Shown: one piece after another, positions 1-64,000 of the stretch
How the letters are laid out: each line of letters starts with the position of its first letter
How positions within the stretch are numbered: position 1 is the stretch's first letter
Assembly (NCBI GenBank): GCA_022647765.1
Contig: JALCLH010000001.1
Coordinates: 397,152 to 461,151 of the forward strand
Direction of reading: 5' to 3'
Length of the DNA stretch: 64,000 nucleotides
Source: Acidipropionibacterium sp.
Lineage (GTDB): Bacteria; Actinomycetota; Actinomycetes; Propionibacteriales; Propionibacteriaceae
Position numbers and translations under genes: made by a program
Notes under the pieces: model-generated
The model's input: only the letters and a program-made list of their open reading frames with translations
Databases searched by the model: none
What the model was told of the DNA's origin: nothing

Positions 1-2
1 AC

Positions 3-1217
3 GGGGTGCGCATCCACGTCGCCGGGATCGACCTGATCCGCGACGGCGACGGCGCCATGCGGGTGCTGGAGGACAATGTCCGGATTCCCTCGGGGGTCTC
101 CTACGTCCTCACCAACCGTGCGGCGATGGCCGGTGCGATGCCGGAGGTGATGCGCCAGTACGACGTCCAGCCGGTCGACACCTACCCCTACCGGCTGCGG
201 GCCGCGCTGGAGGCGGCGGCTCCGGCCGGGGTGAGCGAGCCCAATATCGTGGTGCTGACCCCCGGGATGTACAACTCGGCCTATTACGAGCACTCCCTGC
301 TGGCGCGCACGATGGGCGTGCCGCTGGTCGAGGGCCCCGACCTGGTCTGTCAGGGCGGGCGGGTCTATGTGCGCACCACCACGGGTCTCAACCGGGTCGA
401 CGTCATCTATCGCAGGGTCGACGACGAGTTCCTCGATCCCGTGCACTTCCGCGGCGATTCCGTGCTGGGTGCGGCGGGCCTGGTCTCGGCGATGGCCAAC
501 GGCACCGTCACGGTGGCCAACGGGATCGGCAACGGGGTCGCCGACGACAAGCTGATCTACACCTATCTCCCCGATCTGATCCGCTACTACTGCGGAGAGG
601 AGCCGGTGCTGCCGAATGTGGACTCCTGGCGTCTGGAGGAGCCAGGGGCCCTCGAAGAGGTCCTCGACCGGCTCGACGAGCTGGTGGTCAAACCGGTCGA
701 CGGCTCCGGCGGCAAGGGAATCCTGATGGGCCCGCAGTGCTCCAAGAAGGAGCTGGACGCCGCCCGGATCAAACTGCGCGCCGATCCACGGGGCTGGATC
801 GCCCAGCCGCTGGTCCAGCTGTCGACCGTCCCGACCTTCGTCGGTGACCGGTTGCAGCCCCGGCGGGTGGACCTGCGGCCCTTCGCCGTCAACGACGGGG
901 ACGCCATCTGGGTGCTTCCCGGCGGGCTCACCAGGGTGGCGCTGAGGGAGGGCCAGTTCATCGTCAACTCCTCCCAGGGCGGCGGTTCCAAGGACACCTG
1001 GGTACTGGCGAACCGCCACCCGGTCGAGGCCCCTCCGGTGCCGGCCATCGAGTTGCAGGCCAGTGCGGCCGAGATCGCCGCCGTGCCGCTGGCCGGCAGC
1101 GAGCCGATGGACAGACCGGACAGCTCGGTCTGGGAGGCCCAGCAGGGCCAGCAGCAGCAGGGACGCCTGAGCGCCCCGGCCCTCGATGAGGCGGAAGAGG
1201 TGGTGAAGCCATGCTGA
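3..1217 (+). CDS. Circularly permuted ATP-grasp family protein (5'-truncated by window edge)
   Basis: ORF open from the window start; [32 protein letters not shown] and [11 protein letters not shown] motifs; followed by alpha-E and transglutaminase genes, the usual neighbourhood. Confidence 0.88.
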
Positions 1218-2122
1218 GCCGGATGGCGGAGTCGATGTTCTGGATCGGGCGCTACCTGGAGCGTGCCGAGGACATCGCCCGGGTGCTCCAGGTGCACCTG
1301 GAGGTGACGGCGGAGGAGACCGGGCGTCGGCGCAGCGCCAACTCCAGCGCGCTGCTGGCGAGCCTGGGCGCCGAGCCCACCGAGAAGGCCGGTCCGACGG
1401 AGGTCTGGCAGGTGCTGGGCCATGATCCGGAATCCCCGGTCTCGATCGTCTCGGCCCTGTCGAGCTGCCGGCAGGCCGCCCGGAGGGCCCGCGAGGTGCT
1501 CTCCCTGGGCACCTGGGAGGAGATCAATCGGGCCTGGCGCGCGGTGGCTCAGGGGCAGCTCAACAGCACCTATCAGCAGCTCGCGCTGCGCACCGTGCTG
1601 GACCACTGCTACGCGATCACCGGGATCATCTCCTCGACGATGACCCACGACGAGGGATGGGAGTTCCATCACCTCGGCCGGTGCATCGAGCGGATCGACA
1701 TCACCGCCAGGCTGATCTCGGTGGCGCCCAGCGGCGAGGGCGCCAGCCAGACCGCCACGCTGCGGGCCTGCGGTGCCGATCACGCCTTTCTGATCAGCCG
1801 CGGCGGCGACCGCAGCAAGGGGGCGGTGATCGACTTCCTGCTGCGCGACCGGCTCAGCCCGCGCTCGGTGGTGCACTGCCTCGACGAGGCCGACGAATGC
1901 CTTGAGCGTCTCGACGTGGGGCGGCGCACCGGATTCCAGTCCGACGCCCAGCGGCTGCTCGGGCGGGCCCGCGCCGAGATCGAGTACCGTTCCGAGGGGT
2001 CCCTGCTGGACGGGCTCGCCGATCAGATGGCGGGACTGAGCCGTACCTGCCACCGGGCGACCGACGCTCTGTCGGCTCACTACTTCCAAGGGGCCGACGC
2101 GTCCCAGTGGCATGAGGGATGA
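1211..2122 (+). CDS. Alpha-E domain-containing protein (DUF403)
   Basis: [31 protein letters not shown]; overlaps the end of the ATP-grasp gene. Confidence 0.88.
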
Positions 2123-2125
2123 TCG

Positions 2126-2968
2126 ATGACCTCCACATTGCGTATTCAGCACCGCACCGACGTGCACTACGACGGGCCGGTGACACAGAGCTTCGACGAG
2201 GTGCGGATGACCCCGTTGTACTCGGACTCCCAGCTCATCCGGAGCACCTCGATCACCATCACCCCCCAGCCGTGGCACTTCTCCTACGTCGACTACTGGG
2301 GCACCCAGGTCACCTCCTTCGAGCTCCACTCGCCCCACGACCGGCTCACCATCAACGCCGACACCACCCTGGACATCGTCAAGCTGCCGCACCTGGACTC
2401 CGGGATGAAGCTGTCGGAGGTCTCGGCCGGTCATGAGCGCTGGTACGAGTACGTCGTCAACTCCCCGGTCACCAGGCCGGGGGAGGAGCTGCTCGGGCGG
2501 GTCCGCGAGCTCGTCGACGACTCGATGACGATCTGCCAGATCGGCCACGTGATCTCCGAGATGATCCACGAGGAGATGCGCTACGTCCCCGGATCGACCC
2601 GCGTCGACACCACCGCCCAGCAGGCCTGGGAGGCCAGATCGGGGGTCTGCCAGGATTTCGCCCACCTGGTGATCGGGTGCCTGCGGAGCCTGGAGATCCC
2701 GGCCCGGTACGTGTCGGGGTATGTGATGCCGCGCACCGAGGCCACCCTCGGCGAGCCGGTCGAGGGCCAGACTCACGCCTGGGTGCAGTGGTGGGACGGC
2801 GTCTGGAACGGCTTCGACCCCACCAACCTGGTCGAGACCGGGGAGAGCCACGCCCGGGTCGGATGCGGCCGCGAGTACGCCGACGTCGCCCCCTTCAAGG
2901 GAGTGTTCAGCGGGTCGGGGACGACGTCCACCTACGAGGCCGCGGTCATCATCCGCAAGCTTGCCTGA
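2126..2968 (+). CDS. Transglutaminase-like family protein
   Basis: GVCQDFAHLVIGCLRSLEIPARYVSGY, THAWVQWWDGVWNGFDPTN catalytic Cys/His/Asp signature. Confidence 0.9.
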   Translation: MTSTLRIQHRTDVHYDGPVTQSFDEVRMTPLYSDSQLIRSTSITITPQPWHFSYVDYWGTQVTSFELHSPHDRLTINADTTLDIVKLPHLDSGMKLSEVSAGHERWYEYVVNSPVTRPGEELLGRVRELVDDSMTICQIGHVISEMIHEEMRYVPGSTRVDTTAQQAWEARSGVCQDFAHLVIGCLRSLEIPARYVSGYVMPRTEATLGEPVEGQTHAWVQWWDGVWNGFDPTNLVETGESHARVGCGREYADVAPFKGVFSGSGTTSTYEAAVIIRKLA

Positions 2969-3077
2969 GCCGAGTTGATCGAAGCGGGACGCCGTTCTCC
3001 GGTAAGATCTGCGCGGATCGTTGCCTGGCCACGCCGAAGGGCGGCGGAGGGCTCAGCGCGGTCGGAAAGGTCGTCAC

Positions 3078-4837
3078 GTGTTGACGCGCATGTCTGAGCT
3101 GTTCGTCCGGACCCTGCGGGAGGATCCCGCCGACGCCGAGGTTCCCAGCCACCGCTGGCTGGTGCGCGCCGGGTACATCCGGCGGGCGGCCCCCGGCATC
3201 TACACCTGGCTGCCGCTGGGCCTGAAGGTGCTGCGCAAGGTGGAGGGCATCGTCCGCGAGGAGATGGACGCCATGGGCGCCCAGGAGGTGCTCTTCCCGG
3301 CCCTGCTGCCCTCGGAGCCCTACAAGCAGACCGACCGCTGGGTCGAGTACGGCGACAACCTGTTCCGGCTGCAGGACCGCAAGCACGTCGACATGCTGCT
3401 GGGGCCCACCCACGAGGAGATGTTCACCCTCCTGGTGAAGGACCTCTACTCCTCCTACAAGGACCTGCCGCTGGCGCTCTACCAGATCCAGACCAAGTAC
3501 CGCGACGAGGCCCGTCCCCGCGCCGGAATCCTGCGCGGCCGCGAGTTCGTGATGAAGGACTCCTACTCCTTCGACGTCGACGACGCCGGCCTGGACGCCT
3601 CCTACGACCGGCATCGCAAGGCCTACATCCGGATCTTCGACCGGCTCGGCTTCGACTACGCCATCGTCAAGGCGATGTCGGGGCCGATGGGCGGATCGCG
3701 CTCCGAGGAGTTCCTGGCGGTCTCTCCCAACGGCGAGGACACCTTCGTGCGCTCTCCCGGAGGCTATGCCGCCAATGTCGAGGCGGTGAGCGTTCCCGCT
3801 CCCGAGCCGCTGGACTACTCGCAGGTGCCGGCCCCCGAGGTCGTCGAGACCCCGGACGTGCCGACCATCGACACCTTGGTGGCGATGGCCAATGAGGTCA
3901 AGCCGCGCGTCGATCGGCCCTGGACCGGCGCCGACACCCTCAAGAATGTGGTGTTCATGGTCACGGCCCCCGACGGCACCAAGGAGCCGCTGGCGATCGG
4001 GCTGCCCGGCGACCGCGAGGTCGACGAGAGCCGGCTGGCGGCCGCCCTGGAGCCGGCGGTAGCCGAGCCCTTCGGCGAGGAGGACTTCGCCACCCGTCCG
4101 GCCCTGGTGAAGGGATACATCGGGCCGGGGGCGCTGGGGGAGAAGAACTCCTCGAAGGTGCGCTACCTGGTCGACCCGCGGGTGGTCACGGGTACCAGCT
4201 GGATCACCGGCGCCGACCAGGACGGCCACCACGTGTTCAATCTGGTGGCCGGGCGCGACTTCACCCCGGACGGCACCATCGACGTCGCCGAGGTGCGCGA
4301 GGGTGATCCCGGCCCCCGACGGGTCCGGTCCGCTCACCCTCACCCGGGGCATCGAGATGGGCCACATCTTCCAGCTCGGCCGCAAGTACGCCGAGGCTCT
4401 GGGGCTGAAGGTTCTCGACCAGAACGGGAAACTGGTCACCGTGACGATGGGCTCCTACGGGGTCGGCGTTTCCCGGGCAGGTGGCCGCCGTGGCCGAGTA
4501 CACCTGCGACGACCGTGGCCTGGCCTGGCCGCGCGAGCTGGCCCCCTTCGACGTCCACGTGCTGGCCACCGGCAAGAGCGCCGATGTCGTCGAGGAGGCG
4601 GCGAGGATCGCCGGCGAGCTCACCGACGCCGGCCTGGATGTGCTCTTCGACGACCGCAAGGCGTCCCCCGGCGTCAAGTTCGCCGATTCCGAGGTGCTCG
4701 GGATGCCGACCTCCGTGGTGGTCGGCCGCGGTCTCAAGAACGGCGTCGTGGAGATCCGCGACCGCCGCTCCGGCGCCAACCGCGAGGTGCCGGTGGCCGA
4801 TGCCGTCGCCGAGATCCTCTCCGAGGTGCGTGGCTGA
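3078..4837 (+). CDS. proS: Proline--tRNA ligase (two apparent +1 frameshifts near 4309 and 4480)
   Basis: Start [22 protein letters not shown]; continues in ORF 4303..4932 ([23 protein letters not shown]) and ORF 4481..4837 ([27 protein letters not shown]). Confidence 0.92.
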
Positions 4838-4841
4838 GGCT

Positions 4842-5628
4842 GTGCCCGTCTCATTCCAGGTCATGGTCCTGCTCATCCTCGCCGCCCTGCTCGCCGGTTG
4901 GGTGGACGCCGTGGTCGGGGGAGGCGGGCTGATCCAACTGCCGAGCCTGCTGCTCGGGTTGCCCCCGAACACGCCGGTGGCCACCATCGCCGGGACCAAC
5001 AAGGTGGCCTCCTTCGCCGGGACGCTGACCGCGGCGACCGCCTATCTGCAATCGGTGACGGTGCGCTGGCCCTGCGCCCTGATCCTGATGGCCGGCTCCT
5101 ACCTGGGCTCCAGTGGAGGCGCCCGGCTGGTGCAGTTCCTGCCCAAACGCTGGTTCATGCCGATCGTGCTGGTGGTCCTGGTGGGAGTCGGGATCCTCAC
5201 CTGGCGCCGCCCGACGATGGGTCTGGACGGCCCGGATTCGCTATCGGGGCGCCGGTCTGTACCTGAGGCTGGCGCTGATCGGGCTGGTCATCGGCTGCTA
5301 CGACGGGGCGATCGGTCCGGGCACCGGCACCTTCTTCGTGATCGCCCTGGTCGGTCTGGTCGGCTACGGCTTCCTGGAGGCCTCGGCGATGGCGAAGCTG
5401 GCCAACCTCACCACCAATGCGGCGGCCCTGGTGGTGTTCTGGATTCACGGCGTCATCTGGTGGCGAGTCGGCCTGATGATGGCCGTGGCCAATGTCGTGG
5501 GCGGCTGGGTGGGGGCGCGGATGGCGGTGCGCCACGGGAATCAGTTCGTGCGCCGGGTGTTCCTGGTGACGGTGGCCGGTCTGTCGGTCAAACTCGGCTG
5601 GGACACCGTGACCAGTTTTCTTCCGTAG
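4842..5628 (+). CDS. TauE/SafE family sulfite exporter-like permease (one apparent +1 frameshift near 5234)
   Basis: [37 protein letters not shown] in one frame; [20 protein letters not shown] in the next. Confidence 0.85.
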
Positions 5629-5647
5629 TCGCTCAGACCCAGCCGGG
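5626..5647. repeat. 22-bp direct repeat, left copy (tagtcgctcagacccagccggg)
   Basis: 21/22 identical to 6011..6032; contains the tauE-like stop codon. Confidence 0.9.
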
Positions 5648-5763
5648 GCACCACAGGCTGGCGCCAAGCGTAGATGAGGCGTCTCGTGGCGGAAGAGGCG
5701 TCTCGTCGTTGTGGTGGGTGGGGATTCCGGTGCTCAGGGCCGTCGACGTCGAGTGCATGGTGA

Positions 5764-5830
5764 TGAAATCGGCCACATACCGGCCGCCCTCTGGATAATC
5801 CACAGGCCGGGCCGTATGTGGCCGATTTCA
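5764..5830. repeat. 67-bp inverted repeat with perfect 17-bp outer arms
   Basis: tgaaatcggccacatac (5764-5780) is the exact reverse complement of gtatgtggccgatttca (5814-5830); interior is a further imperfect palindrome. Confidence 0.92.
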
Positions 5831-6010
5831 GTGAAGGTCTGTCTGAGGTTCTCCTGGAAACGGCCACCTGGCGACCGCGAACCGGATATTCCAGGCCGTG
5901 GCCCGTCTGTGGCCATGTTCGGGGCATCCAGCACGATCGTGGCCATGTCTGTCGGTGAATGCTGCACTCACTGGATGCCGACGACCAGTGGCCCCCTGGA
6001 TCTAATCCCC

Positions 6011-6032
6011 TAGTCGTTCAGACCCAGCCGGG
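6011..6032. repeat. 22-bp direct repeat, right copy (tagtcgttcagacccagccggg)
   Basis: 21/22 identical to 5626..5647; contains the stop codon of the convergent minus-strand gene. Confidence 0.9.
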
Positions 6033-6959
6033 CCATGCCGGCATCGCCGCACCGTACTGGAGAGCCTGGGACAGCGGTGCGCTCATCGCGGTGACCGCTG
6101 CGGTGCGCTCGGCCCCACGGGTGGCCGCGGCCACTCGACCCCAGCCGGCCAGGACGCCGAGCTCCAGACTGCTCCACAGGGTTTTCGTCGAGGCGGCGGT
6201 CGAGGGGGTCGCGGGCATGGGATACCCGGGCAGCAGTGGGGTGGGGGTGGCCGATGCGGAGCGCAGCTCGGCCCGCAGCCGCGCCCGTTCGAGGTTGACC
6301 TCGCTGAGCCGCTCGAGTCCGTCCTCGCGCAGCGGATCACTGGCGGGCAGCCGTCCGATGCCCCACTCCAGGCCCGTCGCCAGATCGTTGAGACGGCTCA
6401 GCAGCACCTGCCGGGCGGCAACCGCCGGTTCGGCGGGCAGCGTCACCGGATACACCTGGCCGGTCTGCGGGGCGGGACCGGAAGCGGTGATCGTGGTGCA
6501 GAAGCAGGACAGGCTGGCCCACAGCAGGGACATCCCGGAGTCGGCGGCCTGCCCTGCGGTCCTCAGATAGTCCTTGCCGGCGGTGCGTTCGGCGGCCAGC
6601 AGCTGGGCGGCGGAGACCTTCGCGACGCCCGGACTGGCACTGGGCGAGGGAACCGGGATCACCGGAGTGGTGTCGGCATTGCGGCCGGCCAGCGGATCGG
6701 CCTGGGCCAGCACGGTGGCGTGGCCGAGGTGCGCGGCGGCGATCCCGGCCAGTCCGGCCGAGCGGGCCAGATCCGCCAGGGAGGCCTCGGTGGAGACCGC
6801 GGCGCGCCGCTCGGCGGTGACCTGCGGCGTCGGAGACGGGGAGGTGCGAGCCTCGGTGCCGACCAGCGGGGAGACCCGGTAGCAGCCGGTCAGCCCCAGA
6901 GGCACCAGCGAGAGCCCCACTGCCAGGACCGCTCGTCTGCTGGGGGTGCCGAAGGTCAT
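6018..6959 (-). CDS. Putative lipoprotein, DUF4439 / ferritin-like fold
   Basis: MTFGTPSRRAVLAVGLSLVPLGLTGC lipobox; C-terminal helical domain resembling DUF4439, typically found upstream of rimP. Confidence 0.68.
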   Translation of the reverse strand: MTFGTPSRRAVLAVGLSLVPLGLTGCYRVSPLVGTEARTSPSPTPQVTAERRAAVSTEASLADLARSAGLAGIAAAHLGHATVLAQADPLAGRNADTTPVIPVPSPSASPGVAKVSAAQLLAAERTAGKDYLRTAGQAADSGMSLLWASLSCFCTTITASGPAPQTGQVYPVTLPAEPAVAARQVLLSRLNDLATGLEWGIGRLPASDPLREDGLERLSEVNLERARLRAELRSASATPTPLLPGYPMPATPSTAASTKTLWSSLELGVLAGWGRVAAATRGAERTAAVTAMSAPLSQALQYGAAMPAWPGWV

Positions 6960-7028
6960 GGCTGCAAGGGTATCGGTCGTCTCGTAGTATGGCGTCCACA
7001 ACCGCAATCACAACAGGATGAGGCAGGG

Positions 7029-7556
7029 ATGAACGAGAACCAGCTCACGGACGTCGTCGAGCCGCTGCTCGCGCAGTTCGGCATGGAGCTCGACAAGTTG
7101 GAGGTCGTCTCGGCCGGACGCCGCCGGCTGGTGCGCATCACCGTCGACGGGGACGGTGCCGACGGCCACGGACCCGGTCTGGACGAGATCGGCCAGGCCT
7201 CCGCCGCGATCTCCAGAACCCTCGACGAGTCCACCCAGACCGGTCAGGCGCCCTACACCCTCGAGGTCACCTCTCGCGGCGTCTCGACTCCCCTGAGCAA
7301 GCCGCGCCACTACCGGCGCAACCTCGGCCGCCTGCTGGCCGTCACCCTCGAGCCGGTCGATGGGGCGAAGCCCGAGAAGCTCACCGGACGGATCACCGCG
7401 TCCACCGAGACCACCGTCACCCTGGAGGTGCCGGCCCCCGGCTCCAAACCGCACAAGCCGCTCACGGCCAGCCGTGAGATCCCGCTCGACCAGATCCGGC
7501 GCGCCGTCGTGCAGGTCGAGCTCAACCGCAAGCCTGAGAATTCTGAGGAGAACTGA
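7029..7556 (+). CDS. rimP: Ribosome maturation factor RimP
   Basis: MNENQLTDVVEPLLAQFGMELDKLEVVSAGRRRLVRITVDGD; upstream of nusA. Confidence 0.92.
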   Translation: MNENQLTDVVEPLLAQFGMELDKLEVVSAGRRRLVRITVDGDGADGHGPGLDEIGQASAAISRTLDESTQTGQAPYTLEVTSRGVSTPLSKPRHYRRNLGRLLAVTLEPVDGAKPEKLTGRITASTETTVTLEVPAPGSKPHKPLTASREIPLDQIRRAVVQVELNRKPENSEEN

Positions 7557-7557
7557 G

Positions 7558-8550
7558 ATGGATATCGATCTGGCCGCGCTGCGGATGATCGAGCGCGAGA
7601 AGGAGATTCCCCTCGACTACCTCGTGGAGACCCTCGAGGACGCCCTGCTCAATGCCTACGCCAAGACCGAGCACCCGGTGACGGGCGCCCGGGTGGAGCT
7701 GGACCGCAAGACCGGCAATGTCGCGGTGATGGTGCCCGAGACCAATGAGGAGGGGGAGATCATCGGCTGGTCCGACGGCACCCCCTCCGACTTCGGCCGG
7801 GTGGCCGCGTCCACCGCCCGCCAGGTGATCTTCCAGCGGCTCAGGGAGGCCGAGGACGAGCAGAAGTACGGCCAGTTCCAGGCCGTGGAGGGGGATGTCG
7901 TGACCGGCGTCGTCCAGCAGTCCTACCGGGACAACCGGACGGTGCGCGTCGACCTCGGCGCGATCGAGGCCATCATGCCGCCGGCCGAGCAGGTCCCCGG
8001 CGAGAAGTACACCCACGGACGCCGGCTGCGGGTCTACGTGGTCGCGGTCCGCAAGGAGGTCCGGGGCCCACAGGTGGTCGTCTCGCGCACCCACCCCAAC
8101 CTGGTCCGCAAGCTCTTCGCCCTCGAGGTGCCCGAGATCGAGCAGGGAGTCGTCGAGATCAAGGCGCTGGCCCGGGAGGCCGGCCACCGCTCGAAGATCG
8201 CCGTCACCTCGCACAATCCCGATGTCTCCGCCAAGGGGGCCTGCATCGGCCCGATGGGCCAGCGGGTCCGCGCGGTGATGCACGAGCTGGACGACGAGAA
8301 GATCGACATCATCGACTGGTCCGAGGATCCGGCCACATTCGTGGGGGCCGCGCTGTCCCCGGCGAAGGTCAAGAGCGTCACCGTCGTCGACCCCGTCACC
8401 CGCTCCACCCGGGTGATCGTGCCCGACTACCAGCTCTCCCTGGCGATCGGCCGGGAGGGGCAGAACGCCCGGCTGGCCAACCGGCTCACCGGCTGGCGCA
8501 TCGACATCCAGCCCGACAACCCCGTCGGCCCCGCCCCCGACCAGCGGTGA
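7558..8550 (+). CDS. nusA: Transcription termination/antitermination factor NusA
   Basis: S1 and KH domains: VSRTHPNLVRKLFALEVPEIEQGVVEIKALAREAGHRSKIAV. Confidence 0.96.
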   Translation: MDIDLAALRMIEREKEIPLDYLVETLEDALLNAYAKTEHPVTGARVELDRKTGNVAVMVPETNEEGEIIGWSDGTPSDFGRVAASTARQVIFQRLREAEDEQKYGQFQAVEGDVVTGVVQQSYRDNRTVRVDLGAIEAIMPPAEQVPGEKYTHGRRLRVYVVAVRKEVRGPQVVVSRTHPNLVRKLFALEVPEIEQGVVEIKALAREAGHRSKIAVTSHNPDVSAKGACIGPMGQRVRAVMHELDDEKIDIIDWSEDPATFVGAALSPAKVKSVTVVDPVTRSTRVIVPDYQLSLAIGREGQNARLANRLTGWRIDIQPDNPVGPAPDQR

Positions 8551-8816
8551 GCGTGGCGGGGGAGCGACGCCCCGAGCGCACCTGCGTCGGCTGCCGCCAG
8601 AAGGGCGACCCGGCGACCATGGTCCGCTTCGTGCTGGTCCGCGGCCAGGGCTTCCGCCCGACGGTCCGGCTCGACCCGACCTCCACGGCGCCCGGTCGCG
8701 GCGCACACCTGCACCCGGATCCGCAGTGCTGGGCGGCCGCCCGGCGAGGCGGCTTCGCCCGGTCCTTCCGGCAACGGGTGCAGGTGGAGGCTCCCGAGGT
8801 CGACTGGCTGCGGTAG
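8547..8816 (+). CDS. YlxR family RNA-binding protein (DUF448)
   Basis: PERTCVGCRQKGDPATMVRFV; between nusA and infB. Confidence 0.88.
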   Translation: MSVAGERRPERTCVGCRQKGDPATMVRFVLVRGQGFRPTVRLDPTSTAPGRGAHLHPDPQCWAAARRGGFARSFRQRVQVEAPEVDWLR

Positions 8817-9051
8817 GCGCAGGAGATCGAAGACGCCGGAATTGGCTGGGACCGTCATGTTCGGTATGCTCGGCAACGCATGTCTTCCGGAAATCACCGG
8901 AGACCTCACCGAACTATGCCCTTCTCCCGACGGAGCCAGGGGCTGACAAGAAAGTGAGCAGTCGCTCATGACCACTCGATGAGTACGCATCAATGAGCAA
9001 TCGCAACATCTAGTTGGCCCGAGCCAACACGGCCGGGTCCGAAGGAGAGTA

Positions 9052-12000
9052 GTGGCCAAGGTCCGTGTCTATGAGCTTGCAAAAGAGCTCGGACTGACAA
9101 GTAAGCAGCTTCTGGGGAAGCTGGGCGATATGGGAGAGTTCGTCCGCTCAGCCTCCTCAACCATCGAGGCGCCGGTTGTCCGGCGCGTTCGAGATCAGTA
9201 CAAGAACGCCGCTCAGGGCGGGGACGCCGGCACCGCGAAGCCGGCCTCGCATCCCCATTCCGGTGGCGCCAAGCCCGGCCAGGGGCTTCATCACGCCGCC
9301 GGGCAGCATCATTCCGCCGAGCACGGCGGCACCGCGACGAGCCCCGCCGCGGACGAGGGCGCCCACCAGGAGTCCCCCTCGCATGCCGATGGGCCGCATC
9401 CGGTCCCCGGCCCCCATCCGACCCCGCTGTCGGCGCGGTCGAAGGGATTCAACGCGGCCCCGAGCGGTTCCTCGGCGGCCCGCACCAGCGTCACCCCGCG
9501 TCCCGGGCTCGTCAAGCCCGGTCCGCACTCGCAGAGCACCGGTCATCCCGGCACCACCGGCACCTCGAAGGATGCCGGCGGCCGACGGGGTCAGGGCGGC
9601 GGGCACGCCACCCCGGGGAAGCCCCGCAGCGGCTCGGCCGGCACCGCGTCGACCTCGGGAACTCATTCGGGCCCGGGAACTCATCCGACTCCGCGCACCG
9701 CTCCGGTCAAGGGAGCGCCGCACCCGGGCCCGCGTCCGGGCGGATCGCGCGCCGGATCTACCGGCGGTCTGCCATCCGGCGCCAGGCCGGGCCCCAAGCC
9801 CGGTGCGCGTCACGGCTCGGGCCCGCGCCCGGGCAACAACCCGTTCGCCGCCAGCCAGGGAATGGGTCAGAACCGGCGTCGCTCCGACCAGGGCGCCGGC
9901 CGTCCCGGCGGTCAGCGTCATGACGGCGCAGGCCGTTCCGGCGGAGACCGGATGCCCCGTCCCGGCGGCACCTCGGGGATTCCGCATCCGAACCCCGCGA
10001 TGATGCCCAAGCACCAGTCCACCCAGATCGGCCACACGGCCGGCGGCGGGCGGGGTCGTGGCGGCCGCGGAGGCGGTCGCAGCGGCGGCCCGGGCCGCGG
10101 CGGTTTCGGCGGCGGCAGCGCCGGCGGTGGCTTCGGAGGCGGCGGTGGCCGCGGCCCGATCGGCGGCGGCCGTGGTGGTCGCGGTGGTCGCGGCACCCAG
10201 GGCGCCTTCGGGCGCGGTGGCGCCGGTGGCCGTCGCGGTCGCAAGTCGCGCAAGCAGCGCAGGCAAGAGTTCGACGAGATGCAGGCGCCGCTGGTCGGCG
10301 GCGTGCGCGTCCACAAGGGCAACGGCCAGACCGTCCGGCTGCGTCGGGGAGCCTCGCTCACCGATCTCGCCGAGAAGATCAACGCCGAGCCGGCACAGCT
10401 GGTCCAGGTGCTGTTCAACCTGGGCGAGATGGTGACGGCCACCCAGTCGGTCTCCGACGAGACCCTGGAGATCCTCGGCACCGAGCTGGACTACAAGATC
10501 CAGGTCGTCTCCCCCGAGGACGAGGACCGCGAGCTGCTGGAGTCCTTCGACCTGGAGTTCGGAGAGAACGAGGGCGGCGAGGAGGACCTCGCACCGCGTC
10601 CCCCGGTCGTCACCGTGATGGGCCACGTCGACCACGGCAAGACCAAGCTGCTGGACACCCTGCGCCACTCCCATGTGGTGGAGGGCGAGGCCGGCGGCAT
10701 CACCCAGGCGATCGGCGCCTACCAGGTCGAGACCGAGGTCGATGGGCAGGATCGCAAGATCACCTTCATCGACACCCCCGGGCACGAGGCCTTCACGGCC
10801 ATGCGTGCCCGCGGCGCCCAGTCCACCGATATCGCGGTGCTGGTGGTCGCGGCCGATGACGGCGTCATGCCGCAGACGGTCGAGGCTCTGAACCACGCCA
10901 AGGCGGCCGATGTGCCGATCGTGGTGGCGGTCAACAAGATCGACAAGCCGGGCGCCGATCCGGAGAAGGTGCGCGGTCAGTTGACCGAGTACGGCCTGGT
11001 CACCGAGGAGTACGGCGGCGACACCATGTTCGTCGACTGCTCCGCGAAGACCGGCGAGGGGCTCGACAGGCTCCTCGAGGCGATCGTCCTGACCGCCGAC
11101 GCCGCCCTCGATCTGCGCGCCAACCCGGACATGCCCGCTCAGGGCGTGGCCATCGAGGCGCACCTCGACAAGGGTCGCGGTGCCGTGGCGACTGCGCTGA
11201 TCCAGCGCGGCACGCTGCACATCGGTGATTCGATCGTGGCGGGTTCGGCCTACGGCCGGGTCCGGGCGCTCATCAACGACAAGGGAGACAACGTCGAGCT
11301 GGCGGCGCCGTCGGATCCGGTGCAGGTGCTCGGCCTGACCTCGGTGCCCGGCGCCGGCGACAACTTCCTGGTCGTCGAGGACGACCGGATGGCTCGTCAG
11401 ATCGCCGAGAAGCGGGAGGCGCGGATGCGCGCCGCCCGCCAGGCCAAGTCGTCGCGCCGCAAGACCCTCGACGAGCTGTTCGATCAGCTGGAGAAGGGCG
11501 AGACGCAGGAGCTGCTGCTCATCCTCAAGGGCGACGGCGCCGGTTCGGTGGAGGCCATGGAGGACGCCCTGGCCAAGATCGACGTCGGCGACGAGGTGGA
11601 GCTGCGGGTCATCGACCGCGGTGTCGGTGCCATCACCGAGACCAACGTCGACCTGGCTGCGGCCTCCAACGCCGTCATCATCGGCTTCAACGTGCGCCCG
11701 ACGGCGCACGCCGCCAAGATGGCCGACGAGGAGAACGTCGACATCCGGTATTACTCGGTGATCTACGACGCGATCGACGATATCGAGGCCGCCCTGAAGG
11801 GCATGCTGAAGCCGATCTACGAGGAGAAGTCCCTGGGTACTGCCGAGATCCGGCAGATCTTCCGCTCCTCCAAGGTCGGCGCCATCGCGGGTTGCATGGT
11901 CACCGGCGGCACCATCCGTCGGCACGCCAAGACCCGCCTGGTGCGCGACGGCGTGGTGGTCATCGATACCGAGATCAACACCCTGCAGCGGGAGAAGGAC

Positions 12001-12117
12001 GCCGTCACCGAGGTGCGGGAGGGGTTCGAATGCGGTCTTACGCTGACGAACTACTCCGACATCCACGAGGGCGACGAGCTGCAGTGCTACGAGATGGTCG
12101 AGAAGCCCCGCGAGTGA
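9052..12117 (+). CDS. infB: Translation initiation factor IF-2 with long low-complexity N-terminal region
   Basis: GTPase motifs [45 protein letters not shown]-terminal [20 protein letters not shown]. Confidence 0.97.
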
Positions 12118-12160
12118 TCGCGTAGGAATTGGCACAGCGAGTGATCGCGTAGGAATCGGC
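12110..12160. repeat. Tandem 24-bp direct repeat (27-bp period) beginning at the infB stop
   Basis: gcgagtgatcgcgtaggaattggc (12110-12133) and gcgagtgatcgcgtaggaatcggc (12137-12160), one mismatch. Confidence 0.92.
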
Positions 12161-12194
12161 CCGCCCCGCTCTCCGCACGGAGGGCGGGGCGGGC
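12159..12194 (+). terminator. Rho-independent-type hairpin downstream of infB
   Basis: gcccgccccgc ... gcggggcgggc perfect 11-bp stem followed by tcttctcatt. Confidence 0.75.
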
Positions 12195-12222
12195 TCTTCT
12201 CATTCGCGGATAAGATCGCGTC

Positions 12223-12664
12223 ATGACCAATCCACGTGTGGCCAAGCTGGCCGACCAGATCAAGGTCGTCGTCGCCGGGACGTTGGAGCGCAGGGTCAAG
12301 GACCCGCGGCTCGGATTCGTCACCATCACCGAGGTGCGGCTGACCGGCGACTCCCGGGACGCCACCCTCTTCTACACCGTGCTGGGCTCCGAGCAGGACG
12401 AGGCCTCCACCGCAGCCGCCCTGGAGTCGGCCAAGGGAATGCTGCGCTCCACCGTCGGCAAGCGGCTGGGGCTGCGCTACGCGCCCACGCTCACCTTCGT
12501 GAGGGACGCCAGCTTCGAGACCGCCAAGTCCATCGAGGACCTGCTGGCCCGGGCCGCCGCCTCCGACGCCGAGGTGGCGAAGCTGGCGTCCGGGGCCTCC
12601 CACGCCGGCGAGCCCGACCCCTACCGGCGCAAGGACGGACGAGCTCGAGGACACCGAGAGCTGA
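12223..12664 (+). CDS. rbfA: 30S ribosome-binding factor RbfA (apparent +1 frameshift near 12637)
   Basis: [41 protein letters not shown]; acidic tail DELEDTES* is in the +1 frame. Confidence 0.9.
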
Positions 12665-12687
12665 GCCCTACAGCGGACGCACAGACG

Positions 12688-12728
12688 GCACTCGACCCCC
12701 GGACATCGGATGTCCGGGGGTCGAGTGC
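12688..12728. terminator. Bidirectional terminator-like perfect palindrome between convergent genes
   Basis: gcactcgacccccggacatc-g-gatgtccgggggtcgagtgc, 20-bp perfect stem. Confidence 0.85.
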
Positions 12729-12746
12729 TGCTCGGGAGAGGGAGGG

Positions 12747-14123
12747 TCAGCTCCACAGGCCGCCGGGGGCGAAGACCTCCTCGACCAGCTCGTCGAACCA
12801 GCCGGCCTCGCGGGCCACGTCGAGCACCGTGTAGCGGGAGCGGTAGTACATCGCCTTGGGGAAGGTGGCCTTGACGTCGGCCGCGGTCAGCCCGATGTCC
12901 TCGGGCTGGTGCGGGGCACCGGCGGCGGCCAGCTTGGCGGCGAACTCGCGGGCCGGCACCAGCTGCTCGCGCAGCCGGGGCAGGGTCTTGGGCCAGGAGT
13001 CGATGATGCGCTGCAGCCGGGCGGCGAGCTCCTCGGGGGTGACGTACTTGACGCGGGTCTCGGCGACCGCGTGGTCGGCCAGGGCGCCGTCGAAGGTGGA
13101 CCGGATGTCGGCCTCCACGGCGTCCCATGCGGGCCACTTGGCCACCGCGGCGTCGATGTCGAGGGCGGTGATGTCGCGCTCCAGGAACTTCTCGTAGAAG
13201 GCGAGCATGGCCAGGGTGCCGATGGCGACCTTGAAGCCGTGGGAGGGCGGAACCTCCTTGTCGGCGCCGAGGTGGCCGAGCTCCCAGATGTGGGAGAAGT
13301 AGTGCTCGGCCCCGGAGGCGGGGCGGGTGCCGTCGTAGACCTGCATGGCCAGGCCCGACAGGATGAGGCCCTCGACCAGGCCGGTGTAGGCCTCGGGGAT
13401 GCCGGCGGCCAGGTCGTCGGGGTGGGCCAGGGCCTGATGGACGCCGGACTGGACCAGCTCCCAGACGTGGTCGTTGATCGGCTCGACGCCGGTGGCGTCG
13501 GCCAGGATCCAGTCGGCTCCGCCGGGGATCTTGGCGGCCAGGTCGCCGTAGCCGGAGGCGGTCATCGCGGCCGGGGCCGCGGCCGCGACGTCGAGATCGA
13601 AGACGACGACCTTGGGGGCGACGCAGTTCATGGTGACCTTGACGCCGTTGTCGGAGATGGGGGCCCCGGCGCCGGTGTAGCCGTCCATGGAGGCGGCGGT
13701 GCCGACCACCGCGTAACGGCGTCCCAGATCCTTGGCGGCGAGCTTGGTGAGGTCGTTCATGGTGCCCGAGCCGATGGCCACCGGGACGACCTGGGCGCCG
13801 GTCTCCTTGTCGAGGGCGAGCAGCCGCTCGGCGATGGAGTGGGCGTTGTCCAGGGAGGCGTAGGGGATCGGATGGGCCGGGAAGATCAGCGGCTCGGTCA
13901 GCGGCACGCCGGCCGCCTTGAAGGATTCGGCGACCGTCTTGCCGGCGGCCTCCCAGGTGTTCTCGTCGGCGACGATCAGGACCGGCGCCAGGCTGCCGTC
14001 GGGCTGCTTGGCCAGGGCGTCGGCGATGACGCCGCCCGCTCTGCTGGCGACCCCTCGTCCGACGTCGACGACGTCGGTGTCCCCGGCGTCGGCGACGGCT
14101 CGTGCGATGATCTCATCACTCAT
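12747..14123 (-). CDS. Glycerol-1-phosphate dehydrogenase-like (AraM/EgsA) iron/zinc-type dehydrogenase
   Basis: [46 protein letters not shown] metal-ligand region. Confidence 0.8.
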
Positions 14124-14425
14124 TCTTGGACTCCCTCATTGTGGTGTTCATCATTGTGGTGTTCAGGGGCGTCGGCGGCCCTCAGAAAGGCGCTGATGGC
14201 CTCGAGGGCCGCCGATTCGTCGAGACCGTCGGCAATCAGTTCGACGGTCTCGTCCTTGTTGATGTCCAGGGCCAGCAGGTCCGCCAGCCGTCTGAGGCTG
14301 GCGGTCCCGCTGGAGGTGCGGACGAACACACTGGCGGAGTAGCGGGACGCCAGCAGGACCGCCTGCGCGGCGACCCGGGCATGCACTCCGGCAGGGTGTC
14401 CGATCCGCAGTGTGGTGTGAATCAC
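14120..14425 (-). CDS. HPr family phosphocarrier protein
   Basis: GHPAGVHARVAAQAV around the active-site His; ~100 aa; inside a PTS cluster. Confidence 0.8.
   Translation of the reverse strand: MIHTTLRIGHPAGVHARVAAQAVLLASRYSASVFVRTSSGTASLRRLADLLALDINKDETVELIADGLDESAALEAISAFLRAADAPEHHNDEHHNEGVQE
14137..14166. repeat. In-frame 15-bp tandem repeat in the 3' end of the HPr gene
   Basis: cattgtggtgttcat / cattgtggtgttcag; encodes HHNEG/HHNDE. Confidence 0.9.
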
Positions 14426-14790
14426 GCCGACTCGATCGCAATCGTGCTGCCCGCCTGGAGGTTCGGCAGATCGCCGCTCGCGGTGACGTGCAGTGCTCCG
14501 TCCAGGCGGGGCTCCGGTGCGCCGTCGAAGACGATGGTGACGTGCCCCAGACTGTCGAGGTTGCGCTGGGCCACCTCGCCGATGGCGGTGATGGGGAAGG
14601 CCTCACCGTTGATGAGGACGGTGTCACCGACCTTGATGGTCCCGGTGCAGGTCGCCGGGGGAAGCGAGTAGCAGAAGTCGCGCAGTCCCTCGGGGGCCTG
14701 GTCGCCGAAGGTGACCAGCATCTTCTCAGCCAGGAAGGAGGAGGCCTCCGGGCCGACTGACTGAACTGTGTTGCTGTAGATGACCGCCAT
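14422..14790 (-). CDS. srlB: PTS glucitol/sorbitol transporter subunit IIA
   Basis: MAVIYSNTVQSVGPEASSFLAEKMLVTFGDQAPEGLRDFCY. Confidence 0.85.
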   Translation of the reverse strand: MAVIYSNTVQSVGPEASSFLAEKMLVTFGDQAPEGLRDFCYSLPPATCTGTIKVGDTVLINGEAFPITAIGEVAQRNLDSLGHVTIVFDGAPEPRLDGALHVTASGDLPNLQAGSTIAIESA

Positions 14791-14825
14791 GATGGTATTT
14801 CTCCAGGTTGTGATTGGAATGTGTA

Positions 14826-15884
14826 TCAGGACGCGTACAGGCCGATGCTGGCGAGCCAGCCGACCGCCACGCGCGGAACACCGTTGAGGAATCGGGAGTA
14901 GAGCACGGCCGGTACGCCGATCTCGATGGTCTCGGGCTTGGCCTCGGCAAGACCCATGCCGACCGGGATGAAGTCGCAGGCGTTCTGGGTGTTGATGGCG
15001 AACAGCGCCGGGAGGGCGAGGCTCGGGTGGATGTGGCCCTTGCCGATCTCGACGCCGATGAGGGTTCCGATGACCTGCCCGATCACAGCTCCGGGCCCCA
15101 GCAGCGGGGACAGGAAGGGCAGCGAGCAGATGAGTCCGAGGACCATCAGGCCGATGCCGTTGCCGGCCAGAGGAGCCAGCAGCTTGGAGAACCAGTTGCC
15201 GAATCCCGAGGCGTTGATGATGCCGATGAGCATGGCCACGAAGCCCATGAACGGGATGATCGTGGTGAGCATGGTCTGGACGGCGTCGCGAGCGGCCTGG
15301 AAGAAGGTCGAGATGACGCGACCGGCGCCCAGGCCGATCTTCTCCATCACGCTCTTGTTCTTCTTGGCGGCCACCGTCTCGGAGATCTTCTTGTCGGAGG
15401 ACCACTCGCCCTGCACGGTGCCGCGGGAACCGGACTTGGAGCTGGACGAGTCGTCCGCCGCAGCGGTGCTCGCCGCGGCGGAAGCCGCAACGGCCGCCTC
15501 GGCGGCGTCTCCGGCGAGCTGCACCTGATCGATGTCGACCGCGGAGACGTAGATGCTCTCGTTGATGTACTTGGCCATCGGGCCGGTCTTCCCGGTGGGA
15601 AGCACGTTCATGGTCGGAATACCCTTCTTCGGGTAGATTCCGCACCGCAGCGTGCCACCGCAGTCGATGACGACGGCCATCGTCTCCTCGTCGGGAACCG
15701 CGCTGGTGAAGCCGTTGACGGCCTCGGCGCCGGTGAGCTCGACGATGCGGTCCACGACCGGGGGCTTCATGCCGCCGCCGACGATGTAGACCAGCTTGTG
15801 CTTCTCAGGAGTCGGGGTGATGGTGAGGGGTCCGCCGTAGCCGCCATTGCCACGCGAGACGATGATGGAATGGAATTCGGTCAT
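14826..15884 (-). CDS. srlE: PTS glucitol/sorbitol transporter subunit IIB (IIBC2)
   Basis: [47 protein letters not shown]. Confidence 0.88.
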
Positions 15885-15889
15885 TGCTC

Positions 15890-16468
15890 TCAGGCCTCCG
15901 CCATCTGGTTGACGTGGATGATCTCCCCGTCAACGGTCTTCGGCAGGATGATGCCCTGCTGCTTGCTGACATAGCGAGTGGTGAAATCGGTCACCCAGCC
16001 GCCGACGAAGTTCATCAGCGCGCCGACCAGCAGGTACCGGATCGCCAGGGGCCCGGTCGGAAGTCCGAGTGTGGTGATTCCCTGGGCGATTCCGAGCCAG
16101 ATGAACAGCTCGGCCGGGTTGATGTGCGGGAAGACGCCGTTGCTGGTGTGGCAGAACTGCGCCGTGGCGGCGTAGTAGCCGGGCTTGTAGCGCTCGGGGA
16201 GGAACCGGCCGAGGGTGAACACGGCCGGGTTGCAGAGCATGAATGCTCCGACGAACGGGAGCAGCAGGTAGCGGCTGAGGATGTTCTTCCCGGCCTTCTG
16301 CGCAAAGCCGTTGATGCGATCTTCTCCGATGAGCTGGATCAACGAGTTCATCGCAATGAGAAGCATGAGCACCACTGGCACGATGCTGCCCATCCAGGCG
16401 ATGAACGTCTTTGCTCCTGTCTGGAACAGGCCGATGAACCATTCAGCGGCCGAGACCACGTAATTCAT
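15890..16468 (-). CDS. srlA: PTS glucitol/sorbitol transporter subunit IIC
   Basis: [56 protein letters not shown]. Confidence 0.9.
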
Positions 16469-16591
16469 GGTCATCTCCTTCGTGTGGAGTTGCGGATTCT
16501 TCATTCCCTCACTGGTGTGAGGAGTCTTTGGGAGAGCGCATTCTCTCTGCGGTACGGCCGCCCGGCCGCACCGCAGATGCGCTTGTCGGGG

Positions 16592-17165
16592 TTACTCGGT
16601 GGACACCAGGCTGCGGCGGCGCACGACCTGGTGGGGCGGCGGGGCGGGGGTGTCGGCGGTGCCCATGGGGCTGACCGGGCCTTGCGGCGCCGGTGGTCGA
16701 GGAACTCTTGCGTTTGCGGCCGATCTTGGAGTCGACCCGGTTGATGAGCTTCATCAGCGGCAGCGGGGGCTCCACCGGCTGGCCACCGCCCTGAACGACC
16801 AGGAAGTTGTCCCTGGCATTGATGACGGCCCGGCGCATGCTGCGCGACAGTTTGAGGCTCTGCGGGTCGATATCGGAGACCGGTTGACCGTCGAAGGCGG
16901 GAAAATCCTTGAACCGGGAGAGCACGGTGAGGCCGGTGAGCCGGGTTCCGGTGACGATTCTGTTCTCGTCGTCGAGCTGGAACATCACGATCGCGCCGGT
17001 GGTGAGGGCGTTCTTCTGCTTGCCGATGGCGACTCGGCCACGGCGACGCAGAACCTGGTAGGAATTCGCGAAATTCTTCATCTGGCGCCAGGCCAGCAGA
17101 GAGTTCGCAACATAGATCACAGCCACTGCGATGAGGATGGGCCAGAACATTGGTGCTCCCGTCAT
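16592..17165 (-). CDS. Glucitol operon activator GutM-like (apparent +1 frameshift near 16675)
   Basis: LLAWRQMKNFANSYQVLRRRGRVAIGKQKN; C-terminus PMGTADTPAPPPHQVVRRRSLVSTE* in the shifted frame. Confidence 0.78.
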
Positions 17166-19087
17166 TGGTGGGATCCGGTGGGATGGTTGGCCATGAACCA
17201 GAACAACTGCTCATGGCTGGTGAGTCGGCTCATTGCGGCGAGCTGATCCGGTTCGGATGCGAGCCGGATGATTTCGTCGTACACCGCGATGAGAATGGTG
17301 TCGTCGTAATCGCGCTTGTCGGGGACGCCCATCACGAAAACGGCCTTGACGCCGGGCTCGTCCTGCTCGCGCGGGATCACTCCCATGGCGAAGACCACCT
17401 GATCGGCGTCCGGAATGGTGGTGTGGGGAAAGCCGATCTGGCCGTTGAGGACCATGGTGGCGTCGTCCTCGCGCTCCTTCAGGGCGGCCTCGAAGCCGTG
17501 ATCGACCAGTCCCAGGGACTCCAGCCGGTCGACCAGCAGGGTGGTCGCCTGCCAGTAGCCGGTCCCGGCCGGCAGCGCGAGGAACCGGTCGGGGTCGAGC
17601 ATGGAGACCAGCAGGGAAGGCCCGGCGCCGGTCAGCTGGAGGTCGGCCTGCCGGCGGAACCGGATGCGCGAGAGCTGTCTGACCAGCTCCTCCTCGTCGA
17701 AGACCTGCCCCAGCTCGATGACCGGGGCCGGGAGTTCGCGGCCCGGGGCCAGCGACATCGCACCGGGGGTGGAGATGACGAGGTCCACCCCGGCCAGCGC
17801 GGAGTCGTCGGCCTGGTCTGCCGAGAGCATCAGGAACTTGGTGCCCTCGGGCAGCACCTTGCTGATCTGGATCCGCAGCAGGTGGCCGGAGACCCGGCCG
17901 GTCGAGGTGACCACCGCGACCCGAAGATGGGTGCGCTGCTGGCGCTCGTAGGCGTCCAGGAAGACCTGGTGGTAGCCGGCCATCAGGCCGACCTCCGACT
18001 CGCTGATGGCCAGGCCGGTGCGCTCCTGGAGGACGTCCCGGCTGATCTCGGCCATCCGGTAGGCGACCGGGTACTGGCCCCGGATGTCGGCCACCGCGGC
18101 GTCGTCGACGCTGATCCTGAAGCGCATTCGGCTGAGCATGAAGGACAGATGGTGAGCGAACTCGTCATTGAGGTCGCTGGCCGAGACGTGCAGACCCATC
18201 TGGTGGGAGATCCGCTCGAAGATGGCGTCGACGAGTTCGGGCATCTCCTCGTCCGCGGGGAAGAGCTGGCGGCCGACCGGGTCGTCCGGGGTCCGCATGC
18301 CGGCGACCGACATCGCGATGAACCGTCGCTCGGTCAGCGGCAGGCTGAGTCCCAGGAGTGGGGAGACGGCGTCCAGCAGGGAGGCCGCGAAGTCGTCGGC
18401 AGGAGTGCTCTCCAGCTGCTCGAACTCGTCGGGGAGGCTCTCGATGACGTGGCCGGACTGGCACCGGCTGATGCTCATGGTGAGCCAGCGCAGCACGGTC
18501 CGGGTGGCCTCGCGGCTGAGGTGGTCCTCGGCGCAGATCCGCAGCGCGGCCTCGGTGGTGTCGGGATCGAGGGGATCGTCCTCGCACAGCACCTTGGCGA
18601 AGTGGGTGAGGCCGGCCATCCGCAGGTTCAGCTCGTCTCCCTCCAGACGCACCCCGCTGTTGGGAGAGCCCTCGACGGTGACCAGGTGGGAGGCCAGCTT
18701 GGTCCGCAGGCGGGCCAGATCGGTGGCGGCGGTGGTCCGGGAGACCGACATCGTGCGGGCGAGGTCCTCGACGCGCACGGGGTCGGCCGATTTCAGCAGC
18801 TCGCGGTAGATGACGGCGCACCGCTGCTCCGGATCGTTGAGGGAGTCGTCGGCGGCCAGCAGGCGGTTGCGAGTCGTCCCGTAGCGGTGGGCGTCGACGA
18901 TGTACAGCCGGTACCGGCCGTCCTCCAGCCGGATCGCGGCCGAGGTGCCGAGGAGATCGTCGAGGCGGGCCACGGCATTGACGATGCTGCGCCGGCCGAG
19001 CGAGAACCGCTCGGCGAGATCCTCCGGCGTGACGGTGAGTGTGATCTCCAGCTGGCGAAGAATTGCGGCCTCGCGGTTCATCTGCAC
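17162..19087 (-). CDS. PRD-domain transcriptional regulator/antiterminator (BglG/MtlR type) with PTS-like C-terminus
   Basis: N-terminal HTH (EDLAERFSLGRRSIVNAVARLDDLL), PRD-like core, terminal EIIA-like region; adjacent to glucitol PTS. Confidence 0.85.
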   Translation of the reverse strand: MQMNREAAILRQLEITLTVTPEDLAERFSLGRRSIVNAVARLDDLLGTSAAIRLEDGRYRLYIVDAHRYGTTRNRLLAADDSLNDPEQRCAVIYRELLKSADPVRVEDLARTMSVSRTTAATDLARLRTKLASHLVTVEGSPNSGVRLEGDELNLRMAGLTHFAKVLCEDDPLDPDTTEAALRICAEDHLSREATRTVLRWLTMSISRCQSGHVIESLPDEFEQLESTPADDFAASLLDAVSPLLGLSLPLTERRFIAMSVAGMRTPDDPVGRQLFPADEEMPELVDAIFERISHQMGLHVSASDLNDEFAHHLSFMLSRMRFRISVDDAAVADIRGQYPVAYRMAEISRDVLQERTGLAISESEVGLMAGYHQVFLDAYERQQRTHLRVAVVTSTGRVSGHLLRIQISKVLPEGTKFLMLSADQADDSALAGVDLVISTPGAMSLAPGRELPAPVIELGQVFDEEELVRQLSRIRFRRQADLQLTGAGPSLLVSMLDPDRFLALPAGTGYWQATTLLVDRLESLGLVDHGFEAALKEREDDATMVLNGQIGFPHTTIPDADQVVFAMGVIPREQDEPGVKAVFVMGVPDKRDYDDTILIAVYDEIIRLASEPDQLAAMSRLTSHEQLFWFMANHPTGSHQ

Positions 19088-19291
19088 TCACCTCCTGACG
19101 TCGTCCTTGTCGTCCCGGCATTACGCCGACCCCCACGAAGGTAACAGCTCGGACTCCAGATGTGGTCACGCCATTGAATCGGTGCTGTTCCTGCCGCCGG
19201 AAAAGTTCTGGAGGAACCTCCGTTGCCGGGCCTTCGCGGGCCGGAGCAGACTATCGCAGTGTTGTCCTCCAACGGTGAAGGGGTCCCGACA

Positions 19292-20436
19292 ATGACGGTT
19301 GGCCAGACATGCGGCGATGACGGGTGCGCGAGGTCGGCGGTGACCGCGCTGGCCCCGGTGCTGCGGGCGGCGCTGGCGCGGGACGGGGTGCTGCCGCTTG
19401 TCTCCGCCGCCTCCCCGGTCTCGGGTGAGGCCGGCTCCGAGGAGAGGGGCGGCGTCCTGGTCCTGCCGGAGGGTTGTTCCTCGTGCGCCGGAGCTGCGGA
19501 GACGACGGTTGCAGCGGTGCGGGAGTACCTGGCCTCTGCGGGCGCGCCACCGCGCCGGATCGTCCTTCCCGGCGTCTCCGAGATGACGGTGGAGTATCCG
19601 CGGGCGCCGGGCCGGATGGCCGGGAAGGTCGTCGTGGTCACCGGTGCCGCGCAGGGCTTCGGCTTCGGGAATCGCCGAGGGAATGGCGCGGCTCGGGGGC
19701 CCATGTCGCGGTGGCCGATATCAACGGTCCGGCGGCCGAAGAGGCGGCGTCGCGGATCTCCGCCCAGTGCCCGGACAGCCGCGTCGTTCCGGTGACCATG
19801 AATGTTGCCGATCTCGAGTCCACCCGGGGCGCGATCGAGTCGGTGGTGCGCACCTTCGGCGGGGTGGACGTCTATGTGAGCAATGCCGGGGTGGTGCGCG
19901 CGGCGGGGGTCGTGGAGCAGGAGCTGAGCGATTTCGACGCGGTGACCGCGGTGAACTACCGGGGCTACTTCATCGGCGTGAAAGCGGTGACGCCGGTGAT
20001 GGCGGCTCAGCACGCCGCCGATCCGGAGCTGTGGTTCGACATCGTCGAGGTCAACTCCAAGTCCGGTCTGACCGGATCCAAGCGCAACTTCGCCTATGCG
20101 GGCAGCAAGTTCGGCGGGATCGGGCTCACCCAGTCCTTCGCCCTGGAGCTGGTGGACCGCGGAATCAAGGTCAATGCGGTGTGTCCTGGGAATTTCCTGG
20201 ACGGTCCGCTGTGGCAGGATCCGGAGAACGGGCTGCTCGTGCAGTACCTGCGCGCCGGGAAGGTGCCCGGGGCGCGGACCGTCGAGGATGTGCTCGAGTC
20301 GTACCGGGCGAAGGTGCCGATCGGGCGGGGGTGCCGCCCCGAGGATGTGCTCCGGGCGATCTGCTACGCGGTGGAGCAGCAGTATGAGACCGGGCAGGCG
20401 ATTCCGGTCACCGGCGGCCAGACAATGCTCAATTAG
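19292..20436 (+). CDS. SDR oxidoreductase, probable sorbitol-6-phosphate 2-dehydrogenase, with ~108-aa N-terminal extension (two apparent +1 frameshifts near 19671 and 19697)
   Basis: GKVVVVTGAAQGFG, VSNAGVV, YAGSKFGGIGLTQSFALELVDRGIKVNAVCPGNFLDGPLW. Confidence 0.8.
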
Positions 20437-20478
20437 ATTTCAAGGCTCAATTAAATTCAAGGCTCAACTAGATCTCAC
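20427..20478. repeat. Three imperfect 17-18 bp tandem repeats starting at the SDR stop codon
   Basis: gctcaattagatttcaag / gctcaattaaattcaag / gctcaactagatctcac. Confidence 0.9.
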
Positions 20479-20497
20479 GATGAATGAGGAGAATTCC

Positions 20498-21167
20498 ATG
20501 GCAGATCCGATTCCAGTGCGGATATTCGCGGACAGCGCTGTCCGGGAGGAGGTGGAGCCGTGGCTGGCCACCGGGCTGGTGAGCGGCGTCACCACGAACC
20601 CCACTCTGCTCAAGCGGGCCGGGCTTTCGGTGACCGATATTCCCGAGGTGGCGAAATGGGCCGTCGGCGACGGCGAGCGCGAGGTCTGCTTCCAGCTCTG
20701 GGGAGATACCGAGGAGGAGCAGTACGCCAATGCCATGCGCCTTCACGAGCTCGCCCCGACTGCGCTCATCAAGATCCCGGTGACTCCGGCAGGGGGCGTC
20801 GGTGATCACCCGACTGCACCGGCAGGGGGTGCAGGTGCTTCTCACCGCCGTGTACGCCGCCAAGCAGGCCGCGATCGCATCCGCTCTCGGGGTCCGGTAC
20901 TTCGCCCCCTACTACAACCGCATGCTGGTTGCGGGCCTCGATGGAGCGGCCGAGATCGGCGCGATGGCCGCCGCCATACCGCAGGACGGCCGGGGTCCGT
21001 TGATTCTTGCGGCATCGGTCAAGAGCGGGCGCCAGGTGGTGGAGCTGCTCCAGGTCGGCGTGCGCGCCTTCACGCTTCCGCCGGCGGTGATCGCGGATCT
21101 CTTCAGCGATCCGCTCACCGATCACGCGATCACCGACTTCGAGAGCGACATGCGAGCCGTGCTTTAG
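20498..21167 (+). CDS. Transaldolase family / fructose-6-phosphate aldolase-like protein (apparent +1 frameshift near 20794)
   Basis: VRIFADSAVREEVEPWLATGLVSGVTTNPTLLKRAG, catalytic-Lys motif ALIKIPVT, then GVQVLLTAVYAAKQAAIASALGVRYFAPYYNRM. Confidence 0.83.
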
Positions 21168-21177
21168 GGTGTCCGCC

Positions 21178-22067
21178 ATGGACTCCGGCCTGCTGATCGT
21201 CGACAAGCCCTCGGGATGGACCTCTCATCAGGTGGTGGGACGGGTCGTCGGCTGATGGGCACCCGCAAGGTGGGCCATGCCGGCACCCTCGACCCGATGG
21301 CCACCGGGGTCCTGGTGGTGGGAGTCGGCCGGGCGACCAGGCTGCTGGGCCACCTGGCCCTCCACGACAAGGACTACACCGCCACCATCCGGCTCGGCGT
21401 CAGCACCGTCACCGATGACGCCGAGGGGAGCGTCGTCTCGACCGTGGACGCCGCCGCGCTCACCGACGAGCAGATCGAGACGGCGATGGCCGGGTTGCGC
21501 GGCGAGATCATGCAGGTGCCCACCGCGGTGAGCGCTATCAAGGTCAACGGCCGGCGGTCCTACGCCCGGGTGCGCGCCGGAGAGCAGGTCGAGCTGGCGG
21601 CCCGTCCGGTCACCGTCTCCCGGTTCGACGCCGTGGCCGTGCGCCGGGCCGCGGGGGAGTCCGGCACCCTGGTCGACCTGGACGTCGAGGTCACCTGTTC
21701 CACCGGCACCTATGTTCGCGCCCTGGCACGGGATCTGGGCGCCGCGCTGGGGGTGGGCGGCCATCTCACCGCGCTGAGACGCACCCGGATCGGCCCCTAC
21801 CGGCTGCCCGCCGAGCCGGTCGACCTGTCGGAGGAGGCGCCGCGCCCGGAGCTGATGAGCATGGCGGACGCCGCTCGGCTCAGCTTCCCGGTGGTCGAGC
21901 TGGACGCCGCCCAGGAGGCGGATCTGCGGGTCGGTCGCAGGCTGGAGCTGGTGGTGCCGGCGGATCCGACGGCGATGATCTCCGGCGCGTCGGGGGAGCT
22001 GCTGGCTCTCTACCGACCCGACGCCGAGCGTCCCGGATGGTCGCGCGCGGTCGCGGTGCTGGTTTGA
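21178..22067 (+). CDS. truB: tRNA pseudouridine(55) synthase TruB (apparent -1 frameshift near 21245)
   Basis: MDSGLLIVDKPSGWTSHQVVGRV then RLMGTRKVGHAGTLDPMATGVLVVGVGRATRLLGHL. Confidence 0.93.
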
Positions 22068-22087
22068 TTCGAGGCCGTCGCCTTGGC
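22065..22087. repeat. 23-bp direct repeat, left copy flanking the MntA-HepT cassette
   Basis: tgattcgaggccgtcgccttggc, 20/23 identical to 22952..22974; begins at the truB stop. Confidence 0.82.
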
Positions 22088-22094
22088 CGACATG

Positions 22095-22433
22095 TCACGA
22101 GTCCTTGGTGGACTCGTGCTCCAGTGCGTTCTCTATTCGCGCCATCAGGTTCGGAATGTCGATCATGAGCGTCTGCCGGATAATTGAGGAGTCCACGAGT
22201 AAGTACCCGTGCGCGATCCTGTTACGCATTCCCCACATGAGAGGCCAGTCGTCGCCGAAGATCATGTCTCGCACAGACGGGTCGAGGGTCGCAAGTGCCT
22301 CGATTCCAGCCGACAGCCTCATACAGACAGCATCGATCACCAACTGATCATTGAGATTTCGTTGCGCATAGGTCATCATCAACCGGAAATGGGTGAGCGC
22401 GTCGCGCAGCGTCTCGACGGAGGTACGACTCAT
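22095..22433 (-). CDS. hepT: HepT-like ribonuclease toxin (DUF86)
   Basis: R-X4-H-X-Y motif RNRIAHGY; overlaps upstream nucleotidyltransferase by 4 nt. Confidence 0.88.
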   Translation of the reverse strand: MSRTSVETLRDALTHFRLMMTYAQRNLNDQLVIDAVCMRLSAGIEALATLDPSVRDMIFGDDWPLMWGMRNRIAHGYLLVDSSIIRQTLMIDIPNLMARIENALEHESTKDS

Positions 22434-22900
22434 AGCGGTACGGCCTCTGCGAGGATCCGCTCCCGGAGATCTGGACGCAGTGCCGAGTCGGGGACGAGAT
22501 CGACCTCGGACCCCAGGATCTCCGCGACCCGATTCTCGAGGACTGAAAGCTGCATCAGGCTGAGGGCCGGCCCCATCGTGAACAGGAGGTCGACGTCGGA
22601 GTTCGAGTTCTCCCGGCCGGTGGCCAACGATCCGAAGACACGGACGTCGCTTCCGCCGGCTTCGGCGACGGCGTCCCGAATCTCGCGGGCATGCCGGCGC
22701 AGTCTTCTTGCCAGCGGCGATGAGCCATGGAAATGGAGGAGCCGCGAGACTTCGGGCTGGCTCCGGCCGATCTCTCGCGCGATCTGGGATTGTGACATGC
22801 CGTCGAGGGACGCACGTCGTACCGCGCGTTCCAGCTCCGAGCGGGCATCTGCGACTGCCTTGTCGGTGCGCCGGGCGACTTCGGGCAGGCTTGTAGACAT
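22430..22900 (-). CDS. mntA: MntA-like nucleotidyltransferase antitoxin with N-terminal HTH
   Basis: GSX10DXD motif GSLATGRENSNSDVD; HTH GMSQSQIAREIGRSQPEVSRLL. Confidence 0.87.
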   Translation of the reverse strand: MSTSLPEVARRTDKAVADARSELERAVRRASLDGMSQSQIAREIGRSQPEVSRLLHFHGSSPLARRLRRHAREIRDAVAEAGGSDVRVFGSLATGRENSNSDVDLLFTMGPALSLMQLSVLENRVAEILGSEVDLVPDSALRPDLRERILAEAVPL

Positions 22901-22906
22901 GACCGT

Positions 22907-22923
22907 ATTATAGCAAGTGCTAT
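22907..22923 (-). promoter_or_regulatory. Putative leaderless promoter -10 (TATAAT) and overlapping palindromic operator for mntA-hepT
   Basis: Minus strand ATAGCACTTGCTATAATACGGTCATG; palindrome ATAGCA-N2-TGCTAT at 22910-22923; -10 ends 6 nt before ATG. Confidence 0.6.
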
Positions 22924-22951
22924 GGAGGGATCGGAGGACTTGAGGTCCTGC

Positions 22952-22974
22952 TGATTCGAGGCCTCGGCCTTGGC
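22952..22974. repeat. 23-bp direct repeat, right copy flanking the MntA-HepT cassette
   Basis: tgattcgaggcctcggccttggc; 20/23 match to 22065..22087. Confidence 0.82.
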
Positions 22975-22991
22975 GTGCCTACAATCCCCAC

Positions 22992-23927
22992 GTGTCACCG
23001 ATGCCAAGCCCTACCCAGTCGACGGTCGTCATCGGCAACTTCGACGGCGTCCACCGCGGCCATCGAGCCGTGCTGGAGAAGGCGAGGGCGCTGGACCCCG
23101 AGCTGCCCCTGGTGGTGGTGACCTTCTGGCCGCACCCGGTCTCTGTCCTTACCCCGGGCCGTGAACCTCTCCTGCTCTGTTCTCTGGAACGGCGCATCGA
23201 ACTGCTTGAGCAGGCGGGTGCCAGCCAGGTGAGGGTGGTGCGGTTCACCCGGGAGCTCGCCGGGTGGAGCCCCGAGGCATTCGTGTCGAGGGTGCTCAAT
23301 CCGCTCAACCCGCGTCATGTCGTGGTGGGGCGCAACTTCCGGTTCGGTCATCGGGCCGCCGGCACTCCCGCGAGCCTTGCCGAGATCGGCGCGGGGCGGT
23401 TCGACGTCAGTTCCCTGGACCTGGTCCATGTCGCCGGCAGCTCCACCTCCTCGACGCTGATCCGCGCCGCAGTGGCCGAGGGCAAGATGCGCGCTGCGGC
23501 CCGGCATCTGGGACGCAACTTCGAGGTGCAGGGCGTGGTCGTGATGGGCGACCAGCGCGGCCGTGAACTCGGCTTCCCGACAGCCAACCTGGTGCTTCCC
23601 GCCAACTATGCGGTGCCCGCCGACGGGGTCTACGCCGGATGGCTGATCCCGGGTGGCGGCCCCGAGGCGGGCAGGCGGCTGCCCGCGGCGATCTCGGTGG
23701 GCAGCAACCCGACATTCGACGGCGTCGAGCGCCGTGTGGAGACCTACGTCCTGGACCGCACCGACCTGGACCTCTACGGCGTCGACATCACCGTCGAGTT
23801 CGTCGACCGGCTGCGCGGGCAGGTGAAGTACACCGGCGTCGAACCGCTCATCGCGCAGATGAACCATGATGTCGAGGCCACCCGCACTGTGCTGGATCCC
23901 GGGCAGTCAGAGCTGAATCCCGAATAG
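22992..23927 (+). CDS. ribF: Bifunctional riboflavin kinase/FAD synthetase
   Basis: [30 protein letters not shown] riboflavin kinase motif. Confidence 0.95.
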
Positions 23928-24064
23928 GGGGGACGCCGGTTCGTCATCTTCTCCGGGTTCCTGATATCCTGTGCCAGTTGCCGTCAGATCGGCCGCGGCC
24001 GTGTAAGAGCTCCCAGCCAGAAGGGCATCGGGGGCGCCGCGCAACGGACAGGGAGGAGCACCAC

Positions 24065-24328
24065 ATGGATGCTGCTGAGAAGAAGAAGATCGTCGAAGAG
24101 TACGCGACCCATCCTGGTGACACCGGTTCTCCCGATGTCCAGGTTGCGCTGCTGAGCCGCCGGATCTCCGACCTCACCGAGCACCTCAAGGTTCACAAGG
24201 GGGATCACCACTCCCGCCGTGGCCTGATGCTCATGGTCGGCCAGCGCCGCCGTCTGCTCAACTATGTCGCCAAGAGCGACATCGAGCACTACCGCGAGCT
24301 GATCTCGCGTCTCGGCCTGCGCCGGTGA
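24065..24328 (+). CDS. rpsO: 30S ribosomal protein S15
   Basis: [51 protein letters not shown]. Confidence 0.98.
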
Positions 24329-24352
24329 CGTCGTAACTCCAAGACCTGAGTC

Positions 24353-24386
24353 CATCGGGGCCGCCCCATTCGGGGCGGCCCCGATG
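24353..24386 (+). terminator. Terminator-like hairpin after rpsO
   Basis: catcggggccgcccc-attc-ggggcggccccgatg, perfect 15-bp stem. Confidence 0.78.
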
Positions 24387-24416
24387 TCGTATCCCAACCC
24401 AGAAGGAGAGGCAACA

Positions 24417-24803
24417 ATGATTGTTGAAATCACCGCGGAGAACATCGCGCCATCCGACTATCCGCTGTCCCATGCCGTGCGCGCCGGAGACTTCGTCTAC
24501 GTCGCCGGTCAGATCGCCGTCCGCCCTGACGGCACCCTGGTGACCGGTGATTTCGCGGCAGAGACCCGCGCCGTCCTCGACAACATTCGTTCCGCGGTCG
24601 AGGCTGCAGGGGGCACTCTCGGTGACGTTGTCAAGACCACGGTCTTCCTGATGAATGCTACGCTGTTCGAGCCGATGAATGCGGTGTACCGGGAGTACTT
24701 CGAGAAGCCGTACCCGGTGCGTTCGACCATCGTCGCCCCGCTGTCGAATCCGGATCTGCGCATCGAGATCGAGGCCGTCGCCTACCTCCCACTGGGTCAT
24801 TGA
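24417..24803 (+). CDS. RidA family protein (Rid/YjgF)
   Basis: GDFVYVAGQIAVRPDGTLVTGDFAAETRAVLDNIRSAVEAAG. Confidence 0.92.
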   Translation: MIVEITAENIAPSDYPLSHAVRAGDFVYVAGQIAVRPDGTLVTGDFAAETRAVLDNIRSAVEAAGGTLGDVVKTTVFLMNATLFEPMNAVYREYFEKPYPVRSTIVAPLSNPDLRIEIEAVAYLPLGH

Positions 24804-24872
24804 CGGTGCAACAATCTTCAGGGGCGTGATGCTGTGGCGAGGAGGCCCGTTGAGGTCCTCTGGCGGAGTCGT

Positions 24873-25253
24873 TTATGAGTTCAAGATCCGCTTGTATGAC
24901 ACATACAGTCGTCCTCTGTGGTTCTCGTCGAGGTCGACGCACACCCGTCGAAGGTCGAGCGCGCTGACGACTGAGCATGTGTGATCCGCCTTCATCAGTT
25001 CTGCTACGGCGTCAGGAGTGCTTCGCTCCTCATCAATGGCGACATCGAGCCAGCATCCGCCTGATGCGCACATTGTCCCGCTGCGATCGATCACCAGACC
25101 GTCAGGAAGACGAGCCTGTGTGATGGATGGGACAGATACCCCGTCATCGATTTCAAGGCCCAGAACCGGTGCCGCGTAGAAGACACCGACAGAGGCGACA
25201 ACGACGGCCAAGATGATGAGCCATCGCCGTCGGGGTGAAGTCTTCCTCTCCAT
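24873..25253 (-). CDS. Hypothetical small membrane-anchored/exported protein
   Basis: N-terminal hydrophobic segment (RRRWLIILAVVVASVGVFYAAPVLGL); no family recognised. Confidence 0.6.
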   Translation of the reverse strand: MERKTSPRRRWLIILAVVVASVGVFYAAPVLGLEIDDGVSVPSITQARLPDGLVIDRSGTMCASGGCWLDVAIDEERSTPDAVAELMKADHTCSVVSALDLRRVCVDLDENHRGRLYVSYKRILNS

Positions 25254-25559
25254 GCGTTCAAGTATCCGCCTCTGACTCGTTCCGCCGACTGCCTCGACCT
25301 TCCGCGGTGCGAGCCGGTCACCGCCCTCCCACAGCGAGATTTCGGGGAAACGAGGGGTCCTGGCGTAGGATGAGCAGGCAACTATTGCGAACATCTAGAT
25401 GAAGTGGACCGCCGCTCGGTCCGGAGTGCACGTCTCGGTCCTCGGTAGTGGCTGGCGGGTGAGAGTTCCCCCGATGGCTTCGATCGAAGACCGGCGCGAG
25501 TGCCGGAGGGCAGAACTGTGCCCGTGGGGACGGCGGCCCCACATGAAAGGAATCCCCAT

Positions 25560-27761
25560 ATGGAGGGACCCGGTCTCGAATTCACCGAGGCAGTTATCGA
25601 CAACGGATCGTTCGGCAAGCATGTCGTCCGGTTCGAGGCGGGCCTGCTGGCCCAGCAGGCGGACGGCTCGTCGGCCGTCTACCTGGACGGCGACACCATG
25701 CTGCTGTCCACCACCACCGCCGCCAAGACCCCCCGCGACTCCATCGACTTCTTCCCGCTGACGGTCGATGTCGAAGAGCGCATGTACGCCGCCGGGCGGA
25801 TCCCCGGCTCATTCTTCCGCCGCGAGGGCCGCCCCTCGGAGAACGCCATCCTGGCCTGTCGGCTGATCGACCGTCCGCTGCGTCCGACCTTCGTCAAGGG
25901 TCTGCGCAACGAGGTCCAGGTGGTCGTCACCGTGCTGGCCCTCAACCCGGCCGTCTACTACGACGTCGTCGCCATCAACGCGGCCTCGATGTCCACCCAG
26001 CTCGCCGGGCTGCCCTTCTCCGGGCCCATCGGCGGCGTCCGGATGGCCCTCATCGACGACCAGTGGGTGTGCTTCCCCGACGTCGAGCAGCGCAAGGAGT
26101 CCACCTTCGACATGGTGGTCGCCGGCCGCGTGCTGGCCGACGGCGATGTCGCCATCATGATGGTGGAGGCCGAGTCGACCCCCGCCACCTGGAACCTGGT
26201 CCGCTCCGGGCGCACCGCTCCCACCGAGGAGGTCGTGGCCACCGGGCTGGAGGCCGCCAAGCCCTTCATCAAGGTGCTGTGCGACGCCCAGGTGGCGCTG
26301 GCCGCCAAGCTGCCCAAGGAGACCTACGACTTCCCGGTCTTCAAGGACTACGAGCAGGACCTGTACGACGCCGTCGAGGCCAAGGGCCACGACGAGCTGT
26401 CGAAGATCGAGCAGATCGCCGCGAAGCTGGAGCGTCAGGACGCCGAGTCCGAGCTCAAGTCCCGCATCAAGGCCGAACTCGCTGAGCAGTTCCCGGGCCG
26501 CGAGGCCGAGGTCTCCGGCGCCTTCAAGGCCATGATGAAGAAGATCGTGCGCAAGCGCGTCCTCGACCAGGGCGTCCGCATCGACGGCCGCGGCCCGCGC
26601 GACATCCGCACCCTGTCGGCCGAGGTCGGCATCATCCCGCGGGTGCACGGCTCGGCCCTGTTCCAGCGCGGTGAGACCCAGATCCTGGGCGTCACCACCC
26701 TCAACATGCTCGACATGGAGCAGAAGCTGGACACCTTGTCACCCGACAAGACCCGGCGCTACATGCACAACTACAACATGCCGCCCTACTCCACCGGCGA
26801 GACCGGCCGGGTGGGCTCCCCGAAGCGCCGCGAGGTCGGCCACGGCAATCTTGCCGAGCGCGCCCTCATCCCGGTGCTGCCCGACCGCGACGAGTTCCCC
26901 TACGCGATCCGCGAGGTCTCTGAGGCGATCGGCTCCAACGGCTCCACCTCGATGGGCTCGGTCTGCGCCTCGACGCTGGCCATGCTCAACGCCGGCGTGC
27001 CGCTGCGCGCCTCGGTGGCCGGGATCGCGATGGGCCTGATGAGCGAGCCCAATGAGGACGGCTCCACCAAGTACCTGGCGCTGACCGACATCCTGGGAGC
27101 CGAGGACGCCCTCGGCGACATGGACTTCAAGGTCGCCGGCACCGACGAGTTCGTCACCGCCCTGCAGCTCGACACCAAGCTCGACGGCATTCCCGCCGAC
27201 GTGCTGGCCGCCGCGCTGACCCAGGCCAAGGAGGCTCGCACCGCGATCCTCGAGGTGATGAACGACGCCATCGACGAGCCCGACGAGATGGCTCCGACCG
27301 CACCGCGGATCCTCACCGTGCACATCCCGGTCGACAAGATCGGCGAGGTCATCGGGCCCAAGGGCAAGATGATCAACCAGATGCAGGAGGACACCGGGGC
27401 CAACATCTCGGTGCAGGACGACGGCACGATCTTCATCGGCGCCTCTGACGGCGCATCGGCCGAGGCCGCCCGCGACCTGGTCAACGCCATCGCCAACCCG
27501 CAGATGCCCGAGGTGGGGGAGCGCTACCTGGGCACCGTCGTCAAGACGACGAGCTTCGGAGCCTTCGTCTCCCTGCTGCCCGGCAAGGACGGCCTGCTGC
27601 ACATCTCCAAGATGCGCGACCTCAACGACGGCAAGCGCGTCGAGTCCGTCGAGGACGTGCTGAGCGTCGGCCAGTCCATCCAGGTGGAGATCGCCGAGGT
27701 CGACGACCGCGGCAAGCTCTCCCTGGTCCTGGCCTCCGACGACACGGACGACGAGGACTGA
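25560..27761 (+). CDS. pnp: Polyribonucleotide nucleotidyltransferase
   Basis: Two RNase PH domains, KH ([29 protein letters not shown]) and S1 domain. Confidence 0.97.
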
Positions 27762-27776
27762 TCAAGAACTGATCAA
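27757..27776. repeat. 9-bp direct repeat (actgatcaa x2, 11-bp period) overlapping the pnp stop
   Basis: actgatcaa at 27757-27765 and 27768-27776. Confidence 0.7.
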
Positions 27777-27778
27777 CA

Positions 27779-27818
27779 GGGCCCCCGGGCCGGGACTCAT
27801 CTCCCGGTCCGGGGGCCC
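27779..27818. terminator. Terminator hairpin between pnp and the convergent membrane gene
   Basis: gggcccccgggccggga-ctcatc-tcccggtccgggggccc, 17-bp stem with one wobble/mismatch. Confidence 0.82.
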
Positions 27819-27840
27819 TGTGTGTCCTCGGAGTTCTCTC

Positions 27841-28326
27841 TCAGGAGCGGGACCGGCTGCGCAGTGCGACGATCCCCATCGTCACCAGCAGCACGATCAG
27901 ACTGAGCACGGTGGCCATCCACGACGGTACTGCGAGGTTGGCGAAGGCGACGTGCGCGGGATTCTCGAAGACCTCCTCGGGGGCGTGCATCCCGCCATGG
28001 CCGATGACGACCAGCAGCTCTCCGAGGTGGCCGATCAACCAGCCGGCGAAGCACACGGTGGAGATCCAGGTCATCACCCGGACGGTTCTGCTCGCGGATC
28101 CGGCACGGACCTTCGACAGCAGCAGAATGCCGGCGAGGCACAGTGGTATGCCGATCAGATGGAAGGCCATGTGAGCCCAGTCGGCCTCCATCGGCAGGAA
28201 GACGAACGGCAGGATGACAGAGATCGCAACGACGGCCGCCAGGCCGATCGTGCGGAGAGTCGCGGAACCGCCTGCGGTGGTGGTGAGTCGTGCGGGTGTG
28301 GGCGTTGATGCCGGGATCGAGGTCAT
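27841..28326 (-). CDS. Hypothetical multi-TM membrane protein
   Basis: Several hydrophobic helices (TIGLAAVVAISVILPFVFLP; MATVLSLIVLLVTMGIVAL). Confidence 0.65.
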   Translation of the reverse strand: MTSIPASTPTPARLTTTAGGSATLRTIGLAAVVAISVILPFVFLPMEADWAHMAFHLIGIPLCLAGILLLSKVRAGSASRTVRVMTWISTVCFAGWLIGHLGELLVVIGHGGMHAPEEVFENPAHVAFANLAVPSWMATVLSLIVLLVTMGIVALRSRSRS

Positions 28327-28445
28327 GGCTCCTCCTCGGGGCTGTCTGGTGGGTCGCTGTGCATCGACGATAGATTTCCGGCGGCGCCCCGGACATCGGT
28401 GAGAACGCCTATCTTCGGTGACCCGGCCCCGGGAGATCATGGGGC

Positions 28446-30005
28446 ATGTCCACCAGCATCTGGCGCGTCGCCTGCACCGGCCTCGCGGGCATCGGCGTGC
28501 CGGTCGCAGCCTGGGCGATCGCCCTCGGCTGGCCGGCGGACAATCCTCTCGGCTTCATGCTGGCACCGGCGACTCTGGCGGTGATGGCCCTGGCCGGGAT
28601 GCTCGTCCTGGTGCTGGCCGGCCGGCTGGACACGCCGGGATGGCCGGTGCGCGCGGCGATGCTCACTCTCGGACTGACCACCCTCGGCTACCCCTGTCTG
28701 CTGGCCATGTCCGCCGCCGGTCGCGGCGGACCGGCGGTGCGATTCGGCGCCGAGATCGGGCACTGGGCCCCGTTGACGATGGTGAACCTGCTCCCGATCC
28801 TCGCCGTCTCGGCGGTCACCGGGCGCAGCCGCCGCGGCTGGGTGGCGATCCTGCTGCTGCTCGCCGGGGTGGCAGTGCTGGTCCCGGCCCTCGGAGAGGG
28901 TTCGCTCGCCCTGGTGGCCTCGATCTCATGGCTGGGAGGATTCCTGATACCGATCCTGGCGACCTGGCCGCTGGTGCGTGGCACCGGCGCCGAGATCCGC
29001 CGGCGAGCCGTCGTGTGCGGGCTGGCATCGGTGGTCCCGGTCGTCATCATCGGGTTCTGCACGATGCTGGGCGCCGCCGAGGAGGCGCTGGGACTGGACG
29101 ACCTGGCCATCACGGCCCTGATGCTCGGGTTCTCCGCCTGCACCGCGGCGACGGCCGGCCTGGCCCGGGCGGCGGTTCAGGCCGGGGCGACCTGGCTGCT
29201 GGGCCGGACCGCGCTGATGGCGTCGCTGGCCGGCATCCTGGCCATCGCGACGCTCATCGTGGCGACCGGAGCCGGGCTGGGGGTGCTGGGTGCGGCCGGC
29301 CCGCCGGCGGCACTGCTGGCCGGCGTCCTCACCACCGCGGCGCTCGGTCTGGCATCGGTGCTGCTGCACCGCCTGGCGGCCCGGTGGATCGACCTGCGGG
29401 CCGAGCTCGAGGCGGCCCGGGCGGAAAGGGCCGCCAGGGCCGAACGCCTGCGGCTCAGCCGCGATCTGCACGACGGCGTGCAGGCGCACCTGCTCGGCAT
29501 CGCCCTCAACCTTCAGCTCTCCGGACAGTTGATGGCCGGGCCGCAGGCCCAGGAACTCATCGAGGAGACCGTCATGGCTCTGCGGGGCGTGGTCCAGGAA
29601 GTTCGCGCCCTGGGCGAGGGGAGGACTCCCGCGGTGCTGGTCGACGACGGGCTGACCGCTGCGCTCACCCGGCTCGTCGGTCCGCTGGACGGCGTCTCCC
29701 AGATCCGGCTGCCGCAGCACCGCCTTCCGGCAGAGGTGGAGGAGACCGCCTATTTCGTCGCCTGCGAGGCGATCGCCAACGCCGTGAAGCACGCCCGGGC
29801 CGAGCACATCCGGATCGTGGTCCAGGACGCCGAGGACCTTCTCACGGTGATGGTGAGCGACGACGGGGTGGGCGGGGCGGATCTGCGGCAGGGCGCGGGA
29901 CTGCGCGGCATCACCGAGCGGGTCGCCGCCTCCGGTGGACTGCTCACCGTGCGCGAGGGCTCGCCGCGGGGCACCGTGGTGGAGGCGAGCCTGCCGTGCG
30001 GATAG
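28446..30005 (+). CDS. Sensor histidine kinase (HisKA_3/NarL-type partner)
   Basis: Multi-TM N-terminus; LRLSRDLHDGVQAHLLGIALNLQL; VACEAIANAVKHARA; DDGVGGADLRQGAGLRGITERVAASGG. Confidence 0.9.
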   Translation: MSTSIWRVACTGLAGIGVPVAAWAIALGWPADNPLGFMLAPATLAVMALAGMLVLVLAGRLDTPGWPVRAAMLTLGLTTLGYPCLLAMSAAGRGGPAVRFGAEIGHWAPLTMVNLLPILAVSAVTGRSRRGWVAILLLLAGVAVLVPALGEGSLALVASISWLGGFLIPILATWPLVRGTGAEIRRRAVVCGLASVVPVVIIGFCTMLGAAEEALGLDDLAITALMLGFSACTAATAGLARAAVQAGATWLLGRTALMASLAGILAIATLIVATGAGLGVLGAAGPPAALLAGVLTTAALGLASVLLHRLAARWIDLRAELEAARAERAARAERLRLSRDLHDGVQAHLLGIALNLQLSGQLMAGPQAQELIEETVMALRGVVQEVRALGEGRTPAVLVDDGLTAALTRLVGPLDGVSQIRLPQHRLPAEVEETAYFVACEAIANAVKHARAEHIRIVVQDAEDLLTVMVSDDGVGGADLRQGAGLRGITERVAASGGLLTVREGSPRGTVVEASLPCG

Positions 30006-30634
30006 TCATCGCCGAGGACCAGGTGCTGCTGCGCGACGGGATGGCGCGGCTGCTGGAGAGCGCCGGGCACCGGGTGGTGGCACAGGTCGGAGACGGCCCC
30101 TCGCTGGTCGCCGAGGCTGATCGGCATCGTCCCGGGATGGTGCTGGCCGATATCCGGATGCCTCCCTCCTACACCGACGAGGGGGTACGCGCGGTCCGCC
30201 TGCTGCGCCGGCGGCGGCCCGAGCTCGCGGTGATGATGCTCTCCCAGGTGGTGGAGCTCTCCCTGGTCGAAGAGGTGAGACGCCGTTCCCTGCGCCGGTT
30301 CGGCTACCTGCTGAAGGATCGGGTGCTGGACACCGCCGCATTCCTCGAGCAGCTGGAGACGGTCGCCGCCGGCGGCACCGTCATCGATCAGTCGGCGGTC
30401 GACCGGTACCTGGGCCGCGGCGACGGGCGACGCGCCCGGCTCACCGCGCGGGAGCGGGAGGTCCTCCGCCTGGTGGCGGCTGGCCGCAGCAATGCCGGCA
30501 TCGCGTCGGTCCTGGTGATCTCGCGGCGCACGGTCGACGCCCATCTGCGGTCCATCTTCGCCAAGCTGGGCATCGAGGCCGACGCCGACGACAACCAGCG
30601 GGTGCTGGCCGCCCTCGACTGGCTCAGCGGCTGA
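29996..30634 (+). CDS. LuxR/NarL family response regulator
   Basis: RIVIAEDQVLLRDGMARLLE receiver; LTAREREVLRLVAAGRSNAGIASVLVISRRTVDAHLRSIFAKLGI. Confidence 0.92.
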   Translation: MRIVIAEDQVLLRDGMARLLESAGHRVVAQVGDGPSLVAEADRHRPGMVLADIRMPPSYTDEGVRAVRLLRRRRPELAVMMLSQVVELSLVEEVRRRSLRRFGYLLKDRVLDTAAFLEQLETVAAGGTVIDQSAVDRYLGRGDGRRARLTAREREVLRLVAAGRSNAGIASVLVISRRTVDAHLRSIFAKLGIEADADDNQRVLAALDWLSG

Positions 30635-30704
30635 GCTGCCGTGCCGTCTGCGGCGCAGCCGTCTGTAGTCTTGGGACCGAATTGTCAGCACGGAAGGGCG
30701 AAGC

Positions 30705-32283
<1,579 letters not shown>

Positions 32284-32410
32284 GCGCTCCGCGGGCCCGG
32301 CCTGTCAGCCCTTCGCGAAGACGACCGAAGCGATCCGGGCCGAGAGATTACGGTACAGACGCCGGCTTCTCGCCCGGCTGTGTCCCATTCACCTGATCCG
32401 GAGGTCATCC

Positions 32411-34147
32411 ATGAACGTCGCCGAGCAACTCGTCGAGCAACTCGTGAAAGCCGGTGTGCGGCGCATCTACGGGATCGTGGGTGACTCCCTCAACCCGATC
32501 GTCGACGCGGTGCGCAAGTCGGGCGGCTCGGCGAAGGGCGGCATCGACTGGGTGCACGTGCGTCACGAGGAGGCAGCGGCCTTCGCGGCCTCCGCCGAGG
32601 CCCAGCTGACCGGCGAGCTCGCGGTGTGCGCCGGCTCCTGCGGCCCGGGCAACCTGCACCTCATCAACGGGCTCTACGACGCTTACCGGTCCCAGGCTCC
32701 GGTGCTGGCGATCGCCTCCCACATCCCGAGCGTCCAGATCGGCTCCAACTACTTCCAGGAGACCCATCCCGACCGCCTCTTCGACGACTGTTCCGACTAC
32801 TGCGAGCTGGTCTCCAGCCCGGAGCAGGCTCCGCGAGTGATGAACTCGGCGATCCGCCACGCGGTCGCCCTGCAGAGCGTGGCGGTGGTCACCCTGCCCG
32901 GAGACGTCACCGATCAGAAGGCCGTCGCCCCCACCCCGGTCTACGTCCCTAGCCGCCGGCCCATCCTGGAGCCCAACCCCGAGGACCTCAAGCAGCTGGC
33001 CACCCTGCTCAACGACTCGCGCAAGGTCGCCATCTTCGCCGGCGCCGGCGTCGAGGGCGCGCACGACGAGGTGCTGGCGCTGGCGGACAAGCTCAAGGCC
33101 CCGATCGGCCACAGCCTGCGCGGCAAGGACTTCATCCAGTACGACAACCCCTTCGACGTCGGCATGACCGGTCTGCTGGGCTACGGCGCCGCCGCCGAGG
33201 GCATGAACGACGCCGACGTGCTGATCCTGCTGGGCACCGACTTCCCGTACAACCAGTTCCTGCCCGACACGCTGACCGTCCAGGTCGACAGCCGGGCAGA
33301 GAAGCTCGGCCGGCGCACCGACGTCTCCTTCCCGGTGCAGGCCGACATCAAGGCCCTGGTCACGGCGCTGACCCCGCTGGTCAAGCAGCACGACGACAAG
33401 TTCCTCAAGTCCACCGTCAAGCGCCACGCCAAGATCATGAAGGCGCCGGTCGGCTCGTACACCCGCAATGTCGAGCACATGAAGCCGATCCACCCCGAGT
33501 TCGTCGCCCACATCCTCAACGAGGTGGCCGACAAGGATGCGATCTTCACCGCCGACACCGGTATGTGCAATGTCTGGACCGCCCGCTACATCGACCCGCT
33601 GGGCACCCGCCGGCTGATCGGCTCCTTCCTGCACGGCTCGATGGCCGACGCGCTGCCGATGGCCCTGGGCGCCCAGGCCTCCCACCCGGACCGCCAGGTC
33701 ATCTCGGTCTCCGGCGACGGCGGCCTGTCGATGCTGCTCGGCGAGCTGGTCACCGCCCGGATGCACAACCTTCCGGTCAAGGTGCTGGTGTTCAACAACT
33801 CCACCCTCGGCATGGTGAAGCTGGAGCAGCTGGTCAACGGCCTGCCCGACTTCGGCACCGACGTCCACGACGTCAACTACGCCGGGGTGGCCTCCGCGAT
33901 GGGCTTCCACGCCGAGCGGGTCGACGATCCCAAGGAGATCCGCCGGGCGCTCACCGAGGCCCTGGCCGCCGACGGCCCGGCCCTGGTCGAGGTGCTCACC
34001 GATCCCAACGCGCTCTCCCTGCCCCCCGAGATCAAGGGCGAGATGCTCATCGGGTTCGCCACCGCGATGAGCAAGGTGGTGCTCAACCGGGGCGCCGGCG
34101 AGGTCATCTCGATGGCCACCTCGAATATGCGCAACATCCCCAGGTGA
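32411..34147 (+). CDS. poxB: ThDP-dependent pyruvate dehydrogenase (quinone)/pyruvate oxidase
   Basis: Full-length 578 aa; ELAVCAGSCGPGNLHLINGLYDA, VSGDGGLSMLLGELVTA, FNNSTLGMVKLEQ. Confidence 0.92.
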   Translation: MNVAEQLVEQLVKAGVRRIYGIVGDSLNPIVDAVRKSGGSAKGGIDWVHVRHEEAAAFAASAEAQLTGELAVCAGSCGPGNLHLINGLYDAYRSQAPVLAIASHIPSVQIGSNYFQETHPDRLFDDCSDYCELVSSPEQAPRVMNSAIRHAVALQSVAVVTLPGDVTDQKAVAPTPVYVPSRRPILEPNPEDLKQLATLLNDSRKVAIFAGAGVEGAHDEVLALADKLKAPIGHSLRGKDFIQYDNPFDVGMTGLLGYGAAAEGMNDADVLILLGTDFPYNQFLPDTLTVQVDSRAEKLGRRTDVSFPVQADIKALVTALTPLVKQHDDKFLKSTVKRHAKIMKAPVGSYTRNVEHMKPIHPEFVAHILNEVADKDAIFTADTGMCNVWTARYIDPLGTRRLIGSFLHGSMADALPMALGAQASHPDRQVISVSGDGGLSMLLGELVTARMHNLPVKVLVFNNSTLGMVKLEQLVNGLPDFGTDVHDVNYAGVASAMGFHAERVDDPKEIRRALTEALAADGPALVEVLTDPNALSLPPEIKGEMLIGFATAMSKVVLNRGAGEVISMATSNMRNIPR

Positions 34148-34199
34148 TCCTTCCCGGCTGACCGCTGCTAGATGATCGGGCGGGACGGCCCGGCGTCGG

Positions 34200-34787
34200 C
34201 TACTCGGCGATCCAGGTGTGCAGCCGGATCTCCTTGATCCGCACCGAGCCGTCCGGGGTGCCGGTCTGGCGGTGGGCCCCGTCCGGGGCCCACCCGGCCC
34301 CGGTCAGGAAGGCGCGGGCCCGGTCATCGGTGGAGCGCAGCCAGCAGGTGGCCCGGCTGAACCGGTCGGCGCGCAGAGTGTCGACGACCGCGTTGAGAAG
34401 CCGCGAGCCGTGCCCCTCGCCGCGGTGATCGGGGTCGACCAGGAGCTCGGCGACCAGCGCGTCGGTGGGCTCGGCGTCCGGATCCTCGCTGGGGCCGATC
34501 GCCGCGAAGCCGCGCAGCTGCCGGCCCTGCCGGCTCCTCCCGGTGGACTCCGCCGGCGGTTCCAGGGCCACCAGGACCCTCAGCTCGGCCAGCGGGGGAG
34601 TGGCGATCGCCCGCCACCAGGACTCGGTCATCTGCTCGCCGCTCACCGAGCCCAGCACACCGGCCAGGTCCGGATCCGCCTGCCAGACGCGGCGCTGCAG
34701 TCCGGCGATCGCGGCCGCCTCGGCGGGCATCGCGAGACGGACCGAAGCGGTTCCCCCGGCGCTGGGGGAGATGGTGGGGCCGGACAT
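34200..34787 (-). CDS. GNAT family N-acetyltransferase
   Basis: ALVAELLVDPDHRGEGHGSRLLNAVVDTLRAD acetyl-CoA binding motif. Confidence 0.85.
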   Translation of the reverse strand: MSGPTISPSAGGTASVRLAMPAEAAAIAGLQRRVWQADPDLAGVLGSVSGEQMTESWWRAIATPPLAELRVLVALEPPAESTGRSRQGRQLRGFAAIGPSEDPDAEPTDALVAELLVDPDHRGEGHGSRLLNAVVDTLRADRFSRATCWLRSTDDRARAFLTGAGWAPDGAHRQTGTPDGSVRIKEIRLHTWIAE

Positions 34788-34896
34788 GCCCACCAGCCTA
34801 CGGGGAGGGCCCGCACGGCGCCCCGCAGGTTCGCCCCGATTCATCGCGAAGAGGAGCGCCCTGCATCGACGGCCTCCAGCGGATAGGCTGAGGCTT

Positions 34897-36586
<1,690 letters not shown>

Positions 36587-36742
36587 GGCCGTGCGTCGGG
36601 CCGGTCCTCCCGATTTGAGGGCGACGGGCTCGACCGTGTAGTCTGAGCAAGTTCCTGTGTGGAACCCATCTTGCGGAATCAGTCCCGCGAATTAACGAGT
36701 GTGTCGACGCGCCGCGCCGACTGTTGAACAGGAGAACTTCCA

Positions 36743-36928
36743 GTGGCTGCTGTCTGTGACATCTGCGCCAAGCGCCCCAGTTTCGGACATAACGTCCCCT
36801 GGTCGAAGAAGAAGACCTCCAGGCGGTGGAATCCGAACATCCAGCGCGTCCGTGTCGTGGAGAACGGCACCCACAAGCGGATGAACGTCTGCACGTCCTG
36901 CCTCAAGGCCGGGCGCGTCTCTCGCTGA
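36743..36928 (+). CDS. rpmB: 50S ribosomal protein L28 (four-Cys form)
   Basis: MAAVCDICAKRPSFGHNVPWSKKKTSRRWNPNIQRVRV...CTSCLKAGRVSR. Confidence 0.97.
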   Translation: MAAVCDICAKRPSFGHNVPWSKKKTSRRWNPNIQRVRVVENGTHKRMNVCTSCLKAGRVSR

Positions 36929-36961
36929 CCCTTTGAGCGGGCCCGTCCCGCGCACCATCGA

Positions 36962-36989
36962 GGCCGATCCTCCTGCCGGAGGGTCGGCC
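36962..36989 (+). terminator. Terminator-like hairpin after rpmB
   Basis: ggccgatcctcc-tgcc-ggagggtcggcc followed by cctttg. Confidence 0.65.
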
Positions 36990-37037
36990 CCTTTGCGCTG
37001 TACGAAGTTGTCGGCGTCCTCCGGTAATCTCGCAGAC

Positions 37038-39273
37038 GTGGATGACGTCGTCTCGCCGTGGTTGACCAAGGCCCAGGAGGAGCTGCACCGCCCGCTGGCC
37101 GAGGTGCTCGGCACCAGGACCGCGAAGGCCTTCGCCGGGCTGAACATCTCGACCGTCGGGGAGCTGCTGTCCCATGTGCCCAGGCGGTATCTCACCGGCA
37201 CCGAGACCACCGACCTGTCCCAGCTCATCCCCGGCTCCGAGGTCGCCCTGGTGGCCGACGTGGCCGATGTCGAGTCGTACGAGATCAAGGGTCCCGGGCA
37301 TCGCCAGCGCCTCGAGGTCACCCTCACCGACGGCATGGCGCGTCTTCCGGTCACCTTCTTCGGCAAGGACTGGCTGGTGAGGTACTGGCGCAAGCAGTTC
37401 ATGGAGAGCACCCACGGCATCTTCGTGGGCAAGATCGGCTCCTTCCGGGACCGCCCGCAGATGACCCACCCCGACTTCGTGATGTTCGACCGCGACGGCC
37501 GGATCGTCGGCAAGGCCGACAAGAAGACGATGGCCACCCAGGTGATGCGGCACGGCCTGGTCGGGCTGTACCCGGCCACCGCGAAGCTGCCCACCTGGAC
37601 CATCGCCGAATGCGCCACCCTGGTGCTGGCCCAGGTCGGCGAGCAGCGCGACACCCTGCCCGACTGGCTGCGCGAGCAGGCCGGCCTGCCCCGGATCTGG
37701 GACGCCTTCGAGGATGTGCACCACCCCCGCACCCTGGCCGAGGCCGACCGGGCCGGCGAGCGGCTGATCTGGGAGGAGGCGATCGCCACCCAGGTCACGA
37801 TGGCCGCCAGACGCCGCCGGGCGGCATCCCGGAAGGCCCCGGCCTGCCCGGCCCGCTCCGATGGGATTCTCGCCGCCTTCGACGCGCAGATCCCGTTCAC
37901 CCTCACCGACGGGCAGCGGGAGATCGGCCGCACGATCAGCGCCGAACTCGCCGGCAGCACCCCGATGCAGCGGCTGCTGCAGGGCGAGGTGGGCTCGGGC
38001 AAGACCCTGGTCGCGCTGCGGGCGATGCTCCAGGTGATCGACGCCGGCCACCAGGCCGTGCTGCTGGCCCCCACCGAGGTGCTCGCCCAGCAGCACCACG
38101 ACACCATCACCGGGCTGCTCGGAGATCTCGGCGCCGGGCACCAGCTCGGCGCCCCCGACAATGCCACCGGAGTCGCCCTGCTCACCGGCTCGATGGGGGC
38201 CGCCGCGCGCCGACAGGCCACCGGCCAGATCGCCGACGGCTCGGCCGGGATCGTCATCGGCACCCACGCCCTGCTCACCGGCAAGGTCGACTTCGCCGAT
38301 CTCGGCCTGGTGGTCGTCGACGAGCAGCACCGCTTCGGCGTCGAGCAGCGCGGGGTGCTCACCTCCTCGCCGGATCGGCATCCGCACGAGCTGGTGCTCA
38401 CCGCCACCCCGATCCCGCGATCGGTGGCGATGACGGTCTTCGGGGATCTGGAGGTCTCCAGCCTGCGCGAGCTGCCGGCCGGGAGGGCCGATGTCCAGAC
38501 CACCGTGGTCGACGTGGTGAGCCATCAGAGGTGGCTGACCAGGGCCTGGCAGCGCGCCCGCGAGGAGGCGGAGCAGGGCCACCGGGTATTCGTCGTCTGC
38601 CCCCGGATCGACGCCCACGAACCCGATCCCGAGGCCAAGGACGCCGAGGAGCCCGGACCCCGGCGTCCACCCTCCAGCACCGTCGAGGAGCTCGCCCCGA
38701 TGCTGTCCGCCGGGCCGCTGCAGGGGATACCGCTGGAGACCCTGCACTCGCGGATGGACGCCGACGCCAAGCGCGCGGTGATGGAGCGGTTCGCCTCCGG
38801 CGACACCCGGGTGCTGGTCTCCACCACGGTGATCGAGGTCGGCGTCGACATCCCCAGCGCCACCATGATGGTCATCATGGACGCCGACCGGTTCGGGGTC
38901 TCCCAGCTCCACCAGCTGCGCGGGCCGGATCGGCCGGGGCGAGCTCCCCGGACTGTGCCTGCTGGTCACCGCCGCCGAGCCCGGCACCACCACCCGGGCC
39001 AGGATCGACGCGGTGGCGCGGACCCGCGACGGGTTCGAGCTGGCCGAACTGGATCTGGCCCAGCGCCACGAGGGCAATGTCCTCGGCTCCTCCCAGGCCG
39101 GCCTGCACAGCCCGCTGCGGCTGCTCAAGGTGCTCGACCACGGCGAGATCATCACCGCGGCCCGCGACCTCGCGGAGAGCTGGATCCAGCAGGACCCGGA
39201 GGATCCCCGGCTGCTCGACATGGTCTCCGCCACCGAGCGGCTCGCCGAGGGCGACCTGATGGAGCAGGGCTAG
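37038..39273 (+). CDS. recG: ATP-dependent DNA helicase RecG (apparent +1 frameshift near 38923)
   Basis: LLQGEVGSGKTLVALRAML, DEQHRFGVEQR, LTATPIPRS; final segment GELPGLCLLVTAAEPGTTTRARIDAVARTRDGFELAELDLAQR in the next frame. Confidence 0.95.
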
Positions 39274-39303
39274 CGAAGCCCCCGGCCGGCTCTCAACCGG
39301 TTC

Positions 39304-39723
39304 TCAGGCGGTCGGTTCGGGACCGAAGGCGAAGGTGCGTCCGGTGATCGTCCCGGGCTGCACCCGCACCCAGGTCTTCTTGACCGTGGGCACCCAGGGG
39401 CGCAGCGGCATCTTCTCGCACAGCGCAAGTTCGTCGGGATCGGTGATCACCTGGGCGGTGCCGCGCAGCAGCACGCTCCAGCCGCCGTCCTCCGACCAGC
39501 CGTCGGCCTCGAAGGCGACCGTGCTGTTGCGCACCATCTCCTCGAGCTTGGTGCCCGCCGCGGTGCGGAAGACGACGGACGGTCCATCCACCACGAAGTT
39601 CACCGGGAAGATCTGCGGCTGGTCGTCGACGCTGGTGGCCAGTCGGCCCACCTCGGCGGTGTCGAGGTAACCCCAGCAGGTGTCCTCCTCGACAGCGGTC
39701 ATCGGGCTGTCCTCACTGTTCAT
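39304..39723 (-). CDS. Pyridoxamine 5'-phosphate oxidase-like (flavin split-barrel) protein
   Basis: EEDTCWGYLDTAEVGRLATSVDDQPQIFPVNFVVDGPSVVFRTAAGTKL. Confidence 0.88.
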   Translation of the reverse strand: MNSEDSPMTAVEEDTCWGYLDTAEVGRLATSVDDQPQIFPVNFVVDGPSVVFRTAAGTKLEEMVRNSTVAFEADGWSEDGGWSVLLRGTAQVITDPDELALCEKMPLRPWVPTVKKTWVRVQPGTITGRTFAFGPEPTA

Positions 39724-39807
39724 GCGCCATTTGTACCAGCCCGCAGGCCGGGCCGCAGTCGTCTCGCCAAGCTCGGTGCCTGTGCCGCGCCGGGATAATC
39801 TGGTCCG

Positions 39808-40414
39808 GTGAGCAGAATCATCGCCGGACGGGCGGGGGGACGCCGTCTGCGCACCCCGGCGGGGGACGCCACCCGGCCCACCTCGGACCGGGTGCGGGAG
39901 GCCTTCTTCTCCGCCGTCGCCGCCTGGAACGGCACCTCCGACCAGGCCCGTCGAGGCGCAACTGGAGGGCCAGTCGATGCTCGACCTGTTCGCAGGATCG
40001 GGGGCGGTCGGGCTGGAGGCCGCCAGCCGTGGCGCCTCCCGCGTCGTCGCGGTCGAGCAGAATGCCAGGACCGCCGCCCTGATCCGCTCCAACGCCGCCT
40101 CCTGCGGGCTGGCCGGTCCGGTGACCGTGCTGGCCACTGGCGCGGAGCGGTTCCTGGCCGGTGCAGCCGGGCCGGCAGAGGATGGAGCCTTCGACATCAT
40201 CTGGCTCGACCCGCCCTACGCCTGGGACGCCGATGACCTGGACCGGCTGATCGCCGCCGCGGCGTCCACCCTGCTGGCCGCCGACGGGCTGATCGCGGTG
40301 GAGCGCTCGGCCCGCGGCCGCGCCCCGGTCTTCCCGGCCGGGCTGGACAGCTGGGCCAACAGCTACGGTGAGACCGTCGTCCACCTCGCACAACCCACCA
40401 GGGAGCACTCGTGA
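39808..40414 (+). CDS. rsmD: 16S rRNA (guanine(966)-N(2))-methyltransferase RsmD (apparent +1 frameshift near 39945)
   Basis: SRIIAGRAGGRRLRTPAGDATRPTSDRVREAFFS; MLDLFAGSGAVGLEAASRGA; IIWLDPPY. Confidence 0.93.
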
Positions 40415-40884
40415 AGGCCGTCATCTCGGGATCCTTCGACCCCATCACCCGCGGACACGTCGACATCATCACCCGGGCCGCCGCGCTCTTCGACGAGATC
40501 GTGGTCGGCGTGGCGGTGAACTCCGCCAAGAACGGCATCTTCTCGATGGACGAGAGGGTGGCCTTCGTGCGCGACGCCGTGGCCGGCCTGCCGGAGGTGG
40601 AGGTCGCCCCGGTCGACGGGCTGCTGGTCGACTTCTGCACCGCCCAGGGGGCCGGGGCCATCGTCCGCGGCCTGAGATTCGGCGGGGACTTCGACTACGA
40701 GCTGCAGATGGCCCACGTCAACAAGGCCATGAGCGGCATCGAGACGGTGCTGCTGCCGGCCGGGCGCGAGTACGGCACGATCTCTTCGACGATCATCCGG
40801 TCGGCGGCCGGCAACGGCGGGGACATCTCGGCCTTCGTCCCGCCGATGGTGGCGGAGGCGCTGCGCGAGAGGTTCGGAAAGTAG
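40411..40884 (+). CDS. coaD: Pantetheine-phosphate adenylyltransferase
   Basis: MKAVISGSFDPITRGHVDIITRAAALFDEIVVGVAVN. Confidence 0.97.
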   Translation: MKAVISGSFDPITRGHVDIITRAAALFDEIVVGVAVNSAKNGIFSMDERVAFVRDAVAGLPEVEVAPVDGLLVDFCTAQGAGAIVRGLRFGGDFDYELQMAHVNKAMSGIETVLLPAGREYGTISSTIIRSAAGNGGDISAFVPPMVAEALRERFGK

Positions 40885-40973
40885 ACGCCGTCGCACCGGT
40901 TCGGCATGCAGTTTTGACATACAGCGGTCGCGCAGCATTTTGCCGATCGATGACGCCGTTGTAGAGTTGGCAG

Positions 40974-41002
40974 CCGGTCATGACCTCGTCATGATCCACC
41001 GG
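40974..41002 (+). promoter_or_regulatory. Nested inverted repeat in the leader of the DUF177-rpmF-rnc operon
   Basis: ccggt-catgac-ctc-gtcatg-atcc-accgg just upstream of the DUF177 start. Confidence 0.45.
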
Positions 41003-41019
41003 TTGAAGGGAATGCTGCG

Positions 41020-41604
41020 ATGAACACCAGCCATCGCCGCTCCGACGCTCCTCGTGATCTCCTCATCGAGACCCATGATCTGCGCCGTCGTGCGGGCCAG
41101 ATGTTGCAGATGCACCGCAGCGCTCACGCTCCGGCGGATTTCGGCGTGGACATGATCGGCGTTCCCGAGAACTCGGCCGTCGACCTGGACCTGCGTCTGG
41201 AGTCGGTGATCGAAGGAGTTCTCGTGACCGGAACCGCCGAGGTCACACTGACCGGGGAGTGTTCACGGTGCCTGGAACCGATCGAGGAGGAGTCCTCCTT
41301 CGACTTCCAGGAGCTGTACTTCTACTCCGGCCAGGATGCCGAGGAGGATGCCTACCGGGTGAGCGACGAGGAGGAGATCGACCTCGAGCCCGTCCTGCGC
41401 GAGGCGGTGGTGCTGAACCTTCCGTTCACCCCGCTGTGCCGCCGGGACTGCGCCGGGTTGTGCCCCGACTGCGGCGTGAATCTCAACGAGCATCCCGATC
41501 ACGACCACGGGGAGCGGATCGACCCACGTTGGGCGGCGCTGAGGGATCCACGGCTGAAGGATCTCGGCACCGCCTCCGCGGAGTCCGGTCCGGACCGGTC
41601 CTAG
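41020..41604 (+). CDS. DUF177 (YceD-like) domain protein
   Basis: [47 protein letters not shown]; upstream of rpmF. Confidence 0.9.
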
Positions 41605-41671
41605 GAACGTACGGCACACACATGAACCGCGGAGTCGCCGGTCGGCGGCACCGCACAACGAGGAGAAGATC

Positions 41672-41863
41672 GTGGCTGTCCCGAAGCGGAAGATGTCCCG
41701 CAGCAACACCCGGAGCCGTCGTTCGCAGTGGAAGGCGGCCACTGTGACGCTGGTGGACTGCGCCAACCCGGCCTGCCAGCAGAAGCACCTGCCGCACACC
41801 GCGTGCCCGTCCTGCGGTCAGTACGGCGCCCGCGGCGACCAGCGTCAGGTCACCGAGGCCTGA
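41672..41863 (+). CDS. rpmF: 50S ribosomal protein L32
   Basis: [44 protein letters not shown]. Confidence 0.97.
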
Positions 41864-42633
41864 TGAGCGACTGCTCCGAACCGGAGCAGAGCGTGGCGGC
41901 GCACCAGGGGGATCCCGCATCCGATGCGGGCTGGCCCTTCCTGGCACTGCTCGAGGAGCTGGGAATCGCTATCGATCCTCAGCTCCTTCGTCTTGCCCTC
42001 ACACATCGCTCCTACGCCTTCGAGAACGGCGGCATCCCGACCAACGAGAGGTTGGAGTTCCTCGGTGATGCGGTGCTGGAGGTCGGCGTCACCGAGTACC
42101 TGTACAAGTCCTTCCCGGCCTTCGCGGAGGGGCGGATGGCCAAGCTGCGCGCCGCGGTGGTGAGCACCGTCTCCCTGGGAGAGGTGGCGCGCAGTCTGGA
42201 GATCGGTCCGCGGGTGCTGCTGGGCCGGGGCGAGGAGCTCACCGGCGGGCACAACAAGACCCATCTGCTGGCCGACACCACCGAGGCCCTGCTGGGTGCG
42301 GTGACCCTGTCGGCCGGTCTGGCCGAGGGGGTGCGGTTGGTTCATCACCTCTTCGACCCCAGGATCGACGAGGCGGTGCGCTCCGGGGCCGGCACCGACT
42401 GGAAGACCGCGCTGCAGGAGATGTGCGCCCAGCTGCACATCGCGGCCCCCGAGTACCGGATCACCGGCTCGGGGCCCGATCACGACCGCCGATACCTGGC
42501 CCGAGCCGTCGTCGACGGCCGGGAGCGGGACGGCTACGTCGGCCACAACAAGAAGGAGGCCGAGCTGGGCGCCGCCCGGCTGGCCATCGACGATCTGGTG
42601 GCGGACCACCACATCTCGGTACCGGATGCCTGA
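41863..42633 (+). CDS. rnc: Ribonuclease III
   Basis: ALTHRSYAFENGGIPTNERLEFLGDAVLEVGVTEYLY; dsRBD at C-terminus. Confidence 0.96.
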   Translation: MSDCSEPEQSVAAHQGDPASDAGWPFLALLEELGIAIDPQLLRLALTHRSYAFENGGIPTNERLEFLGDAVLEVGVTEYLYKSFPAFAEGRMAKLRAAVVSTVSLGEVARSLEIGPRVLLGRGEELTGGHNKTHLLADTTEALLGAVTLSAGLAEGVRLVHHLFDPRIDEAVRSGAGTDWKTALQEMCAQLHIAAPEYRITGSGPDHDRRYLARAVVDGRERDGYVGHNKKEAELGAARLAIDDLVADHHISVPDA

Positions 42634-43537
42634 GCTGCCCGAGGTCGAGACGATCAGGGCGGGTCTGGCGGCCCGGATCGCCGGCCGGAGGGTCGACGGC
42701 GTCACCGTCCTCGACCAGCGCTCGGTGAGGAATCAGCTCGGGGGAGTCGCGGCATTTCGCGGCGGCCTGCTCGGTCGCACCCTGATGGCCCCGCGCCGGC
42801 GCGGCAAGTACCTGTGGTTTCCGCTGAAGGCGCCGGGAGAAGCCGCGCCCACCGATGCGCTGCTGTGCCACCTGGGGATGAGCGGGCAGTTCCGGGTGGA
42901 TGACGCCGGGGCGCCGCCGCAGCGCCACCTCCGCATTGCTATCGAGCTGAGTGGTGTCGAGCTGGACGACGCCGAGCAGCTGCGGTTCGTCGACCAGCGG
43001 CTGTTCGGCGGCCTGCGGATCAGCTCCGGCGGGGCCGGGCTGCCGGCCGAGATCGCCCACATCGGGCTGGACCCCTTCGACCCCGGCTTCGATCCGGCGG
43101 TGGCCGCCGCCCGCCTTCGAGCCCGCCGGACCAGCCTGAAACGGGCCCTGCTCGACCAGACCCTGGTCTCGGGGATCGGCAACATCTACGCCGATGAGAC
43201 CCTGTGGCGGGCCCGCCGCCACCCGGAGACGCCGACCGCCCGGTTGCGCCCGTCCGAGGCCGCCGGGCTGTACCTCACCGCACGCCAGGTGATGGCCGAG
43301 GCCCTGCAGGCCGGCGGCACCTCCTTCGACGCGCTCTACGTGCGGGTCAACGGACAGTCGGGATACTTCGACCGGCGTCTCAACGTCTACGGGCGAGCCG
43401 GCAAGCCGTGCCCGCGATGCGGCGCCCCGATCATCCGGATGTCCTTCATGAATCGCTCCTCGCACCTGTGCCCGCGCTGTCAGCGATGGCCCAGAGGAGT
43501 GCCCAGGCCCCCGGTGCCGGTAGGATCGCAGAAATGA
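42626..43537 (+). CDS. mutM: DNA-formamidopyrimidine glycosylase
   Basis: MPELPEVETIRAGLAARI; C-terminal zinc finger NVYGRAGKPCPRCGAPIIRM...CPRCQ. Confidence 0.95.
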   Translation: MPELPEVETIRAGLAARIAGRRVDGVTVLDQRSVRNQLGGVAAFRGGLLGRTLMAPRRRGKYLWFPLKAPGEAAPTDALLCHLGMSGQFRVDDAGAPPQRHLRIAIELSGVELDDAEQLRFVDQRLFGGLRISSGGAGLPAEIAHIGLDPFDPGFDPAVAAARLRARRTSLKRALLDQTLVSGIGNIYADETLWRARRHPETPTARLRPSEAAGLYLTARQVMAEALQAGGTSFDALYVRVNGQSGYFDRRLNVYGRAGKPCPRCGAPIIRMSFMNRSSHLCPRCQRWPRGVPRPPVPVGSQK

Positions 43538-44124
43538 CCACGAGTAGTTCCCCCACCGGCGGGCACCGCCGCAATCTGGTGGAGTTCGTCAAGTTCGGCA
43601 TGGTCGGGGGATCCGGCGTTCTGGTGAACATGCTGGTCGCCATCGTGATGAACAAGGCCAACGGAGGGCCCGGGAACTCCCAGGAGATCCTGTTCAACCT
43701 GTTCGGAACCCAGTGGAACTTCCGGTTCACCAGCCTGGTGTGGATCGTCGGGTTCGTCGTCTCCAACGTCACCAACTTCCAGCTCAACCGCACCTGGACC
43801 TTCAAGCGCGACCAGCGGCGCAGCTGGTGGGCGGAGTTCTGGCCCTTCTTCTCGGTCGGGGCGATCGCCGCCCTCATCGGCATGTTCATCAAGATCGCGC
43901 TCACCAACCCGGCATCGGTGTTCTACCTCTCCGCCCCCTTCTTCCACGAGATGACCGGCTTCCACTCGCGGGAGTACTGGGCGCAGATCATCACCATCGT
44001 CATCACGATGCCGATCAACTTCATCGTCAACAAGCTGTGGACCTTCCGCAAGGTGCGCCATCACGACGAGCCCTCGGAGCCCGCGACTCCGCTCGGCCCC
44101 CGAGCGAAGGTGAAGAGCTCCTGA
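43534..44124 (+). CDS. GtrA family membrane protein
   Basis: VKFGMVGGSGVLVNMLVAIVMNK; VVSNVTNFQLNRTWTFKRD; NFIVNKLWTFRKV. Confidence 0.88.
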   Translation: MTTSSSPTGGHRRNLVEFVKFGMVGGSGVLVNMLVAIVMNKANGGPGNSQEILFNLFGTQWNFRFTSLVWIVGFVVSNVTNFQLNRTWTFKRDQRRSWWAEFWPFFSVGAIAALIGMFIKIALTNPASVFYLSAPFFHEMTGFHSREYWAQIITIVITMPINFIVNKLWTFRKVRHHDEPSEPATPLGPRAKVKSS

Positions 44125-44223
44125 GGATCGGCTGAAAGGACCCTGGGATCGGGTGTCCCGGTTGGGGATCCGTGACGGCCGGATGCACGCTGGAACCGTT
44201 GCGCGGGCAGACCGCCCGGAGCA

Positions 44224-44466
44224 TTGACGGAGAGCGGGCAGTTCACAGTGGAGTTCATATTCATCGTCTCGATGGTGGTCATTCTTCTGGTCGCCGGGGG
44301 AGTCGCCGCGGTCGTGTGGGCCGGGCTTCGCGAGCCCGGACGGCCGGTCGAGGGATCCGGCGTCACGGCGTCCGCGGCGCGGATCGGCCGGGTGCTCGAC
44401 GGGGATGAGGACGCCTCCTCGCTGCTCGGCGCGGTCCGGGTCCCGGTGAGCTCCTCGCACAAGTAG
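44224..44466 (+). CDS. Small prepilin-like (Flp/TadE-like) membrane protein
   Basis: MTESGQFTVEFIFIVSMVVILLVAGG matches class IV prepilin G^XXXXEF plus hydrophobic stretch; 80 aa; TTG start. Confidence 0.55.
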   Translation: MTESGQFTVEFIFIVSMVVILLVAGGVAAVVWAGLREPGRPVEGSGVTASAARIGRVLDGDEDASSLLGAVRVPVSSSHK

Positions 44467-44509
44467 GTCGCATGGGTCGCGCGAGTGAGGGCCCCGGTAG
44501 GATCGTCGC

Positions 44510-45655
44510 GTGCCAATCTCCATGATCTTCGTGTGGACGCTCTTCGGCGTCCTGGTTCTGGCCATCGTTGTCGGGGTGTCTGTCGCCCTCGTCAACCGCT
44601 ACCGGGTCGTCAAGGGCCGCAAGGCCCCTGCCGAGGTGGAGGCCCCGCCTGCCGAGCCGCCCAGTGAGCAGCCGACCGGTGAGCCGGAGGCCGAGGAGCC
44701 GGCCGCCGTCGTCGCGGAGCCGGAGGTCCCGGAGGCCCCCGCATCGAGGATGGCGCGGCTGCGCCGGCGGCTGGCCGGCAGCAACAACGCCCTGGCCCGC
44801 GGCCTGGCCCAACTGCTCAGCGCCGATCGGATCGACGACGAGACCTGGGACGACTTCGAGACCTCCCTCATCACCTCCGACCTGGGAGTCGGCCCCACCA
44901 CCGAACTGGTGGAGAAGCTGCGCGGCGAATTCGCCATCGACGGCGTCGCCGATCCCGGCCAGGCCAGGACGATCCTGCACCGCGAGCTGGTCAATCTGGT
45001 CGATCCCGCAATGGACCGGGGGCTGAACCTGGACCATCCCGAGGGCAGGCCCGCCGTGATCCTCATGGTCGGCGTCAACGGAACCGGCAAGACCACCACC
45101 TGCGGCAAACTGGCCAGGGTGCTGGTGGCCGAGGGACACTCGGTCCTGCTCGGCGCCGCAGACACCTTCCGCGCCGCTGCCAGCGAGCAGTTGCAGACCT
45201 GGGGGGACCGGGTCGGAGTGCGCACCATCAGCAAGGAGGAGGGCGCCGATCCGGCGTCGGTGGCCTACGAGGCGGTCCAGGCGGGCATCGACGAGGGGAT
45301 CGACGTCGTCCTGGTCGACACCGCAGGGCGGCTGCACACCAAGACCGGCCTGATGGATGAGCTCGGCAAGGTCAAGCGGGTCATCGAGAAGCTGGCCCCG
45401 GTCTGCGAGGTGCTGCTGGTGCTGGACGCCACCACCGGTCAGAACGGTCTCACCCAGGCGAGGATCTTCGCCGAGGTGGTCGACGTCTCCGGCATCGTGC
45501 TGAGCAAGCTGGACGGTTCGGCCAAGGGGGGCATCGTCGTCCAGGTGCAGCGCGAGCTCGGCGTCCCCGTTAAGCTGATCGGGCTCGGCGAGGGGCCCGA
45601 CGATCTGGCTCCCTTCGACACCGAGCAGTTCGTCTCGGGACTCATGGGAGAGTAG
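44510..45655 (+). CDS. ftsY: Signal recognition particle receptor FtsY
   Basis: VNGTGKTTTCGKLARVLVAEGHSVLLGAADTFRAAASEQL; DTAGRLHTKTGLMDEL. Confidence 0.96.
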   Translation: MPISMIFVWTLFGVLVLAIVVGVSVALVNRYRVVKGRKAPAEVEAPPAEPPSEQPTGEPEAEEPAAVVAEPEVPEAPASRMARLRRRLAGSNNALARGLAQLLSADRIDDETWDDFETSLITSDLGVGPTTELVEKLRGEFAIDGVADPGQARTILHRELVNLVDPAMDRGLNLDHPEGRPAVILMVGVNGTGKTTTCGKLARVLVAEGHSVLLGAADTFRAAASEQLQTWGDRVGVRTISKEEGADPASVAYEAVQAGIDEGIDVVLVDTAGRLHTKTGLMDELGKVKRVIEKLAPVCEVLLVLDATTGQNGLTQARIFAEVVDVSGIVLSKLDGSAKGGIVVQVQRELGVPVKLIGLGEGPDDLAPFDTEQFVSGLMGE

Positions 45656-45659
45656 GGCG

Positions 45660-46724
45660 ATGACGCAGATTCCACCAGATGGTCCAGCGGAGGACCCTGG
45701 CGCAGTGGTGCCGATGCGTCTGGACTCGGCCAGGATCGCGGTGCTCATCCCCTGCTACAACGAGGAGGCCACCGTCGAGAAGGTGGTCAGGGACTACCGG
45801 GCCGCCCTTCCACAGGCGGAGGTCTACGTCTACGACAACAACTCCACCGACCGCACCGCGGAGATCGCCGCCGCCCTAGCGACCGACGACGCTCAGGTGC
45901 ACCTGCGGCACGAGTGGCGCCAGGGCAAGGGCAATGTCATTCATTCGATGTTCCGCGACATCGACGCCGACTGCTATGTGATGATCGACGGGGACGACAC
46001 CTACCCCGCCGAGTACGCGCCCCAACTGGCGGAACTGGTGCTGTCGGGCAAGGCGGACATGGCCATCGGCGACCGGCTGTCCACGACCTATGCCGAGGAG
46101 AACAAGCGGCCCTTCCACGAGATGGGCAACAGCGTGGTGCGGGGTCTCATCAATCGGCTGTTCCGGTGCGACATCACCGACATCATGACCGGCTACCGGG
46201 CCTTCTCGCGCACCTTCGTCAAGGGCTTCCCGGTGCTGTCGCGAGGTTTCGAGATCGAGACCGAGATGTCCATCCACGCGGTCGACAAGAACCTCAAGGT
46301 CCGCGAGGTGCCGATCGACTACCGCGATCGGCCCGAGGGATCGGCCTCGAAGCTCAACACCTACTCCGACGGCCTGAAGGTGCTGCGCACCGTGTTCAGG
46401 CTGTTCAAGAACTATCATCCGCTGGCCTTCTTCGGATGGGTCGGCGCCCTCTTCGCGATCGCCTGCATGGTGACCTTCCTCCCGATCTTCGTGGAGTACC
46501 TGAGATCCGGGGAGGTGCCGCGGTACCCCACCCTCATCGTCTCGGTCGCGCTGGGCGTGGCCGCCCTGCTGTGCTGGGCCGTGGCGCTCATTCTCGACGT
46601 CGAGGTGGCCAAGAGCCGGCAGCTGTACGAGGTGATGACGAACTATCACGATCACATCGAGAGACTGATGTTCACGCGTCGCCAGGAGGAGCACAGGACG
46701 GTGGATCAGAGCCGCAATGGCTGA
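45660..46724 (+). CDS. Family 2 glycosyltransferase (polyprenyl-phosphate transferase type) with C-terminal TM helices
   Basis: RIAVLIPCYNEEATVEKVVRDYRAALPQAEVYVYDNNSTDRT; VMIDGDDTYPAEY; two TM helices. Confidence 0.9.
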   Translation: MTQIPPDGPAEDPGAVVPMRLDSARIAVLIPCYNEEATVEKVVRDYRAALPQAEVYVYDNNSTDRTAEIAAALATDDAQVHLRHEWRQGKGNVIHSMFRDIDADCYVMIDGDDTYPAEYAPQLAELVLSGKADMAIGDRLSTTYAEENKRPFHEMGNSVVRGLINRLFRCDITDIMTGYRAFSRTFVKGFPVLSRGFEIETEMSIHAVDKNLKVREVPIDYRDRPEGSASKLNTYSDGLKVLRTVFRLFKNYHPLAFFGWVGALFAIACMVTFLPIFVEYLRSGEVPRYPTLIVSVALGVAALLCWAVALILDVEVAKSRQLYEVMTNYHDHIERLMFTRRQEEHRTVDQSRNG

Positions 46725-47067
46725 ACCGTCCCGGGTTCCCGCCGCCACGGCTCCGATGGGCATTCTCCTGATGGTGGTGTCCTCGCTGTTCTCCTGCACC
46801 GGACAGCTGATGTGGAAGCTCGGCGCCACTCGCGGAATCGGCGATGTCATCCTCGGCTTCGCCCTCTACGCCGTGGGCGCCCTGCTGATGCTGGTGGCCT
46901 ACCGATTCGGAGAGCTGTCGGTGCTGCAGCCGATCCTCGGGCTCTCCTACGTCCTCAGCCTGCTGGCCGGCTGGGCATGGCTGGGGGAGACCATCACGGT
47001 GGGACGGGTGATCGGCGTCATCGCCGTGGTGGCCGGCGTCGCGATGGTCGCCAGGAGCTCGCGATGA
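46717..47067 (+). CDS. EamA/SMR-like half transporter, first of a pair
   Basis: 4-TM ~116 aa; GELSVLQPILGLSYVLSLLAGWAWLGETITVGRVIGVIAVVAGV. Confidence 0.82.
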   Translation: MAEPSRVPAATAPMGILLMVVSSLFSCTGQLMWKLGATRGIGDVILGFALYAVGALLMLVAYRFGELSVLQPILGLSYVLSLLAGWAWLGETITVGRVIGVIAVVAGVAMVARSSR

Positions 47068-47399
47068 CCGGCCTGGTGTGGTCGGCGCTGCTGGTGATGA
47101 CCCTGCTCGGCTCGTTGGCCAGCTGGATGCTGAAACTGGCCTCGGCGGACCTGCGGCCCACCCATCTGATCCGCGACTGGCACCTGTACGCCGGTGGCGC
47201 GGGATATCTGTGCGCCGCCCTCATCAACATCTGGGTTCTGCGATACATGGATCTGTCGGCGGTGCTGCCGCTGACCGCCCTGACCTATGTGTGGACGCTC
47301 ATCCTGGCGCGTTTGTTCCTGGGTGAGAGGCTCAATCGGTGGAAGATCGGCGGAGTCACCGCCATCCTTCTCGGCGTCGCCCTGATAGCGACAATGTGA
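47064..47399 (+). CDS. EamA/SMR-like half transporter, second of a pair
   Basis: 4-TM 111 aa; MDLSAVLPLTALTYVWTLILARLFLGERLNRWKIGGVTAILLGVAL; overlaps previous gene by 4 nt. Confidence 0.82.
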   Translation: MTGLVWSALLVMTLLGSLASWMLKLASADLRPTHLIRDWHLYAGGAGYLCAALINIWVLRYMDLSAVLPLTALTYVWTLILARLFLGERLNRWKIGGVTAILLGVALIATM

Positions 47400-47417
47400 C
47401 AATGCGAGGTGGGGCCC

Positions 47418-49268
47418 GTGCCCGAAGACGTTGAGGGACCACGAGTGGCGGGCGGCCGTTGGCGCGCCCTCGGAGGACCGGGGGCGTTGCTGATCGCCCT
47501 GGCGGTCTCCGCGCTGCTCATTGCCGCCTGGTGGCTGACCAGCCACGTCGGGACCCCTCGTCCCACCCAGTGGATCGCGATGGCGGCCGGCTGGCTGGTC
47601 CTGGCGGTGGCGATGCGGCTGAGCGTGCGCATCCGGCGTCCCGTGCTGTGGCTGGTGGCCGTGGCGCTGGCCGCGGTGATGGCGCTGATGCGAGTGCTGG
47701 GCGGGCGCTTCGACGTCGCCCTGAAACCGCCGTATCGCCACACCCGGATCTCCCCCTGGTGGGAGTTCGCCGTCGACTGGATCATCGCGACGGCGGTGAT
47801 CTGCGTGCTGCTGGAGTATCTGTCCCGGCCCAGGCCGGTCTGCTCGCAGCCCCTCACCAGACGCCGCAGGATCGGCTGGTGGGTCGGTGCCACGGTGCTG
47901 ATGCTGTTGGCCTGGGCCCCCTATCTGCTGGCCTTCTGGCCCGGCATCGTGGTGCGCGACTCCTGGTCGTCGATCCGGATCGGCACCGGCATGCAGGCCC
48001 TCAACAATCATCACCCGATCGCCTTCTCGCTGCTGGTCGGCCTGTGCATGAGGATCGGCGGCAGCTTCACCGCCGGCACGGCGGTCTTCTCACTGCTGCA
48101 GGGCTTCCTGTTCGCCGCGGGACTGGCGGTGTGCCTGGTCTGGCTGCGCCATCGGGGCGGTCGCTGGCCGGCGATCCTGGGCCTGGTCTGGCTGGCGCTG
48201 GACCCGTCGGTGGCGATGTGGTCGATCAGCATGCAGAAGGACACCCTGTTCAGTCTGGTGATGACCCTGATGATGGTGCTGCTCGCCGAGGCCGGTCTTC
48301 GCGGCTGGTCCTGGCTGGTGCGTCCGTGGCCGCTGGCCGGCTTCCTGGCCGGGCTGGTGGGGCTGTCCTTCACCCGCAACAACGGCACCTACATCGCCGC
48401 CTTCCTGGTCGCGGCGATCAGTCTCTTCCTCATCCCGAGGCTGTTGCGGCCACTGCGGTGCGGGTGGCGCTGGTGGGCGGTGCCGCTCAGCGCCGCCGTC
48501 GTGATGGTCGCCGTGCTGGGCATCCAGGGGCCGGGCTATCGGCGGGCCGGAGTCGTGCCCAGCAACTTCGTCGAATCCGCCGGGCTGCCGCTGCAACAGC
48601 TGGCCTGGGCCAACCGGTACGGGACCCTGACCGCCGATCAGCAGGCGACGCTGCGCAACCTGATGCCTCTGGAACGGATGCGCCAGGACTACAACCCGAC
48701 CCTCTCCGACAACATCAAGTTCGATCCCAAGGGGTTCGACAACGCGTGGCTGAACCACCACCGTCGCGAGTTCATGACCACCTGGGCCGAGGCATTTCCC
48801 GCCAACCGCGCCGGCTACGGCCTGGCCTGGTTCGCCCTGGCCGGTCGCTACCTGGACCCCGGATCGGTGTTCCTCAGAGTGGATCCGGGCACCAAGCGGG
48901 GATCGGGCACCATCGTCATCCATGACCGGGACCGGCTGGACTCCGTCACGGGAGGGTCGGTGAGAGCCGATCAGCTGCTGAGTGCGGCCCGGACCGTGGC
49001 CCGCAATCCCTGGACCGGCGTCACCTATCGGATGCCGCTGGTGATCTGGTCGGCGATCCTGGCGATGTGCTCTGCGCTGCTGGCCAGGCGCCCGCGCGGC
49101 TCCTTGGCCTTCCTGCCGATGGTCGGCATGGTGCTCACCCTGCTGATCGCAGCACCGCTCACCGAGTACCGATATGTGGCGGCCGGCCACGTCGGGCTGC
49201 CGTTCCTGCTGATGGCGCTGTGGGCGGGAGCCCATGATGAGGAGGAGGACGCGGATGCCCGCCGCTGA
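47418..49268 (+). CDS. Polytopic membrane protein, DUF6020/GT-C-like
   Basis: About 11 hydrophobic segments; FWPGIVVRDSWSSIRIGTGMQALNNHHPIAFSLL (Asp ... HHP) near the second external loop. Confidence 0.72.
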   Translation: MPEDVEGPRVAGGRWRALGGPGALLIALAVSALLIAAWWLTSHVGTPRPTQWIAMAAGWLVLAVAMRLSVRIRRPVLWLVAVALAAVMALMRVLGGRFDVALKPPYRHTRISPWWEFAVDWIIATAVICVLLEYLSRPRPVCSQPLTRRRRIGWWVGATVLMLLAWAPYLLAFWPGIVVRDSWSSIRIGTGMQALNNHHPIAFSLLVGLCMRIGGSFTAGTAVFSLLQGFLFAAGLAVCLVWLRHRGGRWPAILGLVWLALDPSVAMWSISMQKDTLFSLVMTLMMVLLAEAGLRGWSWLVRPWPLAGFLAGLVGLSFTRNNGTYIAAFLVAAISLFLIPRLLRPLRCGWRWWAVPLSAAVVMVAVLGIQGPGYRRAGVVPSNFVESAGLPLQQLAWANRYGTLTADQQATLRNLMPLERMRQDYNPTLSDNIKFDPKGFDNAWLNHHRREFMTTWAEAFPANRAGYGLAWFALAGRYLDPGSVFLRVDPGTKRGSGTIVIHDRDRLDSVTGGSVRADQLLSAARTVARNPWTGVTYRMPLVIWSAILAMCSALLARRPRGSLAFLPMVGMVLTLLIAAPLTEYRYVAAGHVGLPFLLMALWAGAHDEEEDADARR

Positions 49269-50394
49269 GATCGGCATCATGAGCCCGGGCCTGGCTCGAG
49301 CGACGGTCTGTGCGGCGGTGGTTCTGCCACTGGTGCTCGCCCTGTGGTGGGGATGGCGCGCCGGGGGCGGCCGATGGCGCCGGATCCGGCGGGGGGCGGG
49401 CCGTTGGATCCTGGTGGTGGCCTGCCAGGGCATCGCGCTGGTCGCGGTCTTCCTGCCGATCAACGGCACATACGGCTTCTACACCAGCTGGGGCGAGCTG
49501 CTCGGCGAGGCGCCGGTGGCCCCTCGCCACGACCTGGTCGACATCCATCGCACCACGGTGCGCAGGATCCCGATCTCCAAGGACAACCCGCATCCGGACG
49601 GGCTGATGGCCGGCATCATGATGCCCGGCACCGATCTGCGGAACGCGCACGTGCCGGTCTGGCTCCCGCCGCAGTACTTCGAGCACTCCGAGAGCCACAC
49701 CAGATTCCCCGTCCTCTACTGGATCGGCGGTGTTGACGACACGGGCGACCGGGACAACATCTCCATCCCGCTCATCGGCCCGGCCCTTCAACTCATCAAG
49801 ACCTATCAGACCAATCCCTTCGTCATCGCGTTCCTGCCCGGGGAGATCCGCGGCGGGCAGGACACCGAGTGCACCGACGTCGGGGGGATCGACCAGCAGA
49901 GCTGGCTGATGCGCACCGCGATCCCCCACCTGCAGCAGCACTACCGGGTCGGTCGGAACAGGGCGTCCACATTCATCGCGGGCTTCAGCACTGGCGGCTA
50001 TTGCGCGGCCAACTTCTCGATCAAGTACCACACCGACTTCCGCGCCGGTTTCGGGCTGGCGCCCTACTTCCACCCGGTCTATGCGGAGCCCCAGCTGTCC
50101 CAGGTGAGCCAGCAGACCCGGGACGACAACTCTCCGATCATGAGGGTCAAGAACCGGACCGTGCCCGCGAATGTGCGCTTCCTCTCGGTGATGAGCACGA
50201 CCGACCGATCCACCTGGTCGAACCCTGCGCTGTCCTACGGGCAGGTCTGGGCGGACGGTCAGGACTTCTGGAACCACGCTCATCAGATGCCGCAGTTCTC
50301 CTTCATTCTCACCGAGGACGGTGGTCACCAGACCGGCACCTACACCCCATACGTTCCGGAGTCGCTGCGCTGGCTGGGACAGTACGGCCTGTGA
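49234..50394 (+). CDS. Membrane-anchored alpha/beta hydrolase (esterase D / Ag85-like fold)
   Basis: Two N-terminal TM segments; nucleophile elbow GFSTGGYC; C-terminal EDGGHQTGTY. Confidence 0.82.
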   Translation: MMRRRTRMPAAEIGIMSPGLARATVCAAVVLPLVLALWWGWRAGGGRWRRIRRGAGRWILVVACQGIALVAVFLPINGTYGFYTSWGELLGEAPVAPRHDLVDIHRTTVRRIPISKDNPHPDGLMAGIMMPGTDLRNAHVPVWLPPQYFEHSESHTRFPVLYWIGGVDDTGDRDNISIPLIGPALQLIKTYQTNPFVIAFLPGEIRGGQDTECTDVGGIDQQSWLMRTAIPHLQQHYRVGRNRASTFIAGFSTGGYCAANFSIKYHTDFRAGFGLAPYFHPVYAEPQLSQVSQQTRDDNSPIMRVKNRTVPANVRFLSVMSTTDRSTWSNPALSYGQVWADGQDFWNHAHQMPQFSFILTEDGGHQTGTYTPYVPESLRWLGQYGL

Positions 50395-50462
50395 GGAGGC
50401 GGGCGGATGGGCGGTACTGTGGTCCCTGACCGCCAGCCCAAGTCCACCGAAGGAACTCAGCC

Positions 50463-52049
50463 GTGTTCGACACACTCCAGGATCGGCTTGCCGCGACGTT
50501 CAAGGGTCTTCGCGGCAAGGGACACCTGACCGACTCCGACATCGACGCCACCGCGCGGCAGATTCGCATCGCGCTGCTGGAGGCCGACGTCAACCTCGGC
50601 GTGGTCAAGGAGTTCGTCGCCGCGGTCAAGGAGCGGTGCCACGGCGCGGAGCTGTCGAAGGCCCTCAATCCGACCCAGCAGATCGTCAAGATCGTCAATG
50701 AGGAGCTGGTCGGCATCCTCGGCGGGGAGACCCGCACGGTGCGGTTCGCCAAGACCCCTCCCACGGTCATCATGCTGGCCGGCCTCCAGGGCGCCGGCAA
50801 GACCACCCTGGCCGGAAAACTGGCCCACTGGTTCAAGGACGAGGGCCACTCCCCGATGCTGGCGGCCTGCGACCTGCAGCGGCCCAACGCCGTCACCCAG
50901 CTCCAGGTGGTGGGGGAGCGGGCCGGGGTCAAGGTCTTCGCCCCGCAGCCCGGCAACGGGGTGGGCGACCCGATCGAGGTCGCCAGACAGGCCGTGGAAG
51001 AGGCCCGCCGCAAGCTCTACGACGTCGTCATCATCGACACCGCCGGACGGCTGGGCGTCGACGAGGAACTGATGCGCCAGGCCGCCGACATCAAGGCCGC
51101 CACCAGCCCCGCCGAGACCCTCTTCGTGGTCGACGCCATGATCGGTCAGGACGCCGTCAACACCGCCGTCGCCTTCCAGGAGGGGGTGGGCTTCGACGGG
51201 GTCGTGCTCACCAAGCTCGACGGCGACGCCCGCGGCGGCGCCGCGCTGTCGATCGCGCGAGTGGTCGGCAAGCCGATCATGTTCGCTTCCTCCGGCGAGG
51301 GCCTCAAGGAGTTCGACGTCTTCCATCCCGACCGGATGGCCTCGCGAATCCTCGACATGGGCGACATGCTCACCCTCATCGAGCAGGCCGAGAAGGCCTT
51401 CGACCAGGAGCAGTCCCAGGCCGCCGCCGAGAAGCTGATGGCCGGCAAGGGGCAGTTCGGGCTCGACGACTTCCTGGGCCTGATGCGCCAGATGCGCCAG
51501 ATGGGGCCGATGTCCAAGATCATGGGGATGCTGCCCGGCGTCGGGCAGATGAAGAACCAGATCTCCGACATTGACGAGCGCGAGGTGGACCGCATCGAGG
51601 CCATCATCTTGTCGATGACCCCGGCCGAGCGGGCCGATGTCGGCATCCTCAACGGCTCCCGCCGGGCACGCATCGCCAAGGGATCGGGGGTCGAGGTCCG
51701 CGACGTCAACAACCTGGTCAATCGCTTCGTCGACGCGCGCAAGATGATGACCCAGATGAGTCAGGGCATGGGCGGAGGCATGGTCGGCTCGATGGCCAAG
51801 CGCGGCGCCAAGCAGCAGAAGAAGAAGCAGCAGAAGCGGCGCAAGGGCTCCTCCGGCAACCCCGCCAAGCGCGCCGCCCAGGAGAAGGCCGCGAAGAACC
51901 CGCAGAAGAGCGCCCCGGCCGGCAACCCGTTCGGGAACCCGGCCGGCCTGCCCGCCTCCCAGGAGGATCTGCAGAAGGCGATGGCCGACTTCAAGATGCC
52001 GGCCAGCATGGAGCAGATGTTCAACCAGACCAACAAGGGACCGCGCTGA
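50463..52049 (+). CDS. ffh: Signal recognition particle protein Ffh
   Basis: LAGLQGAGKTTLAGKLAHWFKDEGHSPMLAACDLQRPNAV; M-domain DFLGLMRQMRQMGPMSKIMGMLPG. Confidence 0.97.
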   Translation: MFDTLQDRLAATFKGLRGKGHLTDSDIDATARQIRIALLEADVNLGVVKEFVAAVKERCHGAELSKALNPTQQIVKIVNEELVGILGGETRTVRFAKTPPTVIMLAGLQGAGKTTLAGKLAHWFKDEGHSPMLAACDLQRPNAVTQLQVVGERAGVKVFAPQPGNGVGDPIEVARQAVEEARRKLYDVVIIDTAGRLGVDEELMRQAADIKAATSPAETLFVVDAMIGQDAVNTAVAFQEGVGFDGVVLTKLDGDARGGAALSIARVVGKPIMFASSGEGLKEFDVFHPDRMASRILDMGDMLTLIEQAEKAFDQEQSQAAAEKLMAGKGQFGLDDFLGLMRQMRQMGPMSKIMGMLPGVGQMKNQISDIDEREVDRIEAIILSMTPAERADVGILNGSRRARIAKGSGVEVRDVNNLVNRFVDARKMMTQMSQGMGGGMVGSMAKRGAKQQKKKQQKRRKGSSGNPAKRAAQEKAAKNPQKSAPAGNPFGNPAGLPASQEDLQKAMADFKMPASMEQMFNQTNKGPR

Positions 52050-52050
52050 G

Positions 52051-53226
52051 ATGAGCGCCGGGCCGGCCGCGGCGCCGCTGTTCCACACCCACACCCACGA
52101 CGGCTCCACCCACACCCATGTGGACCCGGCCGCCCTGGAGCGCCTGGCACCCGCCGAGGACCTGCGGATTCGCGGCGTCGTGCTGCCCTCCGGTGAGCAG
52201 AAGGACCTCTGGATCCACGACGGGGTGCTCGTCGAGGGCCCGCTCCCGGGCGCCCGCACGCTGGCCGACGGCTGCTGGGTGATGCCCGGCCTGGTCGACG
52301 CCCACAACCACATCGGGTTGGACGCCCACGGCGCGGTCAGCGCCGAGGAGGCCGAGCAGCAGGCGGTCACCGAGTCCGAGGCGGGGACCCTGCTGATCCG
52401 CGACGCCGGATCGCCGGCCGACACCCACTGGATCGACGAGCGCGAGGACCTGCCCCGCATCATCCGGGCCGGACGCCACATCGCCCGCCCCAAGCGCTAC
52501 ATCCGCAACTACGCCGCCGAGGTCGACCCCGACGACCTGGTCGCCGAGGTGGACCGTCAGGCCCGCGCCGGGGACGGCTGGGTCAAGCTGGTCGGTGACT
52601 GGATCGACCGGTCGCAGGGCGATCTGGCGCCGCTGTGGCCCCAGGACGCGGCCCGCGCCGCCATCGAGCGGGCCCACGAGCTGGGTGCCCGGGTCACCGC
52701 CCACTGCTTCTCCGAGGAGGCTCCCGCCCAGCTGGTGGCGGCCGGGATCGACGGCATCGAGCACGGCACCGGACTCACCGACGAGACCATCTCCGAGATG
52801 GCGGTGCGCGGGGTCGCCCTGGTGCCCACCCTGGTCAACATCGAGAACTTCCCGTCCATCGCGGCCGCGGCCGAGGGCAAGTTCCCGACCTACGCGGCGC
52901 ACATGCGCCACCTCCACGCCCATGTCGGCGAGACCATCGGCAAGGCCGTGGACGCCGGGGTCCCGGTCTACGCCGGCACCGACGCCGGCGGCACCGTCCC
53001 GCACGGCCTGGTGAGCCAGGAAGTGAGGATGCTCTCCGAGATCGGCGGACCCGAGTTCGCCCTGGGAGCCGCCTCCTGGCGGGCCCGAAAGTGGCTCGGC
53101 GGCCAGGAGCTGGAGATCGGCGACTCCGCGGACCTGCTCGTCCTGGACGCCGACCCCCGGAAGGACCTCAGCACCCTCGACAATCCGCACGTTGTCGTCC
53201 TGCGGGGACGGGTGTTGCTGCGATAG
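52051..53226 (+). CDS. Amidohydrolase family protein
   Basis: WVMPGLVDAHNHIGLDAHG; VTAHCFSEE; GIEHGTGL; YAGTDAGGTVPHG. Confidence 0.9.
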   Translation: MSAGPAAAPLFHTHTHDGSTHTHVDPAALERLAPAEDLRIRGVVLPSGEQKDLWIHDGVLVEGPLPGARTLADGCWVMPGLVDAHNHIGLDAHGAVSAEEAEQQAVTESEAGTLLIRDAGSPADTHWIDEREDLPRIIRAGRHIARPKRYIRNYAAEVDPDDLVAEVDRQARAGDGWVKLVGDWIDRSQGDLAPLWPQDAARAAIERAHELGARVTAHCFSEEAPAQLVAAGIDGIEHGTGLTDETISEMAVRGVALVPTLVNIENFPSIAAAAEGKFPTYAAHMRHLHAHVGETIGKAVDAGVPVYAGTDAGGTVPHGLVSQEVRMLSEIGGPEFALGAASWRARKWLGGQELEIGDSADLLVLDADPRKDLSTLDNPHVVVLRGRVLLR

Positions 53227-53237
53227 GCATCTGCGGA

Positions 53238-53315
53238 GTGAACATTTCACTCGCGTAAGGGGCGCTTCTCGGCTCCAGACGCTCGGCGCCCCGCTTCGGC
53301 GAGTGAAATGTGCAC
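53238..53315. repeat. 78-bp nested inverted repeat between the amidohydrolase gene and rpsP
   Basis: gtgaacatttcactcgc ... gcgagtgaaatgtgcac (16/17 complementary) enclosing ggggcgc ... gcgcccc. Confidence 0.88.
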
Positions 53316-53537
53316 CGCTGCCCGCCGCCCGACCTCTTTGCACCGGCCGAGCCCGGCGAGTTTCCGTGCCGGGGCACGATGTGGCAGAATGGCGAGAGCT
53401 TCTGCCCGGTCAGGTACCCTCTCATGCCTGCCGGGTGGTTTCCCGGAGTCGTCACCGAGTGCCCCACACCGGCGGCGTCACCACCCGTTCTTCCCGGGCC
53501 GACAGCCCGGGTGCGTCCAATAGGAGAATCCACACAC

Positions 53538-53948
53538 GTGGCTACCAAGATTCGTCTGAAGCGTCTGGGCAAGATCCGCACCCCGCACTACCGCGTCGTC
53601 GTCATGGACTCGCGCACCAAGCGCGACGGCCGTGCCATCGAGGAGATCGGCCAGTACCACCCCAAGAGCGACCCCTCGGTCATCAAGATCGACTCGGAGC
53701 GCGCCCAGTACTGGCTCGGCGTCGGAGCCCAGCCCACCGAGGCCGTCGTGGCCCTGCTCAAGCGGACCGGCGACTGGCAGACCTTCACCGGAGATACCAG
53801 CGCCTCCGGCGTCACCCCCCAGCCGACCCGCCCCGACAAGGACGAGCTGTTCAACGCCGCGCTCGCCGAGGCCGACGAGGCTGCTCGCGAGGCCATCTCG
53901 CCGAAGGCCGGCGCCGATGACGCCGCGGCCGAGAAGACCGAGGACTGA
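53538..53948 (+). CDS. rpsP: 30S ribosomal protein S16
   Basis: [43 protein letters not shown]. Confidence 0.97.
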
Positions 53949-53949
53949 G

Positions 53950-54204
53950 ATGCTCACCGAGGCCCTCGAGCACCTGGTTTCCGGCATCGTCTCCCATCCC
54001 GACGATGTGCGGGTGAGGGAGCGGGATCTGCGCCGCGGAAGCATGCTCGAGGTACGCGTCAACCCCTCCGACATCGGGAAGGTGATCGGCCGCCAGGGCC
54101 GCACCGCCTCCTCGCTGCGCACGGTGGTCGACGCCCTCGCCGGTGGCGAGCAGGTCCGCGTCGACTTCGTGGACGTGGATCGGCGCGGCGGGCGACGTCG
54201 CTGA
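53950..54204 (+). CDS. khpA: KH-domain RNA-binding protein KhpA
   Basis: MLTEALEHLVSGIVSHPDDVRV...VNPSDIGKVIGRQGRTASSLRTVV. Confidence 0.9.
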   Translation: MLTEALEHLVSGIVSHPDDVRVRERDLRRGSMLEVRVNPSDIGKVIGRQGRTASSLRTVVDALAGGEQVRVDFVDVDRRGGRRR

Positions 54205-54306
54205 GCGCTGCCGGATCCGTTGTTGTCGGCCGTGGCCCCATCGGGGTCACGGCCGTTCGCCATCCGAGCACCGGTAGTTTCCGGGAAGAATTGAGAAGGG
54301 GCAGCC

Positions 54307-54840
54307 ATGAGCGAGTCGGTGGAGGTCGTCGTCGGACGGGTGGGCAGGGCCCACGGCCTGCGCGGGGAGGTCGCGGTGGCGGTGCGCACCGACGAACCGG
54401 AGGTCCGCTTCGCGCCGGGCCGCGAAGTCCGCGTCGAGGGCACCGGCCGCAGACTGCATGTCGAGCACGCCCGGACCCAGTCGGGCTCCCTCCAGGTGCG
54501 CTTCGCCGAGATCGAGGACCGCACCGCCGCCGAGAGTCTCAAGGGCGCCGTCCTGATAGCCGAGGTGGACGCCGGGGAACGGCCCGAGGACGAGGACGAG
54601 TTCTACGACCGGCAGCTGCGCGGCCTGCGCGCCCTGGCCGCCGATGGGCAGCAGGTCGGGGTCGTCGGCGACGTCATCCACCTGCCCGCCCAGGATCTTC
54701 TGGCCATCGATGTCGACGGCGTCGAGCGGCTGGTGCCGTTCGTGGCCGCCCTGGTGACCGGCGTCGACCTCGCTGCGGGGACCCTCACCCTGGCCGAGGT
54801 CGGCGGCCTCATCGACGACGACGCCGAGGAGGCGCGCTGA
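54307..54840 (+). CDS. rimM: Ribosome maturation factor RimM
   Basis: VVVGRVGRAHGLRGEVAVAVRTDEPEVRF; between khpA and trmD. Confidence 0.93.
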   Translation: MSESVEVVVGRVGRAHGLRGEVAVAVRTDEPEVRFAPGREVRVEGTGRRLHVEHARTQSGSLQVRFAEIEDRTAAESLKGAVLIAEVDAGERPEDEDEFYDRQLRGLRALAADGQQVGVVGDVIHLPAQDLLAIDVDGVERLVPFVAALVTGVDLAAGTLTLAEVGGLIDDDAEEAR

Positions 54841-54842
54841 GA

Positions 54843-55550
54843 GTGTCCGCCACGATCAGACTCGACTACCTGTCCATCTTCCCCGACTACTTCGACGTCC
54901 TGCACATCTCCCTGCTCGGCAAGGCCGTCGAGCACGGGATCGTCGAGGTGCACTCCTGGGATCTGCGCGACTGGACCCACGACCGGCATCGCACGGTCGA
55001 CGACACGCCGTGCGGCGGGGGAGCCGGAATGGTGATGAAGCCCGAACCGTGGGGGGAGGCCCTCGACGAGCTGCTCGGAACCGAGGCCGATCCCTCCATC
55101 CACATCGTCGTCCCGACGCCGTCGGGATACCCGTTCCGCCAGCAGGACGCCGAGGAGCTGTCCGGCGTGACCCGGATCGTGTTCTGCTGCGGACGCTACG
55201 AGGGCATCGACCACCGGGTGCTGGACTACGCGCGGGAGCGCTGGAGCGTCCACGAGCTCAGCCTGGGGGACTACGTCCTCAACGGCGGGGAGGTGGCCGC
55301 GCTGGCCATCACCGAGGCCGTGGTGAGGCTCGTGCCCGGAGTCATCGGCAATCCCGAGTCGCTCACCGAGGAGTCCTACTCGGACGCGCAGGAGGGTCTG
55401 CTGGAGTACCCGAACTTCACCCGGCCGGTGTCCTGGCGCGGTCTGGAGGTGCCCGAGGTGCTGATGAGCGGCCACCACGGCCGGATCGCCCAGTGGCGTC
55501 ACGACCGGTCGGTGGAGATCACCCGTAGCCGCAGACCGGATCTGATCTGA
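54843..55550 (+). CDS. trmD: tRNA (guanine(37)-N(1))-methyltransferase
   Basis: RLDYLSIFPDYFDVLHISLLGKAVEHGIVEVHSWDLRD; CGRYEGIDHRVLDY; SLGDYVLNGGEVAALAITEAV. Confidence 0.96.
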   Translation: MSATIRLDYLSIFPDYFDVLHISLLGKAVEHGIVEVHSWDLRDWTHDRHRTVDDTPCGGGAGMVMKPEPWGEALDELLGTEADPSIHIVVPTPSGYPFRQQDAEELSGVTRIVFCCGRYEGIDHRVLDYARERWSVHELSLGDYVLNGGEVAALAITEAVVRLVPGVIGNPESLTEESYSDAQEGLLEYPNFTRPVSWRGLEVPEVLMSGHHGRIAQWRHDRSVEITRSRRPDLI

Positions 55551-55615
55551 GCTTCCCGGCCCTCATTAGGGGGGTCCACTACACGGTGACGTAGTCGGTT
55601 GGCTATGGTGTCGCC

Positions 55616-56332
55616 GTGGCGACTACAACACTTAGTACTCATCAGAGAGCGGTGCGATCAAGCGTCGCGGCGAAGGCCCTCATGGCCGTCACCGGCCTCG
55701 TTCTGGTCATCTTCCTGCTCTTTCACATGTTCGGCAATCTGAAGATTCTCATCAGTGTCGAAGACTTCAACCATTACGCGGGGTTCCTGCGCACCATCCT
55801 CAACCCGATCCTTCCAGGTGACACATTCCTCTGGATGTTCCGGTGTGTGCTGCTGTTGTGCGTCGTGCTGCACATCTGGTCGGCCGCCAGGGTGACCAAG
55901 CAGGACTACAAGGGCAAGGGCGGCCGGGGGCGCTACTCGATCAAGAAGTCGTTGTCCCCCGACAACACCTACGCGGCCCGGACGATGATCTGGAGCGGCA
56001 TCATCATCGTGCTGTTCGTGATCATGCACCTGCTGCAGTTCACGATCGCTCCGGCCGCCTTCGGCAACCCCCACGACGGTCCCGACGGTCGCGCCGGGAT
56101 GGTCTTCACGGCCTTCGGAAACTGGATCTTCATCGTCATCTACGTCATTGCGATGGCGGCGATCTGCTTGCACGTCAGCCACGGCTTCTGGAGCGCCTTC
56201 GCGACTCTCGGCGCCAATGTGTCGGGTCTGACGCGCAAGGTCCTGCGGGCGTGCTCCTTGCTGGTCGGTGCGGTGATCTTCTTCGGCTTCCTGGTGCCTC
56301 CCTTCCTCATCTTCTTCGGGGTGATCAACTGA
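55616..56332 (+). CDS. sdhC: Succinate dehydrogenase cytochrome b subunit
   Basis: [25 protein letters not shown]; 5-TM; upstream of sdhA/B. Confidence 0.9.
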
Positions 56333-58356
56333 TGTCCACTTCAGCCAAAGAGACCAATGCCGAACTGGCCGCCCAGTACTGGCAGGCCGGTGAGGACATC
56401 CACGACGCGAAGGCGAACGTCGCCCTCCCGATCGACAAGATCTGGCCCGACCGCCAGTTCACCTCTCGTCTGGTGAACCCGGCGAACCGGCGCAAGATGA
56501 CCGTCATCATCGTCGGCACCGGCCTGGCCGGCGGCGCCGCGGCAGCCACCCTCGGTGAGGCGGGCTACCGGGTCGAGAACTTCTGTTACCAGGACTCCCC
56601 GCGTCGCGCCCACTCGATCGCCGCCCAGGGCGGCATCAACGCTGCGAAGAACTACAAGTACGACGGCGACTCCGTCTACCGGCTGTTCTACGACACCGTC
56701 AAGGGCGGCGACTACCGGGCCCGCGAGACCAACGTCTACCGCCTCGCCGCGGTGAGCGCGAACATCATCGACCAGTGCGTCGCCCAGGGTGTTCCGTTCG
56801 CCCGCGAGTACGGCGGCCTGCTCGACAACCGGTCCTTCGGCGGCGTCCAGGTGCAGCGCACCTTCTACGCCAGGGGCCAGACCGGTCAGCAGCTGCTGAT
56901 CGGCGCCTACCAGGCTCTCGAGCGTCAGGTCAACGCCGGCACCGTGCACATGCACACCCGCCACGAGATGGTCGAGCTCATCGTCGCCGACGGCCGCGCC
57001 CGCGGCATCGTCACCCGCGACATGGTCACCGGCAAGATCGAGGAGTGGTTCGCCGACGTCGTCGTGCTGGCCACCGGCGGATACGGCAACGTGTTCTTCC
57101 TGTCGACCAACGCGATGGGCTGCAATGCCACCGCCACCTGGCGGGCGCACCGCAAGGGCGCCTTCTTCGGCAACCCCTGCTTCACGCAGATCCACCCGAC
57201 CTGCATCCCGGTGCACGGCGAGAACCAGTCGAAACTGACCCTGATGTCGGAGTCGCTGCGTAACGACGGCCGCATCTGGGTGCCCAAGAAGGCCGAGGAC
57301 TGCGAGAAGGATCCGCGTCAGATCCCCGAGCAGGACCGCGACTACTACCTGGAGCGGATCTACCCCTCCTTCGGCAACCTGGTTCCCCGCGATATCGCCT
57401 CCCGGCAGGCCAAGTACCGCTGCGACGAGGGTCTCGGCGTCGGCCCGAAGGTCAAGGAGGTCGACTCCGACGGCACCGAGCACATGCGCTCGCGCGGCGT
57501 CTACCTCGACTTCTCAGAGGCCATCCAGCGGTTGGGCAAGGACGCCGTCGAGAAGAAGTACGGCAACCTGTTCGACATGTACCAGCGCATCACCGATGAG
57601 AACCCCTACGAGGTTCCGATGCGCATCTACCCGGCCGTGCACTACACCATGGGCGGCCTGTGGGTCGACTACGACCTGCAGTCGACCATCCCCGGCCTGT
57701 TCGTGTGCGGAGAGGCCAACTTCTCCGACCACGGGGCGAACCGTCTGGGCGCCTCCGCCCTGATGCAGGGCCTGGCCGACGGCTACTTCGTGCTGCCGAA
57801 CACCATCACCGACTACCTGGCGGACTCCCCGAAGTTCCCCAAGGTGGACACCAAGCACCCGGCGGCCATCCTGGCTCGCCAGGATGTCGAGAGCCGCGTC
57901 AACAAGCTGCTGTCCATCGGCGGCGAGCGCACCGTCGACTCGATCCACAAGGAACTCGGCCACATCATGTGGGAGTACTGCGGGATGGAGCGCAACGAGG
58001 CCGGCCTGGTGAAGGCCATCGGACTCATCCGCAACCTGCGCAAGGAGTTCTGGACCAACGTCAAGGTCACCGGCGTCAACGAGGAGCTCAACCAGACCCT
58101 CGAGCGCGCCGGGCGTCTCGCCGACTTCCTGGAGCTCGGTGAGCTGATGTGCATCGACGCTCTGCATCGCCGCGAGTCCTGCGGCGGTCACTTCCGCGCC
58201 GAGTCCCAGACCGAGGAGGGCGAGGCGCTGCGTCACGACGACACCTATCAGTACGTCGCCGCCTGGGAGTGGACCGGTGAGGGACACAAGCCGGTGCTGC
58301 ACAAGGAACCGCTGATCTACAAGTCGATCCAGGTCAAGCAGAGGAGCTACAAGTGA
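56332..58356 (+). CDS. sdhA: Succinate dehydrogenase/fumarate reductase flavoprotein subunit
   Basis: [88 protein letters not shown]. Confidence 0.96.
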
Positions 58357-59126
58357 AAATCAATCTGCGTATCTGGCGCCAGCACAACGGCAAGGAGCAG
58401 GGCCGTCTCGTCCAGTACAGTCTCGACGGCGTCTCGGGGGACATGTCCTTCCTGGAGATGCTGGATCTGCTCAACGAGCAGCTCACCGAGAAGGGCGAGG
58501 ACCCGGTGGCCTTCGACTCCGACTGCCGCGAGGGCATCTGCGGTCAGTGCGGCGTGGTCATCAACGGCGTGCCGCACGGCGGCCAGGGTGTCGCACAGCC
58601 GGTGCGCACCACGACCTGTCAGCTGCACATGCGCTCCTTCGCCGACGGTTCGACGATCACCATCGAGCCCTGGAAGGCCGCCGCCTTCCCGGTGCTGCGG
58701 GACCTCATCGTCGACCGCTCGGCTCTGGATCGGGTGATCGAGGCGGGCGGCTACATCTCGGTGAACACCGGTGCGGCTCCCGACGCCCACGCCGTCCAGA
58801 TCAACAAGAAGCGCTCCGACCGCGCCTTCGACGCCGCCACCTGCATCGGCTGCGGCGCCTGCGTGGCGGCCTGCCCGAACGGCTCGGCGATGCTCTTCAC
58901 CTCGGCGAAGATCACCCACCTGGCGATGCTCCCGCAGGGACAGCCCGAGCGGGTGCTCCGGGTGAAGAGGATGGTGGGCGAGCAGGACGCCCTTGGATTC
59001 GGCGGCTGCACCAACATCGGCGAGTGCGCGGCGGTCTGCCCCAAGGGCATTCCGCTGGAGTCGATCAGCCAGCTCAACCGTGACCTCATCGCCTCGCTGT
59101 TCAAGCACGACGGCAAAGACGACTGA
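58353..59126 (+). CDS. sdhB: Succinate dehydrogenase/fumarate reductase iron-sulfur subunit
   Basis: [63 protein letters not shown]. Confidence 0.96.
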
Positions 59127-59235
59127 ATTAGTTGAAGCAGGGGGGCGACCCCCTCGCGACCCCCGTTGCGCGCGGTCTGCAGGTGTTGAGTCTGCGGGCG
59201 CGGGCCTCGGGGGCGCGAGAACTCGGTGACACTGT

Positions 59236-59265
59236 GATGGGCCGGTCCTTCGGGACCGGCCCATC
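59236..59265 (+). terminator. Terminator hairpin with UUCG loop after sdhCAB
   Basis: gatgggccggtcc-ttcg-ggaccggcccatc, 13-bp perfect stem. Confidence 0.82.
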
Positions 59266-59306
59266 CGGCGTCTGCGGCCGAAGTGGCAGTGTCGCGCCCG
59301 GCATGT

Positions 59307-59312
59307 CATAAT
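59307..59312 (+). promoter_or_regulatory. Putative -10 element (CATAAT) of the rplS promoter
   Basis: ggcatgtCATAATggatgactg, between the sdh terminator and rplS; no strong -35 seen. Confidence 0.4.
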
Positions 59313-59425
59313 GGATGACTGTGCCTGTCGGCGCCGGCTCCTGCCACGGGGGGACCGCCCGGCCAGATGGGCTGACATTCTTTCAACGAGCACCAGGTGA
59401 CCTGTGGCACCGGCGAGGAAATTCC

Positions 59426-59779
59426 ATGAGCAACCTCATCCAGGAGATCGACAAGGCCGCCCTGCGCGACGACATCCCCGAGTTCAGGGCCGGCGACACC
59501 ATCCGGGTGTACGTCAAGGTCGTCGAGGGAAGCCGCTCCCGTGTGCAGCTGTTCACCGGCGTCTGCATCTCCCGCAGGGGCGGCGGCATCCAGGAGTCCT
59601 TCACCGTCCGCAAGTTGAGCTTCGGCACCGGCGTCGAGCGCACCTTCCCGCTGCACTCCCCGATCATCGATCACATCGAGGTTGAGCGCCAGGGCCGGGT
59701 GCGCCGGGCCAAGCTGTACTACCTGCGCGGACTTCGCGGCAAGGCCGCCAAGATCAAGGACAAGCACGCCAACCGGTGA
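59426..59779 (+). CDS. rplS: 50S ribosomal protein L19
   Basis: [63 protein letters not shown]. Confidence 0.97.
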
Positions 59780-59812
59780 TCCCGCTCAGTTTCTGATCCG
59801 GCTCTGATCTCG

Positions 59813-59840
59813 AAGGACCCCCGCCACGGCGGGGGTCCTT
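59813..59840 (+). terminator. Terminator hairpin after rplS
   Basis: aaggacccccgcc-ac-ggcgggggtcctt. Confidence 0.8.
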
Positions 59841-59937
59841 CCGCATCCCGGGCCATCCCGGCCGGCATGGCTAGACTGCCGATGGCGTTGCGCATCGGGA
59901 GAGCCCCGCGAGACGGACGGCGCCGGCGAGGAACACC

Positions 59938-60720
59938 GTGGCAGACAAGAGCCAAGAGAACGTCCCCGACGAGGACGAACCCTCCGGCTGGCGCCGGTTC
60001 CGCAACGGCGTCACAGAGCTGGTGCTCATCGTCGTCGGCGCTCTCGTCATCTCGGCAGGCCTGCGGGCCTTCGTCGCCCAGCTGTTCGTGATCCCCTCGG
60101 GATCGATGGAGCAGACCCTGGAGATCGGCGACCGCGTCGAGGCCCTGCGGATCGGCCACTTCACCCGCGGGGAGATCGTCGTCTTCAAGGACTCCCAGCA
60201 CTGGCTGGGGGGAGCCCCGGCGAAACGATCGGTCGGCGGGCAGGTCCTCGAGTTCATCGGGCTGGTGCCCAACACCAGCTCCAACTACCTCATCAAACGG
60301 GTGATCGGAATGCCCGGCGACACCGTCGCGTGCTGCGATCCGCAGGGCCGGATGACGGTCAACTCGAAGGCTCTCGACGAGTCCTCGTACCTGTATCGGG
60401 AGGACGGCAAGACCGTCGCCCCCTCCACGATCTTCTTCAAGGTGGTGGTGCCGAAGGACCGGATCTTCGTGATGGGCGACCACCGGGACGCCTCCGGAGA
60501 CTCCCGATTCCACCTCCAGGACGTCGGCGGGGACTACCAGGGCTCCTCGGCCTTCGTGCCCGTCGGGGACGTCGTCGGCCCCGCGAAGGCCCTGGTGGTG
60601 CCCCTGTCGCGGATGAGGATCCTGCGCACCCCTGCGACCTTCGAGGACATACCGGATCGCTCCGGCTCCGCCCCGGCGCGCGCCAGTATCTGCCTCGGGG
60701 AGTCCTGCACCCGCTCATGA
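59938..60720 (+). CDS. lepB: Signal peptidase I
   Basis: VIPSGSMEQTLEIGDRV; NYLIKRVIGMPGDTV; FVMGDHRDASGDSR. Confidence 0.95.
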   Translation: MADKSQENVPDEDEPSGWRRFRNGVTELVLIVVGALVISAGLRAFVAQLFVIPSGSMEQTLEIGDRVEALRIGHFTRGEIVVFKDSQHWLGGAPAKRSVGGQVLEFIGLVPNTSSNYLIKRVIGMPGDTVACCDPQGRMTVNSKALDESSYLYREDGKTVAPSTIFFKVVVPKDRIFVMGDHRDASGDSRFHLQDVGGDYQGSSAFVPVGDVVGPAKALVVPLSRMRILRTPATFEDIPDRSGSAPARASICLGESCTRS

Positions 60721-61355
60721 AACGGGTGGGACCGGGCCCGATGGGCCCCGAGAGGCTGCTGCAGCGGGCCGGCCTCGGGCCGGTGGCCGGCTGCGACGAG
60801 GCGGGCCGGGGCGCGTGCGCGGGCCCGCTGGTGGCGGCTGCGGTGATCCTCGGGGGTGGCCGCTCCGATCGGATTCCGGGCCTGGCCGATTCCAAGAAAC
60901 TCACCCCGCGGGCCCGCGAGGCGTGCTTCGAGCAGATCATGGCGCACGCCCGAGCCGCCGCCTGGGTGGCCGTCCCGGCCGCGGAGTGCGACCGGCTCGG
61001 CATCCAGGAGGCCGACATCCAGGCCCTCCGGCGCGCCGTGGCCAGGCTCCCGGTGAGACCCCAGTACGTCATCAGCGACGGTTTTCCGGTCGACGGCCTG
61101 GGGGTGCCCGGCCTGGGAATGTGGAAGGGGGACGACGTCTGCGCCTGCGTCTCCGCGGCGTCGGTGGTCGCCAAGGTGGTGCGGGACCGGATCATGGTGC
61201 AGCTGGACGCCGAGCTGCCCGGCTACGGCTTCGCGATCCACAAGGGATACGTCACACGGCTGCATCAGCAGCGGCTGGAGGAGCTCGGTCCCAGTCCCCA
61301 GCACCGGCTCACCTACGCCAATGTGGTGCGAGCGGCTAAAGTGCATGCATCATGA
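60717..61355 (+). CDS. rnhB: Ribonuclease HII
   Basis: VAGCDEAGRGACAGPLVAAAVIL; LADSKKLTPRARE; ASVVAKVVRDRIM. Confidence 0.95.
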   Translation: MKRVGPGPMGPERLLQRAGLGPVAGCDEAGRGACAGPLVAAAVILGGGRSDRIPGLADSKKLTPRAREACFEQIMAHARAAAWVAVPAAECDRLGIQEADIQALRRAVARLPVRPQYVISDGFPVDGLGVPGLGMWKGDDVCACVSAASVVAKVVRDRIMVQLDAELPGYGFAIHKGYVTRLHQQRLEELGPSPQHRLTYANVVRAAKVHAS

Positions 61356-61660
61356 GTGCCGACGATCTTGACGAGTACGAGAGCCGGGTAGAGCTCGAGC
61401 TCTACCGGGAGTACAAGGATGTGGTGGGGATCTTCACCTATGCGGTGGAGACCGAGCGCCGTTTCTACCTGTGCAACGCCGTCGACCTCAAGGTGCGCAC
61501 CGAGGGCGGCGACGTCTACTACGAGGTGTCCATGGCGGACGCCTGGGTGTGGGACATGTACCGTCCCTCCCGATTCGTCAAGACCGCGAAGGTGCTGACC
61601 TTCCGCGACGTGTCCATCGAGGAGATCGTGCACTCCGACTTCGAGGTTCCCGACAAGTAG
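61352..61660 (+). CDS. DUF2469 domain-containing protein
   Basis: MSADDLDEYESRVELELYREYKDVVGIFTYAVETERRFYLCNAVDL; conserved actinobacterial gene between rnhB and yraN. Confidence 0.92.
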   Translation: MSADDLDEYESRVELELYREYKDVVGIFTYAVETERRFYLCNAVDLKVRTEGGDVYYEVSMADAWVWDMYRPSRFVKTAKVLTFRDVSIEEIVHSDFEVPDK

Positions 61661-61772
61661 AACACCCGCCCTGTGGACAACGTTGTCCCGGAGAACTCAC
61701 AGGAACTGCCCTGTGGATAACTGACAGATCCGCCTTCTCGCCGCAATAACTAGTGGCGAGGAGGTGGTTCGA

Positions 61773-62225
61773 ATGTCCGACACACCATCGCCGGAGCCAG
61801 ATCCGGCGGCCGTCACCACCAGACGCGGCGCCGCATTGCGCGCCCGTGGCGGGAGGCGGGCACGGCTGGGCGCCTGGGGGGAGGACGTCGCAGCGGCTCA
61901 CCTGAGAGCCCTCGGCTGGCAGGTGGCGGCTCGGAACTGGGCCTGCGAGCTCGGGGAGATCGACATCGTCGCGATCGAGCCCGCCCCGCGCCCGGGCGCC
62001 GACGACGTCGTGGTGCTGGTCGAGGTGAGGTGCCGCTCGGGCGCTGGATACGGCGACCCGCTGGAGTCCATCACGGCGGCCAAGGCCCGCACCCTGCGCC
62101 GGTTGGCGCAGGCCTGGCTGGCCGCCGGCTCGCGATGGGTGCCCGAGATCCGCATCGATGCGATCGGCGTCCTGCGCCGCGGAGACGGACCGCCGGTGAT
62201 CACCCATGTCCGGGGCATCTCATGA
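61773..62225 (+). CDS. YraN family (UPF0102) endonuclease-like protein
   Basis: RRARLGAWGEDVAAAHLRALGWQVAARNWACELGEIDIVAIEP; VVLVEVRCRSGAGYGDPLESI. Confidence 0.92.
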   Translation: MSDTPSPEPDPAAVTTRRGAALRARGGRRARLGAWGEDVAAAHLRALGWQVAARNWACELGEIDIVAIEPAPRPGADDVVVLVEVRCRSGAGYGDPLESITAAKARTLRRLAQAWLAAGSRWVPEIRIDAIGVLRRGDGPPVITHVRGIS

Positions 62226-63755
62226 GCGGGGCGAGCGCGTGGTCGGTGGCCCTGGTCGGGATGGAGGGCACCATGGTCGAGGTCGAGGCGGCCACCGGCG
62301 GGGGACTGCCGCGGACCGTTCTGGTCGGTCTTCCGGACGCCGCACTCTACGAGGCGCGGGACCGGTGCCGCGCGGCGGTGGCCGCCTCGAAGCTCGGATG
62401 GCCGAGCCAGCTGCTCACGATCAACCTCACCCCGGCCTCACTGCCCAAGGCCGGCACCCACTTCGATCTCGCCATCGCCGCAGCGGCGCTGGGCAGCGTT
62501 CAGGTGGTGCCCACGACCCTGCTGGGCTCCACCGTGCTGCTGGGGGAGCTGGGCCTGGACGGTCGGGTGAGGGCGGTCAGAGGCGTCCTGCCCGCGCTGT
62601 TGGCCGCCCGTTCGTCGGGCTTCGAGCGCGCCGTGGTGCCGGCCTCGCAGTACCGGGAGGCGTCCCTAGTGAGCGGGCTGACCGTCTGGCCGGTGAGTTC
62701 GCTGACCGGCCTGGTGAGGGTGCTGCACGGCGAGCGGCCCTCGCTCGCCGTTGCGCAGAATCCGGAGGAGGACGGCAGTCGAGGGCGAGCGGTTCCGTGG
62801 GGATCTCGACGAGGTGATCGGCCAGCAGGAGGCGCGGTTCGCGCTCGAGGTCGCTGCGGCCGGTCGCCATCATCTGCTGCTGCGTGGCGCTCCCGGATGC
62901 GGCAAGTCGATGATCGCGGCCCGGTTGCCCACGATCCTGCCCGATCTGGTGGAGCAGGAGGCGCTGGAGGTGACCGCCCTGCACTCCCTGGCGGGCACCA
63001 ACCCGCAGGCGACCTCATCACCTGCGCGCCCTTCTCCGAGCCCCATCACAGCGTCTCGATGGCGGCGATGGTCGGTGGCGGCGCCCGCATCGCCCGGCCG
63101 GGGGCGGTGTCGTTGGCCCATCGCGGAGTGCTCTTCCTCGACGAGGCGCCCGAGTTCCCGCCGCGCGTCCTCGATGCGTTGCGCGGGCCGCTGGAGACCG
63201 GCTGGGTGACGATCGGGAGGTCGCTGGCCCAGACCCGCTACCCGGCGCGGTTCCAGTTGGTGATGGCCCTCAATCCCTGTCCGTGCGGGATGGCCGATGA
63301 TCCGTCCGGACGGTGCCGGTGCTCGCCACAGACCGTGCTCCGGTACGCGGCCAGGCTGTCGGGGCCGGTGCTGGACCGGGTCGACGTGCACCAGCGGATG
63401 CGTCCGTTGACCAGCGCTGCCCTGCTCGGGGCGGAGCTGGTGCCCAAGGGCGAGTCGAGTGCCGAGGTGGCCTCGCGGGTGGGCGAGGCGCGCGATCGGG
63501 CTCGGCGGCGACTGGCGGACAGTCCCCTGGCGGGTCAACGCCGACGTGCCCGGCTCCTATCTGAGGCGCAACCTGCCGGCGCCCCAGCAGGCCGACCTGC
63601 TGGAGGAGGCGCTGGCGGCCGGCCGGCTGAGCGCCCGCGGGGTGGACAAGGTGTTGAGGATCGCGTGGACCCTGGCCGACCTGGCCGGGACCGACCGTGT
63701 GGGGCAGAACCAGTTGCGCGCCGCCATGGCGCTGAGGCGAGGAGAGCTGACATGA
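62222..63755 (+). CDS. comM: YifB/ComM family Mg chelatase-like AAA ATPase (apparent +1, -1, +1 frameshifts near 62776, 63009, 63525)
   Basis: PRTVLVGLPDAALYEARDRCRAAV; HLLLRGAPGCGKSMIAARLPTILPDL; GVLFLDEAPEFPPRVLDALRGPLETG; RVNADVPGSYLRRNLP. Confidence 0.9.
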
Positions 63756-64000
63756 GTGGACTGCAATGGACCGAGGAGCGGGTGGGCCGGGCGTGCCTGT
63801 CGGCGGTGGCCGAACCGGGGAGCCTCATTCTCAAGGCCTGCCTGGTGCGATGGACCGGGGCCCAGCTGTGGGCCAGGGTGCAGCAGGGCAAGGAGCATGA
63901 GCCGTGGACGGTGCGGGCGGCGTCGGTGCATCCCGAGCGGTTCGTCGAGCAGTGCGAGAAACTGGCGATGAGGTTCGTCATTCCCGGTGACGCCGAGTGG
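63752..64000 (+). CDS. dprA: DNA-processing protein DprA (3'-truncated by window edge)
   Basis: MSGLQWTEERVGRACLSAVAEPG ... LAMRFVIPGDAEW; ATGA overlap with comM. Confidence 0.78.
   Translation, partial: MSGLQWTEERVGRACLSAVAEPGSLILKACLVRWTGAQLWARVQQGKEHEPWTVRAASVHPERFVEQCEKLAMRFVIPGDAEW

Follow-up and report, generated by a model that had tools for sequence, protein, structure and literature searches.

A divergent MntA-HepT toxin-antitoxin operon inserted between truB and ribF of an Acidipropionibacterium genome, with apparent duplication of the target site

Class I HepT/MntA toxin-antitoxin pairs are defined by an RX4HXY motif in the toxin and a GSX10DXD motif in the antitoxin, and MntA AMPylates a tyrosine of HepT (PMC7641770). 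In the passages of Makarova et al. 2009 (PMC2701414) cited here, the MNT and HEPN components appear without a DNA-binding partner, an archaeal HEPN-RHH fusion excepted, and a module present or absent at one locus is reported for Deinococcus. The operon described here lies between truB and ribF of Acidipropionibacterium sp. (GCA_022647765.1, contig JALCLH010000001.1, positions 397,152-461,151 of the forward strand); this 64,000-nt stretch is referred to as the window, and its relevant features are collected in Table 1. The window genome (G000) is a 3.68 Mb draft, 86.65% complete, in 26 contigs, with frameshifts in truB and in a transaldolase gene. It was compared with four further genomes of the genus (G001, G002, G003 and G004), and the empty-site comparisons below are between congeneric species rather than strains. 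Like the modules in the passages of Makarova et al. 2009, the operon is patchily distributed and is gained or lost as an operon-sized unit at syntenic loci. In contrast to them, it is accompanied by an apparent target duplication, which those passages do not describe.

Table 1. Features of the truB-ribF region, in window positions
Feature	Position	Strand	Remarks
truB	21178..22067	+	TIGR00431 (TruB), 205 bits; frame compared with G002
truB, 5' ORF	21178-21255		in a different frame from the main ORF
truB, main ORF	21216-22067		stop TGA at 22065-22067
Left 23-bp repeat	22065..22087		starts at the truB stop codon; compared with the empty site
hepT	22095..22433	-	predicted HEPN RNase toxin, 112 aa; PF01934, 42.6 bits (cut-off 23.5); RX4HXY motif reads RNRIAHGY
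Segment common to window cassette and second copy (G000:C9)	22096..22923		828 bp, 89% DNA identity
mntA	22430..22900	-	antitoxin, 156 aa; PF01909, 43.3 bits (above cut-off); HTH at about residues 5-58, plus minimal nucleotidyltransferase domain
mntA promoter, -10 box	22907..22912	-	TATAAT; overlaps the operator; 6 nt before ATG
Operator palindrome	22910..22923		ATAGCA-AG-TGCTAT, upstream of mntA; shared motif ATAGCANNTGCTATA
Right 23-bp repeat	22952..22974		likeness continues leftward for about 8 nt that resemble the last truB codons
Putative ribF -10 box	22980..22985	+	TACAAT; 6 nt before GTG; TANAAT in 5/5 congeners
ribF	22992..23927	+	bifunctional riboflavin kinase/FAD synthetase; NF004160, 336 bits; GTG start at 22992

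The two genes of the operon overlap by 4 bp and are read on the strand opposite to truB and ribF; the G+C content of hepT is 0.56, compared with 0.69-0.74 for truB and ribF. A PF01934 HEPN protein with the RX4HXY motif adjoins a PF01909 MNT protein with the GSX10DXD motif (GSLATGRENSNSDVD, read from the translation), as in the Shewanella oneidensis pair SO_3166/SO_3165 (PMC7641770). The NCBIfam scores, 23 bits for HepT and 40.3 bits for MntA, fall far short of the equivalog cut-offs of 60, which stand outside the published class I definition. These scores mark the two proteins as divergent class members and not as equivalogs, in contrast to the Shewanella pair. Judged by its sequence, the operon is thus a divergent class I MntA-HepT (type VII) toxin-antitoxin system. 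In the structure predicted for MntA by AlphaFold2 (mean pLDDT 89.7, 28 sequences), a helical N-terminal part with the helix-turn-helix (HTH) precedes a nucleotidyltransferase fold; Foldseek matched this second part to 1wot, to Shewanella MntA (7bxo) and to the MNT antitoxin 8xeo. Family membership, motifs, fold and conservation suggest that HepT would act as an RNase toxin and that MntA would AMPylate the RX4HXY tyrosine of HepT.

The N-terminal part sets MntA apart from its Shewanella counterpart, as does a conserved operator lying over the promoter. This part matches a sigma-70 region 4 model only weakly, and the HTH assignment accordingly draws on both sequence and structural model. The motif ATAGCANNTGCTATA was found with at most two mismatches at 35 of 36 loci (the window copy, a second copy in the same genome and relatives from inside and outside the family), compared with 1 of 36 control stretches taken further upstream. 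The spacing is also conserved: at almost every locus the mntA start codon follows the TATA at a distance of 8 nt. At one locus (L076) both arms carry changes and the palindrome is kept. The simplest reading is that the mntA promoter is leaderless and autoregulated by the antitoxin, and we predict both the binding and the transcript start on this basis: the HTH of MntA would bind the palindrome over the -10 box and repress its own operon. In this the operon differs from the modules in the cited passages of Makarova et al. 2009, in that the antitoxin itself bears the DNA-binding domain; we found no description of the HTH-MNT form in the open-access literature. At two loci (L038 and L039, from G018 and G022) mntA lies upstream of groES with its operator conserved and no hepT motif was found downstream; these genes are possibly antitoxins left alone.

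An earlier note on this DNA, made from the letters and their open reading frames, had drawn attention to two 23-mers bounding an 864-bp opposite-strand mntA-hepT segment between truB and ribF. The observation stands up in its coordinates, in the uniqueness of the repeat within the genome and in tests against chance. The 23-mers are identical at 20 of 23 positions and are spaced 887 bp apart; 17 bp separate the right-hand copy from the ribF start. They are their own sole matches in the 3.68-Mb genome, both at zero and at up to three mismatches, which rules out a dispersed repeat. Among random placements of the same geometry within the window, the observed repeat score was reached by 0 of 3864 placements with tight flanks (32 + 67 bp), by 11 of 1453 with wide ±150-bp flanks and by 0 of 3000 in a gapped comparison that included the last truB codons. 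Since loose repeats of 20-40 bp are common in the GC-rich DNA of the window, the significance of the pair rests on the two copies directly abutting the insert on either side. For the same reason no other insert bounded by repeats of 22-24 bp stands out within the window.

The cassette is absent from the truB-ribF gap in three of the four congeners (G002, G003 and G004). In the nearest relative, G002 (ribF 89% identical in amino acids), the spacer from the truB stop to the ribF start is exactly 40 bp long. Without its insert and one of the repeats, the gap in the window is likewise 40 bp long, and it aligns to the G002 spacer without a gap at 29 of 40 positions. The comparison of sibling junctions suggested in the earlier note therefore yielded, at species level, an empty site of the predicted length in which the repeat region occurs once. 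The right-hand repeat also contains TGATTCG, the sequence that G002 has at its truB stop codon and directly after it. The matched spacer length and the presence of truB-end sequence beside ribF make the repeat look like a duplicated truB 3' end. The two copies share 20 of 23 positions with each other, compared with 13 and 15 of 23 with the G002 spacer, and these alignments suggest that the duplication postdates the separation from G002. The insertion of the operon between truB and ribF itself looks real.

Duplication of the target at the truB 3' end would explain why truB kept its stop codon and ribF its promoter. The putative ribF -10 box was left whole, and its retention in the five genomes, at a fixed distance from the GTG, suggests that ribF has a leaderless transcript of its own. 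The claim that both genes had been preserved thus holds for these two features, and fails at the 5' end of truB, where comparison of frames with G002 places a 1-nt deletion near 21245. This deletion is probably an assembly error, and the frameshift has nothing to do with the MntA-HepT insert. A transaldolase-like gene upstream of truB (about 20468-21167) is likewise frameshifted, near 20800. A search against Rfam gave no match between positions 20500 and 24500 of the window.

A second copy of the cassette, on contig C9 of the same genome (mntA at C9:129089-129553), defines the borders of the unit that moved. The homology between the two copies ends at the hepT stop on one side and at the end of the operator on the other, with nothing beyond, and the 23-mer is missing from C9. 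We assign C9 to the genus because a glutamate decarboxylase near the copy is 85% identical to the versions in G002 and G003. At 4-fold degenerate sites the two cassettes are 83% identical, compared with 65% when truB and ribF of G000 are set against those of G002. Taken with the 20/23 identity of the repeats, these values imply that the repeat and the copying are of similar age, and on these sequence comparisons both look young and later than speciation. The second copy sits in a defence island (L045, G000:C9:122000-137000) where type I restriction genes, an IS5-like transposase, a further MNT/HEPN pair and a HipA-like gene were named from their translations.

The fourth congener complicates this picture. 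G001 carries a related operon (66% and 65% amino acid identity) at the same truB-ribF spot and in the same orientation, with 26 bp between the hepT and truB stops, compared with 27 bp in the window. The three cassettes of the genus form a clade (support 95/99). The operon could therefore have stood in the truB-ribF gap of the ancestor of the genus, been inherited by G000 and G001 and been lost from G002, G003 and G004; the C9 copy would then be a later duplicate, and the 23-mers would have arisen or been homogenized later, a deletion through them restoring the empty spacer. Shared site, orientation and spacing agree with this history, as does the monophyly of the cassettes. However, it calls for about three losses, since ribF identities group G000, G002 and G003 apart from G001 and G004. 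Moreover, the cassettes of G000 and G001 are only about 36% identical at 4-fold sites, near saturation, whereas truB and ribF retain 52-59%, and the two 23-mers are too alike for so old an event. Around the G001 cassette, finally, no flanking repeat reached significance (2048 of 3000 random pairs scored equally well), and a hidden repeat there was rejected on this result. We regard an ancestral insertion as unlikely, although it is the most serious of the alternatives, and we favour independent insertions in G000 and G001. Between mntA and ribF, G001 has an 84-bp unit repeated 2.9 times in tandem (L006 1212-1455), and one partial copy of this unit is present in the empty spacer of G004.

Relatives of MntA were found in 41 of 199 genomes of the family, at many unrelated sites: by dnaK, in the tatB-mrp gap, upstream of groES (where hepT has apparently been lost), by a DEAD-box helicase gene and beside TOTE-like genes. 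In several family members (L021-L023 and L027-L029) a large TOTE-like (primase/helicase) gene comes directly after MntA-HepT. This scatter, the operon-only homology of the two G000 copies and the 23-bp duplication at truB-ribF would all suit an operon that is the cargo of a dedicated element, moved in trans by a transposase or integrase that recognizes its ends or an att-like 23-mer. However, neither terminal inverted repeats nor a common end sequence beyond the operon were seen. Flanking repeats above chance were absent from all 26 other copies that were tested, those of C9 and G001 among them, so that such repeats are rejected as a general rule for these cassettes. As the earlier note had remarked, no transposase or integrase is visible: mntA and hepT are the only genes between the repeats, with truB and ribF outside, and no integrase or transposase gene adjoins the element. 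Searches of phage records and viral contigs gave no match. We therefore consider a dedicated mobile cassette very improbable.

The repeats are instead the record of one event at truB-ribF and not a feature of the cassette. The earlier note had called the insert a minimal mobile cassette with a long target duplication or an att-like repeat. Little more than the toxin-antitoxin operon was indeed inserted, and a target duplication fits; the att-like repeat has to be given up, because related cassette loci (G001, the second copy and further relatives) lack it, an outcome that the note itself had named as refuting. A target duplication survives the missing repeats elsewhere, since the duplicated sequence is that of the site itself. 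Plasmid carriage was also considered and rejected, the matches being distant (below 60% identity) and confined to the nucleotidyltransferase part. For the tatB-mrp insertion in G044, comparison with its congeners met a spacer too variable to define a duplication. Elsewhere in the family the truB-ribF gap takes unrelated genes, MarC-like or glycosylase-like, likewise on the opposite strand.

That the 23-mers are a chance likeness of two spacer hairpins is scarcely credible: GC-rich palindromes do occur in the spacers of G000, G002 and G003, and loose repeats are frequent in this DNA, but random placements with tight flanks or in the gapped comparison never reached the observed score, the right-hand copy holds the same truB-stop sequence as G002 and the spacer length fits exactly.

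We conclude that a class I HEPN/MNT operon, predicted to be autoregulated through its HTH, probably entered the truB-ribF spacer once the lineage had separated from the nearest congener. It would have come in as one piece of about 860 bp, with duplication of the target at the truB 3' end. The entering unit would have comprised mntA, hepT and the promoter-operator only, and the event would have duplicated 23 bp, possibly about 31 bp, of target. As to the route, we infer that the operon was likely captured in a single non-homologous event, at a staggered break whose ends were filled in, or else moved by a transposase acting in trans. Long and variable target duplications (8-514 bp) are known from the IS1549 / IS1634 family (PMC2266710), of which IS1549 is actinobacterial, and the long direct repeats at the insertion recall them. 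However, transposase and inverted ends are lacking here and the likeness is one of repeat length only; no element of IS1549/IS1634 type was found at the truB-ribF insert. A broader proposal, that HTH-fused MntA-HepT spreads in actinobacteria as a bare unit of promoter and two genes into housekeeping spacers, through a process new to the literature that would work in trans or without a transposase and be able to leave target duplications of 23-33 bp, is speculative and in our view improbable.

The mobility of HEPN/MNT modules is already known, and the scope of these findings is accordingly modest. What the truB-ribF locus adds is a well-delimited case in which a toxin-antitoxin operon was acquired with nothing else attached: the extent of the moving unit is set by comparison with the copy on C9, and the unoccupied site can be seen in three congeners. 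The conserved pairing of an HTH in the antitoxin with an operator over its promoter, in turn, offers a testable answer to the question of how HEPN/MNT operons might control their own expression.
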